Source: Luteolibacter yonseiensis
GTDB taxonomy: Bacteria; Verrucomicrobiota; Verrucomicrobiia; Verrucomicrobiales; Akkermansiaceae
DNA: 64,000 nt
Reading direction: 5' to 3'
Assembly (NCBI RefSeq): GCF_016595465.1
Contig: NZ_JAENIK010000012.1
Location: 186,001 to 250,000, forward strand
Made by a program: the position numbers and the translations under genes
Notes under the pieces: generated by a model
What the model was told of the DNA's origin: nothing
The model's database searches: none
The model's input: only the letters and a program-made list of their open reading frames with translations
Part shown: positions 1-64,000 of the stretch, one piece after another
How positions within the stretch are numbered: the stretch's first letter is position 1
Layout of the letters: the number at the start of each line of letters is the position of its first letter

Positions 1-204
1 GCGCTTTTCCTGTTCGGCCTTGCGGTCGGCTTGGAAGGCCTTGCGCTCTTCGTCGGAGAGCTTGCCGTCGCCGTCCTTGTCATACTTCTTCACGACTTCG
101 GCAGGGAGTTCGCGTTGCTCGCGCTTCGGCTTCTCGTCCTGGGCGGTGGCGAATGCTGCGGTACCGAGGATGGCACCGAGGGTAAGGAATGTGGTGGTTT
201 TCAT
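1..204 (-). CDS. EF-hand domain secreted protein (3' part missing)
   Basis: Reading leftward from the ATG at 204, the frame stays open to the window edge (68 codons), so the C-terminus lies outside. The first 20 or so residues are a typical signal peptide (MKTTTFLTLGAILGTAAFA, then TAQ). A charged linker leads to an EF-hand-like calcium loop, YDKDGDGKLSDEER, at about residues 43-56. A lysine/glutamate-rich helix follows. Small secreted EF-hand proteins of this type are common in Verrucomicrobiota and have no defined function. It is divergent from cdsA, with a 138-bp gap that would hold both promoters. Confidence 0.8.
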   Translation of the reverse strand, partial: MKTTTFLTLGAILGTAAFATAQDEKPKREQRELPAEVVKKYDKDGDGKLSDEERKAFQADRKAEQEKR

Positions 205-342
205 CAATTGGTTCGGTTGGAATCTGGAGACCGTTTCGAGGTCCCGCATGCCCTTCAAACCACGGTTCTGGAAAAAGGTTGCGCACCGGTGTGTGGAATG
301 AGTTGCCACACCCGCCGGACCCGTCTTGGATTCCTTCAGTAA

Positions 343-1266
343 ATGGCAGCCCACCCGACGCCTCCCGCACAATCCAAGGCCATCGTCTTCCTCCGGCGAA
401 GTGCCAGCACGCTCTTCCTGTGGGGGCTTGTCACCGCGATCTTCGTCAGCGGGAAATCCTGGGGAATGCTCGGATTGATGGCGGTTCTGACGATGATCGC
501 CACCATCGAATATTTCAAAATGATGCGCGCGGCGGCGGTGAAATGCTTCCCTTGCTTCGGCATCGCGCTGGCGGCCATCTATTGCGGTGTGCTTTCCTGG
601 CATTTCGTGAAAGGCGGGACCTCTCTCCCGACCGACATGGACGCGCTTTATGTTTTCCTGGCCGTGGCGGTGCCCTTCACCCTGCAGCTCCGCCACCCGA
701 TCCGTGGATTGGAATCCCTGCAGGCGGTGGCGGTGAACCTGTTGGGCTTTGTTTACATCGCGCTTCTGTTCAACTTCGCCACCCGCGTCACGTTCATGGC
801 ACCGGGCGCGAATTCAGTGCCGGGCCTTGTCGGCCATTCCGGTGCCTTCCTGCTGCTCTGGCTGCTCGCCGTGACGAAATTCACCGACATGGGCGCCTAC
901 ATCGTCGGTTCCATGATCGGCCGCCACAAGATGATCCCGCACGTGAGTCCGGGAAAAACCTGGGAGGGTTTCGGTGGCGCCCTGCTTTTCTCCCAACTCG
1001 CCGCCTGCGGATTGTATGCCCTGTTTCCGGATCACCTCGGCTTTTTCAAGAACTGGGGCCATGTGGTTTTCCTCGGCTTCCTGCTGTCGATTCTGGCGGT
1101 CATCGGTGATCTTGCGGAAAGCGTGCTCAAGCGTGCGATCAATGCGAAGGATTCCGGCAGCATGCTGCCCGGCATCGGTGGATCGCTCGACCTCATCGAC
1201 AGCATCTGCTTCACCGCACCCGCCCTGTATTTCTATCTGAAATGGGTCCTGCTCCCCGCCGCATGA
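343..1266 (+). CDS. cdsA: Phosphatidate cytidylyltransferase (CDP-diglyceride synthase)
   Basis: This enzyme makes CDP-diacylglycerol from CTP and phosphatidic acid, the branch point of phospholipid synthesis at the inner membrane. The 307-aa protein is strongly hydrophobic with about seven or eight membrane segments. The family's C-terminal signature is clear: SPGKTWEGF, then SVLKRAINAKDSGSMLPGIGG and SLDLIDS. Compared with the Proteobacterial consensus, the H of HGG is I and the DRxD is DLID, so the signature is relaxed while the KD(S/A)G core is kept. The stop overlaps the dxr start (ATGA at 1263-1266), which indicates translational coupling. cdsA-dxr adjacency is a widespread bacterial arrangement and supports both calls. 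Confidence 0.93.
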   Translation: MAAHPTPPAQSKAIVFLRRSASTLFLWGLVTAIFVSGKSWGMLGLMAVLTMIATIEYFKMMRAAAVKCFPCFGIALAAIYCGVLSWHFVKGGTSLPTDMDALYVFLAVAVPFTLQLRHPIRGLESLQAVAVNLLGFVYIALLFNFATRVTFMAPGANSVPGLVGHSGAFLLLWLLAVTKFTDMGAYIVGSMIGRHKMIPHVSPGKTWEGFGGALLFSQLAACGLYALFPDHLGFFKNWGHVVFLGFLLSILAVIGDLAESVLKRAINAKDSGSMLPGIGGSLDLIDSICFTAPALYFYLKWVLLPAA

Positions 1267-2441
1267 GTGATCTGCCAGTGAAACGCCGCGTCGTGCTGCT
1301 GGGGTCCACGGGCTCCATCGGCTGTTCCTCGCTCAAGGTTGCGGAAGAGCTTCCGGAGCAGATCGAGATCATCGCGCTCGCCGCGTGCGGAAATGTGGGA
1401 AAACTCGCCGCCCAGGTCCGTGAAACCGGTGTCCGGCATGTGGCGATCTACGACGAAACCAAGGAGGCCGAACTGCGCGCCCTGGTTCCGGAGGATGTGA
1501 ATATTTATCCGGGTCCTGACGGTTTGTTGGAACTCGCCACGCTGGCGGATGCGGATGTGGTGCTGGTCGCCATCGTCGGCACCGCGGGGCTTTATCCCGC
1601 CCTAGCCGCCATCGAGGCCGGGAAGGATCTTGCGATCGCTTCAAAGGAGATTCTTGTCATGGCCGGGGAAATCGTCACCGCCGCCGCCGAAAAACGGGGA
1701 GTGAAACTCCTGCCCGTGGACAGCGAGCACAACGCGATTTTCCAGTGTCTCGACGGCCATCGCGGCGGTGAAAACGAGGTTTCCCGGCTTATTCTGACCG
1801 CTTCGGGCGGTCCCTTCCGGACCCTGCCATCCGATCAGATCGCGGACGTCACGCTCGCCCAAGCGCTCAGGCATCCCACCTGGGAGATGGGACCGAAGAT
1901 CACCATCGACTCCGCGACCCTTTTCAACAAGGGGCTGGAAATGATCGAGGCGCGCTGGTTGTTCGGAATCGGGATGGACCGCATCGATGTGGTGGTGCAT
2001 CCGCAGAGCATCGTCCATTCGATGGTCGAGTTCATCGATGGCTCGATCCTGGCGCAGCTCAGCCGCACGGACATGTGTTTCCCCATCCAATACGCGCTTA
2101 CCTGGCCGAGGCGGGTGAAGGGAGGGCTGAAGCCGCTGGATTTCCCCACGCTCGCCAGGTTGGAATTCGAAGCCCCGCGCACCGCGGATTTTCCCGCGCT
2201 CGACCTCGCCCGGAGGGCGGGCGGCACGGGAGGCACTCTGCCCGCGGTGTTCAACGCGGCGAACGAGGTCGCGGTGGACGCCTTCCGGGCGGAGAAAATT
2301 CCCTTTCCGGGCATTTGGAAATGTGTCGCCGCCGCGATGGACGCCCACGTGGTGAAACCGTCCGACACCCTCGACTCCGTGGTGACCGCGGATCTGTGGG
2401 CCCGCGAGACCGCCGCCGCGTTTGTCGCGGGACTCGCTTGA
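1263..2441 (+). CDS. dxr: 1-deoxy-D-xylulose 5-phosphate reductoisomerase
   Basis: First committed step of the MEP isoprenoid pathway: DXP to 2-C-methyl-erythritol 4-phosphate with NADPH, needing Mg or Mn. The 392-aa product matches the family length. The N-terminal NADPH motif GSTGSIG lies at about residues 14-20. The metal-site segment VDSEHNA and the substrate loop TASGGPFR follow, then HPTWEMG-KITIDSATLFNKGLE, a hallmark of the family, and the C-terminal NAANEVAVDAF helix. The start at 1263 was chosen because it overlaps the cdsA stop as ATGA and puts the Rossmann motif close to the N-terminus. An upstream in-frame start at 1242 would add only MGPAPRR. Confidence 0.97.
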   Translation: MSDLPVKRRVVLLGSTGSIGCSSLKVAEELPEQIEIIALAACGNVGKLAAQVRETGVRHVAIYDETKEAELRALVPEDVNIYPGPDGLLELATLADADVVLVAIVGTAGLYPALAAIEAGKDLAIASKEILVMAGEIVTAAAEKRGVKLLPVDSEHNAIFQCLDGHRGGENEVSRLILTASGGPFRTLPSDQIADVTLAQALRHPTWEMGPKITIDSATLFNKGLEMIEARWLFGIGMDRIDVVVHPQSIVHSMVEFIDGSILAQLSRTDMCFPIQYALTWPRRVKGGLKPLDFPTLARLEFEAPRTADFPALDLARRAGGTGGTLPAVFNAANEVAVDAFRAEKIPFPGIWKCVAAAMDAHVVKPSDTLDSVVTADLWARETAAAFVAGLA

Positions 2442-2471
2442 TTTCCCCCGCCTGTCTACCATTCTTCCTCC

Positions 2472-3581
2472 ATGAACCGATTGAGCCGCATCACAGTCCT
2501 GTCACTCCTGCTGGCCGCTCCGCAGGTTTTCGCCGCACCGGCGGATGCCCAGCGCATCCAGAAGACCTATCAGCTCAAGCTCGACAACTGGTCGTTGGAA
2601 ATGCGCGTCGCCACCACGCCCGAGCAACGCCAGAAGGCATGGAACAGCCGTCCCGATGCCACACCCGCAGCGCGCGAGATGTGGACCGCCATCGGCTCGT
2701 CGCTGGATCAGGATTGGACGCTTGCTCCGGCGGCGTGGTTCCTCCGCACCACACCGGGCTTGCTCGCCACCGACGCGACGGGAGTGCCAAAACCGATTTT
2801 CGGCAAGGAAATCGAAGCCATCCGCAAGGCGATCGAGACCTACCATCTCAAGAGCCCGAAGATCGCCCCGGTGTGCGGAGCCCTCGCCTTCAGCAACGAT
2901 CCCCGGTCGTTGGCCGTGTTGGAGAAAATCGAATCAGGCCACCCGGATCCCAAGATCCAGGGGCTCGCCGCGCTCGGTGCCGCCATGCAGCTCAAGACCT
3001 TGGGAGATGACGGAGAGATCATGCGCAAGCGTCTGACGCTTCTCCGCAAGGCGATCATCCAAAGTTCGGATGTCGACCTTGACGGCACGACGGTCGCCAA
3101 GCGCGCGGAGGACGAGCTTTACATCATCCGCTTCCTGACCAAAGGCCGGGTGGCGCCGAATCTTGTCGGAACGGACTCCGCGGGCCGGGCGCTTTCTTTG
3201 GAAGCCCACAAGGGTAAAATCGTCGTGCTCCTTTTCTGGAACAGCAACGTGCCGGATGCCAAGCGCGTGGTGGAGATCACCACCGCCATGGAAGTGAAGT
3301 TCAGGGGGGATCCGGTGGTTTTCATCGGAGTGAACAACGACCCCTTGGAGAAACTCCGCACCCTTCAAGCGGACGGCACCGTTCCATGGACCAATTTTTC
3401 CGATCCTGAAAACAAGCTTGCGGTCGAATACCGGGTCGGTGTCTGGCCTCTGGCTTATGTGCTGGATGGGGAACGCAAGGTCCACTACGCGGGCGCCCCG
3501 GGATCATTTGTCGAACTGACCGCGGCGGCGCTTCTCGAAGAGATGAAAACGGGTGCCAAACCGGCGAAGCCCGGCCGCTGA
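2472..3581 (+). CDS. Secreted thioredoxin-fold (TlpA/AhpC-like) protein lacking redox cysteines
   Basis: 369 aa with a Sec signal peptide (hydrophobic SRITVLSLLLAAPQVFA, cleavage near residue 21-22). The first 230 residues are helical and include a HEAT-like stretch around SLAVLEKIESGHPDPKIQGLAALGA. The C-terminal 140 residues resemble a TlpA/ResA thioredoxin fold: APNLVGTDSAG opening, KGKIVVLLFW strand, then GVNNDP and YRVGVWPLAYVLD. The position of the CxxC motif reads WNSNVPD (about residues 255-261), so disulfide chemistry is not possible there. It follows dxr by 30 bp but its function looks unrelated. A structural or binding role is my inference. Confidence 0.75.
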   Translation: MNRLSRITVLSLLLAAPQVFAAPADAQRIQKTYQLKLDNWSLEMRVATTPEQRQKAWNSRPDATPAAREMWTAIGSSLDQDWTLAPAAWFLRTTPGLLATDATGVPKPIFGKEIEAIRKAIETYHLKSPKIAPVCGALAFSNDPRSLAVLEKIESGHPDPKIQGLAALGAAMQLKTLGDDGEIMRKRLTLLRKAIIQSSDVDLDGTTVAKRAEDELYIIRFLTKGRVAPNLVGTDSAGRALSLEAHKGKIVVLLFWNSNVPDAKRVVEITTAMEVKFRGDPVVFIGVNNDPLEKLRTLQADGTVPWTNFSDPENKLAVEYRVGVWPLAYVLDGERKVHYAGAPGSFVELTAAALLEEMKTGAKPAKPGR

Positions 3582-3753
3582 GCGCGGGATGTTTTTATCG
3601 GGGGTGGAAACGCCCTCTGCTTCCCGGAAGAAGCCGGAAAGGTCTCATCCGGGTCATCAGGAATCGGAGCAATCCTCCCTCGGTCCGAAACATTGGAGCG
3701 GTGGCGGATGAATTACTATTAACCTAGTATATAGGCTTTGCGGGACACGGGGT

Positions 3754-5481
3754 TCACAGCTCCTGCTCGATCGCCTTCAGCGTCAGGAAAAGCTCCTGCC
3801 AGCGCTTGAGTTTCGGTTCGATGGTGAGCTTTTCGCGGGCGAGGTGGGTATGGACGGCGGTGAGCGAACTGGCGTAATCCTGGAAGACGATGCGGAGCGC
3901 TTCCTCGTAATCCGAACGCAGGGTGCTGGCAAAGCCGCCGCAGGTGTCGAGCAGCCGTTGTTGGAATTCCGCCGTGATGCTCTTCCGCGTGACCCATGCG
4001 GTGAGAACGCCACCGATGAGGAAAAGTCCGGCGAGGGTGCAGAGAATGCCCGGTATCCATGGCAGACCCAGAGCGCCGCAACTCGCTCCGATGGTGGTCA
4101 GCAGGAGTGTCATGAAGGTGAACGACTTCAGCGCGATGTTCCTGCGGCGGATGTCCTTGTCGAGCTGGTTGCGGACTTTCAGATTCCCGATTCCCTGGCG
4201 TGCGGCGCGGCCGAGCCGGAGGATGAAGCGGTTTTTCGCGGTGCCGAGTGTTTCATCGATGGGCAGCGAGCTCCGCAGGTCGATGCCCATGGCCTCGCGC
4301 ACGCGCGCACCGAGTTCCTGCCAGTGGTGGTGGCAGAATTCGACAACTTCCACGCCGTCTTTCTCGGCCACCGCCTCGACAGCGGTCTGCAGCCTCTCAA
4401 TGAAGAGTGTTTCCATCTTCTGTCCGGTCCGATCCCCGATGAAGAGCCGGACGAAGGAAGGTGCGGCGGCCAGCCGGCGGTGGAGCACTTTCGAGACCCA
4501 GACGGCCTCGGTTTCGAAGACTTCCGCCACGCCGTTGAGGTGGGTGGGAAGGCGGACCACGAACCGTTCGCGGATGTCGTCGATTTCCCGCTCCGTGGTA
4601 TCGAGGAACCTGCCTTGGGTCTTGAGGCTGTGGCTCAGATTGTCAATGTGATCCTCCACCGCGTGGAGCGCGGAGGCCGCTTGGCCACGCCAGGAATGAA
4701 GCACGCTCTTGCGCGCGGGAGATTCGCAGATCTTTCGGGAAATGTGGTTTTCCAGCTCGGGGAAACCGCTTTTCTGGAATTGGGCGCGGGCGAAGGGGGT
4801 GGCGCGCTTCGCCTCGCAGGCGTTTTTTGCCGAAACCGCGAAGATTGGCGGAGTGCGGCCGATGCGTTTCATCGCCAGATCCGTCATGTGGCCGCGGATC
4901 ACATCGAGATCGACCGATTCGCGTTGGTCGGCCTGCTGGATGATGAGGACCACACGCTCCAGATCTTCAGCGGAGAGTTCGGAAATGAAATTCCAGGTGG
5001 CGGCCCCCCAGGGATTCGAGACGGGGAACACAAAGAGGATGAGATCCGCGGAAGGTAGGAATCTGGCGGTGATCTGCTGGTGTCCCTCCACGGCGGAGTT
5101 CGTGCCGGGAGTGTCGATGACATGGAAATCCCGGAGAACGTCGGACGGCCTGAACCGTTCCTCCAGAAGCGGTGTGGCGGGCGCGTCACGGGCCGTGGCA
5201 CCATACTTGTACCAGAGGACGCGGTCCGTTTCCGGCAGGACGTTCACCCGGCAGAGATCCTGTCCGAAGAGTCCGTTGAGAAGGCAGGATTTTCCCGCGT
5301 TCACCTCGCCACAGACGACAAAAAGAAAGGGGGCTCCGAGACCGCTCTCGATTTCCGCGAGGGGGAGCTTGTCACCGAGATCGGTTCCGGTATCCGCCGC
5401 GAGGTCGACGATGCCGCGCATGACCCCGGCAAGCCGCTCCCGCGTCGCGAAGTAGCGCTCGCCGAACATGGTGTAACTCAC
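3754..5481 (-). CDS. Dynamin-like GTPase, membrane-associated
   Basis: 575 aa. The G domain is N-terminal: P-loop GEVNAGKS at residues 58-65, switch-II motif DTPGTNS at 123-129 (G3), and QQAD at 182-185 where G4 normally reads (N/T)KxD. A long helical middle and stalk-like region follows, then two closely spaced hydrophobic segments at about 455-500 (FTFMTLLLTTIGASCGAL and ILCTLAGLFLIGGVLTAWV), forming a membrane hairpin, and a final helical tail. This order matches bacterial dynamin-like proteins, which remodel or protect membranes. It lies 18 bp downstream of the deacetylase and is probably cotranscribed. M5 (5469) is an alternative start. The biological role is unknown. Confidence 0.82.
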   Translation of the reverse strand: MSYTMFGERYFATRERLAGVMRGIVDLAADTGTDLGDKLPLAEIESGLGAPFLFVVCGEVNAGKSCLLNGLFGQDLCRVNVLPETDRVLWYKYGATARDAPATPLLEERFRPSDVLRDFHVIDTPGTNSAVEGHQQITARFLPSADLILFVFPVSNPWGAATWNFISELSAEDLERVVLIIQQADQRESVDLDVIRGHMTDLAMKRIGRTPPIFAVSAKNACEAKRATPFARAQFQKSGFPELENHISRKICESPARKSVLHSWRGQAASALHAVEDHIDNLSHSLKTQGRFLDTTEREIDDIRERFVVRLPTHLNGVAEVFETEAVWVSKVLHRRLAAAPSFVRLFIGDRTGQKMETLFIERLQTAVEAVAEKDGVEVVEFCHHHWQELGARVREAMGIDLRSSLPIDETLGTAKNRFILRLGRAARQGIGNLKVRNQLDKDIRRRNIALKSFTFMTLLLTTIGASCGALGLPWIPGILCTLAGLFLIGGVLTAWVTRKSITAEFQQRLLDTCGGFASTLRSDYEEALRIVFQDYASSLTAVHTHLAREKLTIEPKLKRWQELFLTLKAIEQEL

Positions 5482-5499
5482 GGCCTGGAATGTGAGAAA

Positions 5500-6363
5500 T
5501 CAGGAATTGGCAGGCGCTTCGCTTGCTTGGGCGGTAGGAGCGGTGGTTTTCATCGCCAGCAGTTGGGAAACGGTGACGAACTTGAACCCACGGCGGAGCA
5601 GTCCGTCCAGCGTGGCGGGCATGGCGTCCACCGTCTGGGCGTGGAGGTCGTGCGCGAGGATGATGCCGCCGGCCGAGGCTCCGCCGAGGATGCGGGAAGA
5701 GATGACTCCGGCACCGGGGCGCTTCCAGTCGAGAGGATCGACCGACCAAAGGATGGTGGGGTAGTCGAATTCGGCATGGACCCACTCGCGCTGCCGCTGC
5801 AGCAGGCCGCCGTAGGGCGGGCGCATGGTGCGTGGCTGGACTCCCGCGGCGCGGCCCACGGCGTCGCGGCAGCGGGTCAGTTCGGAGCGGACTTCAGCGT
5901 CGCTGAGCTTGCTCAGCAGCCGGTGGGTATGGGTGTGGTTGCCGATCTCATGTCCCTCGGCCACCGTGCGGCGGACAACCTGGGGATACTGGTCCACGCT
6001 GCGGCCGATGACGTAGAAGGTGGCCTTGATGTTCCGCGCGCGCAGCATGTCGAGCAGGCGCGGGGTGTTCTGCGGATGCGGGCCGTCGTCGAAGGTCATG
6101 GCGACGTAGTTGCCCGAGACGAGGACACGGGAGAATGAGATGCCGGAGCTGCTTGAGAAATTGGAACTCTGGGCGATGTCGGGATTGCGCGGCACCGGGC
6201 CTTTCACCGGTGGGGTGCGGTAGGCCGAGTTGGACTGGGTTTTGACGGGAGCAGCTCCGGATGGGGTGGGGGGGACCTTCGGACGGAGCGGTTCGGCGGG
6301 CGTGCAGCTCGCGAGGGTGGCGGTGGCGGCGAGGAATCCACGGCGCGTGAGGCTGGAAAGCAT
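5500..6363 (-). CDS. Polysaccharide deacetylase (NodB/CE4) lipoprotein
   Basis: A NodB-fold metal-dependent deacetylase acting on N-acetylated cell-wall or environmental polysaccharide. Numbered from the start at 6363 (MLSSLTRRGF), a twin-arginine at 7-8 precedes a hydrophobic stretch and a lipobox LASC with Cys20, suggesting a Tat-exported lipoprotein. A proline-rich linker spans 25-60. Catalytic motif 1, TFDDGPH, is at 90-96 and motif 2, HTHTH, at 143-147. RPPYGG is at about 181-186, WSVDPLDWK follows, and the last motif is IILAHDLHA. The frame stays open upstream to 6498 with further ATGs at 6387, 6390 and 6438; 6363 was preferred because it gives an intact signal peptide. Confidence 0.88.
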   Translation of the reverse strand: MLSSLTRRGFLAATATLASCTPAEPLRPKVPPTPSGAAPVKTQSNSAYRTPPVKGPVPRNPDIAQSSNFSSSSGISFSRVLVSGNYVAMTFDDGPHPQNTPRLLDMLRARNIKATFYVIGRSVDQYPQVVRRTVAEGHEIGNHTHTHRLLSKLSDAEVRSELTRCRDAVGRAAGVQPRTMRPPYGGLLQRQREWVHAEFDYPTILWSVDPLDWKRPGAGVISSRILGGASAGGIILAHDLHAQTVDAMPATLDGLLRRGFKFVTVSQLLAMKTTAPTAQASEAPANS

Positions 6364-6538
6364 GGTCGGTTCCTCGGAATCGGCCATCATCGTGTTTTGC
6401 AGGAACCTGTGGCCGAGGGTATGAAGGGGATTTTCCATAAGAGCGGTGGAGCGAGGAGAAGTTTCGGAAAAGTTAGGGATCTGCGGTGTCGATGTCACGC
6501 TTCGTTTTCGTGACGCGGCGACGCTACCACCGGATCGC

Positions 6539-7471
6539 TCACTTCGCCCGGAAAAAATCCAGCGTTCTGTCCAGCCCTTCCTCCAGCGTGTGACGGGGAA
6601 CCCAGCCGGCCTCCCGCAGCTTGTCCGCGCCGGCCCTTGAATGGCGCACGTCTCCCGCCCGTTCGGGAGCGTGGAGCACCACCGATGTCGATCCTGCCGC
6701 GGAGATCAGCCGCTCCGCCAGATCATTGATGGTGATCTGGCCACCGTAGCCCGCGTTGAAAACACCGGTCACTCCGGGAGTTTCGACAGCGAAGGCGAGA
6801 GCTCCCGCGATGTCCTTCACGTAAATGAAGTCCCTCGTCTGCCCGCCGTCACCGAAGACGGTGATGTCTTCGCCGGCCACGGCCTTTTCGATGAAGATCG
6901 GGATGGCGGCGGCGTAGGCCCCCTTGGGATTCTGACGCGGACCGAATACGTTGAAGAAGCGGATTGCGGCCGTTTCCAGCCGGCCTTCGCGCTGGAACAT
7001 GCCCAGATAATACTCTCCATCCAGCTTTGTGACCGCATAGGGGCTTTTTGGTTCCGGGGTCATGGATTCCACCTTCGGCACCACAGGGTTGTCGCCATAC
7101 ACCGCGGCCGACGAGGCGAAGACGAGCTTTTTCACCCCGGCGGCGGACGCTTCTTCCAAAACGTTCAGCAGTCCATGGACATTGATGTCGACGCACTCTC
7201 CCGGTTTCGACATCGACTCGGGAACGCTCACCAAGGCGGCAAGGTGGAAGATATAGTCCACGCCCTTCACTGCCTCCCTCACGGTATCGCGGTCGGTGAT
7301 CGAGCCCTGGATGAACGTGTGGCGCAGTCCATCCAAATTGTGGCGGTAGCCGGTGCGGAGATTGTCGAGCACGCGTATTTCCTCCGCCGTGTCCTGGTAT
7401 AGCTCCACGATGTGGGAGCCGATGAATCCGGATCCTCCGGTGACTAGGATTTTCATGTCGGTTCTTGTCAT
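6539..7471 (-). CDS. UDP-sugar 4-epimerase-like extended SDR
   Basis: NAD-dependent epimerase/dehydratase of 310 aa. The Rossmann motif GGSGFIG is at residues 12-18, the catalytic serine lies in FASSAAVYG at about 119-126, and YAVTK (Y145, K149) is the SDR catalytic pair. PRQNPKGAYAAAIPIFIEKA and DGGQTRDFIYVKD match UDP-glucose/UDP-GlcNAc 4-epimerases of the GalE/WbpP type. The ATG at 7471 overlaps the stop of the upstream kinase as ATGA (7468-7471), indicating coupling; ATG 7456 (MKILVTGG) is an alternative. Beside a NahK-like kinase, interconversion of UDP-GlcNAc and UDP-GalNAc is the likely role (inference). It is covered by the promoter and operator upstream of the kinase. Confidence 0.85.
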   Translation of the reverse strand: MTRTDMKILVTGGSGFIGSHIVELYQDTAEEIRVLDNLRTGYRHNLDGLRHTFIQGSITDRDTVREAVKGVDYIFHLAALVSVPESMSKPGECVDINVHGLLNVLEEASAAGVKKLVFASSAAVYGDNPVVPKVESMTPEPKSPYAVTKLDGEYYLGMFQREGRLETAAIRFFNVFGPRQNPKGAYAAAIPIFIEKAVAGEDITVFGDGGQTRDFIYVKDIAGALAFAVETPGVTGVFNAGYGGQITINDLAERLISAAGSTSVVLHAPERAGDVRHSRAGADKLREAGWVPRHTLEEGLDRTLDFFRAK

Positions 7472-8598
7472 GCCATCTGGCAGGAATGGGAGGCGACCAT
7501 CGCTTCCATCCCGGACAGGTTTCTTTCGATCGCCGCGACAAAGGTGAACTGGTTGCGGCAGCGATCAAGATTGTGTGTCGGATGTTTCGTTTTGAAATAG
7601 ATATCTCCCTGGAGGTGGTCTGTCAGGAAGCGGATCCCGCACTCGAGAGTGAGGAGTTTTCCCGAGAACGCCAGATGGTCGAGTTCCGCAGGCGTCAGGA
7701 ATGAACGCGTGCTGTCGAGATATCCCCGGACCAGGGCTTCGAAGCGGTCGAGCCGCACTTCGAGATTGCCGGTGTCCGTGGAATCCTCCCGATGGCTGGT
7801 GGCCGCCGTCCTGACCATGTCACCGAAATCATAGAGGGCGGAACCGGGCATCGTCGTGTCCAGGTCGATCACACAGACGCCTTCCGCCGTCACATCATCA
7901 AGCAGCACATTGTTCAGCTTGGTGTCGTTATGGGTCACCCGTTCGGGAATCTCCCCCGTCGCGATGAGGCCGGTGATCCTCGCGCAATCCGAAGCCCGCG
8001 CGAGGGCGAAGTCGATTTCAGCCTTCACGCCCGCCGCCCGGTTGAAGGCGTCGGCTTCCACCGCCTTGCGCAGCGCGTCCAGCCGTTTGGGGGTGTCATG
8101 GAAGTCGGGTATGGTTTCATGAAGGCGTCCGCCGCCGAGACCCGCCGCGAGTTTCTGGAAGTTTCCAAACGCGCGGGCCGCCTGGAACGCCTGTTCGTTG
8201 GTCTTGATTTCATCATGGCCCGTCGCCCCTTCGATGAATGGATAGACTCTCCAGTAATCATCGTTCGCATCGACCGCATAGGGCTTCCCTGTCAGCGCGG
8301 GGATGCAGGTCAGCGTGCGGCGGTGGGCTTCCGGATGATCTTCCTCCCGAAGCCTCTCAAGGGAGTGGCGGGTGACCCTGCCGATGTTTTCCATCAGCGC
8401 CGCCGGATTCTTGAAAACACGTTTGTTGATCCGCTGGAAGATGTAGCGGAGGTTCTTTCTCCCCGCCTGATCGACGGTCACGCAGTAGGTGTCGTTGATA
8501 TGTCCGGACCCGTAGGAGATTCCCGCGAGGTAGTCCGCCCGGACGTCGAATTGTCCGAAGATCTCGCGAAGGTTTGGGATTTCGTTTGGTGCTGCCAT
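7468..8598 (-). CDS. N-acetylhexosamine 1-kinase-like phosphotransferase (NahK-like, APH fold)
   Basis: 376 aa of the aminoglycoside-phosphotransferase fold. The N-terminal YGSGHINDTY (about residues 29-38) and FQRINKRVFKNP resemble bifidobacterial NahK, which phosphorylates GlcNAc/GalNAc at C1. The kinase catalytic loop HNDTKLNN has the HND at 223-225, and the metal-binding DLDT is at 245-248. It is coupled to the downstream epimerase by ATGA overlap, the same partner that NahK has in lacto-N-biose pathways. No uridylyltransferase is present in the cluster, so a distant GlmU/GalT would be needed. A promoter with a LacI-type operator lies 37-62 bp upstream. Substrate assignment is inferred. 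Confidence 0.82.
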   Translation of the reverse strand: MAAPNEIPNLREIFGQFDVRADYLAGISYGSGHINDTYCVTVDQAGRKNLRYIFQRINKRVFKNPAALMENIGRVTRHSLERLREEDHPEAHRRTLTCIPALTGKPYAVDANDDYWRVYPFIEGATGHDEIKTNEQAFQAARAFGNFQKLAAGLGGGRLHETIPDFHDTPKRLDALRKAVEADAFNRAAGVKAEIDFALARASDCARITGLIATGEIPERVTHNDTKLNNVLLDDVTAEGVCVIDLDTTMPGSALYDFGDMVRTAATSHREDSTDTGNLEVRLDRFEALVRGYLDSTRSFLTPAELDHLAFSGKLLTLECGIRFLTDHLQGDIYFKTKHPTHNLDRCRNQFTFVAAIERNLSGMEAMVASHSCQMA

Positions 8599-8631
8599 GG
8601 TTTTGACGGGTTCGGTCGGCGGTTTTGGTAT

Positions 8632-8660
8632 TTGTTATCTCGTGCTAATTTTGATGTCAA
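8632..8660 (-). promoter_or_regulatory. Candidate sigma70 promoter of the kinase/epimerase operon
   Basis: On the minus strand a perfect -35 hexamer TTGACA (plus 8655-8660) is followed after exactly 17 bases by TAACAA (plus 8632-8637), a weak -10. An overlapping GATAAC is a possible alternative -10. The spacer holds the 14-bp operator described separately, so bound repressor would block polymerase. It lies 34 bp upstream of the kinase start at 8598. Confidence 0.6.
8635..8648. promoter_or_regulatory. LacI-type operator, copy 1
   Basis: TTATCTCGTGCTAA on the plus strand is the exact reverse complement of TTAGCACGAGATAA at 11262-11275. The 14-mer is an imperfect palindrome with central CG (TTA.C.CG.G.TAA symmetric), the usual form of LacI/GalR-family operators. 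It lies within the spacer of the kinase promoter, and a LacI-family gene is encoded between the two copies. Confidence 0.7.
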
Positions 8661-8716
8661 ATAAAATCAGGCCGGGGTTCGCCGGTCTTGCGCGGGTGGG
8701 CGTGCGGTCGTGTCCA

Positions 8717-9967
8717 TCAGCGGGATGTTTCGAGTCCGGGAAGGACGATGTCGCTTGGCTCCCTGCGTGTGGCGGGGCGGGTGAAGGGGGTGCCGAATTT
8801 GGTGCTGCCGGAAACGAACCCGCCTTGGGAGAGGAAAAACAGATCCTTCTCCACGCCCATGAAGCGGTCCAGACGGTCGCTTTTTCCCGTGCCGTCGTGG
8901 CTGAAGGTGGCCTTGATGAGTTCGGTCCACCTGCCGTTCTCCATGCGCACCCATTGCGGGCCGAAGAGGGCCTTGCGTTGGAGCTGGCCGTTGTTGCCAT
9001 TGAAGTTTTCGCTGAACGAATAGAGGCCGCCGAGCCATTTCCCGTCCTTGGGAGCGATGAAGCTGGCGATGAGCATCCACTTCCTTTTATCCGGATGATA
9101 CCAGAAGCCGCTGTAGGTGGTGTGGGTGCCCTCGGGTTTCACCGCCACGACAAAGCGCTGTGCCTGGCCGGTTTTCCAGGGATAAACGAGATGCGAGTGC
9201 CCGCCGGTGCCCTCGTTGCCGAAGACGGACGCTTCCACGCCCTCTCCTTTCGCCAGCAGCCGGGTGTGGTCCTCCTCCGCCACGGTGCTGCGGTCCTTCG
9301 AATCCTGGCCCGAGCCCGAGTCCCAAACGGAGAAGATGATGCGCCGCTCGGTGGGGGAGTTCACCTGCATGCCGAAATACCCCCGGCTGAATCCGCACAC
9401 CATGTAATACGTCGCCACCGGATCCTCGATGGCGGTGGCCTCGTTGTAGAACATCGCGATTTTCGCATCCTCCGGAGTGGGATAAGCCAGATGCACGGAA
9501 GCGCTGTTGCGCCTCGGCAGCAGGTTGAAATGGGCGCCGGCGGTCGCTTCGCCCTCCAGATGGAGCGACTGGATCTGTCCTGCGTCGCCATCATCATTGG
9601 ATGATGACAACTCGAATTTCACATATCCCGGCTTCCCGATCTTGTATTCTCCGAACGAGGCCGTGTCTCCGGTCGCATGCGCCTGGTGCTTTTCACCGTC
9701 GATGGAAAGCTGGAGTTTCGAGCTTCCGCCAGGTGGCAGCTTCAACTTTACGGAGGCGGTCAGCCTGCCGGCCTTTTTCAATTCTCCGAACCATGAGACA
9801 CGGAGCTTTTCATCATGCCAGCCTGTGATTCCCCGGTCTTCCGAAACCTGCGCTCCGTTCGCGTCGGGTTCCAGATATGCCGTGAATGCGGGAACAATCA
9901 CCTCGGCGGTGGCGGGTTGTACCGCAATGAAGAATGGCAGACATAGGATGGGTATTGATGATTTCAT
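8717..9967 (-). CDS. Secreted DUF3472/DUF5077-type protein
   Basis: 416 aa with a clear signal peptide (MKSSIPILCLPFFIAVQPATA). The N-terminal half (about residues 25-140) resembles the DUF5077 carbohydrate-binding-like beta module (VPAFTAYLEPDANG, then LPPGGSSKLQLSIDG and KPGYVKFEL). The C-terminal half carries DUF3472-like features: ATYYMVCGFSRGYFGMQVNSPTERRIIFSVWDSG, HLVYPWKTGQAQRFVVAVKP, HTTYSGFWYHPDKRKWMLIASF and GLYSFSENF. Proteins of this type are secreted and often lie near glycan-degradation genes, but no reaction is established. The start at 9967 was chosen for the signal peptide; the frame extends to 10042 without sense. It sits between the two operator-bearing units but has no operator of its own that I can see. 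Confidence 0.72.
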   Translation of the reverse strand: MKSSIPILCLPFFIAVQPATAEVIVPAFTAYLEPDANGAQVSEDRGITGWHDEKLRVSWFGELKKAGRLTASVKLKLPPGGSSKLQLSIDGEKHQAHATGDTASFGEYKIGKPGYVKFELSSSNDDGDAGQIQSLHLEGEATAGAHFNLLPRRNSASVHLAYPTPEDAKIAMFYNEATAIEDPVATYYMVCGFSRGYFGMQVNSPTERRIIFSVWDSGSGQDSKDRSTVAEEDHTRLLAKGEGVEASVFGNEGTGGHSHLVYPWKTGQAQRFVVAVKPEGTHTTYSGFWYHPDKRKWMLIASFIAPKDGKWLGGLYSFSENFNGNNGQLQRKALFGPQWVRMENGRWTELIKATFSHDGTGKSDRLDRFMGVEKDLFFLSQGGFVSGSTKFGTPFTRPATRREPSDIVLPGLETSR

Positions 9968-10235
9968 GTGCTTGGACAAGTGGTGTTGATTGTATTTTCC
10001 GACGGGGAACGGCGTTACGTCCTGGATTATGGAAAATTTCAAATGACAGGAAATCTGTCCCGTTGTGAGATCTCCGGACCCGCCGGACGGAGTCCTGTTA
10101 GATGGCCGTGATTGCCGGTGCCGGTGGTCTTTTGGGACGCCTGACGGATGAAATCCATGCTACGGCATGCTGAGGAATGCAATCTCAGGGCTTGCATTGC
10201 GGTCAGCTGTCCCGTTGTTATCGCCCCAACGCTAT

Positions 10236-11219
10236 ATGGTCACTCAGGCACAAATCGCCAAAAAACTGGGCGTCTCACGCCAGCTCGTCACCTTTGCCCT
10301 GGCCGGGTATCCCAATGTCGCCCAGGAGTCCCGCGAGCGGATTCTCGCCGCGGCGCTGGAAATGGGGTATCGGCCGAATCCCCACGCCCGCGCGTTGCGG
10401 ATGAAGCGGGCGGGGATCATCGCCCTGTGGATTCCGGACCAGATTTCGACCCATTACACCCATGTCGCCCGTGAACTCGGCCGTCTGGTGAAGCACGCCG
10501 GGCAGGAACTGATCATTTCGGAAGTGGGCGAAAGGGACATGAAGCAGGTCTGGTCGAACGTTCCCGTGGACGGAATCATCGCCGTGGATGCGACCAAGCC
10601 GGTCCTGGCCGAACTGGAGGGGCTGGCGAAAAAATCGATCCCCGTGGTCTGTGTGGGCACCTCGTTCTCGGAAAACACCGACCATGTGCGGGTCGATTTC
10701 TCACCGGGCACGAAGGAGGCGATGGATCATCTGATCGGTTCGGGCTACCGCCGCATCGCCCATGCGACCTTCGTGAGGAAGAATCTGCCGGACGCGGCCC
10801 GCCGGGCCGGTTACGTCAAGGCCATGCGTGAGGCGGGACTGAAAGCCGAGTTCATTTACTACCCGCTCAGCGAGAAGCAGCGTCCGATCACCCGCGAGCT
10901 GATCAAGGAATATGTGAACGAGCATGGCATCCCGGAGGCGATTTTCTGTCACTCGGACGACGTCGCTTTGGGAATCTACCGTGGGCTGCGCGAGGTTGGC
11001 ATTTCGGTGCCTGGCCAGGTGGCGCTCATCGGTTGCGACGGGATCGAGGATACCTTGTACCTTGAACGCCAGCTCACGACTTTGGTTCAGCCGGTGGAGG
11101 AAATGTGCGTCGCCGCATGGAAATTTCTCCATCAGCGTCTGGCGGATGATTCCCTTCCGCACCAACGGCTGTTCCTGGAGCCAAGGCTCGCCATCCGCGA
11201 GTCATCCATCCGGGACTGA
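10236..11219 (+). CDS. LacI/GalR-family transcriptional regulator
   Basis: 327 aa. The N-terminal helix-turn-helix (TQAQIAKKLGVSRQLVTFAL) begins at residue 3, followed by the hinge region NPHARALRMKRAGIIALW. The periplasmic-binding-protein-like effector domain runs through HLIGSGYRRIAHATF, PEAIFCHSDDVALGIYRGLREVG, PGQVALIGCDGIEDT and LTTLVQPVEEM. The start at 10236 places the HTH as usual; ATGs at 10167 and 10148 would add unrelated sequence. Two identical 14-bp operators flank the gene, at 8635 and 11262, so it most likely represses both the kinase/epimerase unit and the transporter operon. The effector is unknown; an amino sugar or its phosphate is the obvious candidate. Confidence 0.93.
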   Translation: MVTQAQIAKKLGVSRQLVTFALAGYPNVAQESRERILAAALEMGYRPNPHARALRMKRAGIIALWIPDQISTHYTHVARELGRLVKHAGQELIISEVGERDMKQVWSNVPVDGIIAVDATKPVLAELEGLAKKSIPVVCVGTSFSENTDHVRVDFSPGTKEAMDHLIGSGYRRIAHATFVRKNLPDAARRAGYVKAMREAGLKAEFIYYPLSEKQRPITRELIKEYVNEHGIPEAIFCHSDDVALGIYRGLREVGISVPGQVALIGCDGIEDTLYLERQLTTLVQPVEEMCVAAWKFLHQRLADDSLPHQRLFLEPRLAIRESSIRD

Positions 11220-11261
11220 TTCGGAAAAAAGCAATGTGAGGAGCGTTTCTCCGTATTTTCG

Positions 11262-11275
11262 TTAGCACGAGATAA
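11262..11275. promoter_or_regulatory. LacI-type operator, copy 2
   Basis: TTAGCACGAGATAA, the inverse of copy 1 at 8635-8648, lies 43 bp after the regulator stop and 55 bp before the chosen transporter start. The 3' end of the operator overlaps GATAAT (11271-11276), a plausible -10. No strong -35 is visible 16-18 bp upstream. Confidence 0.68.
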
Positions 11276-11329
11276 TTTGCCTTGACGCCCTTGGGGCGGC
11301 ATTTGAGGATGTTCCCGAAAGTCAAACAA

Positions 11330-13060
11330 ATGGCAAAAAATCCTGAGATGGGCGAGAACTCCGGCAGCGTGGCATACAATCGATTCCTACTGCTGGTTGC
11401 GGGTATGGGAGGGCTGCTTTACGGAATCGATATTGGAATCATTGATCCGGCCCTGGGCTATCTCGGAAAAACGATATCGATGACCGAGGAGAACAAGTCC
11501 GTCATCGTGGCGGCGGTTCTGGGTGGCTCCATGTTCGCATCCGTGATCGCCGGATTTTTCGCCGACCTGCTGGGGCGCAAGCTGATGATGTTGATCAGCG
11601 CGGTCATGTTCGTCGCCAGCGTCGCCATCATCTTCACCTCGCAAACCTATGTTCCGCTGTTGTTGGGAAGGATTCTCCAGGGCATGAGCGGAGGGGTGAT
11701 CGCCGTCGTGGTTCCGCTATATCTTGCTGAAAGCCTCCGTGCGAACAATCGGGGAAAAGGGACCTCGATCTTCCAGTTCATGCTCACGTTCGGCATCGTG
11801 CTCGCCGCGTTCATCGGAGATTACTATACGAAAACCGCCGAGAGTGCCATCGAACTGGCGAAAGGCAACGAGGAGGCGATCGTCGCCGCTTCCGATCATG
11901 CGTGGCGTGGGATGTTTCTCGCGGTGATTTATCCGGGAATCCTGTTTCTGATCGGAGCCTTTTTCATTACCGAGTCTCCCCGCTGGCTTTATCGGAAAGG
12001 ACGCAAGGACCAGGCCCGCACCGCGATGTTGCGTTCCCGCACGCCCGCCGAGGCTGAGGCGGAACTTGCGGAGCTGGAGACCTCGCTCGCCCACGAGCAT
12101 TCCAAACCGAAGATCACGCTGGTCGAGTCTTTTGGTGAGATCTTCACCCAGCGCAAATATGTGGTCCCGTTCATCATCGCCTGCGTGATCCTGGGATGCA
12201 ACCAGGCGACCGGAATCAATTCCATCCTGGGTTTCATGACCACGATTCTCCAGCAGGCCGGCCTTGCGGCGGAAGCCGCGTCGCAAAGCGGCCTGTGGAT
12301 CAAGATCCTCAACTGTGTGATGACCGTCGTCGCCGTGATGTTGGTGGACAAGAAGGGGCGGAAGTTCCTCCTCAAGCTTGGCACCGGTGGCATCATCGCC
12401 TCGCTGCTGGCGGGGTCGGCCGTGTTTTATTCGTTCGAGTCGAAGCGTGTCGATGTCGCGGAGAAAGTCAGGACGATGATCGTGGGGGATTCTCTACAGG
12501 TGGATCTCGCTACCGCGGATCTTGGTAAAATCGTCGAACCTGGACAACCGATGCAGCTGTCCATCTTGTATGCCTATGGTAAAAAGCAGGCGATGGCAGT
12601 CGGAATCAGCAACGATCCGAAGACCAGCACCATCAGCATCTCGCTGCCCGCGGGAGATAAGGAAAACGCGGGAAGACCTTTGGAGATCGTCCGGGCGAAA
12701 GCGGGCCCTGTGCCGACCGCGAGGACGGGAATGTTGGTCGCTGCCTGTCTGGCGGTGTTCATCGCGTTTTTCTCCATCGGACCCGGCGTATGCGTTTGGC
12801 TGGCGTTGTCCGAACTGATGCCCACCCGCATCCGCTCGGTGGGCATGGGGGCCGCCTTGCTCATCAACCAGGGCGTGTCCACGGGCATCGCCGCCTTTTT
12901 CCTGCCCATCGTTGGCAACCACGGTTACTCGGCCATGTTCGGTTTCTGGGCGGCCTGCACGGTGGTCTATTTCATCACCGCCGCTTTCTTCCTTCCTGAG
13001 ACGAAAGGACGGACTCTTGAAGAGATCGAAGATCACTTCGCAGGGAAAAAATCCATTTAA
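11330..13060 (+). CDS. MFS sugar transporter with an extra extracytoplasmic insertion
   Basis: A sugar-porter-family MFS protein, 576 aa from the ATG at 11330; 11309 is an alternative ATG and the frame opens at a TTG at 11282. Family motifs are intact: GFFADLLGRK near residues 75-84, ITESPRWLYRKGRKDQ near 213, the loop QATGINSILGF, and the C-terminal PETKGRTLEEIEDHF near 555. About 97 residues are inserted between the membrane segment ending VFYSFESKR and the next one at TGMLVAACLAVFIAFF. This soluble segment (about 367-463) makes the protein roughly 100 residues longer than typical porters. First gene of the operator-controlled operon; it likely imports an amino sugar, by context. Confidence 0.88.
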   Translation: MAKNPEMGENSGSVAYNRFLLLVAGMGGLLYGIDIGIIDPALGYLGKTISMTEENKSVIVAAVLGGSMFASVIAGFFADLLGRKLMMLISAVMFVASVAIIFTSQTYVPLLLGRILQGMSGGVIAVVVPLYLAESLRANNRGKGTSIFQFMLTFGIVLAAFIGDYYTKTAESAIELAKGNEEAIVAASDHAWRGMFLAVIYPGILFLIGAFFITESPRWLYRKGRKDQARTAMLRSRTPAEAEAELAELETSLAHEHSKPKITLVESFGEIFTQRKYVVPFIIACVILGCNQATGINSILGFMTTILQQAGLAAEAASQSGLWIKILNCVMTVVAVMLVDKKGRKFLLKLGTGGIIASLLAGSAVFYSFESKRVDVAEKVRTMIVGDSLQVDLATADLGKIVEPGQPMQLSILYAYGKKQAMAVGISNDPKTSTISISLPAGDKENAGRPLEIVRAKAGPVPTARTGMLVAACLAVFIAFFSIGPGVCVWLALSELMPTRIRSVGMGAALLINQGVSTGIAAFFLPIVGNHGYSAMFGFWAACTVVYFITAAFFLPETKGRTLEEIEDHFAGKKSI

Positions 13061-13072
13061 TATAGATCCAGC

Positions 13073-14455
13073 ATGTCATTCTCCCCAATCAAACCCGCCA
13101 TCCGGGCTCCACTGGACCACGGATTCCTGCCACCGGTCCTGTTCAACCGCGCTTACGTGGAAGCCGCCCGTGCCTCGGGCAATGCGGTTCCTCTGGTCAT
13201 CGGCCTGGAACGCGAGTGCGGACTGGTCTCGCGCTTTGAAACCCTTGTGATGCCGTCCGCGGATGCGGAGACCTTGCGATACGTCGAACGCATCGTGAAG
13301 TTCCTGATCTGGGCGCGCGGTGGTTGGAAGCTTCATTTCGGCGGACCCAAGGCGATCGGGGATGTCATCGCCAGGACATACTCATCGCGCGGCGCGCGGA
13401 AGTTCGACTGCCAGATGATGGAGCTCGCGTATGGAGAGAAATTCCAGGTGGTGCTGACAACGGCCTCCAAGGTGCCTGCTGCGAAGGAAATGCAGGTTGC
13501 CGCCGGAGGGCACCTGAAAGGATGCCGCATCGGCTTCGACCTCGGCGCGAGTGATTACAAGGTTTCCGCCGTGATCGACGGGGAGGCGGTCTTCACTTCC
13601 GAAACCCCTTGGGACCCGAAGATCCAGTCGAATCCGGAGTACCACTATCACCACATCTCCTCGGCCTTGCACCGTGCGGCGGCCTGCATGCCGCGGGTGG
13701 ATGCGATCGGCGGCAGCTCGGCGGGCGTCATCGTGGACAACGAGATCCGGGTGGCGTCCCTGCTGCGGGCCATTCCGAAAAAACACTTCGCGCAGGCGGC
13801 GGCGGTTTTCAAACGCATCCAGAAGGAATGGAACGTGCCTCTCGTCGTGATGAACGATGGGGATGTCACCGCCCTGGCCGGAGCGCTCTCCCTGAAGCAA
13901 CCCGGCATGCTGGGAATCGCGATGGGATCAAGCGAAGCCGCCGGGTTCATGGACAAGCGCGGGCGCATCCTCGGTTGGTTGAACGAGCTCGCGTTCGCGC
14001 CCGCCGACTACAATCCGGACGCGGTGGCCGATGAATGGTCCGGAGACCGCGGGGTCGGCGCGCTTTATTTCTCACAACAGGCGGTCAACAAGCTTCTGCC
14101 CGCTGCGAAGATCAGGCTCCCCGATGCGATGGGGCTGCCGGAGCGGTTGGTGGAGGTGCAGAAGCTGATGGCGAAAGGTGACGAACGGGCGGCGAAAATC
14201 TACGAAACCATCGGTGTCTATCTTGGCTATACGATTCCCCACTATGCGGATTTTTACGACTACGCGAACATGCTCATCCTCGGCAGGGTGACAACAGGCC
14301 AGGGAGGGGACATCGTGTTGGCGAAAGCCCACGAGGTGCTGAAACAGGAGTTTCCGGAAGTCGCGGAAGGCGTCACCATGCACGTGCCGGACGAGGCGAC
14401 GCGCCGTGTCGGCCAGGCTGTGGCAGCTGCCAGCCTTCCAAAATTCAAAAAATGA
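13073..14455 (+). CDS. Atypical ROK-family protein, putative amino-sugar kinase
   Basis: 460 aa, longer than usual ROK kinases (about 300). A roughly 150-residue N-terminal extension precedes the actin-fold ATP loop IGFDLGASDYKVSAVIDGE (residues 153-171). A second ROK segment reads IGGSSAGVIVDN (212-223), and the catalytic-region VVMNDGDVTALAG is at 258-270, with N261-D262 corresponding to the usual ND. The MGSSEAAGFMDKRGRILGWLNELAF segment replaces the usual GTGIGGG...GxxGxAGE. The ROK zinc motif (CxCGxxGC) is absent. It lies 12 bp after the transporter and is coupled by ATGA to the PIG-L gene. Phosphorylation of GlcNAc, GalNAc or glucosamine is inferred from position only. Confidence 0.7.
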   Translation: MSFSPIKPAIRAPLDHGFLPPVLFNRAYVEAARASGNAVPLVIGLERECGLVSRFETLVMPSADAETLRYVERIVKFLIWARGGWKLHFGGPKAIGDVIARTYSSRGARKFDCQMMELAYGEKFQVVLTTASKVPAAKEMQVAAGGHLKGCRIGFDLGASDYKVSAVIDGEAVFTSETPWDPKIQSNPEYHYHHISSALHRAAACMPRVDAIGGSSAGVIVDNEIRVASLLRAIPKKHFAQAAAVFKRIQKEWNVPLVVMNDGDVTALAGALSLKQPGMLGIAMGSSEAAGFMDKRGRILGWLNELAFAPADYNPDAVADEWSGDRGVGALYFSQQAVNKLLPAAKIRLPDAMGLPERLVEVQKLMAKGDERAAKIYETIGVYLGYTIPHYADFYDYANMLILGRVTTGQGGDIVLAKAHEVLKQEFPEVAEGVTMHVPDEATRRVGQAVAAASLPKFKK

Positions 14456-15318
14456 TCTTCATGAAATTTCACCAACCCAACGCGGAACTCTTCATACCAG
14501 ACGGCAGCCCGGAAGCGGAGGCCTTGCGACGCACCACCCATCTCGGGATCGGCGCCCACCAGGACGATCTCGAGTTCATGGCATTCCACGGCATCCTCCG
14601 GTGCTTCGCCCGTGACGACCAATGGTTCGGCGGTGTCACGTGCACCAACGGGGCGGGCAGTTCGCGGACAGGTCCCTACGCCGGATTTTCCGACCAGGAA
14701 ATGATGTCGATCCGCCGGCAGGAGCAGAACACCGCCGCCGTCATCGGCGGTTACAGCGCGATGATCCAGCTCGACCATCCCAGCAGCGTGGTGAAGAGCG
14801 CGACGGAGCAGGGGTTGAAGAACGACCTGAAGGAAATCCTCGCCGCCACCCGGCCGGATGTGGTCTACACCCACAATCTGGCGGACAAGCATGATACCCA
14901 CATCGGAGTGGCGGTGGCCGCCCTGCTGGCCATGCGGGAACTGCCCCGCGAACAAAGGCCGAAGCAGGTCATCGGGTGCGAGGTATGGCGCGGTCTCGAC
15001 TGGCTGTCCGATGAGGACAAGCTGCTGATGGATGTGAGCAACCGCGACAACCTCGCCGCCTCCCTGAACGGGGTGTTCGATTCCCAGATCGCCGGAGGGA
15101 AGCGCTACGATCTCGCCACGCTGGGACGGCGCGCCGCGAATGCGACGTTCTTCAACTCCCACGCGACCGATGCCTCCACCCAGCTCATCTTCGGCATGGA
15201 TCTCACCCCGCTGGTGGAGGACGACACCCTGGATGTGGCGGATCATGTCTGCGCGCATGTCGAAAAGTTCCGGAACGACGTGAGGGACAAACTCAACCAG
15301 AGGCTCGGAAAAATCTGA
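14452..15318 (+). CDS. PIG-L family N-acetylglucosaminyl deacetylase-like protein
   Basis: 288-aa zinc-dependent de-N-acetylase of the PIG-L/LmbE fold. The metal motif reads GAHQDDLEF (AHQDD at residues 35-39, normally AHPDD). The distal ligand motif is THNLADKHDTHIGVA with H147-D148-T149-H150. Coupled on both sides: its ATG overlaps the ROK stop (ATGA at 14452) and its stop overlaps the nagB start (TGATG at 15316-15320). ATG 14461 is an alternative start. Position directly before nagB suggests that it performs the deacetylation usually done by NagA, giving glucosamine or galactosamine (phosphate). No signal peptide, so cytoplasmic. Confidence 0.88.
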   Translation: MIFMKFHQPNAELFIPDGSPEAEALRRTTHLGIGAHQDDLEFMAFHGILRCFARDDQWFGGVTCTNGAGSSRTGPYAGFSDQEMMSIRRQEQNTAAVIGGYSAMIQLDHPSSVVKSATEQGLKNDLKEILAATRPDVVYTHNLADKHDTHIGVAVAALLAMRELPREQRPKQVIGCEVWRGLDWLSDEDKLLMDVSNRDNLAASLNGVFDSQIAGGKRYDLATLGRRAANATFFNSHATDASTQLIFGMDLTPLVEDDTLDVADHVCAHVEKFRNDVRDKLNQRLGKI

Positions 15319-16088
15319 TGGAAATCATCATCCAACCCACCAGGGAAACCGCTACGGAGATCGCCGCCCGGATCATCGCCCGCCTGCTCTCGGAAAAACC
15401 GGATGCGGTTCTCGGCCTCGCCACCGGCAGCACGCCGCTGCTTCTTTACCAGAAGCTCGTCGGAATGCGGCTCGATTGGAGCCGGGTCCGCACCTTCAAT
15501 CTTGATGAATACATCGGCCTGCCGAAGGAGCATTCCCAGTCCTACCACAGCTTCATGTGGGAGAATCTTTTCAAACACATCAACATATCTCCGGACAACG
15601 TCCATATTCCGGATGGAAACGCGGAGGACATCCCCGGTTCCTGCAAGGCGTATGAGAAACGGATACTTGAGGAAGGCGGCATCGACCTGCAGGTGCTCGG
15701 CATCGGAAGCGACGGACACATCGGGTTCAACGAACCCACCTCGTCCCTCGCCTCGCGGACCCGGATCAAGACCCTGACCCGGCAGACCTGCAAGGACAAC
15801 GCCCGCTTCTTCGGTAGCGAGGCGGAGGTGCCCAAGCATGTCATCACGATGGGGATCGGAACGATCATGGAAGCGCGGCACAACCTGCTTCTCGCATTCG
15901 GAGAACAAAAGGCGGGGGCGGTGGCAGGCGCGGTGGAGGGACCCGTGGCCTCCGTGAACCCGGCATCTGTCCTGCAGATGCATCCGACCGTCACCGTCTG
16001 TCTTGATGAGGGAGCCGCCTCCGGACTGCAACGGGCCGAATACTACCGGTGGGTGTATGAGAACAAGCCCGCCTGGCAGATTTTCTGA
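15318..16088 (+). CDS. nagB: Glucosamine-6-phosphate deaminase
   Basis: Converts glucosamine-6-phosphate to fructose-6-phosphate and ammonia, the exit of amino-sugar catabolism into glycolysis. 256 aa, the normal family length. Visible motifs: GLATGSTP (33-40), FNLDEYIGL with D63 matching the proton-transfer aspartate, and GIGSDGHIGFNEP at 128-140, giving D132, H134 and E139 of the catalytic set. VTMGIGTIMEA and ASVLQMHP follow in order. TGATG overlap with the PIG-L gene implies tight coupling. Action on galactosamine-6-phosphate cannot be excluded from sequence. Confidence 0.95.
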   Translation: MEIIIQPTRETATEIAARIIARLLSEKPDAVLGLATGSTPLLLYQKLVGMRLDWSRVRTFNLDEYIGLPKEHSQSYHSFMWENLFKHINISPDNVHIPDGNAEDIPGSCKAYEKRILEEGGIDLQVLGIGSDGHIGFNEPTSSLASRTRIKTLTRQTCKDNARFFGSEAEVPKHVITMGIGTIMEARHNLLLAFGEQKAGAVAGAVEGPVASVNPASVLQMHPTVTVCLDEGAASGLQRAEYYRWVYENKPAWQIF

Positions 16089-16130
16089 TCAGACCACCAG
16101 CCATTACCAATCAACTGTCAAACCCGAACC

Positions 16131-17528
16131 ATGAATCCATCCACAGCACCCATCAGTCCGCGCCGTAATTTTCTCAAGGCCCTCGGCGGAATCACCGCGG
16201 GGATCGCCGCGCTTCCAACTTTTTCAGCCGCGCAGGCCGGCGGAGAGGGCGCGTCCGCGCGTCCTTCCCAATCGAAATACATGGGAGATTTCGCGGCGCC
16301 GAAGCTTGAGACGGTGAAGGTCGCCATCATTGGTGTCGGTGCGAGGGGCTCCGGCCATGCGGCGCAGCTGGCGTCTCTCAAGGGTGTTGAGTTCGTTGGC
16401 ATCTGCGACCTGGTCGAGTCCCGGGCGAAAAAATCGGAAGCGGCCGTCACCAAGGCGGGGCACAAGCCGAAGGTCTACTTCGGCGACAAGGAGGCATGGA
16501 AGAGGATGCTCGCGGAGACGAAGCCCGACGCGGTTTTCATCGTGACACCATGGGACGATCACGCCCCGATGTGCGTCGCCGCGATAAAGGCGGGAGCCCA
16601 CGCCTTTTCGGAAGTTCCCATCGCCTGCACGATCCAGGAGATGTGGGACATCGTCGATACCTCGGAAGCCACGGGCAAGCACTGCATGATGATGGAGAAC
16701 GTCAACTATGGACGCGAGGAACTGCTCTATCTCAACATGGTCCGCCAGGGCGCCATCGGTGAGCTGCTCCATGGTGAGGCGGCGTATATCCATGAACTCC
16801 GCAGCCAGATGGAAAATGGCGATTCCACAGGTTCGTGGCGGACATTCCAGTATGCGAAGCGGAATGGGAACCTCTATCCGACCCACGGTCTCGGTCCTGT
16901 GGCGCAATACATGAATCTCGGCCGGACGGAGGACAACTTCAGCCGGATCGTCTCGTTTTCCTCACCTGCCAAAGGCCGGGCGTTGTATGCGAAGAAATCC
17001 ACCAAACTCACGAATCCCGAATTCAAGGATCTGGATTTCAAGGGTGGCGACATGAGCACCTCCATCATCAAGACGGCGCTCGGCCGCACCATCATGGTGC
17101 AATGGGATGAAACCTCCCCGCGACCTTATTCGCGGCACAACCTGATCCAGGGAACCAAGGGGACGCTGGCCGGTTTCCCGAACCGGATCGCGATCGAAGG
17201 AGTCACCAAGAGCTATCACGAGTGGGCGGAGGAGGAGGCGTGGGAGGAAATCGCCGCCAAATACGAGCATCCCCTCTACAAACGCATGGGCGAGCTTTCG
17301 AAAGAGATGGGAGGACATGGCGGAATGGATTACCTGATGTTGTTCCGGATCATCGAGTGTCTCCGGAAGGGAGAGCCGCTTGATCAGAATGTATATGAAG
17401 GTTGTTTCTGGTCCGCGGTGGGTCCTCTGAGTGAGAAGTCTGTCGCACAGGACGGCTCGTCACAGGTGTTTCCTGATTTCACCCGTGGCGGCTGGAAGAC
17501 AACCAAACCGCTCGGCGTGATCTCCTGA
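16131..17528 (+). CDS. GH109-type Gfo/Idh/MocA protein, Tat-exported putative alpha-N-acetylgalactosaminidase
   Basis: 465 aa. A Tat signal, SPRRNFLKALGGITAGIAALP, occupies residues 5-27. The NAD-binding Rossmann domain follows (VKVAIIGVGARGSGHA, then VGICDLVESRA). The C-terminal half matches glycoside hydrolase family 109, which uses a tightly bound NAD to oxidise and re-reduce the sugar during hydrolysis: MMMENVNYGREELLYLNMVRQG, LYPTHGLGPVAQYMN (Y249, H252), MVQWDETSPRPYSRHN and GGHGGMDYLM. Family members release GalNAc, as from blood-group A antigen; Akkermansia encodes several. It follows nagB by 42 bp and probably ends the operon. A related Gfo/Idh oxidoreductase with another sugar specificity is possible. 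Confidence 0.85.
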   Translation: MNPSTAPISPRRNFLKALGGITAGIAALPTFSAAQAGGEGASARPSQSKYMGDFAAPKLETVKVAIIGVGARGSGHAAQLASLKGVEFVGICDLVESRAKKSEAAVTKAGHKPKVYFGDKEAWKRMLAETKPDAVFIVTPWDDHAPMCVAAIKAGAHAFSEVPIACTIQEMWDIVDTSEATGKHCMMMENVNYGREELLYLNMVRQGAIGELLHGEAAYIHELRSQMENGDSTGSWRTFQYAKRNGNLYPTHGLGPVAQYMNLGRTEDNFSRIVSFSSPAKGRALYAKKSTKLTNPEFKDLDFKGGDMSTSIIKTALGRTIMVQWDETSPRPYSRHNLIQGTKGTLAGFPNRIAIEGVTKSYHEWAEEEAWEEIAAKYEHPLYKRMGELSKEMGGHGGMDYLMLFRIIECLRKGEPLDQNVYEGCFWSAVGPLSEKSVAQDGSSQVFPDFTRGGWKTTKPLGVIS

Positions 17529-17537
17529 CCCGTGGAC

Positions 17538-17563
17538 GGATCCGGCGTGCGGACGCCGGATCC
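17538..17563 (+). terminator. Perfect 11-bp hairpin after the amino-sugar operon
   Basis: Arms at 17538-17548 and 17553-17563 are perfect reverse complements around a four-base loop (GCGG), starting 9 bp after the stop of the GH109-type gene. No run of T follows, so intrinsic termination is uncertain; it could instead stabilise the transcript end. Confidence 0.45.
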
Positions 17564-17673
17564 CCAGGCCGGTTGTTGTCGGTTCCCATTGGTTGTTACC
17601 CAATTGGGGTGGGATTTGGAGCGGGATTTTGCTCGTATGGGTTTCCCCCGGGGATAAAATCCGGCACTTCCAG

Positions 17674-20600
17674 ATGCCGGGTTCCCATCCATTTCAGGTT
17701 TTGAAACATCGCCTCCTCGCGGCGATGATCCTGATGGTGCTATTCTTCCTCGCCCAAGCACCGGCGGTGGTTGGCCAGGAAGTCCTGACTACCCTTGAAT
17801 CGCTGGACAAGACCATGGCGAAAAAGGGCGGGATCAGCCTTTCCTTTGAATTGGAGGGGGTCGTCTGTGGAGTGAATCCACGGATGTCCAGTCTGGTGCT
17901 GCAGGATGACACGTCCACGATGCTGCTCGAACTGCCGGAAGTGCCCGCGGATTTCGTACCCGGAGCGAGGGTCCGGATCATCGGCCGGAATTCATGGGTT
18001 TACCGTGGGACCCACGGCATCCATCTGGGTACCGCCCCGCTTCTGGGAGTGGACGGCCTCCACGCCGGCATCGCCCAGAAGGCGGTGGTGAACCTGGAGA
18101 AAGGAAGGCAGCCTTTTCTTTTGGAATGGTTCAATGGAAATGGCGTGTCGGGTTTCATGCTGGAGATCGAAGGCGAAGGATTCCCCCGTGCCGCCATTCC
18201 GAAGGAATGGTTCAAGTTTCAGAAACCCGGGAGCGAGGAATGGACAACAGGACTGCCCTACCGGTGCTACCGGGGGAAAGACTGGGAAAGACTGCCAGCC
18301 TTCAAGGAAATGGAACCGGTCAAGACCGGGGTTTCACAAGGGGTTGATCCCCGCATGCTTCTTCCCGGAGACGGCAGCGGAGTGGCTTTTTCCGGCATGC
18401 TGGAGATTCCCAAGTCCGGCAACTACACGCTTTACCTGGCGACCGACGATGGGAGCCGGCTTTTCCTCGGAAAGGCCGATATCACCTGCCGGGTGATTTC
18501 CAACGGGGCCGCCCCGCCTGTCATTCCGGTTCCTTTGGTGGAATCGCCCGCGGTCGAGAGCGAGCATTTCTGGGGAATGGCCGAGGGGCGGGTCACCTTC
18601 GCCGGATTGCGCGACGGGTTTCTCGAACTCGACTTGTCCGGCACCGTTGTTTCCACGCAGGTGACCGTCCTTGATCCCCGTAATTCGTCCCCCCAGGAAT
18701 TTCTGGACAAGGTGGTGAAGGTGACCGGCCTGAGATCCAATGCGGGCATGGTCGCGCTTGATGCGGGCTCCATAGAAATCTCCCCTCCGTCCGAACATCC
18801 GAAAAGGATCATCACCACCGCAGCCGAGATCCACCAGCTCTCCCCCAAGGAAGCCGAACAAGGGCGGGAGGTCAGGCTGACAGGCGTTGTGACAATGTCC
18901 TGTCCGCCGAATGTTGTCATCCAGGACTCTTCCGGCGGCGTTTTTGTGCAATACAACAACACCCTGCAATTCGGGGTGATCCCCAAGCCCAAGGAAATCT
19001 GGGAGGTCGTGGGGAAAACCGACGACGGGGATTTCTCGCCCATGGTCCTGAACGCGGTGCTCACATTCAAGCAAAACGCCGAGATTCCGAAGGGCGTCAA
19101 GCCGACCCGGGGGCAGTTCTCGGACGGAAGTCTGGATGCGGAGCAGGTGGAGATCGACGGCATCGTCGCCTCGTCCTCGTCCAAGCGGATCGAGCTTCTG
19201 ACCCAGGAGGGTCCGGTCTTCATCAAGCACGAGAACGTGTATCCGCTCCCCACGAACACATGGACCAGCGAGCAGCACTCCGCCCTGGTCGGCAGTGTCA
19301 TCAGCATCCGCGGTGTCTACACCGCTATTTGGGATATCACGACAGGACTGGTCAGCCCGTCGAACTGCCGTCTCGGGAATGCGGTGTTGTCGGTGACCAA
19401 CCCCGCGCCGGCAGATCCTTTCGCCGCCGAGTCCATCCGCCCTTCGGACCTGCTGCTCTTCAACTCGGAGACCAGGGCGTTCCAGCGGGTGAAGGTGGCC
19501 GGCACCGTTCTCTTCAAGAACGGGACCGAACTCTACGTCAACGATGGGAAGAGCGGCTTCCGGATCCAGAGCCGCAATGCGGGCGAGGTCGACCGGGGCG
19601 ACCTCGTCGAAGCGGTGGGCTTTCCCCGTCTGGAAGCGGCCTCTCCGATTCTGGTGCTGGCCCGGACCCGGAAAATCGGAGCCGGAACGCTGCCGGAACC
19701 GACGGTTCTCAAGGACGACTTCATTTCAAATCCCAAGCTCGATTCCTCCAATGTCACCATTCGCGGAACGGTGGTCAGCGATACCAAGCTTGAAAACACC
19801 CGGACGCTGGAGCTTTCGAAAAAATCGCTCACCTTCCTCGCGCACGTTCCGTTGGAAAGCAATTTCAACACGCTCTATCGCAAGGGAAGCCTCGTCGAGA
19901 TCACCGGTGTGTATGTCCGTTCATCCCAGAACGCGATCGCGTTGCCCGCCGAGCCTTTCAGCGTCGAGGTCCTCGATCCCGCCCTCATCCATGTTCTGAA
20001 AAACGGCCCCTGGTGGACCCACAAGCACACCATCATTCTCATTTTCACCTTGTTCGTCCTGTTGCTTGTCACCTTGGTGGGGATGACCTTCCTGCGGCGC
20101 ACGGTCATCAGGCGCACCGAGGAAATCGCGGTGCATCTCAGGGAAAGGGAGATCATCGAACGCCAGCGCGTGCTCGACCAGGAGCGCAGCCGGGTCGCAC
20201 AGGATCTCCATGACGAGCTCGGTGCCGGACTCACGGAGGTCAGCATGCTGGCTTCCCTTGCCAACAATCCTTCCATCGACGGCAACAGCAAGCGCGAATA
20301 CATCGATCAGCTCAACGGCGTCTCCCGCTCCCTGGTCACCGGACTGGATGAGATCGTCTGGGCCGTGAATCCCAACTACGATGCGGTGGGGGATCTCGCC
20401 GGCTACCTGTCGCTTTTCGCCCAGCAGTTCCTGCAACTGGCGGACATCGGCTGCCGTCTCAACATACCGGCGACCATACCGATGCACCGTCTGGGAACCC
20501 ATGAGCGGCACGGAATTTTCCTGGCTTTCAAGGAGGGGCTCAACAATGTCGTCAAGCACTCGCAGGCGTCCATGGTCCATCTCGCCATCGAGGTTCGGGA

Positions 20601-20787
20601 ATCCGTGCTTTTCATCAGGATCGCGGATGATGGCCAGGGGATCCCGCAGGAATCCGACGCGCCGCCGGGCGAGGGCCTGGGCGGCATGAGGAAAAGAATC
20701 ACGCAGCTCGGAGGTATATTCCACATCGATGGCGGGACCGGACAAGGCACGACCATTATTTTTGAAATTCCATTAGAAACAACATGA
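17674..20787 (+). CDS. Sensor histidine kinase with OB-fold and PA14-like extracytoplasmic repeats
   Basis: 1037 aa from the ATG at 17674; the frame opens at a TTG at 17593. A signal/anchor segment (LLAAMILMVLFFLAQAPAVVG) precedes about 750 extracytoplasmic residues. These contain an OB-fold-like segment (LEGVVCGVNPRMSSLVLQDD), a PA14-like unit (PKSGNYTLYLATDDGSRLFLG), and four more OB-like strands (VRLTGVVTM, VEIDGIVAS, VKVAGTVLF, VTIRGTVVS). One transmembrane helix at about 782-808 leads to a HisKA_3 dimerisation domain with phospho-acceptor H846 in VAQDLHDELGAG. The HATPase has NNVVKHSQAS, DDGQGIP and GLGGMRKRI. Coupled to the response regulator by ATGA. The ligand is unknown. Confidence 0.88.
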   Translation: MPGSHPFQVLKHRLLAAMILMVLFFLAQAPAVVGQEVLTTLESLDKTMAKKGGISLSFELEGVVCGVNPRMSSLVLQDDTSTMLLELPEVPADFVPGARVRIIGRNSWVYRGTHGIHLGTAPLLGVDGLHAGIAQKAVVNLEKGRQPFLLEWFNGNGVSGFMLEIEGEGFPRAAIPKEWFKFQKPGSEEWTTGLPYRCYRGKDWERLPAFKEMEPVKTGVSQGVDPRMLLPGDGSGVAFSGMLEIPKSGNYTLYLATDDGSRLFLGKADITCRVISNGAAPPVIPVPLVESPAVESEHFWGMAEGRVTFAGLRDGFLELDLSGTVVSTQVTVLDPRNSSPQEFLDKVVKVTGLRSNAGMVALDAGSIEISPPSEHPKRIITTAAEIHQLSPKEAEQGREVRLTGVVTMSCPPNVVIQDSSGGVFVQYNNTLQFGVIPKPKEIWEVVGKTDDGDFSPMVLNAVLTFKQNAEIPKGVKPTRGQFSDGSLDAEQVEIDGIVASSSSKRIELLTQEGPVFIKHENVYPLPTNTWTSEQHSALVGSVISIRGVYTAIWDITTGLVSPSNCRLGNAVLSVTNPAPADPFAAESIRPSDLLLFNSETRAFQRVKVAGTVLFKNGTELYVNDGKSGFRIQSRNAGEVDRGDLVEAVGFPRLEAASPILVLARTRKIGAGTLPEPTVLKDDFISNPKLDSSNVTIRGTVVSDTKLENTRTLELSKKSLTFLAHVPLESNFNTLYRKGSLVEITGVYVRSSQNAIALPAEPFSVEVLDPALIHVLKNGPWWTHKHTIILIFTLFVLLLVTLVGMTFLRRTVIRRTEEIAVHLREREIIERQRVLDQERSRVAQDLHDELGAGLTEVSMLASLANNPSIDGNSKREYIDQLNGVSRSLVTGLDEIVWAVNPNYDAVGDLAGYLSLFAQQFLQLADIGCRLNIPATIPMHRLGTHERHGIFLAFKEGLNNVVKHSQASMVHLAIEVRESVLFIRIADDGQGIPQESDAPPGEGLGGMRKRITQLGGIFHIDGGTGQGTTIIFEIPLETT

Positions 20788-21410
20788 TCAAGGTCGCAGT
20801 CGTAGAGGACAACAAAACCACCCGGGAGGGCCTGAAAACCATCCTCAATCTTTCAGGGGATTTCGAATGTGTCTGCGTGTGCGAGACAGGGGAGGACGCG
20901 CTCAAGATGCTGCCGAAGCACGCCCCTGCGGTGGTGCTGATGGACATCCAGCTCCCGAACATGTCCGGCATCGAATGTGTCTCCAAGCTGAAGCGCCTCT
21001 TTCCCGGACTCATTGTCATCATGATCACCGTTTACGAGGACCCGGACCGCATCTTCAGCGCGCTGCGGGCGGGGGCCACGGGTTACATCCTGAAGCGTTC
21101 GCTGCCCCAGGAGGTCTTGTCCGCCATTCGCGAGGCCACCGGTGGCGGGGCTCCGATGAGTGGCGAGATCGCGAGAAAGGTCATCCAGTATTTCAACGCC
21201 CAGACCGAGGCGGAGGATGATTTCGAGTCACTCACCTCGCGTGAAAAGGCGGTGCTGGATCTGGTGGCGCACGGCTTCGCCAACAAGGAGATCGCCGCGC
21301 GTCTGTTTGTTTCGGTGGATTCGGTGCGCTGGCACCTGAAGAACATCTACGTGAAACTCCACGTCCACTCCCGCACGGAGGCCGCGCTGAAATTCAGGCG
21401 TTCCCAGTAG
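20784..21410 (+). CDS. NarL/FixJ-family response regulator
   Basis: 208 aa. Receiver domain with acidic pocket VVEDN (E8, D9), phospho-acceptor D54 in VLMDIQLPN, a conserved T in ITVYEDPD, and lysine in YILKRSLP. The LuxR-type DNA-binding domain occupies about 147-203 (LTSREKAVLDLVAHGFANKEIA, then SVDSVRWHLKNIYVKL). Its ATG overlaps the sensor kinase stop, so the two form a HisKA_3/NarL-type two-component pair. The gene end overlaps the convergent thiD by 17 bp. Targets cannot be read from this window. Confidence 0.95.
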   Translation: MIKVAVVEDNKTTREGLKTILNLSGDFECVCVCETGEDALKMLPKHAPAVVLMDIQLPNMSGIECVSKLKRLFPGLIVIMITVYEDPDRIFSALRAGATGYILKRSLPQEVLSAIREATGGGAPMSGEIARKVIQYFNAQTEAEDDFESLTSREKAVLDLVAHGFANKEIAARLFVSVDSVRWHLKNIYVKLHVHSRTEAALKFRRSQ

Positions 21411-22224
21411 GGATGGGCCATGCCGCGGTTCCTTGGTTCAACGCATGGACCGCCTCGCCGGTGGCGGAATGGAAGGCATAGGAGTGCTCCAGCGTTTTTC
21501 CCAGATAGCGCTTCGCCATTTCAACCGCTTCCGGCAGCGGCCTGCCGAGAGCGATCCCGGCGGCGATGGCCGCGGACAACGTGCAGCCGGTGCCGTGCGA
21601 ACCCGGGACAGGGATGCGCTCGGCTTCGAAGCGGTGGACCACGCCGCCTTCCACCAACAGATCCGTACAGACCGGGCCGTCGAGATGGCCGCCCTTGAGA
21701 AGGATCGCGGTGCCGAACCGGTCCGACAAGCGCCTTGCGGCGGATTCGAGCGCGGCGGCGTCCGGAATTTCCTCTCCCAGCAATGCCTCCGCTTCAGGAA
21801 GATTGGGGGTGATGATCCGGGCGAGCGGCAGGAGCAGTTCGCGGTAGGCTTCCATGGCATCCGGCTCCAGCAGGGGAGCCCCGGTGGAGGCGATCATCAC
21901 CGGATCTACAACGAGCTCCACCTCAGGATGACTCCGCAGGATCTCCGCGGTGGCGGTGACATGGGCTGCGGAAAACAACATGCCGGTTTTGACGGCGGCA
22001 ATAGGGAAGCTCTCCAGCATCAGGGAGATCTGGTCCCGCACGATCTCCACCGGCACCGCATGCACCGCGCGCACGATGTTCGCCGTTTCCGAGACCACGC
22101 AGGTGACGGCGGTGAGGCCGTGCACGTGGAAATGCTGGAATGTTTTCAAATCCGCCTGGATGCCGGCTCCGGCCGAGCAATCCGATCCGGCGATGGTCAG
22201 GGCGACAGGGAGCGCGTTCGTCAT
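21394..22224 (-). CDS. thiD: Hydroxymethylpyrimidine/phosphomethylpyrimidine kinase
   Basis: Phosphorylates HMP and HMP-P in thiamine synthesis. 276 aa from the ATG at 22224 (MTNALPVALTIAGSDCSAGAG), at the family's usual length; the open frame upstream to 22833 is not coding by composition. Motifs: IAGSDCSAGAGIQADLKTF, the VDPVMIASTGAPLL segment, TPNLPEAEALLG, LLKGGHLDG, and the anion-hole segment PGSHGTGCTLSAAIAAGIALG near the C-terminus. I see no TPP riboswitch in the 260 bp upstream. It overlaps the response-regulator gene tail-to-tail. Confidence 0.93.
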   Translation of the reverse strand: MTNALPVALTIAGSDCSAGAGIQADLKTFQHFHVHGLTAVTCVVSETANIVRAVHAVPVEIVRDQISLMLESFPIAAVKTGMLFSAAHVTATAEILRSHPEVELVVDPVMIASTGAPLLEPDAMEAYRELLLPLARIITPNLPEAEALLGEEIPDAAALESAARRLSDRFGTAILLKGGHLDGPVCTDLLVEGGVVHRFEAERIPVPGSHGTGCTLSAAIAAGIALGRPLPEAVEMAKRYLGKTLEHSYAFHSATGEAVHALNQGTAAWPIPTGNA

Positions 22225-22485
22225 GCCGCTAGATAGCCGATGGATCAATATGGGCAATCTGTAACGTCCGGATCCCGCGTTTCGGCCATTCATGAGAATC
22301 GACTCGTCAAAAGGGCTGGTTCCACCGGTTATGAAGGCTGCGTATGCCATTGCTCGGAATAATATGAGACCGCGCGAGGGCTCTGGCATGTCCGCGTTAC
22401 CACGAGAATGTGGAATTGCGGAGCCGCGACAAATCGTGACTTTGTGTTCAATATCGAAGAAAGTGTTCCAACCAGGTGAGACGGG

Positions 22486-22971
22486 ATGAAATCTAAAATG
22501 AAGATCATCGCGATGGCGGTTGGCGTTCTTTTCATGATCGCTCTTGGCAGGGCGTTTTTCGTGCCGTTGCTGGAGCTTTCCTCGCGTTACTGCTTCCATT
22601 GCGGTGAGTCGCATGCCGTGGCCCGGATTCTGGGGATTCCGGTGTGGCAGTCCAAGGTGGATGACTTCTACCGGGATGGAGTGCCGGTTCCGCCACACCC
22701 CCACCGGATGATCGAGAGCAATCGTTCGAGCTATTCGCTGCTGCACGGGATGGAACATCGGGATGAATTTGGTGCGACGGGGAGAGGTGCCCGCGAGGCT
22801 TTGGTGGAGGGATGGCGCGGGTCTCCGGGGCAAAGGCGGGAAGTTGTCCGGCGGTTTATGGAGCTTGAACCCCGGGAGGATGATCGGATGGAAAACTTCA
22901 TCCGGACATACGGACGAGGCACCGGCGCGGAGGCCGTGCCCTCCTCCGGGGGGCTGCGGATGCCCGAATGA
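22486..22971 (+). CDS. Small membrane-anchored protein of unknown function
   Basis: 161 aa. An N-terminal hydrophobic helix (MKIIAMAVGVLFMIALGRAFFVPLL) is followed by a short Cys pair RYCFHCGES and then a hydrophilic, arginine-rich region with no recognised domain (SLLHGMEHRDEFGATGRGAREALVEGW). I do not recognise the family. Its stop overlaps the next start as ATGA (22968), so it is probably cotranslated with the ApaG-like and LON-domain genes. ATG 22498 is an alternative start. Confidence 0.6.
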   Translation: MKSKMKIIAMAVGVLFMIALGRAFFVPLLELSSRYCFHCGESHAVARILGIPVWQSKVDDFYRDGVPVPPHPHRMIESNRSSYSLLHGMEHRDEFGATGRGAREALVEGWRGSPGQRREVVRRFMELEPREDDRMENFIRTYGRGTGAEAVPSSGGLRMPE

Positions 22972-23426
22972 GCCGGTCGCGTGATTTCCCGTTCCTTTCG
23001 TGCTTGGCAGGCCGGGGTCCGCACGGAACGATGGCGCTCATGGCAGGTGTGATCCGGGAATTCGATGGGCTTCGCGTCAAGGTGGACGACGTGATCTACA
23101 TGCCCAGCCTCGATGCACCGCCGGACAAGCCGCATCCGTTCGTCTATTTCATCTCGATTCACAATGACTCTCCCCAACCGGTGACCATCCGTGGACGGAA
23201 ATGGGTGGTGCGGGAGGACGCGGGGGAAGTCACCGTGGTGGAGGGGGACGGCATCGTTGGCCAGACTCCGGTGATCGAGCCGGGAGGACATTTCTCCTAC
23301 AACAGCTACCACGTCATCGCCTGCGGAGCCTCCGCCACGGGTGCTTTTTTCGGTGAGACCGGGGCGGGGGACTGGTTTTACACCCGCATCCCGGAATTCC
23401 GGTTGGATGTGCCGAACTGGGCTTGA
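22968..23426 (+). CDS. ApaG-domain (DUF525) protein
   Basis: 152 aa from the ATGA-coupled start; ATGs at 23031 or 23040 would give a 128-131 aa protein closer to the ApaG norm. The single ApaG/DUF525 beta-sandwich is visible as FVYFISIHNDSPQPVTIRGRKWVV, VEGDGIVGQTPVIEPGGHFSYNSYHVI and GAFFGE. ApaG folds bind phosphate-containing ligands or mediate protein contacts, and the cellular role is not settled. It sits between the small unknown gene and a LON-domain gene in a compact cluster. Confidence 0.8.
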   Translation: MSRSRDFPFLSCLAGRGPHGTMALMAGVIREFDGLRVKVDDVIYMPSLDAPPDKPHPFVYFISIHNDSPQPVTIRGRKWVVREDAGEVTVVEGDGIVGQTPVIEPGGHFSYNSYHVIACGASATGAFFGETGAGDWFYTRIPEFRLDVPNWA

Positions 23427-23470
23427 AGGATTCCAGCCTGTTCAATCCGACTTGCATCAACCGGAGTGCG

Positions 23471-24115
23471 ATGGATACTACCCTTGGCATGGCCAGTATC
23501 CATCTTCCCGAGCGCTGCGGCGTGATGCTTCTACCCGACTGCACGTTGTTTCCGCATGGAGGCCTGCCGCTTTACATCTTCGAGCCACGCTACCGCCGCA
23601 TGCTGGAGGAGGCTCTGGAGGGAGACTGCTTTTTCGCCATCGGCAGGCTGCTGGGTGAGGAAACCGGCAGCCCGGGGGATTACGTGGCTCCCGTGGGCAC
23701 GATCGGTCTTGTCCGCGCGTCACGCGAGCAGGACGACGGGACCTCGCAACTGCTCATCCACGGTGTGATGCGGGTCCGGTTCACCGAGTGGCATCAGGAG
23801 CGTTCCTATCCCTATGCCAGCATCGAGCCAGTGATCTCGGTCTTCACTCCGGAGAACCAGTCGACCGCGGCGATGAAGACGCTGCGTGGTGCGGTCGAGG
23901 ACGCCGTGCGCGCGCTGCCACAGCATGTCCAGGATGGTGTCTTCGCGCTGCTCGACCGTGCGGATGACCCCGGGCTCATGACGGACATCATCTGCCAGCA
24001 GTTCATCCACGAGGCGAACCTGCGGCAGGAGCTGCTGGAAATGGACTCCGTCGGAGACCGCATTCCCATGATCTGTGAATACCTGCGGAACGCGTCCCTG
24101 GTGGCGGAGGATTGA
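23471..24115 (+). CDS. LON substrate-binding-domain protein
   Basis: 214 aa from the ATG at 23471; a TTG at 23423 overlapping the ApaG stop is an alternative. The product matches the N-terminal (substrate-binding) domain of Lon without ATPase or protease parts: LLPDCTLFPHGGLPLYIFEPRYRRMLEEAL, VGTIGLVRASREQDDG and LLIHGVMRVRFTEW. The C-terminal half is helical (DAVRALPQHVQDGVFALLDRADDPGLMTDIICQQF). Stand-alone LON-domain proteins are common in bacteria, with unproven roles in protein quality control. Its stop is 2 bp from the convergent MFS stop. Confidence 0.85.
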   Translation: MDTTLGMASIHLPERCGVMLLPDCTLFPHGGLPLYIFEPRYRRMLEEALEGDCFFAIGRLLGEETGSPGDYVAPVGTIGLVRASREQDDGTSQLLIHGVMRVRFTEWHQERSYPYASIEPVISVFTPENQSTAAMKTLRGAVEDAVRALPQHVQDGVFALLDRADDPGLMTDIICQQFIHEANLRQELLEMDSVGDRIPMICEYLRNASLVAED

Positions 24116-24117
24116 TT

Positions 24118-25395
24118 TCAGGCCATGCGCTTCCAGAGCCGGCACGCCCATGTGAAAAGCCCGGCCATGAGAATGGCGAAAACCGGCACCTGCCAGAAGA
24201 GCGCGCTTTTCAGAGCCGATCCGGCGGGGACGTCGGGAAAGCCCGCGAGCAAGCGTGAGAAGGCGATGCTGAAAAGCCCGTAACCCAGATTGAAGGAAAG
24301 TCCCTTGACAGAGAGCACCGTGGCACGTTCCGAGGAAGCTGCCTCCGCGTGCAATGTGCGGCTGACGGTGAAACCGAGGAGTCCGAGCGTCGTCATCAGC
24401 AGCGTCGCGGGCAGCAGTCCGAAAATCGGCCAAGCCGGCACGAGCGCCGCAAGCCCCAGCAAGGACAGTCCGGCCGCGATACCCAGATTGGCGAGCGTCC
24501 CATAACGGGCGTTGAGACTTTTCGCGACCGAGGGGACGAACCAACCCAGCAGGCCGATGGCCGCACCGATGAAACCATAGCTCCACTCCGGGAGGTCGAT
24601 GAGCCGGTAATAACTACTCGTGATCGTCGCGAAATTCCTGACGATCGAATCGATGCCCAGCCCGATGACCACCACCACAAGGGTCTTCGGATTGGTGAAA
24701 ACCCATCTTGCGGTTTTCAAGGTGAGGCGGACCGCATCCCCGCAGGTGGTCCCTGTCGTATGCCTTGGTGGTTCCACCATGCCGAGGGTGATGAGGAAAC
24801 AGGCGACGGCCTGGCAGAACACCAGGGCGACCGGCAGGCGATGCGCGATATCGGCGGAGATCCCGGCGCCTGCGGGCAGAATGCGGTTCAACGCGGCCGG
24901 ATCATAAATCAGGCCGCCCAGGATCATCGCGATGACATACCCCGCGGATCTCCACCGCATCGCGGTCGCCAGCAACTTGTCCCATCTTTCCCCACGGTCC
25001 GTTTCCTCAAGCGAATCATAGGCCAGCGCCTCATCCGCACCACTCGCACAGGCTTCCGAAAGGCCGGAGCAGACGCGGTTCACCACGCAAAGCACGAGCA
25101 GCATCGCTCCGCCGTCCCGTGGTGCGACCAACAAGCAGAGCATTTCCACCATCATCAGCACCGAGGATGCGACCAAAAGCCTCTTGCGTCCGATGGTGTC
25201 CGCAAGAGCCCCGGACGGGACCTCGAAGAGGAAAATCGTAGCCGCCCAGATGAGGTTGAGCATCACGAACTGATCAAGCGTCAGTCCGAGGTCCAGAAAC
25301 AGGATGGCGAGGACAGGATAGTACGCCCGCGCATTGTAGAAAACCGTGAACAGCACGAATCGCCGTGGATTTCCTGAAAGATCGGTGGCCGTCAT
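24118..25395 (-). CDS. Major facilitator superfamily transporter
   Basis: 425 aa with about 12 hydrophobic helices. The loop 2-3 motif reads GALADTIGRKRLL (the MFS GxxADRxGRR signature), preceded by FLFEVPS, which occurs in a broad family of drug/unknown-substrate MFS proteins. Other features are SEACASGADEALAYDSL after helix 4 and the C-terminal half beginning near FTNPKTLVVVVIGLG. The substrate cannot be assigned. The gene follows a DEAD-box helicase gene on the same strand but a strong terminator lies between them, so it has its own promoter or depends on read-through. Confidence 0.82.
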   Translation of the reverse strand: MTATDLSGNPRRFVLFTVFYNARAYYPVLAILFLDLGLTLDQFVMLNLIWAATIFLFEVPSGALADTIGRKRLLVASSVLMMVEMLCLLVAPRDGGAMLLVLCVVNRVCSGLSEACASGADEALAYDSLEETDRGERWDKLLATAMRWRSAGYVIAMILGGLIYDPAALNRILPAGAGISADIAHRLPVALVFCQAVACFLITLGMVEPPRHTTGTTCGDAVRLTLKTARWVFTNPKTLVVVVIGLGIDSIVRNFATITSSYYRLIDLPEWSYGFIGAAIGLLGWFVPSVAKSLNARYGTLANLGIAAGLSLLGLAALVPAWPIFGLLPATLLMTTLGLLGFTVSRTLHAEAASSERATVLSVKGLSFNLGYGLFSIAFSRLLAGFPDVPAGSALKSALFWQVPVFAILMAGLFTWACRLWKRMA

Positions 25396-25401
25396 GGTGG
25401 C

Positions 25402-25431
25402 AAAAAAAGACCCGGCTGGGACAGCCGGGTC
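25402..25431 (-). terminator. Rho-independent terminator after the DEAD-box helicase gene
   Basis: A 9-bp perfect stem (plus arms 25409-25417 and 25423-25431, loop GGGAC) is followed on the minus strand by seven consecutive T (plus 25402-25408). It begins 16 bp after the helicase stop. Confidence 0.9.
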
Positions 25432-25446
25432 AAGTTTTCAGAATGA

Positions 25447-27147
25447 TCAGTTTGGTCCGCGGTCCACGTCGATGCGGAACGGGCGGCCACGGAGGCGGGA
25501 GTTGCGGGTCTTGTCCAGCACCTGCTGCACCAGATACTCCGGCACATCCACCAGCGAGTGTTTCGGGAACAGGGTGATGCGACCGAGGCAGCCATCCGGC
25601 AGGCCGACCTCGCGGTAGAGCATGCCGACGATTTCCTTCGCCATCACACCGTGGGTTTTACCGAGCGAGAGGAACAAACGGACCATGCCTTGCTCCTGCG
25701 GGATGGGGCCGCGTTCGAAACGGTTGTCCGGGCGGGGGCCACGGTCGTCACGCGGGCCGCGATCATCCCGGCGCTCGTCGCGCTGCGGACGATCCTCGCG
25801 GGGGCGCTCGCGGCGTTCCGGCTCACGATCCTCATCGATGACGGAGCCCTCGCGGCCGCTGGCCTCGCGGATCATCGTAACCAGCGCGCCGGCGATGTCC
25901 GTCGGCGTGTGGCCTTGTTCCAGCAGGCGGTCGATGTTGTCCTGATAGGCGTCGAATTTCCCGGATTCCAGGCGTTCCTTGAGCTCTTCGAAAATGATGT
26001 CGGCACGGCGTCCCTCCACTTGTTCCACGGATGGGATGCGCTCGCGCTTGATGACGTGGCGGGTGTATCGCTCGATGGATTGCAGCCGGTAGATTTCCCG
26101 GCCGAACACGAAGCTGACCGCGCGTCCCGAGCGTCCCGCCCGTCCGGTCCGTCCGATGCGGTGCACGTAGTCTTCCGGGTCGGTCGGAATGTCGTAGTTG
26201 AAAACGATGTCGATCTCGTCGATGTCGAGGCCCCGTGCCGCCACGTCGGTGGCGACAAGCAGTTCGACAGCACCCTCGCGGAACCGCTTCAGCGTGCGCT
26301 CGCGCATTTGTTGGGTGATGTCGCCATGGAGGCGGTCGGCGGCGTAGCCACGGTTCACCAGATCCTCGGTGCACTCATCCACCGAGCGTTTCGTGTTGCA
26401 GAAGATGATTCCGAGGCGTGGCGGATTCATGTCGAGGATCCGCGACAGTACCTCGACCTTCGAACGCTGGCGGACTTCGAAGTAGGATTGCTCGATGGTC
26501 GAGACGGTCTTCGCTTTCTGCAGGATCTCGACCTTCTCGGGATTGTTGCCGAATTTCTGAATCAGACGGCTTACGCCGGGATTCATCGTGGCGGAGAAGA
26601 ACAAGGTCTGGCGTTCCGGAGGAAGCGCGGCGAGCAGCTCGTCCATCTCGTCCTTGAAGCCCATGTCCAGCATGCGGTCCGCCTCGTCGAGGACGGCCAT
26701 CTTGATGCGGGACGGGTCGAAGCTGCCACGGCGGAGGTGGTCCAGCAGGCGGCCCGGAGTGCCGACGACGAGCTGTGCGCCGGAACGCAGCGCGCGGAGC
26801 TGGCGGTCGATCGGAGCACCGCCGTAGACAGGGGTCGCGTGGAGGCCCGGCATTTTGGCCCCGAGGCGGTGGACTTCCTCACACACCTGCACCGCGAGTT
26901 CGCGGGTGGGGCAGAGGATGAGAACCTGCGGGTGAAGTTCCCTCACATCGAGTTTCGCCAGCGCGGGCAGTGTGAAAGCGGCGGTTTTTCCCGAACCTGT
27001 GGCGGAGAGTCCGAGGATGTCCTTGCCGAGAAGGGCAGGCGGGATGCTCATCGCCTGGATGGGCGAAGGGCGCTCGTAGCCCAGGGTTTCAATGGCGGCG
27101 AGCAAGGTATCGGGCAAGCCGAGTTCGGAAAAAGGAGGCGTATCCAT
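25447..27147 (-). CDS. DEAD-box RNA helicase with DbpA-type RNA-binding domain
   Basis: 566 aa from the ATG at 27147 ([16 protein letters not shown]); the open frame upstream to 27330 overlaps the divergent transporter and was excluded. Helicase core motifs: Q motif at about 28-31, ATGSGKT at 49-55, [20 protein letters not shown] at 154-157, SAT, and [12 protein letters not shown] charged arginine/aspartate-rich linker (about 445-480) leads to a C-terminal DbpA/CsdA RNA-binding domain ([37 protein letters not shown]). Likely acts in ribosome assembly or cold-linked RNA remodelling (family knowledge). Confidence 0.95.
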
Positions 27148-27300
27148 GTGCGAATGTAGTCGTAAATTCCGGACTTGCAGTGCATCTGGCTTGCCGGGCG
27201 GCGAGGCTATGGCTGGTTTTTCGCGGAAAACAAGCACGCATTTGAAATGATTTGCGATTGTTGAAAGATCGCTCCCGGAGGATGCGCTTTTCGGACTGTC

Positions 27301-28242
27301 ATGGGTTGCCATGCACCCGCTCCCGTGCAAACTCCCGCCGTGGCAAGTTTTGAGGATCAGAAACGGGTGATGAATCTCTCACTCGGGGCGGCGGTGCTGT
27401 TGCTCGGCGCGAAGGTGACGGCGGCGGCTGTCACCGGTTCTTCCGCCGTGTATTCGGATGCGGCGGAATCGGTGGTCCACCTGCTCGCCGTCGCCTTCGC
27501 CGCGTGGGCGCTGCGTCTCGCCCACAAGCCGGCGGATGAGACCCACCACTTCGGCCACGACAAGGTCGCATTCCTTTCCGCCGGATTCGAGGGCGCCATG
27601 ATCGCCGCCGCGGCGATACTCATCCTTTACGAAGCGGTGCGCCAGTTTGTCTTCGGAGTTTCCATCTCCCACATTGGTTTCGGCGCGGTGGTCACGGCTG
27701 CGGCCGCCGCATTGAATCTGGTTCTGGGCCTGTCGCTGGTGCGGATCGGCAAAAAAAACAATTCGCCGCTCATCCGGGCGAATGGCATGCATGTGCTTAC
27801 CGACGTGTGGTCCAGCGTCGCGGTGCTCGTCGCCCTCGCCCTCATCCATTGCACGGGCTGGCTGTGGTGGGATCCCATCGCCGCCGTCATCGCCTCGCTC
27901 AATATCCTGCGCGTGGGTTTCAAGCTCATCCGCGAAAGCCTCGCCGGATTGCTCGACGAGGCCGATCCGAAGGTGGAAAGGGCGATTTGCGAACTGCTGG
28001 ACCGGGAGGTCGACCAGCGCGGGCTGTCGTACCACAATTTCCGCCACCGCCACTCGGGCCGCACGCACTGGGTGGAATTTCATCTCGTTTTCGATGACGA
28101 CCTCACCGTCGGCCAGGCCCATGAAGCCGCGACTGAAATCGAAGCCAGCGTGGCGGACCTGCTCAAGCCGGACGGTCGCGTGATTTCGCATCTGGAGCCA
28201 AAGTCCGCCGAGCACCATGAAGAGCGCTGGGAGGAAAGGTGA
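27301..28242 (+). CDS. Cation diffusion facilitator (CDF) metal transporter
   Basis: 313 aa; exports divalent metal (Zn, Fe, Mn or Co) from the cytoplasm in exchange for protons. Six helices are visible. Family motifs include [18 protein letters not shown] with the metal-site D and E/H positions, [18 protein letters not shown], and the second site [16 protein letters not shown]. The C-terminal cytoplasmic domain contains [31 protein letters not shown] with the expected histidines. The first residues before [16 protein letters not shown] are poorly conserved, so the start could be ATG 27313 or 27370. Confidence 0.9.
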
Positions 28243-28263
28243 AGGATATGCCCTGAGCAGATC

Positions 28264-28836
28264 TCAGTGATAGAGCTTTTTTTCCAACATCCACTCCGCC
28301 ACCCCGGTATGCAGCCAGGGATGGCTGCCGCCCTTTGACAAAGACTGGCGGATTTCCGTCGCCGATGCCGGATGATCCCCTTGGATGACATGCATCCGGA
28401 ATCCGTCGCGCGGTTGTGGAGCTGCTCCCCGGGCGAGAACCGCGAATTCGACAACCGCCGCGAGCCGGTCAGGGCGGCTCCATCGTGGCAGCGCGTCCCA
28501 TTGGTCGCCACCCATGATCCAGAAGAGGCGGGCTCCGGGGAACCGCTCCGCCATCGCCTCCGCAGTTTGGTAGGAATATGACGGGCCGTCTGTTTTCAAC
28601 TCGAAGTCATCGACCACCGCCCATGGCAGGTCCGCTGTGGCCAGCCGCAGCATCTCACAACGGTCCTCGCCACCCGCGGGCGCGCTGCCCGGCTTGTGCG
28701 GGGAGATCCGGCACGGCAGGAACCGCACTTCATCCAGATCCAGGGTTTCTTTGGCCAGTGTCGCCAGATGGATGTGGCCGAGATGCACGGGGTCGAAGGT
28801 GCCGCCGAAGATTCCGATCCTGGATGATGTGGACAT
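28264..28836 (-). CDS. nadD: Nicotinate-nucleotide adenylyltransferase
   Basis: Makes deamido-NAD from NaMN and ATP. 190 aa from ATG 28836 (MSTSSRIGIFGGTFDPVHLGH), which places the nucleotidyltransferase motif GGTFDPVHLGH at residues 11-21; upstream ATGs at 28875 and beyond overlap the divergent gene and are less likely. Other features: LPCRISPHK, WIMGGDQWDALPRW, and the C-terminal SATEIRQSLSKG resembling the ISSTxIR motif. The stop is 21 bp from the convergent CDF stop. Confidence 0.92.
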   Translation of the reverse strand: MSTSSRIGIFGGTFDPVHLGHIHLATLAKETLDLDEVRFLPCRISPHKPGSAPAGGEDRCEMLRLATADLPWAVVDDFELKTDGPSYSYQTAEAMAERFPGARLFWIMGGDQWDALPRWSRPDRLAAVVEFAVLARGAAPQPRDGFRMHVIQGDHPASATEIRQSLSKGGSHPWLHTGVAEWMLEKKLYH

Positions 28837-28890
28837 CCCTTCGTTCGGGGCTTTACCAAGCGGTGGTTCCATGGCCATTTTCTTCCTCCA

Positions 28891-29442
28891 GTGACCGACG
28901 CTTTTCAACTCCTGAATCTTCCAACAGGTCTTGTCTTTTCAGAAGAATCCCTGCGTGAGGCCTTCCGCGAGGCGGGGAAACGCGCGCATCCGGATGCGGG
29001 TGGAGCGGAGGGTGAATTCGCCGCACTGCGTGAAGCCTTGGCCACCGTCTCCAGTCCGTCCCGCCGCCTGAGGCATTGGCTGGAACTGCGCGGATTGACG
29101 GGTGAGGTGCGGGGAAGCATCGATTCCTCCCTGATGGACCTTTTTTCCGAGGTCGGTGCCGTGACCCAGCAGGCGGAGTCGGTGATCCGAAAAAGGGACG
29201 AGGCGAAGTCCGTTCTGGTACGGGCGATGCTCGAAGGGGAGACACAACTCTGCCGGGAGGCGGTGCAGCGCGCGGTATCCCGGGTGGAAACCCGGATCTC
29301 GCAGGAGTGCGGGATTTTTCCCGAACTCGAGATTTCAGGAAATCCCGATGGGGCGATGGCTTCGAAAGCCGCAAGAAACCTGGCATTTCTTGAGAAATGG
29401 CGCGCGGGCCTGCGGTCCAGCTATTCCCGCTTGATGAGCTGA
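28891..29442 (+). CDS. HscB-like J-domain co-chaperone
   Basis: 183 aa initiating at GTG 28891; no in-frame ATG is available near the domain start. The N-terminal J domain has the order of HscB: DAFQLLNLP, then SEESLREAFREAGKRAHPDAGG with the essential HPD at about 33-35. The C-terminal half is helical, as in HscB (AKSVLVRAMLEGETQLCREAVQRAVSRVETRI). HscB delivers IscU to HscA in Fe-S cluster assembly, but no isc genes lie here, so the partner Hsp70 is unknown. Divergent from nadD with a 54-bp gap. Confidence 0.72.
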   Translation: MTDAFQLLNLPTGLVFSEESLREAFREAGKRAHPDAGGAEGEFAALREALATVSSPSRRLRHWLELRGLTGEVRGSIDSSLMDLFSEVGAVTQQAESVIRKRDEAKSVLVRAMLEGETQLCREAVQRAVSRVETRISQECGIFPELEISGNPDGAMASKAARNLAFLEKWRAGLRSSYSRLMS

Positions 29443-29501
29443 CGCCTCCTGCCGGACCGCAGACGCCGCGTCTTGCGCCGAAAAGTCTTACCGCCACCTT
29501 C

Positions 29502-30044
29502 ATGATCATTTTCCCGGAGCAATTATCGATTCCGATTCGAAATCACAAAACCGGCCGGATTTATACGGTGGTCCGTGCCGATGCCGTCGATCCCACAGCG
29601 GACCGGATCTCCGAGGTCGTGTCGATCAGCAACGAGCCCGAGGTTTATGATCGCTTGTTCAAGCAACTGCTGGGCGGCCATCCATACCCTCGTGAGAAGG
29701 CGGTCGATTGGTTCAGGTCGATTTCGGAGGACTGGCGGACGGGCGGTCATTTCCGTTTCTTCGTTCTGGATGCATCGGGCGCGATCCGCGCGGCCTGCGG
29801 AATCAAGAGCAATGATCCGGACGGAGCCGAAATGGGATATCTCTCCTCATCCTTCCATACGGGCATCATGACCAACGCGGTGGTCGCGATATCAGGTGCG
29901 GCCAAGGCTGCCGGGTTCCGATCACTGGTGTGCCGGGTGAACCTTGGGAACCTGCGGTCCATCGCCGTCGTGCGGCGGGCCGGATTTTTGCCGGATGAAA
30001 CAAGGGCGGATGAGAGCCGCGGTTGTTTCATCATCCGGTTGTAA
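29502..30044 (+). CDS. GNAT-family N-acetyltransferase-like protein
   Basis: 180 aa from ATG 29502 (MIIFPEQLSIPIRNH). The sequence follows the GNAT fold: N-terminal RADAVDP and ISNEPEVYDRLF, a core strand FRFFVLDASGAIRAACGIK, GYLSSSFHTGIMTNAVVAISGAAKAAGF, and the closing LGNLRSIAVVRRAGF that recalls motif B (N-xRS-xxxxxxxGF). The pyrophosphate-binding loop usually written RxxGxG/A is not obvious. Protein or small-molecule substrate unknown. The frame extends upstream into the preceding gene without conserved sequence. Confidence 0.7.
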   Translation: MIIFPEQLSIPIRNHKTGRIYTVVRADAVDPTADRISEVVSISNEPEVYDRLFKQLLGGHPYPREKAVDWFRSISEDWRTGGHFRFFVLDASGAIRAACGIKSNDPDGAEMGYLSSSFHTGIMTNAVVAISGAAKAAGFRSLVCRVNLGNLRSIAVVRRAGFLPDETRADESRGCFIIRL

Positions 30045-30169
30045 GCGAGGGCGGAAACGATGCCTGAAGCCTGCCAGACGTGGTGATGGTGGGAAAGAAT
30101 ACGATTCCTTTCAGGAGTCTGCCCCACTTCCTGTATGGCTGTCAGAAAGCGGGGCTTCGGGATCACTCT

Positions 30170-33100
30170 TTACGGCTTCACCAATTCCGGCGCGGGACGT
30201 TTCTTCTCATCCTTGGTTTCCTTCTTCTGCTCGGCGAGATAGGCGACGAGGTCGCGGACTTCGCCGGCGGACAGGATGAGGCCCATCGGTGGCATGGAGG
30301 AGACAGGAGGTGTCATGGAGTCCACGTCGCTTTTCATCACCCGCAGGACTTTCCCGCTGCTGTCGAGGTCCACGTGTTCCGGCGTATCCGCGATCACGAT
30401 GCCGGCGACGGACTTGCCGCCCTTGAGGGTGACACTGGCGATGCCGTAACCCATCGCCACCTTGGCTCCCGGTTCGACCATGGACTGGAGGAAGTGACGG
30501 CGGTCCCCGCGCAGAGCGACTCCGGAGAGATTCGGCCCGGCATCACCTCCGCCGTGTCCGCCGGAGTGGCAGCGCATGCATTGCCCGGCGGGATGGGACT
30601 CGAAGATCTGCTCGCCCTTCTTCGCGTCTCCGCCTTCCAGGGATGGAAGGAATGAGGTGAGCGGGTCCGTGGAACTCGCGGCGGCCGCCTTGAAGTCCGA
30701 GAGGGCTTTGACGACCGCTGGTTCGGTGCGTTTCGCCGCGGCATCCAGCAGTTCGAGCGCGGCAGGGGAAACCCCGCCTTGCTTCTGCAGATCGGAGAGT
30801 CCGGTGAGGAAAAGCTTGCCGCTGTCCGGAGCCTGGATGCCGGCGGCGAGTTTCCATGCCTCCTGCTTGCGGTGCGCGCTGCCGGTGGTGGTTGCTTTTT
30901 CCAAACCATCGAGCGCGGTGGCGGGCGAGCTTTCCACGAGGCGGCGGAGCGAGGCGATCGCGAGGTCATCTTCCTTCCCGGCGGCAAGTTTCACCAGCAG
31001 CTTGTCGAAGCCGTCCGGCTTGCGGCTGGCGTAGAGGTCCAGCGCATCAGCGCGGGCAGCTCCGGGGAGCTGCTCGTTGAGGACGAGCGCTTCGATGTCC
31101 TTGTCCGGCACGGAGGAGATGTCGAGCTTGTCCTGGAGCACGAGCGAGAGCGCGGCATCGAGGAATTTTCCTTCGGTCTGGACCAGAGGGGTGATGCTGC
31201 GGTTCAGCACTCCGCGGATGAGCTCCGGGTTGCGGGCGGGCAGGGGAGCCATGCGGCCGGTGGACTGGTCCACGGAGCTCGGGGTCGTCCATTCGGAAAG
31301 CAGGCGGAAGGCTTCCTTGCGGGCATGCGCCGGTGCCTTGGCATCCAGCGCGACCTTGAGCACGCGCCGGGCGTTCGTTTCGTCACCGGTGCGGAAGGCG
31401 CTGTGGAGCAGGCGGCGCCACTGCATGGTGCTGCGGTTGTCCGGTGCGGGCTGGTCAAGCATCGCGGCAACCAGCGGACGGACCGCCGTGATGTTCTGAT
31501 CATTGATCGAACGCACCGCCTCATCCGAAACGGTGCGATCCGCATCGTTGAGGAATCCGGCGAGCTCGACGGACTTCAGACGGCGCAACGCGATGACCGC
31601 GGCAAGACGGATCCTGGCGCTGGAATCGCTCTTCCTCGCGCCGAGCTGTTTTTCATTTTCCAACAACGACAGCGCGTGGGAGCCCGCGTGGCGGAGATAG
31701 GGATCGTCGGTCTTGTCCAGCATCGAGCAGATGGCAGGCACCGCGGCTGTCGCACCGAGACGACCGGCGGCGAGGGCTGCGTGGAGCTGGACGCGCGGCG
31801 AGGTGTCGGAAATGAGCTTCGCGAATGGAATGCCGTCGGCCTTGAGGCCGGATTCGCCAAGAGTCTTGATCGCCTGTGTGCGGACCTCCACATCGCGATC
31901 CGCGAGAAGAGGAAGCAGCGCGGCGCGCGCGCTTTCACGCAGCGCCGGGGCTGCGGCGGGGGTGTTTGTGGTGCCCGGGAGAACCGCGGCACCACGGCGG
32001 GCGATCACGCCCAAGCCCCACACGCCGTGAAGGCGGGCGAGGGGATGGTTGGTTTGTTTCGCGGCGCTGGCGAGCATCGGCAGGCCATCCGGCTTGCGGG
32101 TGAGGGCGAGTTCCGCGCGCAGGCGGACGCGCATGTCGGGGTGCGTGAGCAGGCGGCCGAGCTCGTTGACAGGGCGTTTTTCAAATCCCTCCTTGATCAG
32201 CGCGGCTGCCTCCTTGGCCTCTTCACCACGCCATGGTTTTTCCGCGGCCACCTCATAGACGCGGCCCGCCTCATGCGAGGCCCAGCCGGTGATGAAGTCC
32301 GTGACCAGGAGTTTTCCGTCCCAGGAATATTCGGCATCCGTCACTCCGGCACCCCAGTTGAACTTGCGGGAGTCGGTCATTTTCATGGATGCGCCCTTCG
32401 GCTCCACCTTGAACGACCAGATTCCGGAGTTCGCCGCGCCACCCTTATAGTCACAGATGAGGAAACGGCCCGCCTCTTCTTCGGTAAATCCGGTGCCGGG
32501 ATGATAGGTCAATCCGGAAGGGCCGGAGGTGATGTGGGCCACCGGCGGCAGGATGTAGGCGGGCTGCGCCGGATTGGCGAGCTGCCAGATCTTCTCATCC
32601 ATCCAGCGGGCGGGGGGACGTTCCTCCATGCCCATCTGGCGGTGGTGGACCAGCAGTCCCTGGTGGCCCATGTTCCAGCCGGAATCGGCTCCATCCACCA
32701 CATAAACGACACGCGCCTGGTCGCCTTGATCGCAGTTGTTATCCACGGAAATCGCGTTGCCCTGTTCGTCGAAGGCGATTTCCTTCGGGTTGCGCAATCC
32801 GGTGTGGATGACTTCGAAATTCGTGCCGTCCGGATCAAAGCGGAACACGCAGCCTTCGTCCGGCATTTCGTATTTCACTCCCTCCTTGGTGACGATGTTC
32901 ATGCCACGGTCGCCGAGGGTTCCGTAGATCCGACCGTCCGGGCCGAGAACGAAACCATTCAGGTCATGACCGGAAAACGAGACGCGCACGCCGAAGCCGT
33001 CCTGCACCACATCCCGCACCTCCGCCATCCGGTCGCCATCCTTGTCGCGCAGGGCATACACCTTCGGAATACAGGCGAGGAAGACGGTTCCTTCGTATGC

Positions 33101-34069
33101 GAAGACTCCGGCGGCAGGTCCGTCCAGCACGTCGTTGAATTTTCCGGCGAACACACCGCTTTTCTTGAAAACACCCGAGGCATCGGGTTCGGAAAGCACA
33201 CGCACCAGATCCTCCTTCTCGGTGAGGAATTTCAACGAGCTTTTCTCCTCCTTGTCCTTCCACTTGTCATGCATCTTGCGGCGGTCCTCCGTCGTGCGGG
33301 AGGAGATGTCGTCCAGGTACCAATACAGGTGATCGCGGTTGTCCGGCACCCCGTGGCGGAACCGGTGCGTCTCGCTCACGTAGATCTCGCCCTTCTCCCC
33401 GACGCTGAGCGCCGTCGGCGACGTCACGCCCTGATCCTTGTAGTCGGCGATCACCTTCGCCTTCGTTCCCAGGGGGATGGTCAGTCCGGGGATGTCGGCG
33501 CTCGCCACCAGATCCGCAGGCGCGACCTTGCCGCCGTGGGTGGTAGGAGGAAATGTGGGTTTGTCCGAGTCCGTCAGCACGAAATGGTCTGCCAGGATCA
33601 CACCCCAGCCGCCGCTCTCCAGATCCACGATGCGGATCTGCGCGCTCTTTCCTTTCAGCGCCGAGACGTCCCAGATGACCGGCTTCAGATTCAACGAGCC
33701 TCCGCCGGTTGCTTCCATCTCCACCTTGCCGTCCACCACGAGTTGCACGGCGGTCTTTCCCTTGTGGTTTCCTCCGGCGACCAGGAAGCCGACGTATTTT
33801 TCCGTAAGCTTGAACTTGGGTGATTCCAATGTCCCTTGGGTCTTGTCTCCACCGTGGGCCGAACAAGCGAGAGAGTCTCCGGAAAATCCCGAGATCTCCG
33901 ACGTCAGGCCGTCGCAGCGTCCGGCCACCGGGGCCAGTCCGAATCCGTCGCCGTCCACTTTCCAATCCCCAAAACCATCACCCTCGAAGGATTGCAGAAC
34001 CCGCGTCTCGGCGGAAGAAGTCACGGCGGCAAGCAGAAGCCCGGAGGCACATAGGATACCAAATTTCAT
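30170..34069 (-). CDS. PVC-type membrane-bound dehydrogenase with HEAT repeats and C-terminal cytochrome c motif
   Basis: 1299 aa with a signal peptide (MKFGILCASGLLLAAVTSSA). An N-terminal jelly-roll-like domain (about 20-190) resembles a levanase-type ligand-binding module (LQSFEGDGFGDWKVDGDGFG, WDVSALKGKSAQIRIVDLE). A beta-propeller resembling glucose/sorbosone dehydrogenases follows (FGVRVSFSGHDLNGFVLGPDGRIYGTLGDRG, GLRNPKEIAFDEQGNAISVDNNCDQGD). HEAT-like helical repeats span about 650-1100, and a single c-type heme motif CMRCH begins at residue 1164. Architecture fits extracytoplasmic sugar oxidation with electrons passed to heme; no activity is proven for this family. The start at 34069 was chosen for the signal peptide. 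Confidence 0.85.
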   Translation of the reverse strand: MKFGILCASGLLLAAVTSSAETRVLQSFEGDGFGDWKVDGDGFGLAPVAGRCDGLTSEISGFSGDSLACSAHGGDKTQGTLESPKFKLTEKYVGFLVAGGNHKGKTAVQLVVDGKVEMEATGGGSLNLKPVIWDVSALKGKSAQIRIVDLESGGWGVILADHFVLTDSDKPTFPPTTHGGKVAPADLVASADIPGLTIPLGTKAKVIADYKDQGVTSPTALSVGEKGEIYVSETHRFRHGVPDNRDHLYWYLDDISSRTTEDRRKMHDKWKDKEEKSSLKFLTEKEDLVRVLSEPDASGVFKKSGVFAGKFNDVLDGPAAGVFAYEGTVFLACIPKVYALRDKDGDRMAEVRDVVQDGFGVRVSFSGHDLNGFVLGPDGRIYGTLGDRGMNIVTKEGVKYEMPDEGCVFRFDPDGTNFEVIHTGLRNPKEIAFDEQGNAISVDNNCDQGDQARVVYVVDGADSGWNMGHQGLLVHHRQMGMEERPPARWMDEKIWQLANPAQPAYILPPVAHITSGPSGLTYHPGTGFTEEEAGRFLICDYKGGAANSGIWSFKVEPKGASMKMTDSRKFNWGAGVTDAEYSWDGKLLVTDFITGWASHEAGRVYEVAAEKPWRGEEAKEAAALIKEGFEKRPVNELGRLLTHPDMRVRLRAELALTRKPDGLPMLASAAKQTNHPLARLHGVWGLGVIARRGAAVLPGTTNTPAAAPALRESARAALLPLLADRDVEVRTQAIKTLGESGLKADGIPFAKLISDTSPRVQLHAALAAGRLGATAAVPAICSMLDKTDDPYLRHAGSHALSLLENEKQLGARKSDSSARIRLAAVIALRRLKSVELAGFLNDADRTVSDEAVRSINDQNITAVRPLVAAMLDQPAPDNRSTMQWRRLLHSAFRTGDETNARRVLKVALDAKAPAHARKEAFRLLSEWTTPSSVDQSTGRMAPLPARNPELIRGVLNRSITPLVQTEGKFLDAALSLVLQDKLDISSVPDKDIEALVLNEQLPGAARADALDLYASRKPDGFDKLLVKLAAGKEDDLAIASLRRLVESSPATALDGLEKATTTGSAHRKQEAWKLAAGIQAPDSGKLFLTGLSDLQKQGGVSPAALELLDAAAKRTEPAVVKALSDFKAAAASSTDPLTSFLPSLEGGDAKKGEQIFESHPAGQCMRCHSGGHGGGDAGPNLSGVALRGDRRHFLQSMVEPGAKVAMGYGIASVTLKGGKSVAGIVIADTPEHVDLDSSGKVLRVMKSDVDSMTPPVSSMPPMGLILSAGEVRDLVAYLAEQKKETKDEKKRPAPELVKP

Positions 34070-34248
34070 CGGGCCGATGCTACCGGGTTTCGGGCGACTT
34101 TCTATCATAATAAGTGCAAGAGATTTATGGGTTTTGTGTGCTAAGTTTTTCAGGGAAAGGATCATGGGCGGTCCTTCGGACGAGGGTGGCGTCGGATTTG
34201 TCAGGGGGAGGACTTCTTCGTGACACCGGTGTGGAAACAGGGCTAGCA

Positions 34249-34662
34249 ATGGGCATGGCATTTGAACTCAACGCCCGGCTGGCGGCAGGTGGTTTTGAAA
34301 TCGGGCGGATCGGCGGCTGCCGGTTGTCCCTGAAGAACAACGCGATCTTTCCATGGTTCCTGTTGATTCCCGAAGTGGAGGTGGAAGACCCGCATGAACT
34401 GCCGGTGGAGCAATATCACACGGTGATGGAGGCCCAGCGGCGGGTGTGCCAGTTCGTCAGCGCTTATTTCAAACCTGAGAAACTCAACACCGCGCACATC
34501 GGCAACCAGGTGCGGCAGATGCACATCCACATCGTGGGACGCAGCACGGGAGATCCGGCGTGGCCGGGAACGGTGTGGGCGTTCGAGGGGAAAAAAGCAT
34601 ACACACCTGAGGAGGTGGAGGAAATTTCAAAAGCCGCCCGTGGGTTTCTCGGATTGGAATGA
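34249..34662 (+). CDS. HIT-family protein
   Basis: 137 aa from ATG 34249 (34255 is an alternative). A histidine-triad nucleotide hydrolase/transferase domain: NNAIFPWFLLIPEVE near the N-terminus and HIGNQVRQMHIHIVGR containing the triad. The first triad position is Gln (Q-M-H-I-H) while the central, catalytic His and the last His are kept, a pattern normal for one bacterial HIT subgroup. The C-terminal AWPGTVWAFEGKKAYTPEEVEEI is typical of it. The natural substrate is unknown. Divergent from the PVC dehydrogenase; its stop overlaps the open frame before the DUF1080 gene. Confidence 0.85.
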   Translation: MGMAFELNARLAAGGFEIGRIGGCRLSLKNNAIFPWFLLIPEVEVEDPHELPVEQYHTVMEAQRRVCQFVSAYFKPEKLNTAHIGNQVRQMHIHIVGRSTGDPAWPGTVWAFEGKKAYTPEEVEEISKAARGFLGLE

Positions 34663-34706
34663 TTTTCTCCGCAAGGTTTTCCCGTCCGTGGCGTAACATG
34701 CTCCAC

Positions 34707-35381
34707 ATGAAACCCATCATCACCGTTCTTTTCGCCTCCGCCGCCATCGCCTGCGCCGGTCCGGTTTCGCTTTTCAACGGCAAGGATCTCACCGGCTGGA
34801 CGGCGGATGTCCCGGCCGCCGACAAGGACGCCGGCATTTCCCCGAGCTTCATCGTAAGGGATGGTCTGCTCGTCAGCATGGGAAAGCCGGAAGGACATCT
34901 GGTTTCAAACGAGACCTATTCCGACTACACGCTCACGGTGGAATACCGCTTCCCGAAAAAAGGCGGAAACTGCGGCGTGCTGGTCCACTCATCCACACCA
35001 CGCGCGCTTTACGGGATGTTCCCCAAATCCATCGAAGTGCAGATGATGCATGAGAACGCCGGGGATTTCTGGTGCATCCAGGAAAACATCGAGGTTCCGG
35101 ACATGGAGAAAAGGCGTCCGCACAAGGATGGGCAGAAGTTCGGAGGTGGGCCGGATGACGCGCGGAACATCAAGAACCTGACCGATGGCTCCGAAAAACC
35201 GCTTGGCGAGTGGAACACCATGACCATCCAATGCAAGGGCAAGGAGATCATCGTCCACGTGAACGGCACGCTGGTGAACCACGGGACCAACTGCACCGCG
35301 GGCTCCGGAAAAATCGCCCTTCAGGCGGAAGGCACGGAAGTGGAGTTCCGGAAGGTGGAGATGGTGAAGGACGCCGGATGA
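34707..35381 (+). CDS. Secreted DUF1080 (3-keto-disaccharide hydrolase family) protein
   Basis: 224 aa from ATG 34707 with a signal peptide (MKPIITVLFASAAIACA). The DUF1080 lectin-like sandwich begins at VSLFNGKDLTGWTAD and continues through FIVRDGLLVSMGKPEGHLVSNETYSDYTLTVEYRFP, GGNCGVLVH, IEVQMMHENAGDFW and the ending WNTMTIQCKGKEIIVHVNGTLVNHGTNC. The domain family is annotated as 3-keto-disaccharide hydrolase; which sugar this copy acts on cannot be read. One of three DUF1080 genes in the window (also 42037 and 62922), all with signal peptides. Confidence 0.88.
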   Translation: MKPIITVLFASAAIACAGPVSLFNGKDLTGWTADVPAADKDAGISPSFIVRDGLLVSMGKPEGHLVSNETYSDYTLTVEYRFPKKGGNCGVLVHSSTPRALYGMFPKSIEVQMMHENAGDFWCIQENIEVPDMEKRRPHKDGQKFGGGPDDARNIKNLTDGSEKPLGEWNTMTIQCKGKEIIVHVNGTLVNHGTNCTAGSGKIALQAEGTEVEFRKVEMVKDAG

Positions 35382-35444
35382 TTTGCGGGAGAGGCCGTTT
35401 CGCCATAACCGCGTTGTCGGCTGAAGAGCCGGGTGCTCCCGTTC

Positions 35445-35507
35445 GTAGTCCAGCCCTTCAGGGCGTCTTTCGGGGGCCTCGGAGGACGCCCTGAAGGGCT
35501 GGACTAC
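35445..35507. repeat. Long perfect palindrome, REP-like
   Basis: Arms at 35445-35467 and 35485-35507 are perfect 23-bp reverse complements around a 17-base spacer. It lies in the 208-bp gap after the convergent DUF1080 and metalloprotease stops (35381 and 35590). No T-run follows on either strand, so it looks more like a dispersed REP/RAYT-type element than a simple terminator. No second copy is in this window. Confidence 0.65.
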
Positions 35508-35589
35508 ATGCGAAGAACTCCACGTTGATCATACGCCATGGGAGAGTGGGCTGGCATAGGACCTCCGACCCGCTTCGGCGACATGTTTT

Positions 35590-38500
35590 TTACGGAGTGA
35601 ACGGGATGGTCACCCTGAGCCGGGCGAATTTTTTCGGAGCGCCATCGGCAGGGATGACGACGGTGATGTCATCAGGATCCGTGCCGTTTTCCACGACGGT
35701 GAGAGGCGGGCCGTTGACGGCGTCTCTCATGATGGGGATGGACGCCCATGGTGGTTCGATGGAGGAGGAACTTTCCACGGCGATGGCATAATCCTTCGCG
35801 GCGTCCGCCCGTTTGAAACGGACGATGAGGTTGCCCGAGCCGTCCACGGTGGTGGCGACGGGGGATGCCGAGGTGCTGGCAACGGGCGAGGTGCCGGTGA
35901 CGAACTCGACGGCATTCGCGATGCCGTCGTGGTCAGGGTCCGCATCCGGAGCGCGGTCGGCACCGCTCAGGGAAGGGTAGGCGTCATACCATGCTTGATA
36001 AGGGGAAAGCGGGGTGGCGTTCGCTTGATTAGAGGTATTGCTCTCGCCATCGCCATTCGTGGCGGTGATGACGTAATAGTAGGCGGTGCCGATGGTGACA
36101 GCGGTATCCAGATAGCTGGTCGTGGAAAGGGTGGTAAGCGTGGTGTAGGGGCCGCCGGAGAGGGTGCCGCGTTTCACGATGTAGCTGGTGGCTCCGCTGA
36201 CAGGAGTCCAGCTCAGGTTGACCCGGGCATTTCCCGCGGTGGCGGTGAGTCCCGTCGGTGCGGCGGGAACGGGTGCCAGCGGGGTGGCGGTGGCTTGGGC
36301 GGAACCGCCCGTCTCCGCTCCGCCTTTCAATGCGGTCACGACGTAATGATAAGCGGTGCCGTTGGTGAGGCCGGTGTCGGTGTGACTCGGCGTGGTGACG
36401 GTGGCCACGGTGGTGTAGGGACCGCCCGAGGTCGTGGAGCGTTTCACATTGTAACCCGTGGCACCACTGGCGGCGTTCCAACCGAGTGCGACCTGGGAAT
36501 TTCCACGCGTCGCGACAAGATTGGCTGGCGGGGCGACGCTGGTGAGGACGATATTGTCGAGGAACACGGTGTTGTCTCCGCCTGCGAGATTGGTGCCGAC
36601 GAACGACAGCGTGTGGATGGCGGCGGTGGCGGGAAAGGTGGCCGTCACCGTGGTGAAACTGGTGGAGCCGGGGACGTGGCTCTGGATCACGTTGCCATCG
36701 ATGGCGACATCCCAGGATTCGCCGCCGTGCTGGGCCTCGCCCGAACGCTGGGCGGCCCTGTAGGTGAACGTGTAGACATTGCCGGGGACAAAACCGCCGA
36801 GGGTTTGGGAGATTTCCCCGTAGCCTTGGACGAAGGCGGCCTGCGTGCCGGCGGGCGACGCCGGGTTGCCGAATCCGCTGCCGTTCGCGACGATGCCGGA
36901 GCCGTTGCCGGGACTGCCGCCGAAGGTCCAGCGGGCGTCGGCGGGGTTGTAGCGGTAGTTGTTCGCGCCGATCGACGGGGTTTCGAAACTGAAATTGCGA
37001 TCGGTGTTCAGGATGGCGATGCGGGCGGCGCCGGAGTCGGCGCTGCTGCCGTTGTTGAAAAGCACCCGGGCGAAGACGGTGTGCCAGCCGGGGCCGGGGT
37101 TCGACCAGGCGAAGGTGTAGGGCGCGGTGGTGTCGGAACCGAGCAGGGTGGTGTTGTCCGCGTAGAATTCGACGCCGCTGACGAGGTTGCCCTTCGCGGT
37201 GACGCTTGCCGCGAGATTGACGGTTGCGGTGTTGGCAAACGAGGTATCGGTCGCCGGACTGGTCAGTGCGATGACGGGCGCGGCGGGCAGGGGCGGGGAG
37301 GAGAGCGTGACGTTGTCGATGAACACCGTGTTGTCGCCACCGTTGAGATTGGTGCCCGCAAAGGCGATGTTCTGGGTGGTCGCGGTGGCGGTGAAGGTCG
37401 CGGAGCAGGGAGTGTAACCCGTGCTGCCGGGGCTGTAGGATTGGATCACGGCGTTGTTCACCTTCACGTTCCATGTCTGGCCACCCTGTTGGCTCGCACC
37501 ACCTCTTTGCGCGGCGGAGAAGTTCAGCGTGTAGGTTTTTCCGACAGTGAATCCGGATACTGTCTGGGAAATGCTGCCGAGTGCCTGGACGATTCCGGCC
37601 TGCGTGCCGAGCGGGGCGTCCGCATTGTTGAAGGCGCTGCCATTTCCCGCGATGCCCGAGCCGCTGTTGCCACTCTGCGCGCTGAAGATCCATGTGGCTC
37701 CGGACGGGTTGTAGCGGTAACTGCCGCCGCCCGTGCCGATGTTCGGAGTTTCGAAACTGAAATTCGGAATCGCGGGCGTGGCGGTGGAGATCCGCACGGC
37801 ATCGATGAAGACGGTGTTATCGCCTCCGTTGGTGTTGGTTCCGGCGAAGGACACGGTGTGATAGGTGGCTGTGGCGGTGAAGGTGGCCGTGTAGGTGGCA
37901 TAGCTGGTGCCACCGGGAGCGTTGGTCTGGATGACGTTGCCATCGACGGCGAGATTCCACGTCTGCCCGCCGTTCTGCGCGCTGCCGGAGCGTTGGGCGG
38001 CGTAGTAGCTGATGATGTAGCTGGTGCCGGGAACGAATCCGGAGAGCGTCTGCGTGAAGGTGCTGATGCCTTGGACAAACGCCGCCTGCGAACCGTCGGG
38101 TGCGTTGGGATTTCCGAAAGCACTGCCATTGGCAAGGATGCCCGAACCGTTTCCTGAAACGCCGCTGAAAGTCCAGACACCGCCGGATGGATTGTAGGAA
38201 TGTCCGTTGATCCTGGGGTTTTCAAAGCTGAATCCGGCGATGGCGTTCGCCGGGGTGCTGGCTTCGGCGGAGTTCGCGCTCTGGCCATTCGCATTCACGG
38301 CGGCGACGACGTAATAATAGGTGACGCCGTGGGTCAGTCCGCTGTCGCTGAAGGTGAAGTTGGTGGTGGTGCCGACGGTGGTGTAGGGGCCGCCGGGAGT
38401 GGTGGCGCGTTTGATGGTGAAGCCGGTGGCTTCTGGTCCGCCCGCCCACGAGAGTTTGATCCGGAGGCCGGTGTCCGGCGCTGCGGTCAGGCCGGTGGGC

Positions 38501-40572
38501 ACGGGGGGGAAGAATTTCAGCACATCGATGAGGACCCGGCGTTTGGTTTCATTGTAGGCGGAGTCGTTCGTGTTCGTGATGTTTACAAAAATCTCGAACT
38601 GCACGGCATAGCGGCTGAAGTCTGCCGCGAGCGCGTAGTAGTCGAGCAGCGTGTTGTCCGCGACGCGGATGACACCGGTGTTGTCGATGGTGAAGGTCGC
38701 CCCGGTATTGCCGCCGGTGATCGTGTAAACGAGCGGGCTGGAGTTCGGATTCGTCGCGGGCACGGTGCCGACGGTGGTGTCGTTCGGGGCGTGTTCCCGC
38801 ACGCTCAGCCGGGTGGGTTTCCGCGCGCCCGCCACACTGCCGGAAATGGAGTAGTAGCCGAGGCTGGCGTAGTTCGAAAATCCATTGGTCAGGGGATCGT
38901 TCTTGCCAGCGCCGGTGACGCGGAAGGTGTAGGTGCCTGCGGCGAGGGTGGTGGTGATGGTGGATGAAATGGAACCCTGAGCGTCCGCCGTGTTGATGAC
39001 GACGTTGCCGGCATTCACGAGCGTGGCCTTGGTGGCAAGGTTCGCCCAATCGCCGACGGGACTGGCGGTCAGGGTCACCGCGCCGCCGGTGGTGGTGAAT
39101 TGGAAGGCATCCGTGTCGCCGGTCCGTTCGATGACGCCTTGGGCGGTGACATTGTTGTTGGTGGAGGAAACGTCGAGATAACGTGAGGTTGCGAGATTGT
39201 CTCCGGTGTCGTCGGTGCGGTAGCCGACGTTGTTGTTCGCGGTGGTGACGGTGAGCAGCTCGTCCTGATGCTCGTAGGCGTATTGGAATTCACCTTTGGC
39301 CCATGCCGTCACCGGCTGGTAGTAGCCCACGCCCATGATGGGTGCCCAGCCGGTCTCACCCGATCCCTGGCCGCCGTAGTATTCCTCGCGGTCCGTACCC
39401 GGATCGCCGTTGGGTTTCGGAAGGTCCCTCCCCTGGTGGCCGAGGCCGAGCGTGTGGCCCGACTCATGTGAGCCGACTTCCGCAGCGGCCTTTCCCGCAT
39501 AGTAGGCCGCCCAGCAGACGGTGTCGTTGCCCCAGTTCCATGATCCGAAATAAGCCACCCCGGCACCTGTCACGGGATTCGGACCGAAGCAGCATCGCTG
39601 GCGGCTCGCGGCGGGCGCGGCTTCGAATACCTTGATGTCGGTGGTGACGTTGATGTTGAACGGCATGAAATCCTCCGCGACGCGCTTCCAGACTTCCTTG
39701 ATGCCGGCGTTGTCGATGTTCGGCCGCGAATAGGTGACGCCACCCCAGCTCGATGTGTAGCCGCCCGCGAAATCCAAGTATAACACGGCGGGCGACCCGG
39801 GATAGCTTTGCAGGGAGACGATGTTCTCGCTGTAACTCGGCACATGGTCCCGCACCGCATCCGGACGCAGCGGCACGATGTTTTCCTCTTCCGCCGCAGA
39901 GGCTTTCACATGATCGTGACCGGCATGTTCGTCCTCCATCCCGATGCAGACGACCTCGTCGAGCTGACGCAGCCACAACTCGGGCGCCCCGTCATTTCCC
40001 GTCGGTTCGACGCGGTAGGCGGTCTTGCTTTCGGGGAACTCCATGACGGCCACGGCTTTGCCCGCTTTCCCGCCTTCCGGTGGATTCAGGATGAAAAACT
40101 TCCCGGTCTCCGGTGTGTCGAGAGTGCCGGAAACGTAGTTCACCCGGCCGTCCGCGATCTGGATGATCCTCACCACGCCGCGTGCGATCACACCCTCGGT
40201 CAGCTCGAACTCCACGGGGGAGCCATCTTTCGACTGCTTGAAACTCTGGAGAAACTCCGGGTCCCACGGGCGCTTGGATTTCCCCGGTCCTTGCAACCCC
40301 GCCGCGTAGGGATTGGTCCGGATGTCCATTTCCCGCGAGTGGGATCCGGGCGCGTTCGCCGCCGGGGAGGAAGCTGTCGCGGCGGCCCCATCGTCGGCAG
40401 CGGCAAACGGAGCCACAGCCTCGTCTTCGATCTTTTGGGGAGTCTCAGCGATGGAGGCCTCCGGTGTGACATCCGCAGGCGCATCCTGATGGCGGAAAAC
40501 CATGCCGCCGATCATCGCCAACAGCAGGATGAGTCCGACCGGAATGAGGTATTTTAAAGATGAGGTTTTCAA
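35590..40572 (-). CDS. Giant secreted metzincin-like metalloprotease with tandem beta repeats
   Basis: 1660 aa with an N-terminal membrane anchor/signal (LIPVGLILLLAMIGGMVF). After a propeptide-like region comes a metalloprotease domain with HESGHTLGLGH at 369-379 (HExxHxxGxxH) and a likely Met-turn APIMGVGYY. Next come a pre-peptidase/cadherin-like region, a fibronectin type III domain at about 690-775, and three homologous units of about 150 aa at roughly 781-928, 937-1091 and 1194-1346. Each unit opens FSFE(N/T)P and ends (T)VF(I/L)D. Two more FN3 domains and a C-terminal DPDHDGIANAVEF calcium-type motif finish the chain. Likely degrades protein substrates outside the cell. Confidence 0.85.
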   Translation of the reverse strand: MKTSSLKYLIPVGLILLLAMIGGMVFRHQDAPADVTPEASIAETPQKIEDEAVAPFAAADDGAAATASSPAANAPGSHSREMDIRTNPYAAGLQGPGKSKRPWDPEFLQSFKQSKDGSPVEFELTEGVIARGVVRIIQIADGRVNYVSGTLDTPETGKFFILNPPEGGKAGKAVAVMEFPESKTAYRVEPTGNDGAPELWLRQLDEVVCIGMEDEHAGHDHVKASAAEEENIVPLRPDAVRDHVPSYSENIVSLQSYPGSPAVLYLDFAGGYTSSWGGVTYSRPNIDNAGIKEVWKRVAEDFMPFNINVTTDIKVFEAAPAASRQRCCFGPNPVTGAGVAYFGSWNWGNDTVCWAAYYAGKAAAEVGSHESGHTLGLGHQGRDLPKPNGDPGTDREEYYGGQGSGETGWAPIMGVGYYQPVTAWAKGEFQYAYEHQDELLTVTTANNNVGYRTDDTGDNLATSRYLDVSSTNNNVTAQGVIERTGDTDAFQFTTTGGAVTLTASPVGDWANLATKATLVNAGNVVINTADAQGSISSTITTTLAAGTYTFRVTGAGKNDPLTNGFSNYASLGYYSISGSVAGARKPTRLSVREHAPNDTTVGTVPATNPNSSPLVYTITGGNTGATFTIDNTGVIRVADNTLLDYYALAADFSRYAVQFEIFVNITNTNDSAYNETKRRVLIDVLKFFPPVPTGLTAAPDTGLRIKLSWAGGPEATGFTIKRATTPGGPYTTVGTTTNFTFSDSGLTHGVTYYYVVAAVNANGQSANSAEASTPANAIAGFSFENPRINGHSYNPSGGVWTFSGVSGNGSGILANGSAFGNPNAPDGSQAAFVQGISTFTQTLSGFVPGTSYIISYYAAQRSGSAQNGGQTWNLAVDGNVIQTNAPGGTSYATYTATFTATATYHTVSFAGTNTNGGDNTVFIDAVRISTATPAIPNFSFETPNIGTGGGSYRYNPSGATWIFSAQSGNSGSGIAGNGSAFNNADAPLGTQAGIVQALGSISQTVSGFTVGKTYTLNFSAAQRGGASQQGGQTWNVKVNNAVIQSYSPGSTGYTPCSATFTATATTQNIAFAGTNLNGGDNTVFIDNVTLSSPPLPAAPVIALTSPATDTSFANTATVNLAASVTAKGNLVSGVEFYADNTTLLGSDTTAPYTFAWSNPGPGWHTVFARVLFNNGSSADSGAARIAILNTDRNFSFETPSIGANNYRYNPADARWTFGGSPGNGSGIVANGSGFGNPASPAGTQAAFVQGYGEISQTLGGFVPGNVYTFTYRAAQRSGEAQHGGESWDVAIDGNVIQSHVPGSTSFTTVTATFPATAAIHTLSFVGTNLAGGDNTVFLDNIVLTSVAPPANLVATRGNSQVALGWNAASGATGYNVKRSTTSGGPYTTVATVTTPSHTDTGLTNGTAYHYVVTALKGGAETGGSAQATATPLAPVPAAPTGLTATAGNARVNLSWTPVSGATSYIVKRGTLSGGPYTTLTTLSTTSYLDTAVTIGTAYYYVITATNGDGESNTSNQANATPLSPYQAWYDAYPSLSGADRAPDADPDHDGIANAVEFVTGTSPVASTSASPVATTVDGSGNLIVRFKRADAAKDYAIAVESSSSIEPPWASIPIMRDAVNGPPLTVVENGTDPDDITVVIPADGAPKKFARLRVTIPFTP
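36537..38232 (-). repeat. Three internal homologous units in the metalloprotease gene
   Basis: Approximate unit spans on the plus axis: 37788-38232, 37302-37763 and 36537-36992. Shared landmarks in each are FSFE(N/T)P near the start, RYNP or SYNP, W(T/I)F, GNGS, QAAFVQG or QAGIVQA, YxAAQRSG or similar, QxW(N/D)(L/V), GNVIQ or NAVIQ, and NGGDNTVF(I/L)D (third copy LAGGDNTVFLD). An FN3 domain separates earlier sequence from unit 1, and a shorter beta domain (YADNTTLLGSDTTAPYTFAW) sits between units 2 and 3. Confidence 0.8.
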
Positions 40573-41039
40573 GGGATGAAGGGATGGGTGAGCACTGGCG
40601 ACAGATTTTCAGCACCGCAGACAACGGGGTCTCAGGTGATGCGGGGATTTTCCGAATATGGGTTTCACAAACCACCGGCACGAACCGGTCCATGGTCTAT
40701 TGGACGCACTGTGCTTGATACCAAGTCACCTGATCCAGAACCATCAGCCTCCTATTTTATGTGGGAGGAGTGTGGGATGAACAATGGAAGTCACCCGATA
40801 AGGAAACCATCATATCGACCGCAACCCGGTGGATTGAACACGGGCAGGGTCTTGGACTGCGGCAGCTTGCTGCCGCTTTTCGTCGCCAGCTTGCTGGCAT
40901 GGCGAAGCCCCGGTGGCTCCGGCAAACTGCTTGCAAGGGCAAGCATTGACCCAAGACAATTTGGGTCAAATTCCCTACGGTGAAGAGCTGGACCTTTCTT
41001 CCGCCATTCCTTCCGGCGGTGACAGCCGGAGGCGTATCC
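40573..41039. other. Intergenic region of 467 bp with REP-like sequence and no supported gene
   Basis: This gap lies upstream of the giant metalloprotease gene and downstream of the sugar isomerase gene, so it should hold the protease promoter. An ORF at 40576-40983 is not believed: its C-terminal half simply translates the palindromic repeat. Apart from the repeat block listed separately I see no gene or RNA. Confidence 0.6.
40859..40898. repeat. Pair of AGCTTGCT-centred palindromes, REP-like
   Basis: Two adjacent hairpins share the AGCTTGCT core: GCGGCAGC-TT-GCTGCCGC at 40859-40876 and GCCAGC-TT-GCTGGC at 40885-40898, the second flanked by further complementary bases. Related GCTTGC-bearing sequence continues to about 40945. 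The doublet arrangement is typical of REP/BIME elements. Confidence 0.6.
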
Positions 41040-41966
41040 TCAAGACCGTTCCGGAAACTCGCTCTTCCATCTTGCGAGGGCGGTCTTGATCTCCTCGGTT
41101 TGACGGGTGGGGCTGAGTTCCCAGATAAGCGGGCATCCGGCCGGGAAAAATTTCAACAGCGAGGCGTATTCCAGCGTCCCGCTATAGGGGGTGCGGTGGT
41201 CGCGCGCGGGCCATTGCACGTCATGCACGTGGCCGCCGATGATATGTGGCGAGATTTTCTCCAACCACTCGAGGTGATCGAGCAGGCCGAGGTTGTGCTT
41301 GAGCTGGACGTGGCCGAAGTCATGCCAGTAGCCTACCGCGGGGTGATCGGCGAAGTGGGCCTGCAGCGCGATCATCTCACGCTCGGTCGGCATATCCTCG
41401 AAGCGGGAGCGGGATTCGATGGCGAGCTTGATGCCGGCTTTCTCCGCCCGGTCGGCGATCTTGCCGAGGGAATCGATCGCACGTTGGTAATAGAGCGGGC
41501 CGATTTTTTCACGCTTCTTGACGAAGGCGAGCTTGTGCTTGATGTAGTCGGCGGTGTGTTGGCCGCCTTCCGACACGGTGGTGGTGAGCTTCTTGGTCCA
41601 CTGGGCTGGATTCATCGGCACGGAACCCATGTGGAGCACCAGGTATCGGGCCTCGAACCGTTCGGCAAGTTCCAGCGTGCGATAAGTCATGTCCATGGCC
41701 CGCTGGCGGTCATGGGGACGGTGCGAGGTGTATTCGTAGGCGTCCGGCGCGTCGATCATGACCTCCACGGGGGACGGGAAAAAGTTATGCACGCCCGAGC
41801 AGGTGAAGAGGCCTCGCTCATGCGCCTTCAGGATGCCCGGGAGTTTGGCGATGGTCATCCCGTGGGACAGCTCGATGTTGGTGAATCCGAGATCGATGAT
41901 TTCCTCAATCATCGACTCACCGTCGGTATGACGGTGGTTGTTCCAGCAGGTTGAGAAGGCAAGCAT
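41040..41966 (-). CDS. Sugar phosphate isomerase/epimerase (AP endonuclease 2-like TIM barrel)
   Basis: 308 aa, a metal-dependent TIM barrel of the xylose-isomerase-like superfamily. Strand-end motifs with likely metal ligands are visible in order: FTNIELSHG, YLVLHMGSV, LAIESRSRFED, VGYWHDFGHVQL, IIGGHVHDVQW and LIWELSP. No signal peptide, so cytoplasmic. It is 70 bp downstream of a DUF1080 gene on the same strand and could be cotranscribed; proteins of this type occur with DUF1080 and oxidoreductases in sugar pathways. The substrate cannot be assigned. Confidence 0.82.
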   Translation of the reverse strand: MLAFSTCWNNHRHTDGESMIEEIIDLGFTNIELSHGMTIAKLPGILKAHERGLFTCSGVHNFFPSPVEVMIDAPDAYEYTSHRPHDRQRAMDMTYRTLELAERFEARYLVLHMGSVPMNPAQWTKKLTTTVSEGGQHTADYIKHKLAFVKKREKIGPLYYQRAIDSLGKIADRAEKAGIKLAIESRSRFEDMPTEREMIALQAHFADHPAVGYWHDFGHVQLKHNLGLLDHLEWLEKISPHIIGGHVHDVQWPARDHRTPYSGTLEYASLLKFFPAGCPLIWELSPTRQTEEIKTALARWKSEFPERS

Positions 41967-42036
41967 GGGGAGATGTGAGAAAACCGGGCGGAAACATGCG
42001 GCTTGGCAGCTGTCTCCGCCCGATCTGAAGAGCGGA

Positions 42037-42756
42037 TCAGAGGGGGCGGATCTTGATGTTGCGGAAGGAAATGGAACCGTGGTCTCCCTGCAGGGCTACG
42101 AAGCCTTTGCCGGATTTCGCGAACAACGGCATCTTGCCGAACTTGCTCTTCGCGACGCGTTCCTTGAAGTCCTCGCCGTTCATGTTGTATTCGAAATATT
42201 TCACACCGTTGATCTCATGCACGCACTTCTCCGGTGTGATGGTGAGCTTCACGTGGTTCCACTCGCCGGCGGGCTTGGTGGCATCGAGGGGCTTGCCCGT
42301 CTTGGCGTCGATCTCCGGCTTGTAGAGGGCGTAGAGCCAGCCGCAGCGTTCCGGGTCCTTGGCCTTGGCATTGTCCTCAAGCTGGAATTCCGGTCCGGTC
42401 GCCCAGACCGCGCCACCTTCGTTGGTGACATGGAAGATGATCCCGCTGTTGCCGGCTTCGGAAATGTTGTAGTCCAGTTCCAGCACGAAGGCGGAGAACT
42501 CCTCGCTGGTCACGATGTCACCCGCGTCGTGCGGGTCCGCGCAGACGAGCGAGCCATCCTTGACGACCCAGCCGGGGCGGATGTCGGTCTTCTTGAAGTT
42601 GCTCCAGCCGGCGAGGCTCTTGCCGTCGAACAGGAGCTTCCAGCCGTCGGCCTTTTCCTTTTCGGACAACGTGTTGATCCCCGGGTCCCCGGGGGCGGCG
42701 AAGGCAAGGGCGGGAGCGAGCATGGTTGCGAGAATGAGGGATCGGATGGGTTTCAT
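42037..42756 (-). CDS. Secreted DUF1080 protein
   Basis: 239 aa from ATG 42756, with signal peptide MKPIRSLILATMLAPALAFA. The DUF1080 domain starts GWKLLFDGKSLAGWSNFKK and includes WVVKDGSLVCADPHDAGDIVTSEEFSAFVLELDYNI, EAGNSGIIFHV, TGPEFQLEDN, GEWNHVKLTITPEKCVHEINGVKYFEYNMNG and the closing GFVALQGDHGSISFRNIKIRPL. This is the canonical form of the family, more so than the 34707 copy. The frame extends upstream to 42948 but the terminator at 42830-42862 lies inside that extension, so 42756 is the start. Confidence 0.9.
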   Translation of the reverse strand: MKPIRSLILATMLAPALAFAAPGDPGINTLSEKEKADGWKLLFDGKSLAGWSNFKKTDIRPGWVVKDGSLVCADPHDAGDIVTSEEFSAFVLELDYNISEAGNSGIIFHVTNEGGAVWATGPEFQLEDNAKAKDPERCGWLYALYKPEIDAKTGKPLDATKPAGEWNHVKLTITPEKCVHEINGVKYFEYNMNGEDFKERVAKSKFGKMPLFAKSGKGFVALQGDHGSISFRNIKIRPL

Positions 42757-42829
42757 CACCGGAGATTTAAGCGCGCTGTCGGACGGATGCCAGCAGAACC
42801 ATTGGCTTTCCGGAAGTTTTCGAGAACAA

Positions 42830-42862
42830 AAAAAGGCCCCCTCGCAGAGGGAAGGGGCCTTT
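42830..42862 (-). terminator. Rho-independent terminator after the 42957 gene
   Basis: On the minus strand AAAGGCCCC (plus 42854-42862) pairs with GGGGCCTTT (plus 42832-42840), and the T-run continues beyond the stem (A-run in plus 42828-42834). It lies about 95 bp downstream of the hypothetical gene and 70 bp upstream of the DUF1080 start. Confidence 0.82.
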
Positions 42863-42956
42863 GATTTAAGTCGGAGCCATGATGGCATGTCCGGCTGAAG
42901 GTCTTGGGACGCCCGCTCCTCCTGCCTGAGGAAGAGCGGGGGTCGCAAGATGCGCT

Positions 42957-43340
42957 TCAGATCCGGAACTGCCAGAGGGCGTCCACTTCCTTGTCACGCC
43001 ATGCGGGACGGCGGGCCATGGGGTCCTGAAGCGTGCGGATCGCCTTGCGGCCGCCGGTGCTGAGGAAGCTCTCGCAGTCGATGGTGACGACGTCGAGGCC
43101 CATGTAGTAGGTGCCGTGCAGTGTGGTGACGGAGTCTTCTCCGAATGCTTCCGCGAGGTGGGCTTTCAGCAGGTCCGCCTCCTTCCTCCCTAGAAAAAGG
43201 AAGGCCGGGGTTTCTCCGTGATCGCATTTGGCGCGGATGATGTCTGATACCGCCTCGCCGTCCCAGGCGTCCGTGAAGGACAACTCGGACGGCACCATAC
43301 TGGTATCCGGGTAGTTGGTGTGGTGTTCTGTAATGTTCAT
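42957..43340 (-). CDS. Conserved-looking hypothetical protein
   Basis: 127 aa from ATG 43340 (MNITEHHTNYPDTSM). No signal peptide or membrane segment. An alpha/beta pattern is visible: AVSDIIRAKCDHGETPAFLFLGRKEADLLKAHLAEAFG followed by GTYYMGLDVVTIDCESFLS and a basic tail ending WRDKEVDALWQFRI. I do not recognise the family. The upstream frame to 43454 is rejected as non-coding. A clear terminator follows, which supports it being a real, separately expressed gene. Confidence 0.65.
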   Translation of the reverse strand: MNITEHHTNYPDTSMVPSELSFTDAWDGEAVSDIIRAKCDHGETPAFLFLGRKEADLLKAHLAEAFGEDSVTTLHGTYYMGLDVVTIDCESFLSTGGRKAIRTLQDPMARRPAWRDKEVDALWQFRI

Positions 43341-43690
43341 TTGGTTTGTTCTGAGGAACGATTTGGAGCTAGCAGCCCCCGTGCCATCAGGCGGGCGGGG
43401 CCGCTCCGGCAAGCCCGCCAAGCGGGTCCGCCGTTGTAACCGGATCAGTGCCAAGGCTCCAAATCACTTCGGAATTCTGTAACATTTTCATCAAGTCGCG
43501 AACGGTACCTCGTGACGTTTTTGCCAGAGTCGGGCGGCGGTGTTGATAGTGAGGGGGGCGTGGAGACAGGCTTTGACGCTTTCCGCTGATTCCCTTTGCT
43601 ATTTCCGACGGATTTTGCCATTCCGCTCCGGCGGAATGGTTAACTTTTCCGTATGATCGTGCCCGATGCGGGCGAATCTTCCCCGGCGTC
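43341..43690. other. Divergent intergenic region of 350 bp
   Basis: Separates the leftward hypothetical gene from the rightward ABC-like gene and should hold both promoters. It contains a GC-rich block near 43379-43440 and the hairpin at 43618-43639 listed separately. I see no open frame with coding character and no RNA gene. Confidence 0.55.
43618..43639. repeat. 9-bp perfect hairpin in the ABC-like gene leader
   Basis: CCATTCCGC (43618-43626), loop TCCG, then GCGGAATGG (43631-43639), followed by TTAACTTTT. It lies 52 bp before the ATG at 43691, in the likely 5' leader. It could be a weak terminator/attenuator or a protein-binding site. Confidence 0.45.
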
Positions 43691-45418
43691 ATGGCTCACG
43701 AAACACTTCACATCATACGGGCGACATGGAAACGCCTGCGAGGCGTACTGCGGTCGCTTCTGAAGTCTCCGCAAGGTCCGAGGGCGGTGGTGTTCGCGGT
43801 GACCCTGGTGCTGCTGATGATCGCGATCAACGGCCTTAACGTTTTGAACAGCTACGTGGGGCGGGATTTCATGTCGTCCATCGAGCACCGGAACATGAGG
43901 ATGTTCGAACTGCAGGCGCTCTACTATGTCGGGGTGTTCCTGCTCTCGACGGCGGCGGCGGTTCTTTATCGGTTCACGGAAGAACGTCTGGGGATTCTCT
44001 GGCGCGAGCAACTGACCCGACGGCTCATCGGAGCCTACATGGACGACCGGACCTACTATCGGCTGGACTCCGCCACGGGCGTGGCCAATCCCGACCAGCG
44101 TATTTCCGAAGATGTCAGGGCGTTCACGACCACCACGCTTTCGTTCATCCTGCTCATCGTGAACGGAACCCTGACGGCCATCTCCTTCTCCGGGGTCTTG
44201 TGGTCCATCAGTCCTTTTCTTTTCTGTGTGGCGGTGACGTATGCGGTCTGTGGTTCTGTGTTCACCATCTTGCTGGGAAAACCGCTGATCCGGCTGAATT
44301 ACAACCAGCTCGACATGGAGGCGAACTTCCGGGCGGATCTCATCCATGTGCGGGAGAATTCCGAATCCATCGCGCTCGCGCACCGCGAAGGCCGGTTCAA
44401 GGCTCGCCTGAACAAGCGGCTGGACGCCTTGACGACCAACTTCCGCCGGTTGATCCGCATCAACCGGAACCTCGGTTTCTTCACGAACGGATACAATTAT
44501 TTCATCCAGATCATTCCGGCCCTCATCATCGCTCCGATGTTTATCGCGGGAAACAAGGAGTTCGGTGTCATCACCCAATCCACCATGGCGTTCGCGACCC
44601 TCCTGGGCGCGTTCTCGCTCATCGTGACGCAGTTCCAGTCCATCTCGGCCTTTACCGCGGTTACGGCGCGGCTCCACAGTCTGAATGACGCCATCGAGAA
44701 AGCGCATGAGGTCACTCCTTGTTCCATCGCGGTCGATGAGACGGTCGACCGGATGATTTACGAGAACGTCACGCTTCTCACCGCGGATCGCGGCAGGGTG
44801 CTGCTGGCCGGATTGAATCTGGAGATCACCCGCGGGTCGCGCTGGCTGGTCAAGGCGCATGACGACGCGCAGAAGGTCGCGCTCTTCCGGGCCACGGCCA
44901 GCGTGTGGGACAATGGCGGCGGTCATATCATCCGTCCCGGACTCGACAATATCCTGTTCCTTCCCGAACGCCCTTACCTGCCACCCGGCACGCTGCGCGA
45001 GGTGCTGCTGCGGACCGGTGCGGAGAACGTGGTTCCGGATGAGTTGATCCACAGCGTGCTCGCGAAGCTGGATCTGGAGGAAATCATCGCCCGGGCGCAT
45101 GGCCTCGACACCGATCAGGATTGGGACGACCTGCTTTCCATCGGCGAGCAACACCTGCTGTCCGTCTCCCGGATTTTCCTCGCGAAACCCGCATTCGTCT
45201 TCCTGGACCGCCCCGGCAGCGCGCTCACGAAAAACCAGATTTCCAGCATCCTGGAGAAGTTGTCCGAGCAGGGCATCGGCTCCGTGGTCCTCTCGAAAAA
45301 CGGCGAGTCCCGGTTGCGTTATGATTCTGTTCTGGAGATCAAGGCGGATGGTTCGTGGGATGTGACCAGCGAAGCGGTGGCGGATGCGAACGGGGATCTC
45401 AATGACCTGAGTTGTTAG
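43691..45418 (+). CDS. SbmA/YddA-type ABC half-transporter with degenerate ATPase domain
   Basis: 575 aa. The N-terminal membrane half (about six helices; VFAVTLVLLMIAINGLNVLNSYVGRDFM, EQLTRRLIGAYMDDRTYYRL, NPDQRISEDVRAFTTTTLSF) matches the ABC_membrane_2/peroxisomal-ABCD-like family. The C-terminal nucleotide-binding domain keeps its overall order but not its chemistry. Where Walker A should read GPSGxGKS it has AHDDAQKV (389-396), and Walker B reads FLDRP (D506, R507) where the catalytic glutamate should be. The signature loop LSIGEQ is kept. It probably cannot hydrolyse ATP in the normal way. Upstream of a HerA-like ATPase gene by 74 bp. Confidence 0.85.
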   Translation: MAHETLHIIRATWKRLRGVLRSLLKSPQGPRAVVFAVTLVLLMIAINGLNVLNSYVGRDFMSSIEHRNMRMFELQALYYVGVFLLSTAAAVLYRFTEERLGILWREQLTRRLIGAYMDDRTYYRLDSATGVANPDQRISEDVRAFTTTTLSFILLIVNGTLTAISFSGVLWSISPFLFCVAVTYAVCGSVFTILLGKPLIRLNYNQLDMEANFRADLIHVRENSESIALAHREGRFKARLNKRLDALTTNFRRLIRINRNLGFFTNGYNYFIQIIPALIIAPMFIAGNKEFGVITQSTMAFATLLGAFSLIVTQFQSISAFTAVTARLHSLNDAIEKAHEVTPCSIAVDETVDRMIYENVTLLTADRGRVLLAGLNLEITRGSRWLVKAHDDAQKVALFRATASVWDNGGGHIIRPGLDNILFLPERPYLPPGTLREVLLRTGAENVVPDELIHSVLAKLDLEEIIARAHGLDTDQDWDDLLSIGEQHLLSVSRIFLAKPAFVFLDRPGSALTKNQISSILEKLSEQGIGSVVLSKNGESRLRYDSVLEIKADGSWDVTSEAVADANGDLNDLSC

Positions 45419-45492
45419 CATCCGCACCACCGACCGGTTCCGGCAATCTTCCTGCTGGAGTTTTTTGAAAGGTGTTCCAGCATGGTCGCATC

Positions 45493-47919
45493 ATGACCAT
45501 TTCCAGCGGCGATTATGAAAAACTGGGCCAGTTTTACCTCGGCCGGGGCTACGATGCCGGAACGAAGCAGATCGAGGACGATCTGATCCTTTACGATTCG
45601 AAGGATCTGGTCACCCACGGCGTGGTGCTCGGCATGACCGGTTCCGGGAAGACGGGGCTTTGTCTCGCGCTGCTGGAAGAGGCGGCGATGGACAATATCC
45701 CCGCGATCATCATCGACCCCAAGGGGGATATTTCAAACCTGCTGCTCACTTTCCCCGATCTCGATGCGACGAGTTTCCGCCCTTGGATCAACGAGGAAGA
45801 CGCCGCGAAAAAGGGAGTTTCACCAGATGAGTTCGCCGCCCGGACGGCGGAGACGTGGAAAAAGGGACTGGCGGATTGGGGGCAGGAACCTTCGCGCATC
45901 GCGACGTTCCGCGACAAGGTGGACATCAACATTTTCACTCCCGGCAGCAAGGCGGGCATCCCGGTGAGCATCCTGAGCTCGTTGGAAGTGCCGCCATTTG
46001 AAATCATGGATGACGCGGAACTGTTGGACGAGCGGGTGGAGAGCACGGTGTCCTCTCTGCTCTCGCTCGTCGGTGTGGATTCCGATGCGATCCAGAGCCC
46101 GGAGGCCGTGCTCGTCGCCGCCATTTTCCAGAAGGCGTGGGCGGACGGGCAGAACGTGACATTGGAAACGTTGATCCGCCACATCCAGAAGCCCTCTTTT
46201 GACAAGGTGGGGGTGATCGATCTGGAATCCTTCATGCCGGAGAAACCCCGGCAGGCTCTCGCTCTGAAATTCAACAATCTGCTGGCTTCGCCGGGTTTCG
46301 CCACCTGGCTCGACGGCCCGCCACTCGACATCGCGGGCATGCTGCACACTTCCGCAGGCAAACCACGTATCTCGATTTTCTCCATCGCCCATCTGGGCGA
46401 TACGGAGCGGATGTTTTTCGTGAGTTTGCTGCTGAACCAGATGCTCGGCTGGATGCGGACGCAGAACGGCACCACCTCGCTGCGCGCCATCCTCTACATG
46501 GATGAGATCTACGGCTATCTGCCACCCAGTGCCAATCCGCCGTCCAAGCGACCGTTGATGACCATCCTGAAGCAAGGCCGCGCGTTCGGCCTCGGCTGCC
46601 TGCTCGCCACGCAGAACCCCGTGGATCTGGACTACAAGGCGCTCTCCAACATCGGCACCTGGTTCCTCGGCCGGCTTCAAACCGAACGTGACAAGCTCCG
46701 CGTGCTCGACGGGCTGGAAGGAGCCGCCGGATCGCAGAACGCGCAGTTCGACCGGGGCACGATGGAGAAACTCATTTCCGGTCTCGGCAACCGCATCTTC
46801 CTGATGAACAACGTGCACGAGGACTCCCCGGTGGTCTTCCACGTGCGCTGGGTGATGAGCTACCTGACGGGTCCGCTCACCCGTGGCCAGATCAAGACGC
46901 TGATGGACCCCAAGCGCGGGGATTTCACAAAGGCCGCCGCACCGGCCGCTGCTGAAAACCCGATGGGCATGCCGGGCATGAATGCCGCACCTTCCGCCGC
47001 ATCACGCCCGAACGTGGGTGCGGGCATCAGCGAGATATTCGTGGCACCGGCCGGGGCGGGGGAGGACATCACTTACCAGCCGCACCTGTTGCGCGTCGGC
47101 GTGGTGCACTTCTCTTCGGCAAAGGCGGATCTCGACGGCAGCCGCACGGTAAAACTGGTGAACCCTATCACCGCCACGGGCATTGATTGGGAGAAAATAC
47201 TGCCACCACCGCTGAAGCTGGAAGAATCCAACAGCGAACCCGTGGGAGGGGCGGGCTTCGGAGAACTACCCGGATTCGCCATGAATGCCGCGAACTACAA
47301 GCAGGTGGAAAAAGACTTCACCGAGTGGCTCTACCGCAATGAGCGCGCGGATGTCTTCACCAGCCCCGGGCTGAAGGAGTGGTCGAAGCTTGGCGAGAGC
47401 GAAGCGGATTTCCGCACGCGCATCATCCATCAGGCTCGTGAGGCGAGGGACGCGGCGATTCAAAAACTCCGAGACACTGCGGCGAAAAAGGTCTCCACCC
47501 TCGAAGGCCGCCTTCGCACCGCGGAAGGCCAGCTCGCGAAGGAAAAAGCCGAATCCAGCTCCGCCACGGTCCAGGCCGGTGTTTCGGTGCTCGGCGGTAT
47601 CCTTGGTGCGGTCTTCGGACGCAAGGCGGGCCTGGGTACCCTCACCCGTGGATCGTCAGCAATCGGCAAGGCGACCGGTGCTTACAAACAGCGTCAGGAC
47701 GTCGCCAATGCCGAAGCGAAGGTGGAAGGAGTCGCAGGTGAAATCGAAACCATCCAGGCCGAGCTGGAGGCTGGCGTTTCCAAGCTCACCGAATCCTACG
47801 ATGCGGCGAACATTCCGCTGGAAACGGAATCCATCAAGCCGGCCAAATCGGATGTGAAAGTACAAACCGTCGCACTGCTATGGCTGCCATTCGACGCGAG
47901 AGGGGAGAAGGCATGGTGA
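45493..47919 (+). CDS. HerA-like (DUF853) ATPase
   Basis: 808 aa from ATG 45493 (MTISSGDYEKLG); a GTG at 45472 is an alternative. Walker A GMTGSGKT is at 47-54 and Walker B ILYMDEIYGYLP near 332-343. AIIIDPKGDISNLLLTFPDL and KQGRAFGLGCLLATQNPVDLDYKALSNIGTWFLGRLQTERD are typical of the DUF853/HerA-FtsK-like family of DNA-translocase-fold ATPases. The C-terminal third adds a long coiled coil (about 640-700) and a short glycine-rich hydrophobic stretch (GVSVLGGILGAVFG). Function is unknown. Its stop overlaps the start of the cytochrome P460-like gene. Confidence 0.85.
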   Translation: MTISSGDYEKLGQFYLGRGYDAGTKQIEDDLILYDSKDLVTHGVVLGMTGSGKTGLCLALLEEAAMDNIPAIIIDPKGDISNLLLTFPDLDATSFRPWINEEDAAKKGVSPDEFAARTAETWKKGLADWGQEPSRIATFRDKVDINIFTPGSKAGIPVSILSSLEVPPFEIMDDAELLDERVESTVSSLLSLVGVDSDAIQSPEAVLVAAIFQKAWADGQNVTLETLIRHIQKPSFDKVGVIDLESFMPEKPRQALALKFNNLLASPGFATWLDGPPLDIAGMLHTSAGKPRISIFSIAHLGDTERMFFVSLLLNQMLGWMRTQNGTTSLRAILYMDEIYGYLPPSANPPSKRPLMTILKQGRAFGLGCLLATQNPVDLDYKALSNIGTWFLGRLQTERDKLRVLDGLEGAAGSQNAQFDRGTMEKLISGLGNRIFLMNNVHEDSPVVFHVRWVMSYLTGPLTRGQIKTLMDPKRGDFTKAAAPAAAENPMGMPGMNAAPSAASRPNVGAGISEIFVAPAGAGEDITYQPHLLRVGVVHFSSAKADLDGSRTVKLVNPITATGIDWEKILPPPLKLEESNSEPVGGAGFGELPGFAMNAANYKQVEKDFTEWLYRNERADVFTSPGLKEWSKLGESEADFRTRIIHQAREARDAAIQKLRDTAAKKVSTLEGRLRTAEGQLAKEKAESSSATVQAGVSVLGGILGAVFGRKAGLGTLTRGSSAIGKATGAYKQRQDVANAEAKVEGVAGEIETIQAELEAGVSKLTESYDAANIPLETESIKPAKSDVKVQTVALLWLPFDARGEKAW

Positions 47920-48860
47920 GGAACCACCGCATGAGCTGGCTCCTGTATCTCTCCGTGTCATCCGCCGCCATCGCCGCGGCTCCGACGGACGCGGAGTTGC
48001 TCGCCTACATCAAGGGCAGGAGCACGCTTCAGCGCATCACTCCCACCCGGGTGGACATGGCCGCCCAAGTCATCTCGCGTTGCAACATCGATGCCGTCCT
48101 GCTGAAGCCAGGAGAAATTCCTGTCGAGAATCCCCACCTGAAGGCGAAGTTCCACACCTATGCGAATGCCCCGGCGGTGCTTCCGGTTTTCGATCCGTGG
48201 GGCAGATTTCCCGAGGGCAGCCTGCTGGTGAAGGAGAAGTTTTCGGAGACTGGAGAGACGCAGCTTTTCACCGGGATGTGGAAACGCGAACAAGGCTATT
48301 TCCCGGAGACGGGCGATTGGGAATTCTTCACGGTGGATGCCACGGCGGGCAGGATCGCGGAGCGGGGAAGGCTGCCGAAGTGCGCGGCCTGCCATGAAGA
48401 GATGGTGAAAGGAGATCACGTGTCACGTGACTACATCATTCCCGCCCAGATCACGGACGGCCGCATCATCCTGCATTCCAGTGGGGCGACCACACACGGA
48501 GAAAAGCTCCGTTATGAGGAACCCGAGAAGAAAAACACGCTCGGCTTCTGGGTGGATCCGGCGGACTGGGCGGAGTGGGAATTCAATGTCACCCGGCCGG
48601 GAACATTCGACATCCATCTCTGGCAGGGATGTGGCCCGGGCAGTGGCGGAAGCGAGGTCTCGATCACCACCGCAGGTCAGACCGCCGGTTTCGTCGTGGA
48701 GGAAACCGGGCATTTCCAGAATTTCAAGGAACGCGTGGTGGGACGCGTGAGATTTGAAAAAACCGGACCGCAGAAACTCGAACTGCGGGCGTTGAAAAAA
48801 CCGGGCGCCGCCGTGATGGATGTGAGGCTGATCGTGCTCACCCCGGTGAAGCAAGAGTGA
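47913..48860 (+). CDS. Secreted cytochrome P460-like monoheme protein
   Basis: 315 aa from ATG 47913; ATG 47931 is also possible. A signal peptide (MSWLLYLSVSSAAIAAA) precedes a P460-type domain: AELLAYIKGRSTLQRITPTRVDM, LPVFDPWGRFPEGSLLVKEKF, TGMWKREQGYFPETGDWEFFTVDATAG and the heme motif CAACH at residues 157-161. A second domain of about 130 residues follows: WAEWEFNVTRPGTFDIHLWQGCGPG through LELRALKKPGAAVMDVRLIVLTP, a carbohydrate-binding-like beta sandwich. Cytochrome P460s oxidise hydroxylamine in some bacteria, but that role is not implied here. The ATG overlaps the HerA-like stop by 7 bp. Confidence 0.78.
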   Translation: MVRNHRMSWLLYLSVSSAAIAAAPTDAELLAYIKGRSTLQRITPTRVDMAAQVISRCNIDAVLLKPGEIPVENPHLKAKFHTYANAPAVLPVFDPWGRFPEGSLLVKEKFSETGETQLFTGMWKREQGYFPETGDWEFFTVDATAGRIAERGRLPKCAACHEEMVKGDHVSRDYIIPAQITDGRIILHSSGATTHGEKLRYEEPEKKNTLGFWVDPADWAEWEFNVTRPGTFDIHLWQGCGPGSGGSEVSITTAGQTAGFVVEETGHFQNFKERVVGRVRFEKTGPQKLELRALKKPGAAVMDVRLIVLTPVKQE

Positions 48861-48929
48861 GGGCGGGGGAGAGGTTTTCGTTTGCCATCGCCGTTTGACA
48901 GATGCTTCCCAGGTCGCTAATTTTCCGAT

Positions 48930-49160
48930 ATGTCCACGCGGGAACTAGCCGAGGAAGCAATCTCGCTTCCACTTGCCGAACGGGTGTCTCTCGCACAAGC
49001 GCTCTGGCAAAGTATCGACCAACAATCCACGGACCTCAGTGACGCGGAGGCGATTCGGGTGGCGATGTGGCGGGACGCCGAGATGGAGCGTGGCGGTGTC
49101 GAAGGGCGCACTCACGAACAAGTGATGGACGCCGCTCGTAGAGCCATCGGATGCGCCTGA
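48930..49160 (+). CDS. Addiction-module antitoxin (TIGR02574-like)
   Basis: 76 aa, short and acidic/helical: MSTRELAEEAISLPLAERVSLAQALWQSI, then SDAEAIRVAMWRDAEMERGGVEGRTHEQVMD. The LxxxERxxLAxxLWxSI pattern is typical of the 'putative addiction module component' antitoxin family. Its last 10 bases overlap the ATG of the RelE/ParE-type toxin remnant at 49151, the normal order for these modules. The frame is intact. Confidence 0.85.
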   Translation: MSTRELAEEAISLPLAERVSLAQALWQSIDQQSTDLSDAEAIRVAMWRDAEMERGGVEGRTHEQVMDAARRAIGCA

Positions 49161-49446
49161 TTTACCATCCGGATGCCGAACTGGAGCTTATCGATGCGGC
49201 CCGGTTTTATGAAGATCGGGTTCAAGGACTCGGTCGGCAGTTTTTGGACGCTTCTGATGATGGAGTAAGTTTGATCCAAGCTGCCCCGAGCAGTTCCGCG
49301 TCGTTGAAAACGATGTGAGACGGCTGGTGTTGAAGCGTTTTCCCTATTCAGTCCTTTACCGGACAGGAACGGATGAAATCCGCATTCTCGCGATCAATCA
49401 TCAGAGCCGCCACCCGGATTACCGGCGTTACCGTCTTTCGGAATAA
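49151..49446 (+). pseudogene. RelE/ParE-type toxin, frameshifted
   Basis: Translation from ATG 49151 gives a clear toxin N-terminus (MRLIYHPDAELELIDAAR, FYEDRVQGLGRQFLDA) but runs into TGA at 49316-49318 after 55 residues. From about 49291 the +1-shifted frame continues with the expected C-terminus: QFRVVENDVRRLVLKRFPY, SVLYRTGTDEIRILAINH, then RHPDYRRYRLSE and a stop at 49444-49446. The break is in GCCCCGAGCAG near 49283-49293, where one inserted G would restore APEQFRVV. The total span of 296 bp is one base short of 99 codons. Confidence 0.82.
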
Positions 49447-49502
49447 TCCCAGAAATCCTCTTGCCCTGAGCAAAATGTCCGGCCAATCTCCCGCCGCACC
49501 AA

Positions 49503-49582
49503 GGCGGCTTGGCGGAATTGGTAGACGCGCTCGACTCAAAATCGAGTTCTAACGAGTGTGGGTTCGAGTCCCACAGCCGCTA
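49503..49582 (+). tRNA. tRNA-Leu (anticodon CAA)
   Basis: Acceptor arms GGCGGCT and AGCCGCT pair (one G-U), with TG at positions 8-9. The D-arm is GCGGAATTGGTAGACGCG. The anticodon stem CTCGA/TCGAG closes the loop CTCAAAA with anticodon CAA at 49537-49539. A class-II variable arm follows, then the T-arm GTGGG-TTCGAGT-CCCAC. CCA is not encoded. The D-arm and long variable arm are those of leucine tRNAs. Confidence 0.95.
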
Positions 49583-49630
49583 CTTTTCATGATCCATTGC
49601 GACAGCCGGTTTTCCCCGACACACGATCGC

Positions 49631-50455
49631 ATGACCCATCCCCGCACCATCGGAATCATCGCTGGAAACGGCGTTTACCCGGAGACCTTCATCGCGGAGG
49701 CCCGCAGGAAGTCGCCGGGGATCAAGCTGGTGGTGGTGGCGTTTCATGGCGAGACGAAGCCCGAGCTGGAAAAACTGGCGGATGCGACGGAGTGGGTGCG
49801 CGTCGGGCAACTTTCGAAACTCATCAAGTTCTTCGTCCGCCAGGGCGCGAAGGAAGCGGTGATGATGGGACAGATTTCCCCGAAAAACCTCTTCGACCTC
49901 CGGCCGGACCTGCGTATCCTGATGATGCTGGCCCGCGTGAAAGAGCGGAATGCGGAGACGCTTTTCGGTGCGATCGGCGACGAACTGGCAAAGGATGGGA
50001 TCACTCTCCTGTCAGCGACGACATTTCTGGATGATCACCTGCCGGGCCCTGGTCCGGTGTGCGGGCCGGTTTTCAAAAAGCGTCAGCTGGCGGATGCGGA
50101 GTTCGGCTTCCGCATCGCGAAACAAACCAGCGCGCTGGACATCGGCCAGAGCGTGGTGGTCCGTCACGGCACCGTGCTTGCCGCGGAAGCGTTCGAGGGG
50201 ACGAATGCCTGCATCAGGCGCGGTGGCGAATTGGGAAATGGCAAGGACGTGATGCTGGTGAAGGTTTCCAAGCCAAACCAGGACTTCCGGTTCGACGTCC
50301 CGGTCATCGGCCCGCAAACCATCGAGACCTGCGCGGCGGCAGGGGTGCGCTCGATCGCGATCGAAGCCGGCAGGACGCTTCTGCTGGAAAAAGAACGCGT
50401 CGCCGAGCTTTGCGCGAAGCACGGGATCGGCGTGCATGCGGTGAAGGAGGGTTGA
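49631..50455 (+). CDS. lpxI: UDP-2,3-diacylglucosamine diphosphatase, LpxI type
   Basis: Hydrolyses UDP-2,3-diacylglucosamine to lipid X in lipid A synthesis, replacing LpxH in many bacteria; implies an LPS-bearing outer membrane. 274 aa from ATG 49631 (MTHPRTIGIIAGNGVYPETFI). LpxI hallmarks: GIIAGNGVYP, VGQLSKLIKFF, VMMGQISPKNLF, LLSATTFLDDHL, DIGQSVVVRHGTVLAAEAFEGTNACIRRGGEL, MLVKVSKPNQDFRFDVPVIGPQTI and AIEAGRTLLLEK. Upstream ATGs were rejected because they enter the tRNA. Confidence 0.95.
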   Translation: MTHPRTIGIIAGNGVYPETFIAEARRKSPGIKLVVVAFHGETKPELEKLADATEWVRVGQLSKLIKFFVRQGAKEAVMMGQISPKNLFDLRPDLRILMMLARVKERNAETLFGAIGDELAKDGITLLSATTFLDDHLPGPGPVCGPVFKKRQLADAEFGFRIAKQTSALDIGQSVVVRHGTVLAAEAFEGTNACIRRGGELGNGKDVMLVKVSKPNQDFRFDVPVIGPQTIETCAAAGVRSIAIEAGRTLLLEKERVAELCAKHGIGVHAVKEG

Positions 50456-50493
50456 CCTCAGGCCGGCGCCGGCAAGGCGGGTCTTCGCGTTCC

Positions 50494-50964
50494 TTACGGC
50501 AGCAGATCCGTATAGGTTCCCGGATCACTGCCGGGGATCTCGATGGCTCCACAGTTTTTCGCGTAGAACTCCCTCGGACCGACCCCGCCGATGATGGCGT
50601 AGGCGTAGCCGATGTCGCGGAGGGCTTCGAGAGACTTGAAAAGCAGGGCTTTCCCGAGCCCCAGACCACGGGCATCTTCCGAAACTCCGGTAGGTCCGAA
50701 AAATCCGCGCAGGGTCGTGTCATGGCAGGCGAAGCCGAGGATTTTCTTGTCCCGTGTGGCGATGAAACAGGAGATCGGCTGGCGTGTCATGGCGACCTCC
50801 ACCTCGCTAACCCATTTGGGAGAGAAATTTTCCTTCACAAATTCGGAAACGGTATGCCGCTCGAAGGCCCTGGCCCGGCGCAATGTGACACCTTTTTCTG
50901 AAACCGTGCGATAGGTCTCAGAGGACTCCGGGAGGTCGTAAAGGCGCACGAGCATGTCGATCAT
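50494..50964 (-). CDS. GNAT-family N-acetyltransferase
   Basis: 156 aa from ATG 50964 (50955 also possible). A single GNAT domain: VTLRRARAFERHTVSEFV, CFIATRDKKILGFACHD, then the acetyl-CoA loop VSEDARGLGLGKALLFKSLEAL (RGLGLGK) and the closing YAIIGGVGPREFYAKNCGA. The acceptor substrate is unknown. It is convergent with lpxI, 38 bp apart. Confidence 0.88.
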   Translation of the reverse strand: MIDMLVRLYDLPESSETYRTVSEKGVTLRRARAFERHTVSEFVKENFSPKWVSEVEVAMTRQPISCFIATRDKKILGFACHDTTLRGFFGPTGVSEDARGLGLGKALLFKSLEALRDIGYAYAIIGGVGPREFYAKNCGAIEIPGSDPGTYTDLLP

Positions 50965-51099
50965 GTCTGGAAGTAAAGGGGTTGGAATCCCATTCGGGAA
51001 GCAGGATTTCGGCCGACCGGTCAAAAAATGGTATGCTCTGGCGGGAAATGGGAAGATTCTTTGCTAGACCTCTCCGGCACTCTTCGTAATCTCCCGCCG

Positions 51100-53346
51100 A
51101 TGTCATTTGTAACCCAACTTGCGTGTTTAGCCGCCACCGCCACTGTCGTACAGGTCGCCCGTGCCGCCGAATGGTATGAAGAAATGAAAATCGGCCCCGC
51201 GTGGTCGAATACCTTCGAGGATACTTTCCAAGGAACCAAGCGTGTTGCCGCTCTCAAGGGCATCCTGCTGGACCTCGGCGACAATCACCGGGCTCTCTTC
51301 GACACCGAGACGCTGCGTCTCGTGACCGCTTACCAAGGCAAATTCAAATGGGGGGGCACCCCATGGACGGGCCAGCACGGTCCGCTGATCTCGCTTGCTG
51401 ACGAGAACGCGATTTTCAATACTCCTTCCGCTCCCGGTTGGGCGGATTCCGGCGGTTCCTTCGAAGACAAGCGCGAGATCCCGGGTTTCGGAAATCTCAA
51501 GGACGCGACCTACAAGGGCTACTATCGCTCGGGCAGCACCATCGTCCTGCAATACGCGGTGAACGGCACTGACATCCTCGAAGTCGTTTCCGGTGAAAAC
51601 GGGACCATCACCCGGACCTTCCTCGTCGCCGCCCGCACGAAGGACCTCATTCTCACCGTTGCGGATGAAAAGGGCAATTTCACGGTTTCCAAGGACAAGG
51701 CGAAGTCCGCCGACGGTCTTGGCGTGACCACCACCGGTGGCATCACCCTGAACTATGAACTGAAGACTCCCGGCCATCTTCTGGCGAAGATTCCGAAAGG
51801 CGCCGCCGGCGTTTTCCAGATCGCCCTGGCCCGTGGCACCGAGCCAAAGGCGGCCGCCGCTCCTGACATCAAGAAGCTCATCACCGGCGGGGCACCTCTC
51901 TATCCCGAGATCGTCGAGACGAAGGGCACCGTGTCCTCCGACAAGGAGTCTCCCTATGTGACGGATGTCGTCACCCTGCCGAACGACAATCCATGGAAGT
52001 CCAACCTCCGTTTCGGCGGATTCGATTTCATCGACGAGGATTCCGCCGCGCTGAGCTCGTGGAACGGCGATGTGTGGGTGGTCAAGGGACTCAAGGGCGA
52101 CTGGAGCAACTTCAAGTGGCAGCGCATCGCTTCCGGTCTTTTTGAAACGCTCGGAGTGAAAGTCGTTGACGGCAAAATCTTCGTCAACGGTCGTGACCAG
52201 ATCACCGAGCTCGTCGATCTCAATGGCGATGGTGAGACCGACTATTTCAAGGTCTTCAACCGTGACGTCATCATCTCGCCGAACTTCCACGAGTTCGCCT
52301 TCGAGCTCCAGACAGACAAGGCCGGGAACTTCTATTTCTCCAAGGCATCCCCCGTCAAAGGTGGTGGCCGTGGTTTCGACCGCATCCTGCCGAACAACGG
52401 CACGATCGTGAAAATCAGCCCGGATGGGAAAAAATCCGAAATCGTGGCGACCGGCCTCCGCGCTCCGGGCGGCCTCGGTGTCGGACCGAATGGCGAACTC
52501 ACCACGGGTGAGAACGAGGGCACGAACCAACCTGCCTGCAAGATCAACTACACCAAGCCTGGCAAGCCGGTGTTCTTCGGGACCGAGGCGTCGCGCCAGT
52601 TCCTGAAAAGCGCTCCTTATACCGAGCCGCTTTGCTACCTGCCGATGTCCGTGGACAACTCGGGTGCTTCGCAGGTCTGGGTGCCGGAAGGTGCCAATTT
52701 CGGCGTCGCGGCGGGAACTATGCTCCACCTTTCCTACGGTCAGTCCACGGTTTACGAAGTGCTTCCCGTACCGCGTAAGAACGGCTCGCTCCAGGGCGGC
52801 GTCGTGAAACTCCCGATCACGCTCCAGTCATCCGCCATGCGCGCCCGCTTCCAGAAGGACGGCTCGCTCTACCTGCTCGGCTTCCGCGGCTGGCAGACGA
52901 ACGCCGCCACCGAGTGCGCGTTCCAACGCGTCCGTCACAATGCCGACGTGGTCGTGCCGGTTCCTGAGAAGATGGAATACACGCCGAAGGGTATCCGCCT
53001 CAAGTTCCCGTCCAAGCTCGACAAGGAGCTTGCCGAAGACCCGACCAGCTACGGCTCCGAGCGTTGGAATTACGTCCGTGGTCCGCAATACGGATCCGGT
53101 GAATTCTCCGTGGACCGTCCTGACAAGGCTGCGGAGGAGCAGGCCCTCACCCGCGAATCCAAGGATCACAACGTGCATGATACGGTGAAAATCGACTCCG
53201 CACGCCTGCTTCCGGACGGCCAGACCGTCGAACTGGAACTGGCCGGCATGAAGCCTTGCATGACCCTGAAAGTGACCTACGACCTCGAGAATACCGAGGG
53301 TGGAGTCATCAAGGGCGCCATGTATGGCACCGTTTACAAGGATTGA
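51100..53346 (+). CDS. Secreted DUF6797-type protein with beta-propeller-like repeats
   Basis: 748 aa from ATG 51100 with a signal peptide (LACLAATATVVQVARA). The sequence resembles the large secreted 'DUF6797' proteins of Verrucomicrobiota: MKIGPAWSNTFEDTF, ALKGILLDLGDNHRALFDTETLRLV, then repeated propeller-like segments (LDLNGDGETDYFKVF-type, NFHEFAFELQTDKAGNFYFSKA, VATGLRAPGGLGVGPNGELTTGENEG). There is no heme motif. It lies 110 bp before a five-heme cytochrome gene on the same strand, consistent with a shared electron-transfer or ligand-binding role (inference). No enzymatic activity is assigned. Confidence 0.78.
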   Translation: MSFVTQLACLAATATVVQVARAAEWYEEMKIGPAWSNTFEDTFQGTKRVAALKGILLDLGDNHRALFDTETLRLVTAYQGKFKWGGTPWTGQHGPLISLADENAIFNTPSAPGWADSGGSFEDKREIPGFGNLKDATYKGYYRSGSTIVLQYAVNGTDILEVVSGENGTITRTFLVAARTKDLILTVADEKGNFTVSKDKAKSADGLGVTTTGGITLNYELKTPGHLLAKIPKGAAGVFQIALARGTEPKAAAAPDIKKLITGGAPLYPEIVETKGTVSSDKESPYVTDVVTLPNDNPWKSNLRFGGFDFIDEDSAALSSWNGDVWVVKGLKGDWSNFKWQRIASGLFETLGVKVVDGKIFVNGRDQITELVDLNGDGETDYFKVFNRDVIISPNFHEFAFELQTDKAGNFYFSKASPVKGGGRGFDRILPNNGTIVKISPDGKKSEIVATGLRAPGGLGVGPNGELTTGENEGTNQPACKINYTKPGKPVFFGTEASRQFLKSAPYTEPLCYLPMSVDNSGASQVWVPEGANFGVAAGTMLHLSYGQSTVYEVLPVPRKNGSLQGGVVKLPITLQSSAMRARFQKDGSLYLLGFRGWQTNAATECAFQRVRHNADVVVPVPEKMEYTPKGIRLKFPSKLDKELAEDPTSYGSERWNYVRGPQYGSGEFSVDRPDKAAEEQALTRESKDHNVHDTVKIDSARLLPDGQTVELELAGMKPCMTLKVTYDLENTEGGVIKGAMYGTVYKD

Positions 53347-53456
53347 TCCGATTTGATTTGAACGCCTTACGTGGCGGGGCAGATTCACAGGAGCGGATTT
53401 CGTGAGAAACCGTTTGAAGAATAGGTCCCGCCACATTTCTATTCATACCGCTCCCC

Positions 53457-55433
53457 ATGCTCCGCAACGCCACCGCCTTCCTCCTGTTAGCCGCCTCCGC
53501 CGCGCAAGCCGAACTCGTCGCCACCTTCACACGGGATGTCGCGACCGATTCCCGGCTGGACCGATTTCCCGCACTCGCCATCGAGGCCGGAGAACCGGCA
53601 ACCCCGTTCCTTACTCCCGGCCCGTTCCAAGCGGTCTGGAAAGGAAAGATCGTGGTGCCGAAGCGCATGCGTCTGGTGTTTTCCTTCGAGGGAGAGGGCA
53701 AGGCTGCGTTGAAAATCGCCGGAAAGGACGTGCTCACCAAAGAAGGGGACCTGGGCGGCAAAGGCTCGGAGTCCACCCGTCTGAACCCGGGTGAACACGA
53801 AATGGAGATCTCCTATTCCAGCAAGCCCGATGGCACCGCCACATTCCGGATCTTCTGGGAAGAGGCATCCTTTCCACGCCAGACCATCCCGGCGTCCGCT
53901 TTCAAGGCGGAGGCGACGGAAGCCACGACCTTGGGCGAGCTCCAGCGTCACGGTCGCGAGGTCTTCGCCGCGCAGAATTGTTTCAAATGCCATTCCGGTC
54001 CTACCACGATGCCGGAGACCCAGTTGATTCCACCGATTCTCGGGGGGATTGGGGATCGGACCTCGGAGGAATGGCTGCGCCGTTGGATCGCTGATCCGAA
54101 AACGCTCAAACCGACCACCCATATGCCGTCCCTGGTGGACGCTTCCACGGAAGAGGGCCGTCAGCAGGCAAGTGATCTGGCAGCCCATTTGGTGAAACTG
54201 AAAACCGCTTCCTCCGGTCCCGCGCCAGACGCGAAACTTGCCGAGGAAGGTGGAGCCCATTTCCACGAGCTGGGCTGCGTGGCCTGCCATAACGCACCTG
54301 ACAAGGGCGTGACGGACCCGAGCCGTGTCCCTCTGAACAACGTCGCGTCGAAATACCTTCCCGGCGCGCTCGTCGCATTCCTGAAGTCTCCGGACACCTA
54401 TCATCCGGCCATCAAGATGCCGAATTTCAACCTCTCCGATGCGGAGGCGAACAGCATCGCCGCGTTTCTGACCGAAGCTTCCAAAGGCAAGGAAACCAAG
54501 TTCGACAAGGAGTTTCCGAAGGGGGATGCCGACCGTGGTGCGAAACTGGCGGAATCCCTCCAATGCGGCACCTGCCACGCGGGTGAGCCGATGGACCCCA
54601 CGAAATTCCCGATCCCCTTGGACGGTCTGTTCAAGAAGGATTGGGCCGCAGGTGGTTGTGCCGCCCCGGCTGACAAGCTGGGCAAATCGCCCCACTTGAA
54701 CTTGAGCGACAAGGATCGCGCCGCACTCGTCGCGTTTTCCAAGACTGGCGCGGATTCACTCAACCGTGACACTGCGGCGGAATACACCACCCGCCAGATT
54801 GAGACCCTCCGTTGCACGGCCTGCCACGCCATCGATTCGAAACAACCGCTGCTTAACGGCTTTCACGGCGAGACGGCCGGACTCGCGGCCCATATCAAGT
54901 CGTTGCACGAGCGGGTGGACCAGACCCGTCCGCAGCTCACGTTCACCGGGGAAATGCTCTACACCTCCGCCATCGAATCGATGATCGCAGGCACCACCGA
55001 GCCAAGGCCCCGGCCGTGGCTTGCGATGCGCATGCCCGCTTTCAAGAACCAGGCCACAGGCCTGGCCAACGGATTTTCCAAGCTTCATGGCCACGCGCCA
55101 GACAAGCCCGCCGAGGTGAAGGTGGATCCCGCGTTGGCCGCAATCGGCAAGGATCTTGTCAGCGCCACCGGTTTCGGCTGCACGACCTGCCACGGAATCG
55201 GCGATATGAAACCAACCGCCGCCTTCGAGGTGGAGGGTGTGAATTTCAAACTCTTCCCGAACCGCATCCGCGAGGATTACTACCACCGCTGGATGGACAA
55301 TCCGCAGGCCGTCATCCCGGGTACGAAAATGCCGCGCTATTCACAGGACAACAAGTCGCAACGGACCGACGTGCTTGATGGCGACGCGAAGAAACAGTTC
55401 GAAGCCATCTGGAACTACCTGCACCAGAAGTGA
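53457..55433 (+). CDS. Secreted pentaheme c-type cytochrome with PA14-like N-domain
   Basis: 658 aa with a signal peptide (MLRNATAFLLLAASAAQA). Residues about 20-150 form a PA14-like beta domain (FSFEGEGKAALKIAGKDVLTKEG, GEHEMEISYSSKPDGTATFRIFWEE). Five CxxCH heme motifs follow at about residues 175 (CFKCH), 274 (CVACH), 370 (CGTCH), 453 (CTACH) and 575 (CTTCH), each within cytochrome-like repeats with distal HMP or KMP methionine candidates. A multiheme wire accepting electrons from secreted dehydrogenases is a reasonable inference. It ends before a strong terminator. Confidence 0.88.
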   Translation: MLRNATAFLLLAASAAQAELVATFTRDVATDSRLDRFPALAIEAGEPATPFLTPGPFQAVWKGKIVVPKRMRLVFSFEGEGKAALKIAGKDVLTKEGDLGGKGSESTRLNPGEHEMEISYSSKPDGTATFRIFWEEASFPRQTIPASAFKAEATEATTLGELQRHGREVFAAQNCFKCHSGPTTMPETQLIPPILGGIGDRTSEEWLRRWIADPKTLKPTTHMPSLVDASTEEGRQQASDLAAHLVKLKTASSGPAPDAKLAEEGGAHFHELGCVACHNAPDKGVTDPSRVPLNNVASKYLPGALVAFLKSPDTYHPAIKMPNFNLSDAEANSIAAFLTEASKGKETKFDKEFPKGDADRGAKLAESLQCGTCHAGEPMDPTKFPIPLDGLFKKDWAAGGCAAPADKLGKSPHLNLSDKDRAALVAFSKTGADSLNRDTAAEYTTRQIETLRCTACHAIDSKQPLLNGFHGETAGLAAHIKSLHERVDQTRPQLTFTGEMLYTSAIESMIAGTTEPRPRPWLAMRMPAFKNQATGLANGFSKLHGHAPDKPAEVKVDPALAAIGKDLVSATGFGCTTCHGIGDMKPTAAFEVEGVNFKLFPNRIREDYYHRWMDNPQAVIPGTKMPRYSQDNKSQRTDVLDGDAKKQFEAIWNYLHQK

Positions 55434-55482
55434 CCTTGGCGTTCCAGCCTGTCCGCCGGCAGATGGGCGGTGAATCATGATG

Positions 55483-55511
55483 AAAAAGGGGTGCTCCGGC
55501 ATCCCTTTTTT
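55483..55511 (+). terminator. Rho-independent terminator after the pentaheme cytochrome gene
   Basis: Stem AAAAAGGGGTGC pairs with GCATCCCTTTTT (one G-U), loop TCCG, ending in a run of six T at 55506-55511. It begins 50 bp after the cytochrome stop and precedes mdh by 85 bp. Confidence 0.9.
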
Positions 55512-55595
55512 CATGTCGGCGTGGCCGCCCATGGCCATATGTTTTTTCCCCTGTTGACCAATCGATCGTGGCTTCATAGCTTGGCGGAGTATTCT

Positions 55596-56585
55596 ATGAA
55601 AACTCCCATTACCGTTTCCATCACCGGTGCCGCTGGCCAGATCGGCTACGCTCTCCTTTTCCGCATTGCTTCTGGTTTCGTGTTCGGCCCTGACCAGCCG
55701 GTGAACCTCCGGCTCATCGAGATCGAGCCGGGGTTGCCCGCTCTCAACGGGGTGATGATGGAACTGGATGACTGCGCGTTTCCACTGCTCAACGAAGTCA
55801 TCGGCACCGCCGATCTGGACGAAGGTTTCAAGGATGCGAACTGGTGTCTGCTCGTCGGTTCAGTGCCTCGCAAGGCGGGGATGGAGCGCGCCGACCTGCT
55901 CGGTATCAATGGCAAGATTTTCACCGGTCAAGGCCAGGCGATCGCGAGGAACGCCGCCAAGGACGTGCGCGTGCTGGTCGTTGGAAACCCGTGCAACACG
56001 AACGCGCTGATCGCCATGAACAACGCCGCCGGAGTGCCTGCGGACCGTTTCTTCGCCATGACCCGGCTCGATGAGAACCGTGCGAAAAGCCAGCTCGCCC
56101 GGAAGGCCGGCGTCCACCAATCCAAGGTCACGAACCTCTGCATCTGGGGAAACCACTCCGCCACCCAATACCCGGATTTCACCAACGCGAGGATCGACGG
56201 TCGTCCCGTGACCGAGGTCATCACGGACCGTGAGTGGTTGGAAGGGGAGTTCATCACCACCGTCCAGCAGCGCGGTGCCGCCGTCATCAAGGCCCGCGGA
56301 CTTTCCTCCGCCGCCTCCGCCGCGAACGCCGCCCTCGACACGGTGAAGAGCCTGATCACCCCGACACCGGAAGGAGACTGGCATTCCGTCGCCGTCTGTT
56401 CGGATGGCTCCTATGGTATTGAAAAGGGCATCATGGCCTCCATGCCGATCCGCACCCGCGGGGACGGCACGTGGGAGGTCGTGCAAGGTGTCCCGGTGAA
56501 CGACTTCAGCCAGGGCAGGATCGATCTCACCATCGCCGAACTGCTGGAGGAGCGCGAGGCGGTCAAGGATTTGATCCCCGCGTGA
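55596..56585 (+). CDS. mdh: Malate dehydrogenase, cytosolic type
   Basis: NAD-dependent malate/oxaloacetate interconversion in the TCA cycle. 329 aa from ATG 55596 ([27 protein letters not shown]), at family length; the earlier frame from 55470 contains the terminator and is excluded. Motifs: [17 protein letters not shown] (NAD site), [16 protein letters not shown] (active-site loop), [27 protein letters not shown] (catalytic D/R) and [13 protein letters not shown] with the catalytic histidine. Preceded by a terminator, so it has its own promoter. Confidence 0.97.
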
Positions 56586-56592
56586 GGATGGG

Positions 56593-56625
56593 GCGGCGGG
56601 CGATGCCGTGGCATGCACCCGCCGC
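56593..56625 (+). terminator. Hairpin after mdh
   Basis: GCGGCGGG (56593-56600) pairs with CCCGCCGC (56618-56625), with an inner stem ATGCC/GGCAT (56603-56607 and 56610-56614). It starts 8 bp after the mdh stop. There is no immediate T-run, so intrinsic termination is only possible. Confidence 0.45.
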
Positions 56626-56794
56626 GCTCCAAGGCGGTGGTTTTCAAAAAACGGGGTGAACGCCTGTGTCATATCAGGCTGTCGTGCGGCTCTTCAGGGT
56701 TGCTTTTGCTAAGATTTGGTAAAATACGATCCCGGGTGTTAAGCGGGTGTAAAGTTGATTGAGGTCACGAAACCAAGCGGTGTTTTGTGATTTC

Positions 56795-58186
56795 ATGCAG
56801 CGACAAAAACCCTCCTACATCGCCGTTGGAATCCTCGCCACCTGTGCGACCATAGCCGCCCAGATACCGGCTTCCTCAAGCTTCAAACTTCGCCCCGCTT
56901 CGACAGCAGGAGTGGTCAGCATGGAGTTGACGGATCCGGGGAACCACACCTGGCAGGTCGAACGTTCGACCGACCTGATCCACTGGTTCCCCGTGACGAC
57001 CACGAAGGTTCCCAACGGACGCTACGGCTATCTGTTCCCGATCGAGCCGGACGGCCGGAGTTATTTTTACCGGGCGGGCTACGATGCGGATCAACAGAAT
57101 GTCACCAGCACCGTGGCATCCGCACTCGGCCTCGGAGCGGCGGCCGCCAATTTTTCCATCATCCCGCTGCCGTCCCACCTGACCGTCCCGATCATCACCG
57201 GGCAGAACAACACGCCGGTTACCAATCCGACGACCGATCCCGGTGCCGAACTTGGCAGGGTGCTTTTTTATGACAAGCGGTTGTCTCTCAACCAAACCGT
57301 CTCCTGTTCATCGTGCCATCAGGCTGCCCACGGCTTCTCCGATCCCGCCCGCCTCAGCGTGGGTTTCGAAGGTGGCCACACTCCCCGTAATTCCATGGGC
57401 CTTACCAGCGCCCGCTACTATCCCCGGGCGCGCTTCTTTTGGGATGAGCGGTCGGCGACGCTGGAGGACCAGGTGTTGCAACCCATCCAGAACAGCGTGG
57501 AAATGGGAATGACGCTTCCGGCCCTCAACGCGCGCCTCGCGGCGGAGCCGTTCTACCAGGATTTGTTCAACCGGGCATTCGGCAGCCAGCAGGTGACATC
57601 CGAACGGATCTCGAGGGCGCTTGCCCAGTTCGTGCGATCGATCGTATCCTATCGTTCAAAATATGACCTCGGGGTGCCGCTGAATTTTTCGAACTTCACC
57701 GCGCAGGAACAGCAGGGGAGGCAGATTTTCAACGGCCCGGGCGGCGGAGCTCCCTCGTGCGCGAGCTGCCACGGCACCGACAATTTCGTGCCGAACAATG
57801 TTTTCAACAACGGTTTGGAAAACCCCTATGTGGACAAAGGGATCGGTGATGTCACGGGTCTTCCGCAGGATGAGGGATTGTTCAAGGTTCCTTCGCTCCG
57901 GAACATCGAACTGACGGCCCCCTACATGCATGATGGCAGGTTCGCCACGCTGGAGCAGGTGGTGGAGTTCTATAGCACGGGAGTGGTGGCCCATCCCAAT
58001 CTTTCAGGTCCTTTGCGTGAAGGGCCTCCTCCCGGTCCGGGGCAACCACCCCAGCCGGTGGTTCCGCGCAGGCTGAATCTTTCGACGGCGCAGAAGGCCG
58101 CGCTGGTCGCATTTCTCAAGACACTCACGGACAGGACCGTAACGACCGATCCAAAATTCCAGGACCCTTTCAAATACGGCCAGTGA
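56795..58186 (+). CDS. Diheme cytochrome c peroxidase (CcpA/MauG family) with extra N-domain
   Basis: 463 aa from ATG 56795 (MQRQKPSYIAVG); the frame opens at a TTG at 56759. A signal-like helix is followed by a roughly 80-residue beta domain (LRPASTAGVVSMELTDPGNHTWQVERSTDLIHWFPV, YFYRAGYD) not found in standard peroxidases. The catalytic part has the peroxidase landmarks ELGRVLFYDKRLS, heme motif CSSCH at 171-175, RNSMGLTSARYYPRARFFWDERSATLEDQVLQPI, heme motif CASCH at 322-326, FKVPSLRNIELTAPYMHDGRFATLEQVVEFY and a C-terminal LVAFLKTLTD. It may reduce peroxide or, as MauG does, modify a protein. Confidence 0.88.
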   Translation: MQRQKPSYIAVGILATCATIAAQIPASSSFKLRPASTAGVVSMELTDPGNHTWQVERSTDLIHWFPVTTTKVPNGRYGYLFPIEPDGRSYFYRAGYDADQQNVTSTVASALGLGAAAANFSIIPLPSHLTVPIITGQNNTPVTNPTTDPGAELGRVLFYDKRLSLNQTVSCSSCHQAAHGFSDPARLSVGFEGGHTPRNSMGLTSARYYPRARFFWDERSATLEDQVLQPIQNSVEMGMTLPALNARLAAEPFYQDLFNRAFGSQQVTSERISRALAQFVRSIVSYRSKYDLGVPLNFSNFTAQEQQGRQIFNGPGGGAPSCASCHGTDNFVPNNVFNNGLENPYVDKGIGDVTGLPQDEGLFKVPSLRNIELTAPYMHDGRFATLEQVVEFYSTGVVAHPNLSGPLREGPPPGPGQPPQPVVPRRLNLSTAQKAALVAFLKTLTDRTVTTDPKFQDPFKYGQ

Positions 58187-58270
58187 TACGGTTTGGTCGG
58201 GGGTCGGTAACGGGAGGTCATTCCTGTTACAGTAAGGAAGTAGGATCCTCCATCGTCTGAACCCATATAT

Positions 58271-58304
58271 AAAAAACCGCCGTGGCATTCCAGCCACGGC
58301 GGTT
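58271..58304 (-). terminator. Rho-independent terminator after the ThuA gene
   Basis: A perfect 12-bp stem (arms 58275-58286 and 58293-58304) is followed on the minus strand by six T (plus 58271-58276, partly in the stem). It begins 24 bp after the ThuA stop. The plus strand has no T-run after the hairpin, so it serves mainly the leftward transcript. Confidence 0.88.
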
Positions 58305-58327
58305 GGGACGATAGTCTTCGGAATGGT

Positions 58328-59092
58328 TCAGCGACCGGCGACCCAGTTCACCGAGTTCACCAGCAGCGTTTTGTAGGCGGCATTGTCGTGCGCCTTGTCG
58401 TCGTGGCCGAGGGTGATGCAGACGATGCGGGTTTTCTTGTCCTTCACCGTCCACACGCTTGGAAGCGGATCCTTGCCACCGTCCGGGGCGTTGTAGCAGC
58501 AGACGTCCACCTTGGTTTTGTTCCCGATTTCGAAACGATAGTTCTCATCGTAGATCTTGAAGGTGGCGGGCACACCCTTGGTGACCGGGCTCTTGGTGTC
58601 CTTCACGGTCACTTCGAAATCGCCCTTGCCGTGGCTGGGGGTCTTGCCTCCGACGAAGCGCTCGTTGTATCCCTTCCAGCCCGAGTGATCCCAGGTGGCG
58701 GCGTGAAGCAGGACGATGCCCTTGCGGGCGTCGGCGAACTTGTTGAGCGCGTCCTGGAATTCATCTTTGCCGTATTGGTCGTGGTTGCCGCTGAAGACAA
58801 GGACATCGGCCTTTTCAAGAAGTGCGAGGGCTTCTTCGAGGTTGGGAGTGGCCGCCACGTCAAAGGTGGGAACCGCCTTCAGGGTGACGGCGTCCGTGCC
58901 GAGGAAATACTTCGGGAAGTCATGCGAGCTGCCGGAACCGACGAGCAGGACACGCAGCGCCTTCGCAGCCTTGGGTTCGGCGAACTTCTGGCCCATCGGC
59001 TCGGTGCTGTCCGGTGCCTGCGCGAGCAAGGGTTGGCAGAGGGCGGCGGCGCAGAGGACCGCGCGGGTGATTTTGGTGAGGTATGGTTTCAT
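58328..59092 (-). CDS. Secreted ThuA-domain protein
   Basis: 254 aa from ATG 59092 with signal peptide (KPYLTKITRAVLCAAALCQPLLAQ). The ThuA/glutamine-amidotransferase-like fold is visible: LRVLLVGSGSSHDF, DVLVFSGNHDQYG, GIVLLHAATWDHSGWKGYNERFVGG, PVTKGVPATFKIYDENYRFE and the end TRIVCITLGHDDKAHDNAAYKTLLVNSVNW. ThuA acts in trehalose/3-keto-trehalose use in rhizobia, with the chemistry not settled. It lies 36 bp downstream of a ThuA-PVC dehydrogenase fusion gene (stop at 59128), so the two are probably one transcript that ends at the terminator. Confidence 0.88.
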   Translation of the reverse strand: MKPYLTKITRAVLCAAALCQPLLAQAPDSTEPMGQKFAEPKAAKALRVLLVGSGSSHDFPKYFLGTDAVTLKAVPTFDVAATPNLEEALALLEKADVLVFSGNHDQYGKDEFQDALNKFADARKGIVLLHAATWDHSGWKGYNERFVGGKTPSHGKGDFEVTVKDTKSPVTKGVPATFKIYDENYRFEIGNKTKVDVCCYNAPDGGKDPLPSVWTVKDKKTRIVCITLGHDDKAHDNAAYKTLLVNSVNWVAGR

Positions 59093-59127
59093 GGTTTTAT
59101 TTGATAACAGATGGATGCCGGGAAGAT

Positions 59128-62100
59128 TCACTCGGACTTTGGCGCGACGCTGCGGATGTAGCCGATAATGTCCCGGAGATTGTCCGTGCCGATCGCCTCG
59201 AGACCTTCGGGCATGAGCGAGTTGGCGCCCTTCACGCGGGAGGCGATCTCCGAAGTCTTGAGGTCCTGGGTCACGCCACCGGGCATGCGGATCTGGACGC
59301 GGGCTTCGTTCTCGCTGGCGATGAGGGCGGAGTGCAGCGTGCCGTCCTTCATGGTGATGTTCCAGGTGCGGTGTTCGTCATCGACCACCAGGCTGGGATT
59401 CACGATGTGGGTGAGAAGCTCGCGCACGGGGTGGGCTCCGATGCCGTCGAGGTTCGGGCCGAAGACATTGCCCGCGCCCTCGATCTTGTGGCACACGGCG
59501 CACATCGCGGTGAACAGGGTCTTGCCGTTCTCGATGTTGCCGGGTTTTTCGATGTCCGGCAGCAGTTTCGAAACGAGCTCATCCTTGCCGGAGGAAGTGC
59601 CGCCGCCGAAGAGGGCCTTCGCGCTCGCTGAGACGGCCGCGTCCGGGTGGGCGGTGAGGCGGGATACCAGCGCGGGCGTGAAGCTTTCAGCGGCGATTTT
59701 CTTCGACTCGATGGCTGCAAGCAGTTGCTTCGCCCACTCGGGACGGCCGGCGAGCGCGTTGAAGGCGATTTCCTTCTGGTCATCCTTCAGAGTCGGATAG
59801 GCGTCGATGATCGCTTTCCCCGCTTCCGGCTCTCCGGTGGCGGCGAGGGAGGTGAGGAGATCCTTGGTGAGTGATTCCGGCTGTGGTTTCGCCAGAAGCG
59901 CGGCGACGTTCGGCAGGATGAACTTGTTCAACGAACGGGCCGGAAGCAGGGTGCGCACCGCTTCAGCACGCGTGGTTTCCGGGACATTCGGATCGCGTGC
60001 CGCGTTGAGCAGTTCCCCCGCGACCTTGGTGGATTCCTTGGCAAGCGTTCCGGACTTGTCCCATACGGCGGCCACAGGCAGCGCGGAGATTGCGACCCGC
60101 TTGTTGGAGGACGTCAGGAGCACGCGCAATGCATTGATCGCACCGGCCGCGCCGCGTGGGGCGTTTTGGGATTTTCCAAACTCCTGCAGGACCGCGATGA
60201 CGAACGGAGCGTTTTTGGACGCCGCAGCCGCTTTGACGACGCCGGGAATCTGTGCGGTGTTTTCGCCGGAAACCAGGGCGGCGGCCATGGTACGGATGGA
60301 TTCCTCGGTCTGTCCGGCACCCGTGGCGTCGGCGAGCACCGACTCCAACTGTGAGGTTGGCGCCTTGGCTCCGGCGGCTGCCGCCGCGGCCTTGGACCAG
60401 TCATCCCCGAACTTGGAATTGCTCGCGAGAAGAACGGCGCTTGCTTCCGGCGTCATGGTGGAGGCACCGAGGGCGCGCAAGGTGGCAAGACGGACGCGGG
60501 CGTCATCGTCGTCGATCCCGGCTTTCGCTTGTGATCCGGAAATAGGGATGCCGGCGGATTCGGCGATGAGATAGGCGTTCTTCCGGATGTGGGAGTCCGG
60601 GGAACCCATGGCGCTTGCAAGGGTGGTGTCCTTGAGCTGGCCGAGACGGTTCAGCGCCCACAGCGCGAGGATGCGGGATGAGGCGACCGGCTCGCCGGCA
60701 GCCATGGTGGTGAGGGCGGGCACAGCCTGCTTGCCGAGCGTGTCACCTTTTTCCAACAGGATGCGGATGGCATTGAAACGCACCACCTTGTTCGGGTGCT
60801 TGAATGCGGCCACGAGCGCGGCGGCGTTCGCGCTGTCCAGATCCGGGATCGGGAATTTCGGGGCATCCTTATGCTGGATGCGGAAGATGCGGCCGAAATA
60901 TTGGTCGCGGTCCGGGCGGATGGAGGCGTTTGATTTGCTGTGCTCGGGGCCACGGGTGTCATTGTGGGTGACGACGGGAGTGTTGAAATCCAGCACATAC
61001 ATCGCACCATCCGGTCCGAAGGAAACATCGACGGGGCAGAACCAGTAGTCGGTCGAGCGAAGCCACTCGGCCTGGATATCCATTTTCTCCGGTCCTTTCA
61101 TCACGGGGCCATCCTGTTTGATGGTTTCGCAATGGATGATGTCCAGGATGGGCTCGGTGGTGAAAATCATGCCATTGTATTCCTTCGGCCACGCACCCCC
61201 TTCATAGACCGCGGTGGAGCAGGCTGCCGTGAAACGACCCACCTGGTCGATCTGGCGGATGTTCGCACGCTCCGGCAGATCCTTGCGGGCGACCTGACGT
61301 CCGGGATTCACGGAAGAGAAGGCCCCGGCCTTCGTGCTGGACTTGGCGAGAACCCACTCCGGCATGACGACATGCTCGATGGGATTTCCGCTGGTTGCCT
61401 TGCCGTGGTAGATTTCCATGTCGCTGGTGACTTCACCGCCGAAGGAGTTTCCGCCTTGCGAAGCGACCTGCTCGATGACGCTGCCGTCCGTCCTGAAGCG
61501 GAACACACCTGGAGAAATCTTGGTGACCTTGCCGGTCTTCACGCTCTTCGCATCCGCGCCGCTGCCGGTGCTCACGTAAACCCAGCCATCGGGAGCCTCG
61601 ACGAAGTGGTTGGCGACGAAGTGGGTGTCTCCCGGAGCGAAGCCTTCGAAGAGCGGTGTTTCCTTGTCCGCCTTGCCGTCGCCGTCGGTGTCTTCCAGAT
61701 AGACGATGTGAGGCTGCGCCACGGCGATGACACCTTTTCCGGAAAGAGTGAAGCCCGTGACGAGTTCCAGGCCGGTGTGGAAGATGTTCTTCTTGTCCAT
61801 CTCGCCGTCGCCGTTGGTATCTTCCAGGATGCTGATGCTGTCGCGGCCGGGACGATCGTAGTTGCCGGGTTCGCGGACGCCGGTTTCTTTCCATGCGGGA
61901 GCGTTGAGAGGACGTTTGCCGTTGGGGTATTCGGGAGTCTCGGCCACCCACATGCGGCCTCTACCGTCCCATTGGATGGCGATGGGCTTGTTGACGAGAG
62001 GCTCCTCCGCCACGACACTGGCGACGAAACCGGGCTGCATCTGGAACTTCTTGATGGCGTCCGCCGCACGCAACGGTCCGCCTGCCGGATAACGCAGGGT

Positions 62101-62859
62101 TGCAAGGTCCGCCTTCACCGAGAAGGTGTCCACGTTCTCCAGCTTGCCCGCCCATGCGACGGAGCGCAGGATGAACGTCCGCACGCTGGCGTGGGCCAGT
62201 GTCTCGGGCGCTCCCTGGAGGATGACGGATGCGCGGTGTTTGTCCTCACCCTCATAGGTCCACATCTGAGGCTGGAGATCGTAGATGTTGGAACGGACGT
62301 CCTTGTCAGGCACGCGGGGTCCTTCGCCGCGTTTGGGATTTTTCCCGTAGGGAGTGAAGGCGGAGGCGATGACGTAGGCTTTGTCCGAAATATCGAGATC
62401 GTAGTAAGTCTCGTCCGTGATGTCGAATGGAGAGCTGTCCTTCACGATCGCATGGGAATTGCTCACCACATAAAGCATCATCAGCTCCTTGAACTTGCGG
62501 CTGTCGGCAGGATCCCAGGCACCGCCCAGAACTTCCTTGCCCCATGCCGAAGGACCGGCCGCGACGCCGCCGTTGATGGCGACGATGCCGCCGCCGCGTT
62601 TTGCGAACGCGGAGAGCGCGGTCTGGTCGCTGGTGCTGAGTTGTTCGAATTTGTCGCTCTGGAGAATGACCACGTCGGCGGTGGCGAGTTTGGTCTCACT
62701 CGGTTCCCCGGTGGTGACCTGCGCGCCGCCCGCTTTCAGCGCCGTGGCACACTGGCCGGTGAGGGCGGGGTTGTTTCCTGTGATGAGCACACGCAGCGGA
62801 GCGGCGGAAAGCCACGGGCCTGCCGCGATGACGATGGCGATGGTGAGGAATGGTTTCAT
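59128..62859 (-). CDS. ThuA-PVC-type dehydrogenase fusion with HEAT repeats and cytochrome c motif
   Basis: 1243 aa with signal peptide (MKPFLTIAIVIAAGPWLSA). A ThuA-like domain occupies about 20-240 (LRVLITGNNPALTGQCATALKAGG, GGIVAINGGVAAGPSAW, RASVILQGAPETLAHASVRTF). The PVC dehydrogenase propeller follows (IAIQWDGRGRMWVAETPEYPNGKR, ILEDTNGDGEMDKKNIFHTGLELVTGFTL, YLEDTDGDGKADKETPLFEGFAPGDTHFVANHF). A HEAT-like helical block covers about 670-1090, and the C-terminal heme motif CAVCH lies near residue 1120, with GAGNVFGPNLDGIG just after it. Like the 30170 protein but with a ThuA module in place of the jelly roll. Likely oxidises sugars outside the cytoplasm. Confidence 0.88.
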   Translation of the reverse strand: MKPFLTIAIVIAAGPWLSAAPLRVLITGNNPALTGQCATALKAGGAQVTTGEPSETKLATADVVILQSDKFEQLSTSDQTALSAFAKRGGGIVAINGGVAAGPSAWGKEVLGGAWDPADSRKFKELMMLYVVSNSHAIVKDSSPFDITDETYYDLDISDKAYVIASAFTPYGKNPKRGEGPRVPDKDVRSNIYDLQPQMWTYEGEDKHRASVILQGAPETLAHASVRTFILRSVAWAGKLENVDTFSVKADLATLRYPAGGPLRAADAIKKFQMQPGFVASVVAEEPLVNKPIAIQWDGRGRMWVAETPEYPNGKRPLNAPAWKETGVREPGNYDRPGRDSISILEDTNGDGEMDKKNIFHTGLELVTGFTLSGKGVIAVAQPHIVYLEDTDGDGKADKETPLFEGFAPGDTHFVANHFVEAPDGWVYVSTGSGADAKSVKTGKVTKISPGVFRFRTDGSVIEQVASQGGNSFGGEVTSDMEIYHGKATSGNPIEHVVMPEWVLAKSSTKAGAFSSVNPGRQVARKDLPERANIRQIDQVGRFTAACSTAVYEGGAWPKEYNGMIFTTEPILDIIHCETIKQDGPVMKGPEKMDIQAEWLRSTDYWFCPVDVSFGPDGAMYVLDFNTPVVTHNDTRGPEHSKSNASIRPDRDQYFGRIFRIQHKDAPKFPIPDLDSANAAALVAAFKHPNKVVRFNAIRILLEKGDTLGKQAVPALTTMAAGEPVASSRILALWALNRLGQLKDTTLASAMGSPDSHIRKNAYLIAESAGIPISGSQAKAGIDDDDARVRLATLRALGASTMTPEASAVLLASNSKFGDDWSKAAAAAAGAKAPTSQLESVLADATGAGQTEESIRTMAAALVSGENTAQIPGVVKAAAASKNAPFVIAVLQEFGKSQNAPRGAAGAINALRVLLTSSNKRVAISALPVAAVWDKSGTLAKESTKVAGELLNAARDPNVPETTRAEAVRTLLPARSLNKFILPNVAALLAKPQPESLTKDLLTSLAATGEPEAGKAIIDAYPTLKDDQKEIAFNALAGRPEWAKQLLAAIESKKIAAESFTPALVSRLTAHPDAAVSASAKALFGGGTSSGKDELVSKLLPDIEKPGNIENGKTLFTAMCAVCHKIEGAGNVFGPNLDGIGAHPVRELLTHIVNPSLVVDDEHRTWNITMKDGTLHSALIASENEARVQIRMPGGVTQDLKTSEIASRVKGANSLMPEGLEAIGTDNLRDIIGYIRSVAPKSE

Positions 62860-62921
62860 CTATCGGTTGTTGTAAATGGGTTCAGGTCGGGAATTTTTGA
62901 GATCTGGTGGAATGTCGTGGA

Positions 62922-63557
62922 TTACTGTGCCGCAGTGCCACCAAGTTCGGTGATGGATATGTCCTTCATCTGGACCAGCAGCCTGCCGCCGCCGTGGGCT
63001 TGGAGACCGAGTCTTCCGGACAGGGGGATCCGGGGATCTTTTTCGGAATAGTCGGCCACGAGAACGTCATTGATCCACGTCCGGATGCGGGGGCCTTCAC
63101 AACGCACCCGGTACTGGTTCCACTCCCAGTCCTTGGCTGCGCCGGGAGTGCCTTTGATCAATGCGGTGTTGCGACGGGATTCATCATAAAGATCACCCCA
63201 GTAGCCGGCTCCGGCATCCACCTGGTAGCCGATCATTTCCGAGTCCTTTTCGGAGCGCTGGCTGCGGACCTGCATTCCGGAATTCATGAAGCCCTCGCCC
63301 TTCACCAGACGGAGCCGGTAGCTGAGTTCGAAATTTTCATAGTGTTTCACTGAAGCAATGAAGGTGTTGAAGGGAACCTGTTCGGTGAGCGAGCCGCCGA
63401 CGATCATGCCATCCCCGACCTTCCACCACTTCTCCTCGCCCTTGCGGATTTCCCAACCCGCGAGGGTTTTTCCGTCGAACAGGGCGACGGGAGCGGCACC
63501 TGAATGGGATGCCGCACCGGAAGTGATTGCCGCCAGAATGACGAGGTTTCGGAGCAT
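62922..63557 (-). CDS. Secreted DUF1080 protein
   Basis: 211 aa with signal peptide (MLRNLVILAAITSGAASHSGA). DUF1080 core: PVALFDGKTLAGWEIRKGEEKWWKVGDGMIVGGSLTEQVPFNTFIASVKHYENFELSYRLRL, GFMNSGMQVRSQR, DSEMIGYQVDAGAGYWGDLYDESRRNTAL, and the end VRCEGPRIRTWINDVLVADYSEKDPRIPLSGRLGLQAHGGGRLLVQMKDISI. It is 62 bp upstream of the ThuA-PVC fusion gene and probably begins that leftward operon, so DUF1080, ThuA-dehydrogenase and ThuA are adjacent in one direction. Confidence 0.88.
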   Translation of the reverse strand: MLRNLVILAAITSGAASHSGAAPVALFDGKTLAGWEIRKGEEKWWKVGDGMIVGGSLTEQVPFNTFIASVKHYENFELSYRLRLVKGEGFMNSGMQVRSQRSEKDSEMIGYQVDAGAGYWGDLYDESRRNTALIKGTPGAAKDWEWNQYRVRCEGPRIRTWINDVLVADYSEKDPRIPLSGRLGLQAHGGGRLLVQMKDISITELGGTAAQ

Positions 63558-63593
63558 AGGGCGGTTTTTTACCGAAGATGGACCAGGGATGTT

Positions 63594-64000
63594 TCAACCC
63601 ATTCGGGGGGGCATCAGGGCCAATAATTTCTCCGCACAAGCGCGGGCGAACACGGGGCTGTTGATCTCCTCGTCGAACTCTTCGACAGGGATGCCCGCAT
63701 TCGTGCGGATGGCATCGAACAGCGCTTCATCCGCGGCGGGATCATGAAACGGCCGGCCTTCCGCGCTGATGACGCTGATGGCTTTTTTCGGAATCATGAT
63801 GGCCGCGGGCGCGGTGTATTGGTTCACCTTGTCCGCGATGATCCTGCCGAGCCGGGCGCATTCCTCGGGAGTGGTCCGCATGAGGGTGACCTGTGGATTG
63901 TGGATGTAGAAATTGCGTCCTTCGTATTTCTCGGGAACCGAGGCGCGTTCGCCGAAGTTGACCATGTCGAGGCAGCCGGGACCGACGACGACGGGGATCT
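63594..64000 (-). CDS. Tm-1/UPF0261-like ATP-binding protein (5' part missing)
   Basis: The C-terminal 135 residues are present and the frame stays open to the window edge: IPVVVGPGCLDMVNFGERASVPEKYEGRNFYIHNPQVTLMRTTPEE, then MIPKKAISVISAEGRPFHDPAADEALFDAI. PVVVGPGCLDMVNFG and the RPFHDPxAD element are typical of the Tm-1-like ATP-binding/UPF0261 family. The biochemical role of the bacterial members is not established. It sits 37 bp upstream of the DUF1080 gene, so it may share its transcript. Confidence 0.85.
   Translation of the reverse strand, partial: IPVVVGPGCLDMVNFGERASVPEKYEGRNFYIHNPQVTLMRTTPEECARLGRIIADKVNQYTAPAAIMIPKKAISVISAEGRPFHDPAADEALFDAIRTNAGIPVEEFDEEINSPVFARACAEKLLALMPPRMG

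Follow-up and report, generated by a model that had tools for sequence, protein, structure and literature searches.

An ABC Half-Transporter of Luteolibacter yonseiensis with a Degenerate ATPase Domain and a Possible Role in Beta-Gluco-Oligosaccharide Uptake

Introduction

Rv1819c, BacA-Mt and BclA are ABC_membrane_2 half-transporters which resemble the protein described here, P0001, in their domain order and probably in handling polar cargo. Rv1819c is known to have a large polar cavity and to accept unrelated hydrophilic cargo (PMC10960864, in part). Its nucleotide-binding domain (NBD) is functional and its transport is driven by ATP, whereas the ATP site is dead throughout the P0001 family. 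SbmA and BacA, known as SLiPTs, share with P0001 a related transmembrane domain (TMD), as judged from a PF05992 match, and the lack of ATP hydrolysis; they have been derived from ABC ancestors (PMC13316013, in part). SbmA is free of an NBD and differs further by its additional TM0 helices and its glutamate ladder, while most members of the P0001 family read here possess an NBD. In the available text of PMC12003926, SbmA/BacA are reported from Pseudomonadota only, and BclA from four phyla, with Verrucomicrobiota not among them. YddA of E. coli, described as having a partial ladder and proposed as the ancestor type of SLiPTs (PMC13316013, in part), is a full-length type IV half-transporter like P0001. 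According to our alignment, YddA keeps Walker A and the catalytic glutamate, both of which P0001 has lost.

In heterodimeric exporters such as TM287/288 and TAP, one half is degenerate in Walker B and the H-loop and the signature motif is kept. These exporters combine one live site with a partner gene, whereas no obligate partner was found for the P0001 family among intact paralogs. The Listeria locus lin1839-1841 is similar in another respect, with a transporter gene beside a gene for 1,2-beta-oligoglucan phosphorylase (SOGP), and SOGP there has been linked to the sophoro-oligosaccharide-binding subunit of an ABC importer (PMC12369401, in part). The Listeria transporter is an ABC importer with a sugar-binding subunit, whereas in the P0001 family an exporter-fold protein without an ATPase occupies the transporter slot. 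The route from an ABC pump to a secondary transporter is an open question; a 2026 study of SbmA raises, as speculation, a separation of the TMD from its NBD (PMC13316013, in part). In the open-access literature searched, we found no description of a homodimeric ABC family with both ATP sites dead.

Results and Discussion

Domain Organization of P0001

The window, a 64,000-nucleotide stretch of a Luteolibacter yonseiensis contig, encodes P0001 at positions 43691..45418. All coordinates given for P0001 are on the + strand. Its open frame, Pfam profile and fold match identify this 575-aa protein as a type IV ABC half-transporter and predicted pseudo-ATPase; the frame runs from ATG to TAG without a stop and, as stated in the first-pass annotation, is intact over 575 codons. 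PF06472 (ABC_membrane_2) matches residues 34-284 with 146.6 bits (cut-off 24.4), PF05992 (SbmA_BacA) gives a weaker match of 58.9 bits (cut-off 24), and PF00005 (ABC_tran) at 14.9 bits stays under its cut-off of 25. The closest solved relatives by sequence are an ABCD1-type full transporter (9wfu), Rv1819c (6tqe, third in rank) and ABCD4. The AF2 model has a mean pLDDT of 79.5 and a pTM of 0.59, with parts of the TMD much lower, and its top fold match in the PDB is again Rv1819c 6tqe, at 26% identity.

Based on the ABC_membrane_2 match and the AF2 helices, the TMD was assigned to residues 1-338 (43691..44704). Within it, residues 224-230 (44360..44380) are presumed to be coupling helix 2, as suggested by an AF2 helix and by group conservation. 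The degenerate NBD comprises residues 345-560 (44723..45370), with pLDDT of 79-93 in ten-residue blocks over 351-560 and only the sub-cut-off PF00005 match.

Motif reading and alignment of the NBD agree with what the first-pass annotation had reported: Walker A reads AHDDAQKV (residues 389-396, 44855..44878), Walker B reads FLDR (45200..45211) with Asp kept (D506) and the catalytic Glu replaced by Arg (R507), and the signature motif LSIGEQ is kept (residues 482-487, 45134..45151). None of the three P-loop glycines is left in Walker A, nor is the Mg-binding Ser/Thr, and the Lys (K395) is kept. Two further losses can be added, Gln to Glu at the Q-loop position (E426, 44966..44968, in LPERPYLPPGTL) and His to Lys at the H-loop position (K536, 45296..45298).

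An antisense ORF of 596 aa overlies the whole gene and is taken as a by-product of high GC. Five neighbors in the window were scanned, namely a large fibronectin/Ig protein, a TIM-barrel protein, a 3-keto-disaccharide hydrolase-like protein, a HerA-like ATPase and a protein with a sub-threshold cytochrome P460 match, and these five offer no functional lead. A 1,660-aa protein at 35590-40572 (-) contains fibronectin III and bacterial Ig domains and matches CBM60 weakly; inspection by eye also showed three internal repeats that resemble one another.

Loss of Catalytic Motifs Across the Family

A scan covered 84,980 species, each represented by one genome, and the best 80 of 306 relatives were taken. 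These include one NBD-less fragment and one sequence ending after the Q-loop; no canonical P-loop was found in the other motif rows of the best 80. They belong to Verrucomicrobiota (mostly Akkermansiaceae or Verrucomicrobia MAGs), Pseudomonadota (Chromatiaceae, Methylococcaceae, Nevskia and others), Thermodesulfobacteriota, Candidatus Rokuibacteriota and Gemmatimonadota.

A family census was then compiled from 104 distinct full-length members with at least 44% identity to P0001, leaving out fragments under 500 aa as well as L227, in which the first Gly is Ala and the rest of the P-loop is canonical. No member of the census has a canonical P-loop (0/104). The catalytic Glu position is occupied by Arg in 68 members, His in 32, Glu in one and other residues in three, and the Q-loop position by Glu in 101, Gln in two and Gly in one. 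The 25 homologs with an intact P-loop, whose identity over aligned sites does not exceed 38%, all have Gln at the Q-loop position. At the H-loop column, His is present in 24 of these 25 and in none of the 104, although five family members have a His one or two positions further on. Walker B Asp is kept in 98/104 and Walker A Lys in 67/104. The loss of all glycines noted in the first-pass annotation is true of P0001 itself and does not extend to the family, since the first Gly is kept in 57/104 members. Mosaics between dead and intact states were not found beyond single residues, which are the catalytic Glu of L038 and the Q-loop Gln of L153 and L170. In one Methylococcaceae sequence (L169), Walker B Asp is lost too (FAVLYNPFKDL). 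The motif reading of Chromatiales second copies of 40-42% identity covered one of them, the intact copy L248 in genome G486. It is near certain, judging by these motifs, that the P0001 family does not hydrolyze ATP, and most simply hydrolysis would have been lost once and never regained in the family.

Selection and Conservation of the Dead NBD

Among the 99 relatives searched, near-complete orthologs were identified in 23 other genomes of the genus at 63-80% identity. All 23 are free of stops and carry the same dead motifs as P0001. The dN/dS ratios were calculated by the Nei-Gojobori method using our own script; 53 pairs are reported, including 23 overlapping pairs at no less than 88% identity. 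For these 23, the ratios are 0.015-0.23 in the NBD versus 0.023-0.14 in the TMD, the NBD values often being slightly above those of the TMD yet far from neutral. These ratios indicate that the dead NBD is under purifying selection. The first-pass annotation had proposed selection for a non-hydrolytic function, and this is supported by losses fixed across the family, by NBD dN/dS well below 1 and by the nested NBD-free branch described below.

Lost catalytic motifs could also indicate a decaying pseudogene or a sequencing error, and in genome G010 the NBD is indeed found in a separate, overlapping frame. This explanation is extremely improbable given that the losses are common to 104 distinct homologs, that dN/dS is far under 1 and that none of the 23 near-complete same-genus orthologs contains a stop. 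Decay in one strain, with intact Walker motifs in its orthologs, was looked for and not found: in the alignment of orthologs suggested by the first-pass annotation, the losses are common to the relatives. Chance, strain-specific decay or sequencing error is ruled out by independently assembled homologs with the same losses.

Conservation is distributed unevenly over the NBD. At the Q-loop/X face, which meets the TMD, it is 0.78 in dead-NBD members versus 0.81 in intact proteins, while the corresponding values are 0.46 versus 0.89 for Walker A and 0.39 versus 0.71 for the H-loop. The best conserved NBD stretches of dead-NBD members are the Q-loop/X face and the helix following Walker A. Since the TMD-facing surface is conserved and the catalytic loops are relaxed, what seems to be maintained in the NBD is its fold and the interface to the TMD rather than catalysis. 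One observation counts against our preferred reading of the NBD as a structural or gating module. Mean conservation of residues 215-245, the region around the presumed coupling helix 2 that would contact the NBD, is lower in dead-NBD members (0.65) than in intact proteins (0.85), and it is 0.59 in TMD-only members; for comparison, the TMD means are 0.71, 0.72 and 0.82, respectively.

NBD-Free Branch and Relation to SbmA

In addition to P0001, the L. yonseiensis genome encodes an intact paralog (L002, 39% identity to P0001) and an NBD-less paralog of 343 aa (L003, 58% identity over residues 9-338). TMD trees were built from 53 sequences and later from 65 rows out of those at hand. In the 65-row tree, 39 dead-NBD rows, seven TMD-only rows and one split row form one clade with support of 100/99, a pattern repeated in the 53-sequence tree. 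The intact group is the neighbor of this clade (96/67) and YddA falls outside it. The TMD-only rows, the L. yonseiensis paralog included, are nested within the dead-NBD clade next to L038, a full dead-NBD member, and L047, the split row, with moderate support for a single origin (79/83).

A proton-driven transporter like SbmA had been proposed in the first-pass annotation. The likeness stands as an analogy only, as the tree, with one SbmA on a very long branch (4.56), places it among other intact ABC proteins. With the same limits of one SbmA and a long branch, the AU test rejects a clade that joins SbmA and the TMD-only rows (p 0.0017). A PF05992 search of 60 relatives gave no separate, true SbmA among the 35 matches listed, all of which are members of the P0001 family or its intact paralogs.

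In L047 (2130-3823, -; genome G010), the dead NBD is encoded in a separate frame overlapping the TMD frame. This may represent NBD loss in progress, or else an assembly or sequencing error. Compared with L038, the split NBD has a dN/dS of 0.33 and the TMD one of 0.18, which is in line with weakening constraint on the former. No NBD remnants were found downstream of six TMD-only genes (best E 0.47), and the seventh lies at a contig end. The TMD-only form is the sole family member found in four of its seven genomes. The simplest history suggested by the tree is that ATPase activity was lost first and the domain later, separately from SbmA.

Another possibility is that P0001 is the degenerate half of a heterodimer in which LSIGEQ completes the ATP site of an ATP-competent partner such as L002, in the manner of TM287/288. 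Such a half would be expected to keep the signature motif and to lose Walker A, the Walker B Glu and the H-loop, as is seen here, the intact L002 is present in the same genome, and intact paralogs adjoin a partner gene of the family (CL1, see below) in two genomes. However, an intact paralog was found in just eight of the 37 family genomes, which include some incomplete MAGs, and not in the other 29, so an obligate heterodimer with the intact paralog is unsupported. A dead Walker A would also be expected to face a degenerate signature, whereas that of the intact paralogs is perfect (mostly LSLGEQ), no ABC gene was found among nine scanned neighbor-cluster representatives (four of which matched no family), and the nested NBD-free branch includes genomes where its member is the only one of the family found. 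The search for an obligate partner covered intact paralogs. Overall, we consider a heterodimer quite unlikely.

Genomic Association with Glucan Enzymes

Clustering of ORFs around the 80 loci of the best relatives from the scan gave three recurrent partners of the transporter: a protein designated CL1, GH94 phosphorylases and GH1 beta-glucosidases. CL1 is a protein of ~1,030 aa with a discoidin domain and a remainder like (alpha/alpha)6-barrel glycosidases; its Foldseek matches are dextran dextrinase, GH63, GH94 and glucoamylase. In the members scanned, the barrel-like region has no Pfam catalytic match above cut-off, and CL1 is likely a new glycoside-active family. CL1 of L. yonseiensis (L196:8681-11764, +) has many acidic and aromatic residues that are invariant across phyla. 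The GH94 partners are of two kinds, SOGP and proteins resembling the phosphorylase end of cyclic beta-1,2-glucan synthase; the latter is the best PDB match of L102, the one stand-alone GH94 protein compared with the PDB. Stand-alone GH94 proteins of 1,081-1,235 aa were observed near the transporter at L100, L102, L103, L105, L158 and L167.

By tblastn of the fetched flanks, CL1 was found at 32 of the 80 loci, GH94/SOGP at 24 and GH1 at 21. At least one of them is present at 49/80 loci versus one of nine control loci of intact paralogs; at the remaining 31 there is no partner in the fetched flank, some flanks being short. Presence across whole genomes was compared in 99 relatives, among which 37 have the family, 36 have CL1 and 35 have both, while CL1 occurs in one of the 62 without the family (Fisher 3e-23, shared ancestry uncorrected). 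The 37 family genomes were compiled by hand from matches of about 45% identity or more, including fragments in G003, G040 and G046 and TMD-only forms in G014 and G022 and excluding a 124-residue fragment in G057. CL1 was called present above 200 bits, which excludes weak matches of at most 66 bits in G006, G035, G054 and G057; with these four counted, CL1 is present in 40/99, 35 with the family and five without. G014 and G040 have the family without a strong CL1, and G037 has CL1 without the family. SOGP_N was detected in 24/99 relatives, all among the 37 family genomes (Fisher 6e-14, shared ancestry uncorrected), and GH94 (PF17167) occurs outside the family genomes as well, in 11/62 relatives.

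In 147 genomes of the Thiocapsa order, the family is present in 29, CL1 in 30 and both in 29 (Fisher 7e-30, shared ancestry uncorrected). In 387 phylum genomes, the family is present in seven, each with CL1 at 47% identity or above, and a further 16 have distant CL1 relatives only (38% identity or below) and no family member. A CL1 match is missing from one Gemmatimonadota genome that has the family, and the only CL1 in one Methylotetracoccus genome is a distant one (31%). At four of seven loci, the TMD-only gene precedes SOGP on the same strand by 22-80 bp, according to tblastn bounds, and one of the other three loci is at a contig end. In L. yonseiensis, CL1 and SOGP adjoin each other away from the window gene; this SOGP (L196 11756-15127) scores 620 bits to PDB 5h3z and 229.6 bits to Pfam SOGP_N.

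Most CL1, SOGP and GH1 frames start without an evident signal peptide as judged by eye from uncurated start codons, the exceptions being CL1 of L147 and L151. The partner enzymes look cytoplasmic for this reason, which favors import. Cytoplasmic enzymes would also fit the recycling or export of an endogenous glucan. Intact ATPase paralogs were observed directly beside CL1 in two genomes (L182 and L248), suggesting that the pathway can use an ATP-driven form, and a single pathway may be served by forms that depend on ATP and forms that do not.

If the direction is outward, the family would export, independently of ATP, an endogenous beta-glucan or oligosaccharide that the GH94 enzyme makes or recycles. 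In favor of this, the protein has the fold of an exporter, the L102 GH94 resembles the phosphorylase end of a cyclic beta-1,2-glucan synthase, and no obvious secreted glucanase or outer-membrane protein was seen among the nine scanned neighbor-cluster representatives. On the other hand, SOGP and GH1 beta-glucosidase are indicative of breakdown, and SbmA and Rv1819c of the same fold import their cargo (PMC13316013 and PMC10960864, each in part), though the Rv1819c group is reported to be bidirectional. Export appears unlikely on balance.

The same enzymes could instead be anchored by P0001, or the NBD could sense a ligand, making the protein a regulatory or scaffold pseudo-ATPase and more a receptor than a transporter; a regulatory pseudo-ATPase had been named as an option in the first-pass annotation. 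Conservation of the NBD surface without catalysis and the tight genomic tie to cytoplasmic-looking enzymes would fit such a role. This is unlikely, however, as the TMD-only branch keeps its SOGP partner without an NBD and the nearest fold, Rv1819c, is a transporter of hydrophilic compounds (PMC10960864, in part).

Proposed Mechanism and Candidate Coupling Site

The explanation that we consider probable is an ATP-independent importer of beta-gluco-oligosaccharides with the dead NBD as a structural or gating module, its cargo and direction being deduced from the neighbors. P0001 would belong to an ancient family of type IV half-transporters with the Rv1819c/ABCD fold and presumably forms a homodimer. 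Its TMD would work by alternating access without ATP hydrolysis, and the dead NBD would serve for dimerization and for gating on the coupling helices. Such import is plausible in view of two precedents, the polar cavity of Rv1819c mentioned above and LmrA, which after removal of its NBD carries out ethidium-proton symport without ATP (PMC2704374, in part). Conserved neighbors point to beta-gluco-oligosaccharides as the likely cargo, 1,2-beta or sophoro-oligosaccharides in the lineage of L. yonseiensis, which would move inward to the phosphorylase, CL1 and GH1 enzymes. Transport could be driven by an ion gradient, most likely of protons. Alternatively, cytoplasmic phosphorolysis could keep the substrate gradient steep and inward, and simple facilitation is also possible.

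A proton-driven mechanism calls attention to acidic residues of the TMD. The columns of SbmA E193, E203, E269, E276, E287 and E378 correspond to E140, L150, N203, E210, R221 and A320 in P0001. The glutamate ladder thus fails at four of six positions, and the two acidic counterparts, E140 and E210, also occur in intact paralogs. The proton drive of the SbmA kind put forward in the first-pass annotation is weakened in this respect, and no known coupling site backs it since the ladder is mostly missing. A candidate for a different site is the pair of D208 and E210 in TM4 (44312..44320), where the family alignment places E210 in the column of SbmA E276. D208, two residues from E210, is Asp in 104/104 full-length and 7/7 TMD-only members; in 26 intact-type homologs the same column has no Asp and contains Glu in eight, Gln in seven, Lys in six, Arg in four and Tyr in one. 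Against a coupling role, eight of 25 intact P-loop proteins hold Glu at this column, and D208 is proposed as a candidate only, on the basis of its sequence conservation. Further family-specific polar residues are N47, N50 and Q273.

A broader interpretation is that the family represents a second, independent conversion of an ABC transporter into a secondary-active or facilitated one, with its stages (intact pump, transporter with a conserved dead NBD, split gene and transporter free of an NBD) living in one genus and one beta-glucan pathway, the dead NBD as an obligatory structural or gating part and D208 as a new coupling site. We put this forward tentatively, as somewhat short of an even chance. 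With living relatives at each stage, it would be possible to test directly in which order the events took place and what a dead NBD does. The family may also provide a candidate transporter of beta-1,2-gluco-oligosaccharides outside the classical importers, and it illustrates that a protein recognizable as ABC need not possess an ATPase.

The genome of Methylotetracoccus oryzae (G485, with L141) encodes five dead-NBD paralogs and one distant intact homolog, which suggests that the family has expanded in some methanotrophs.
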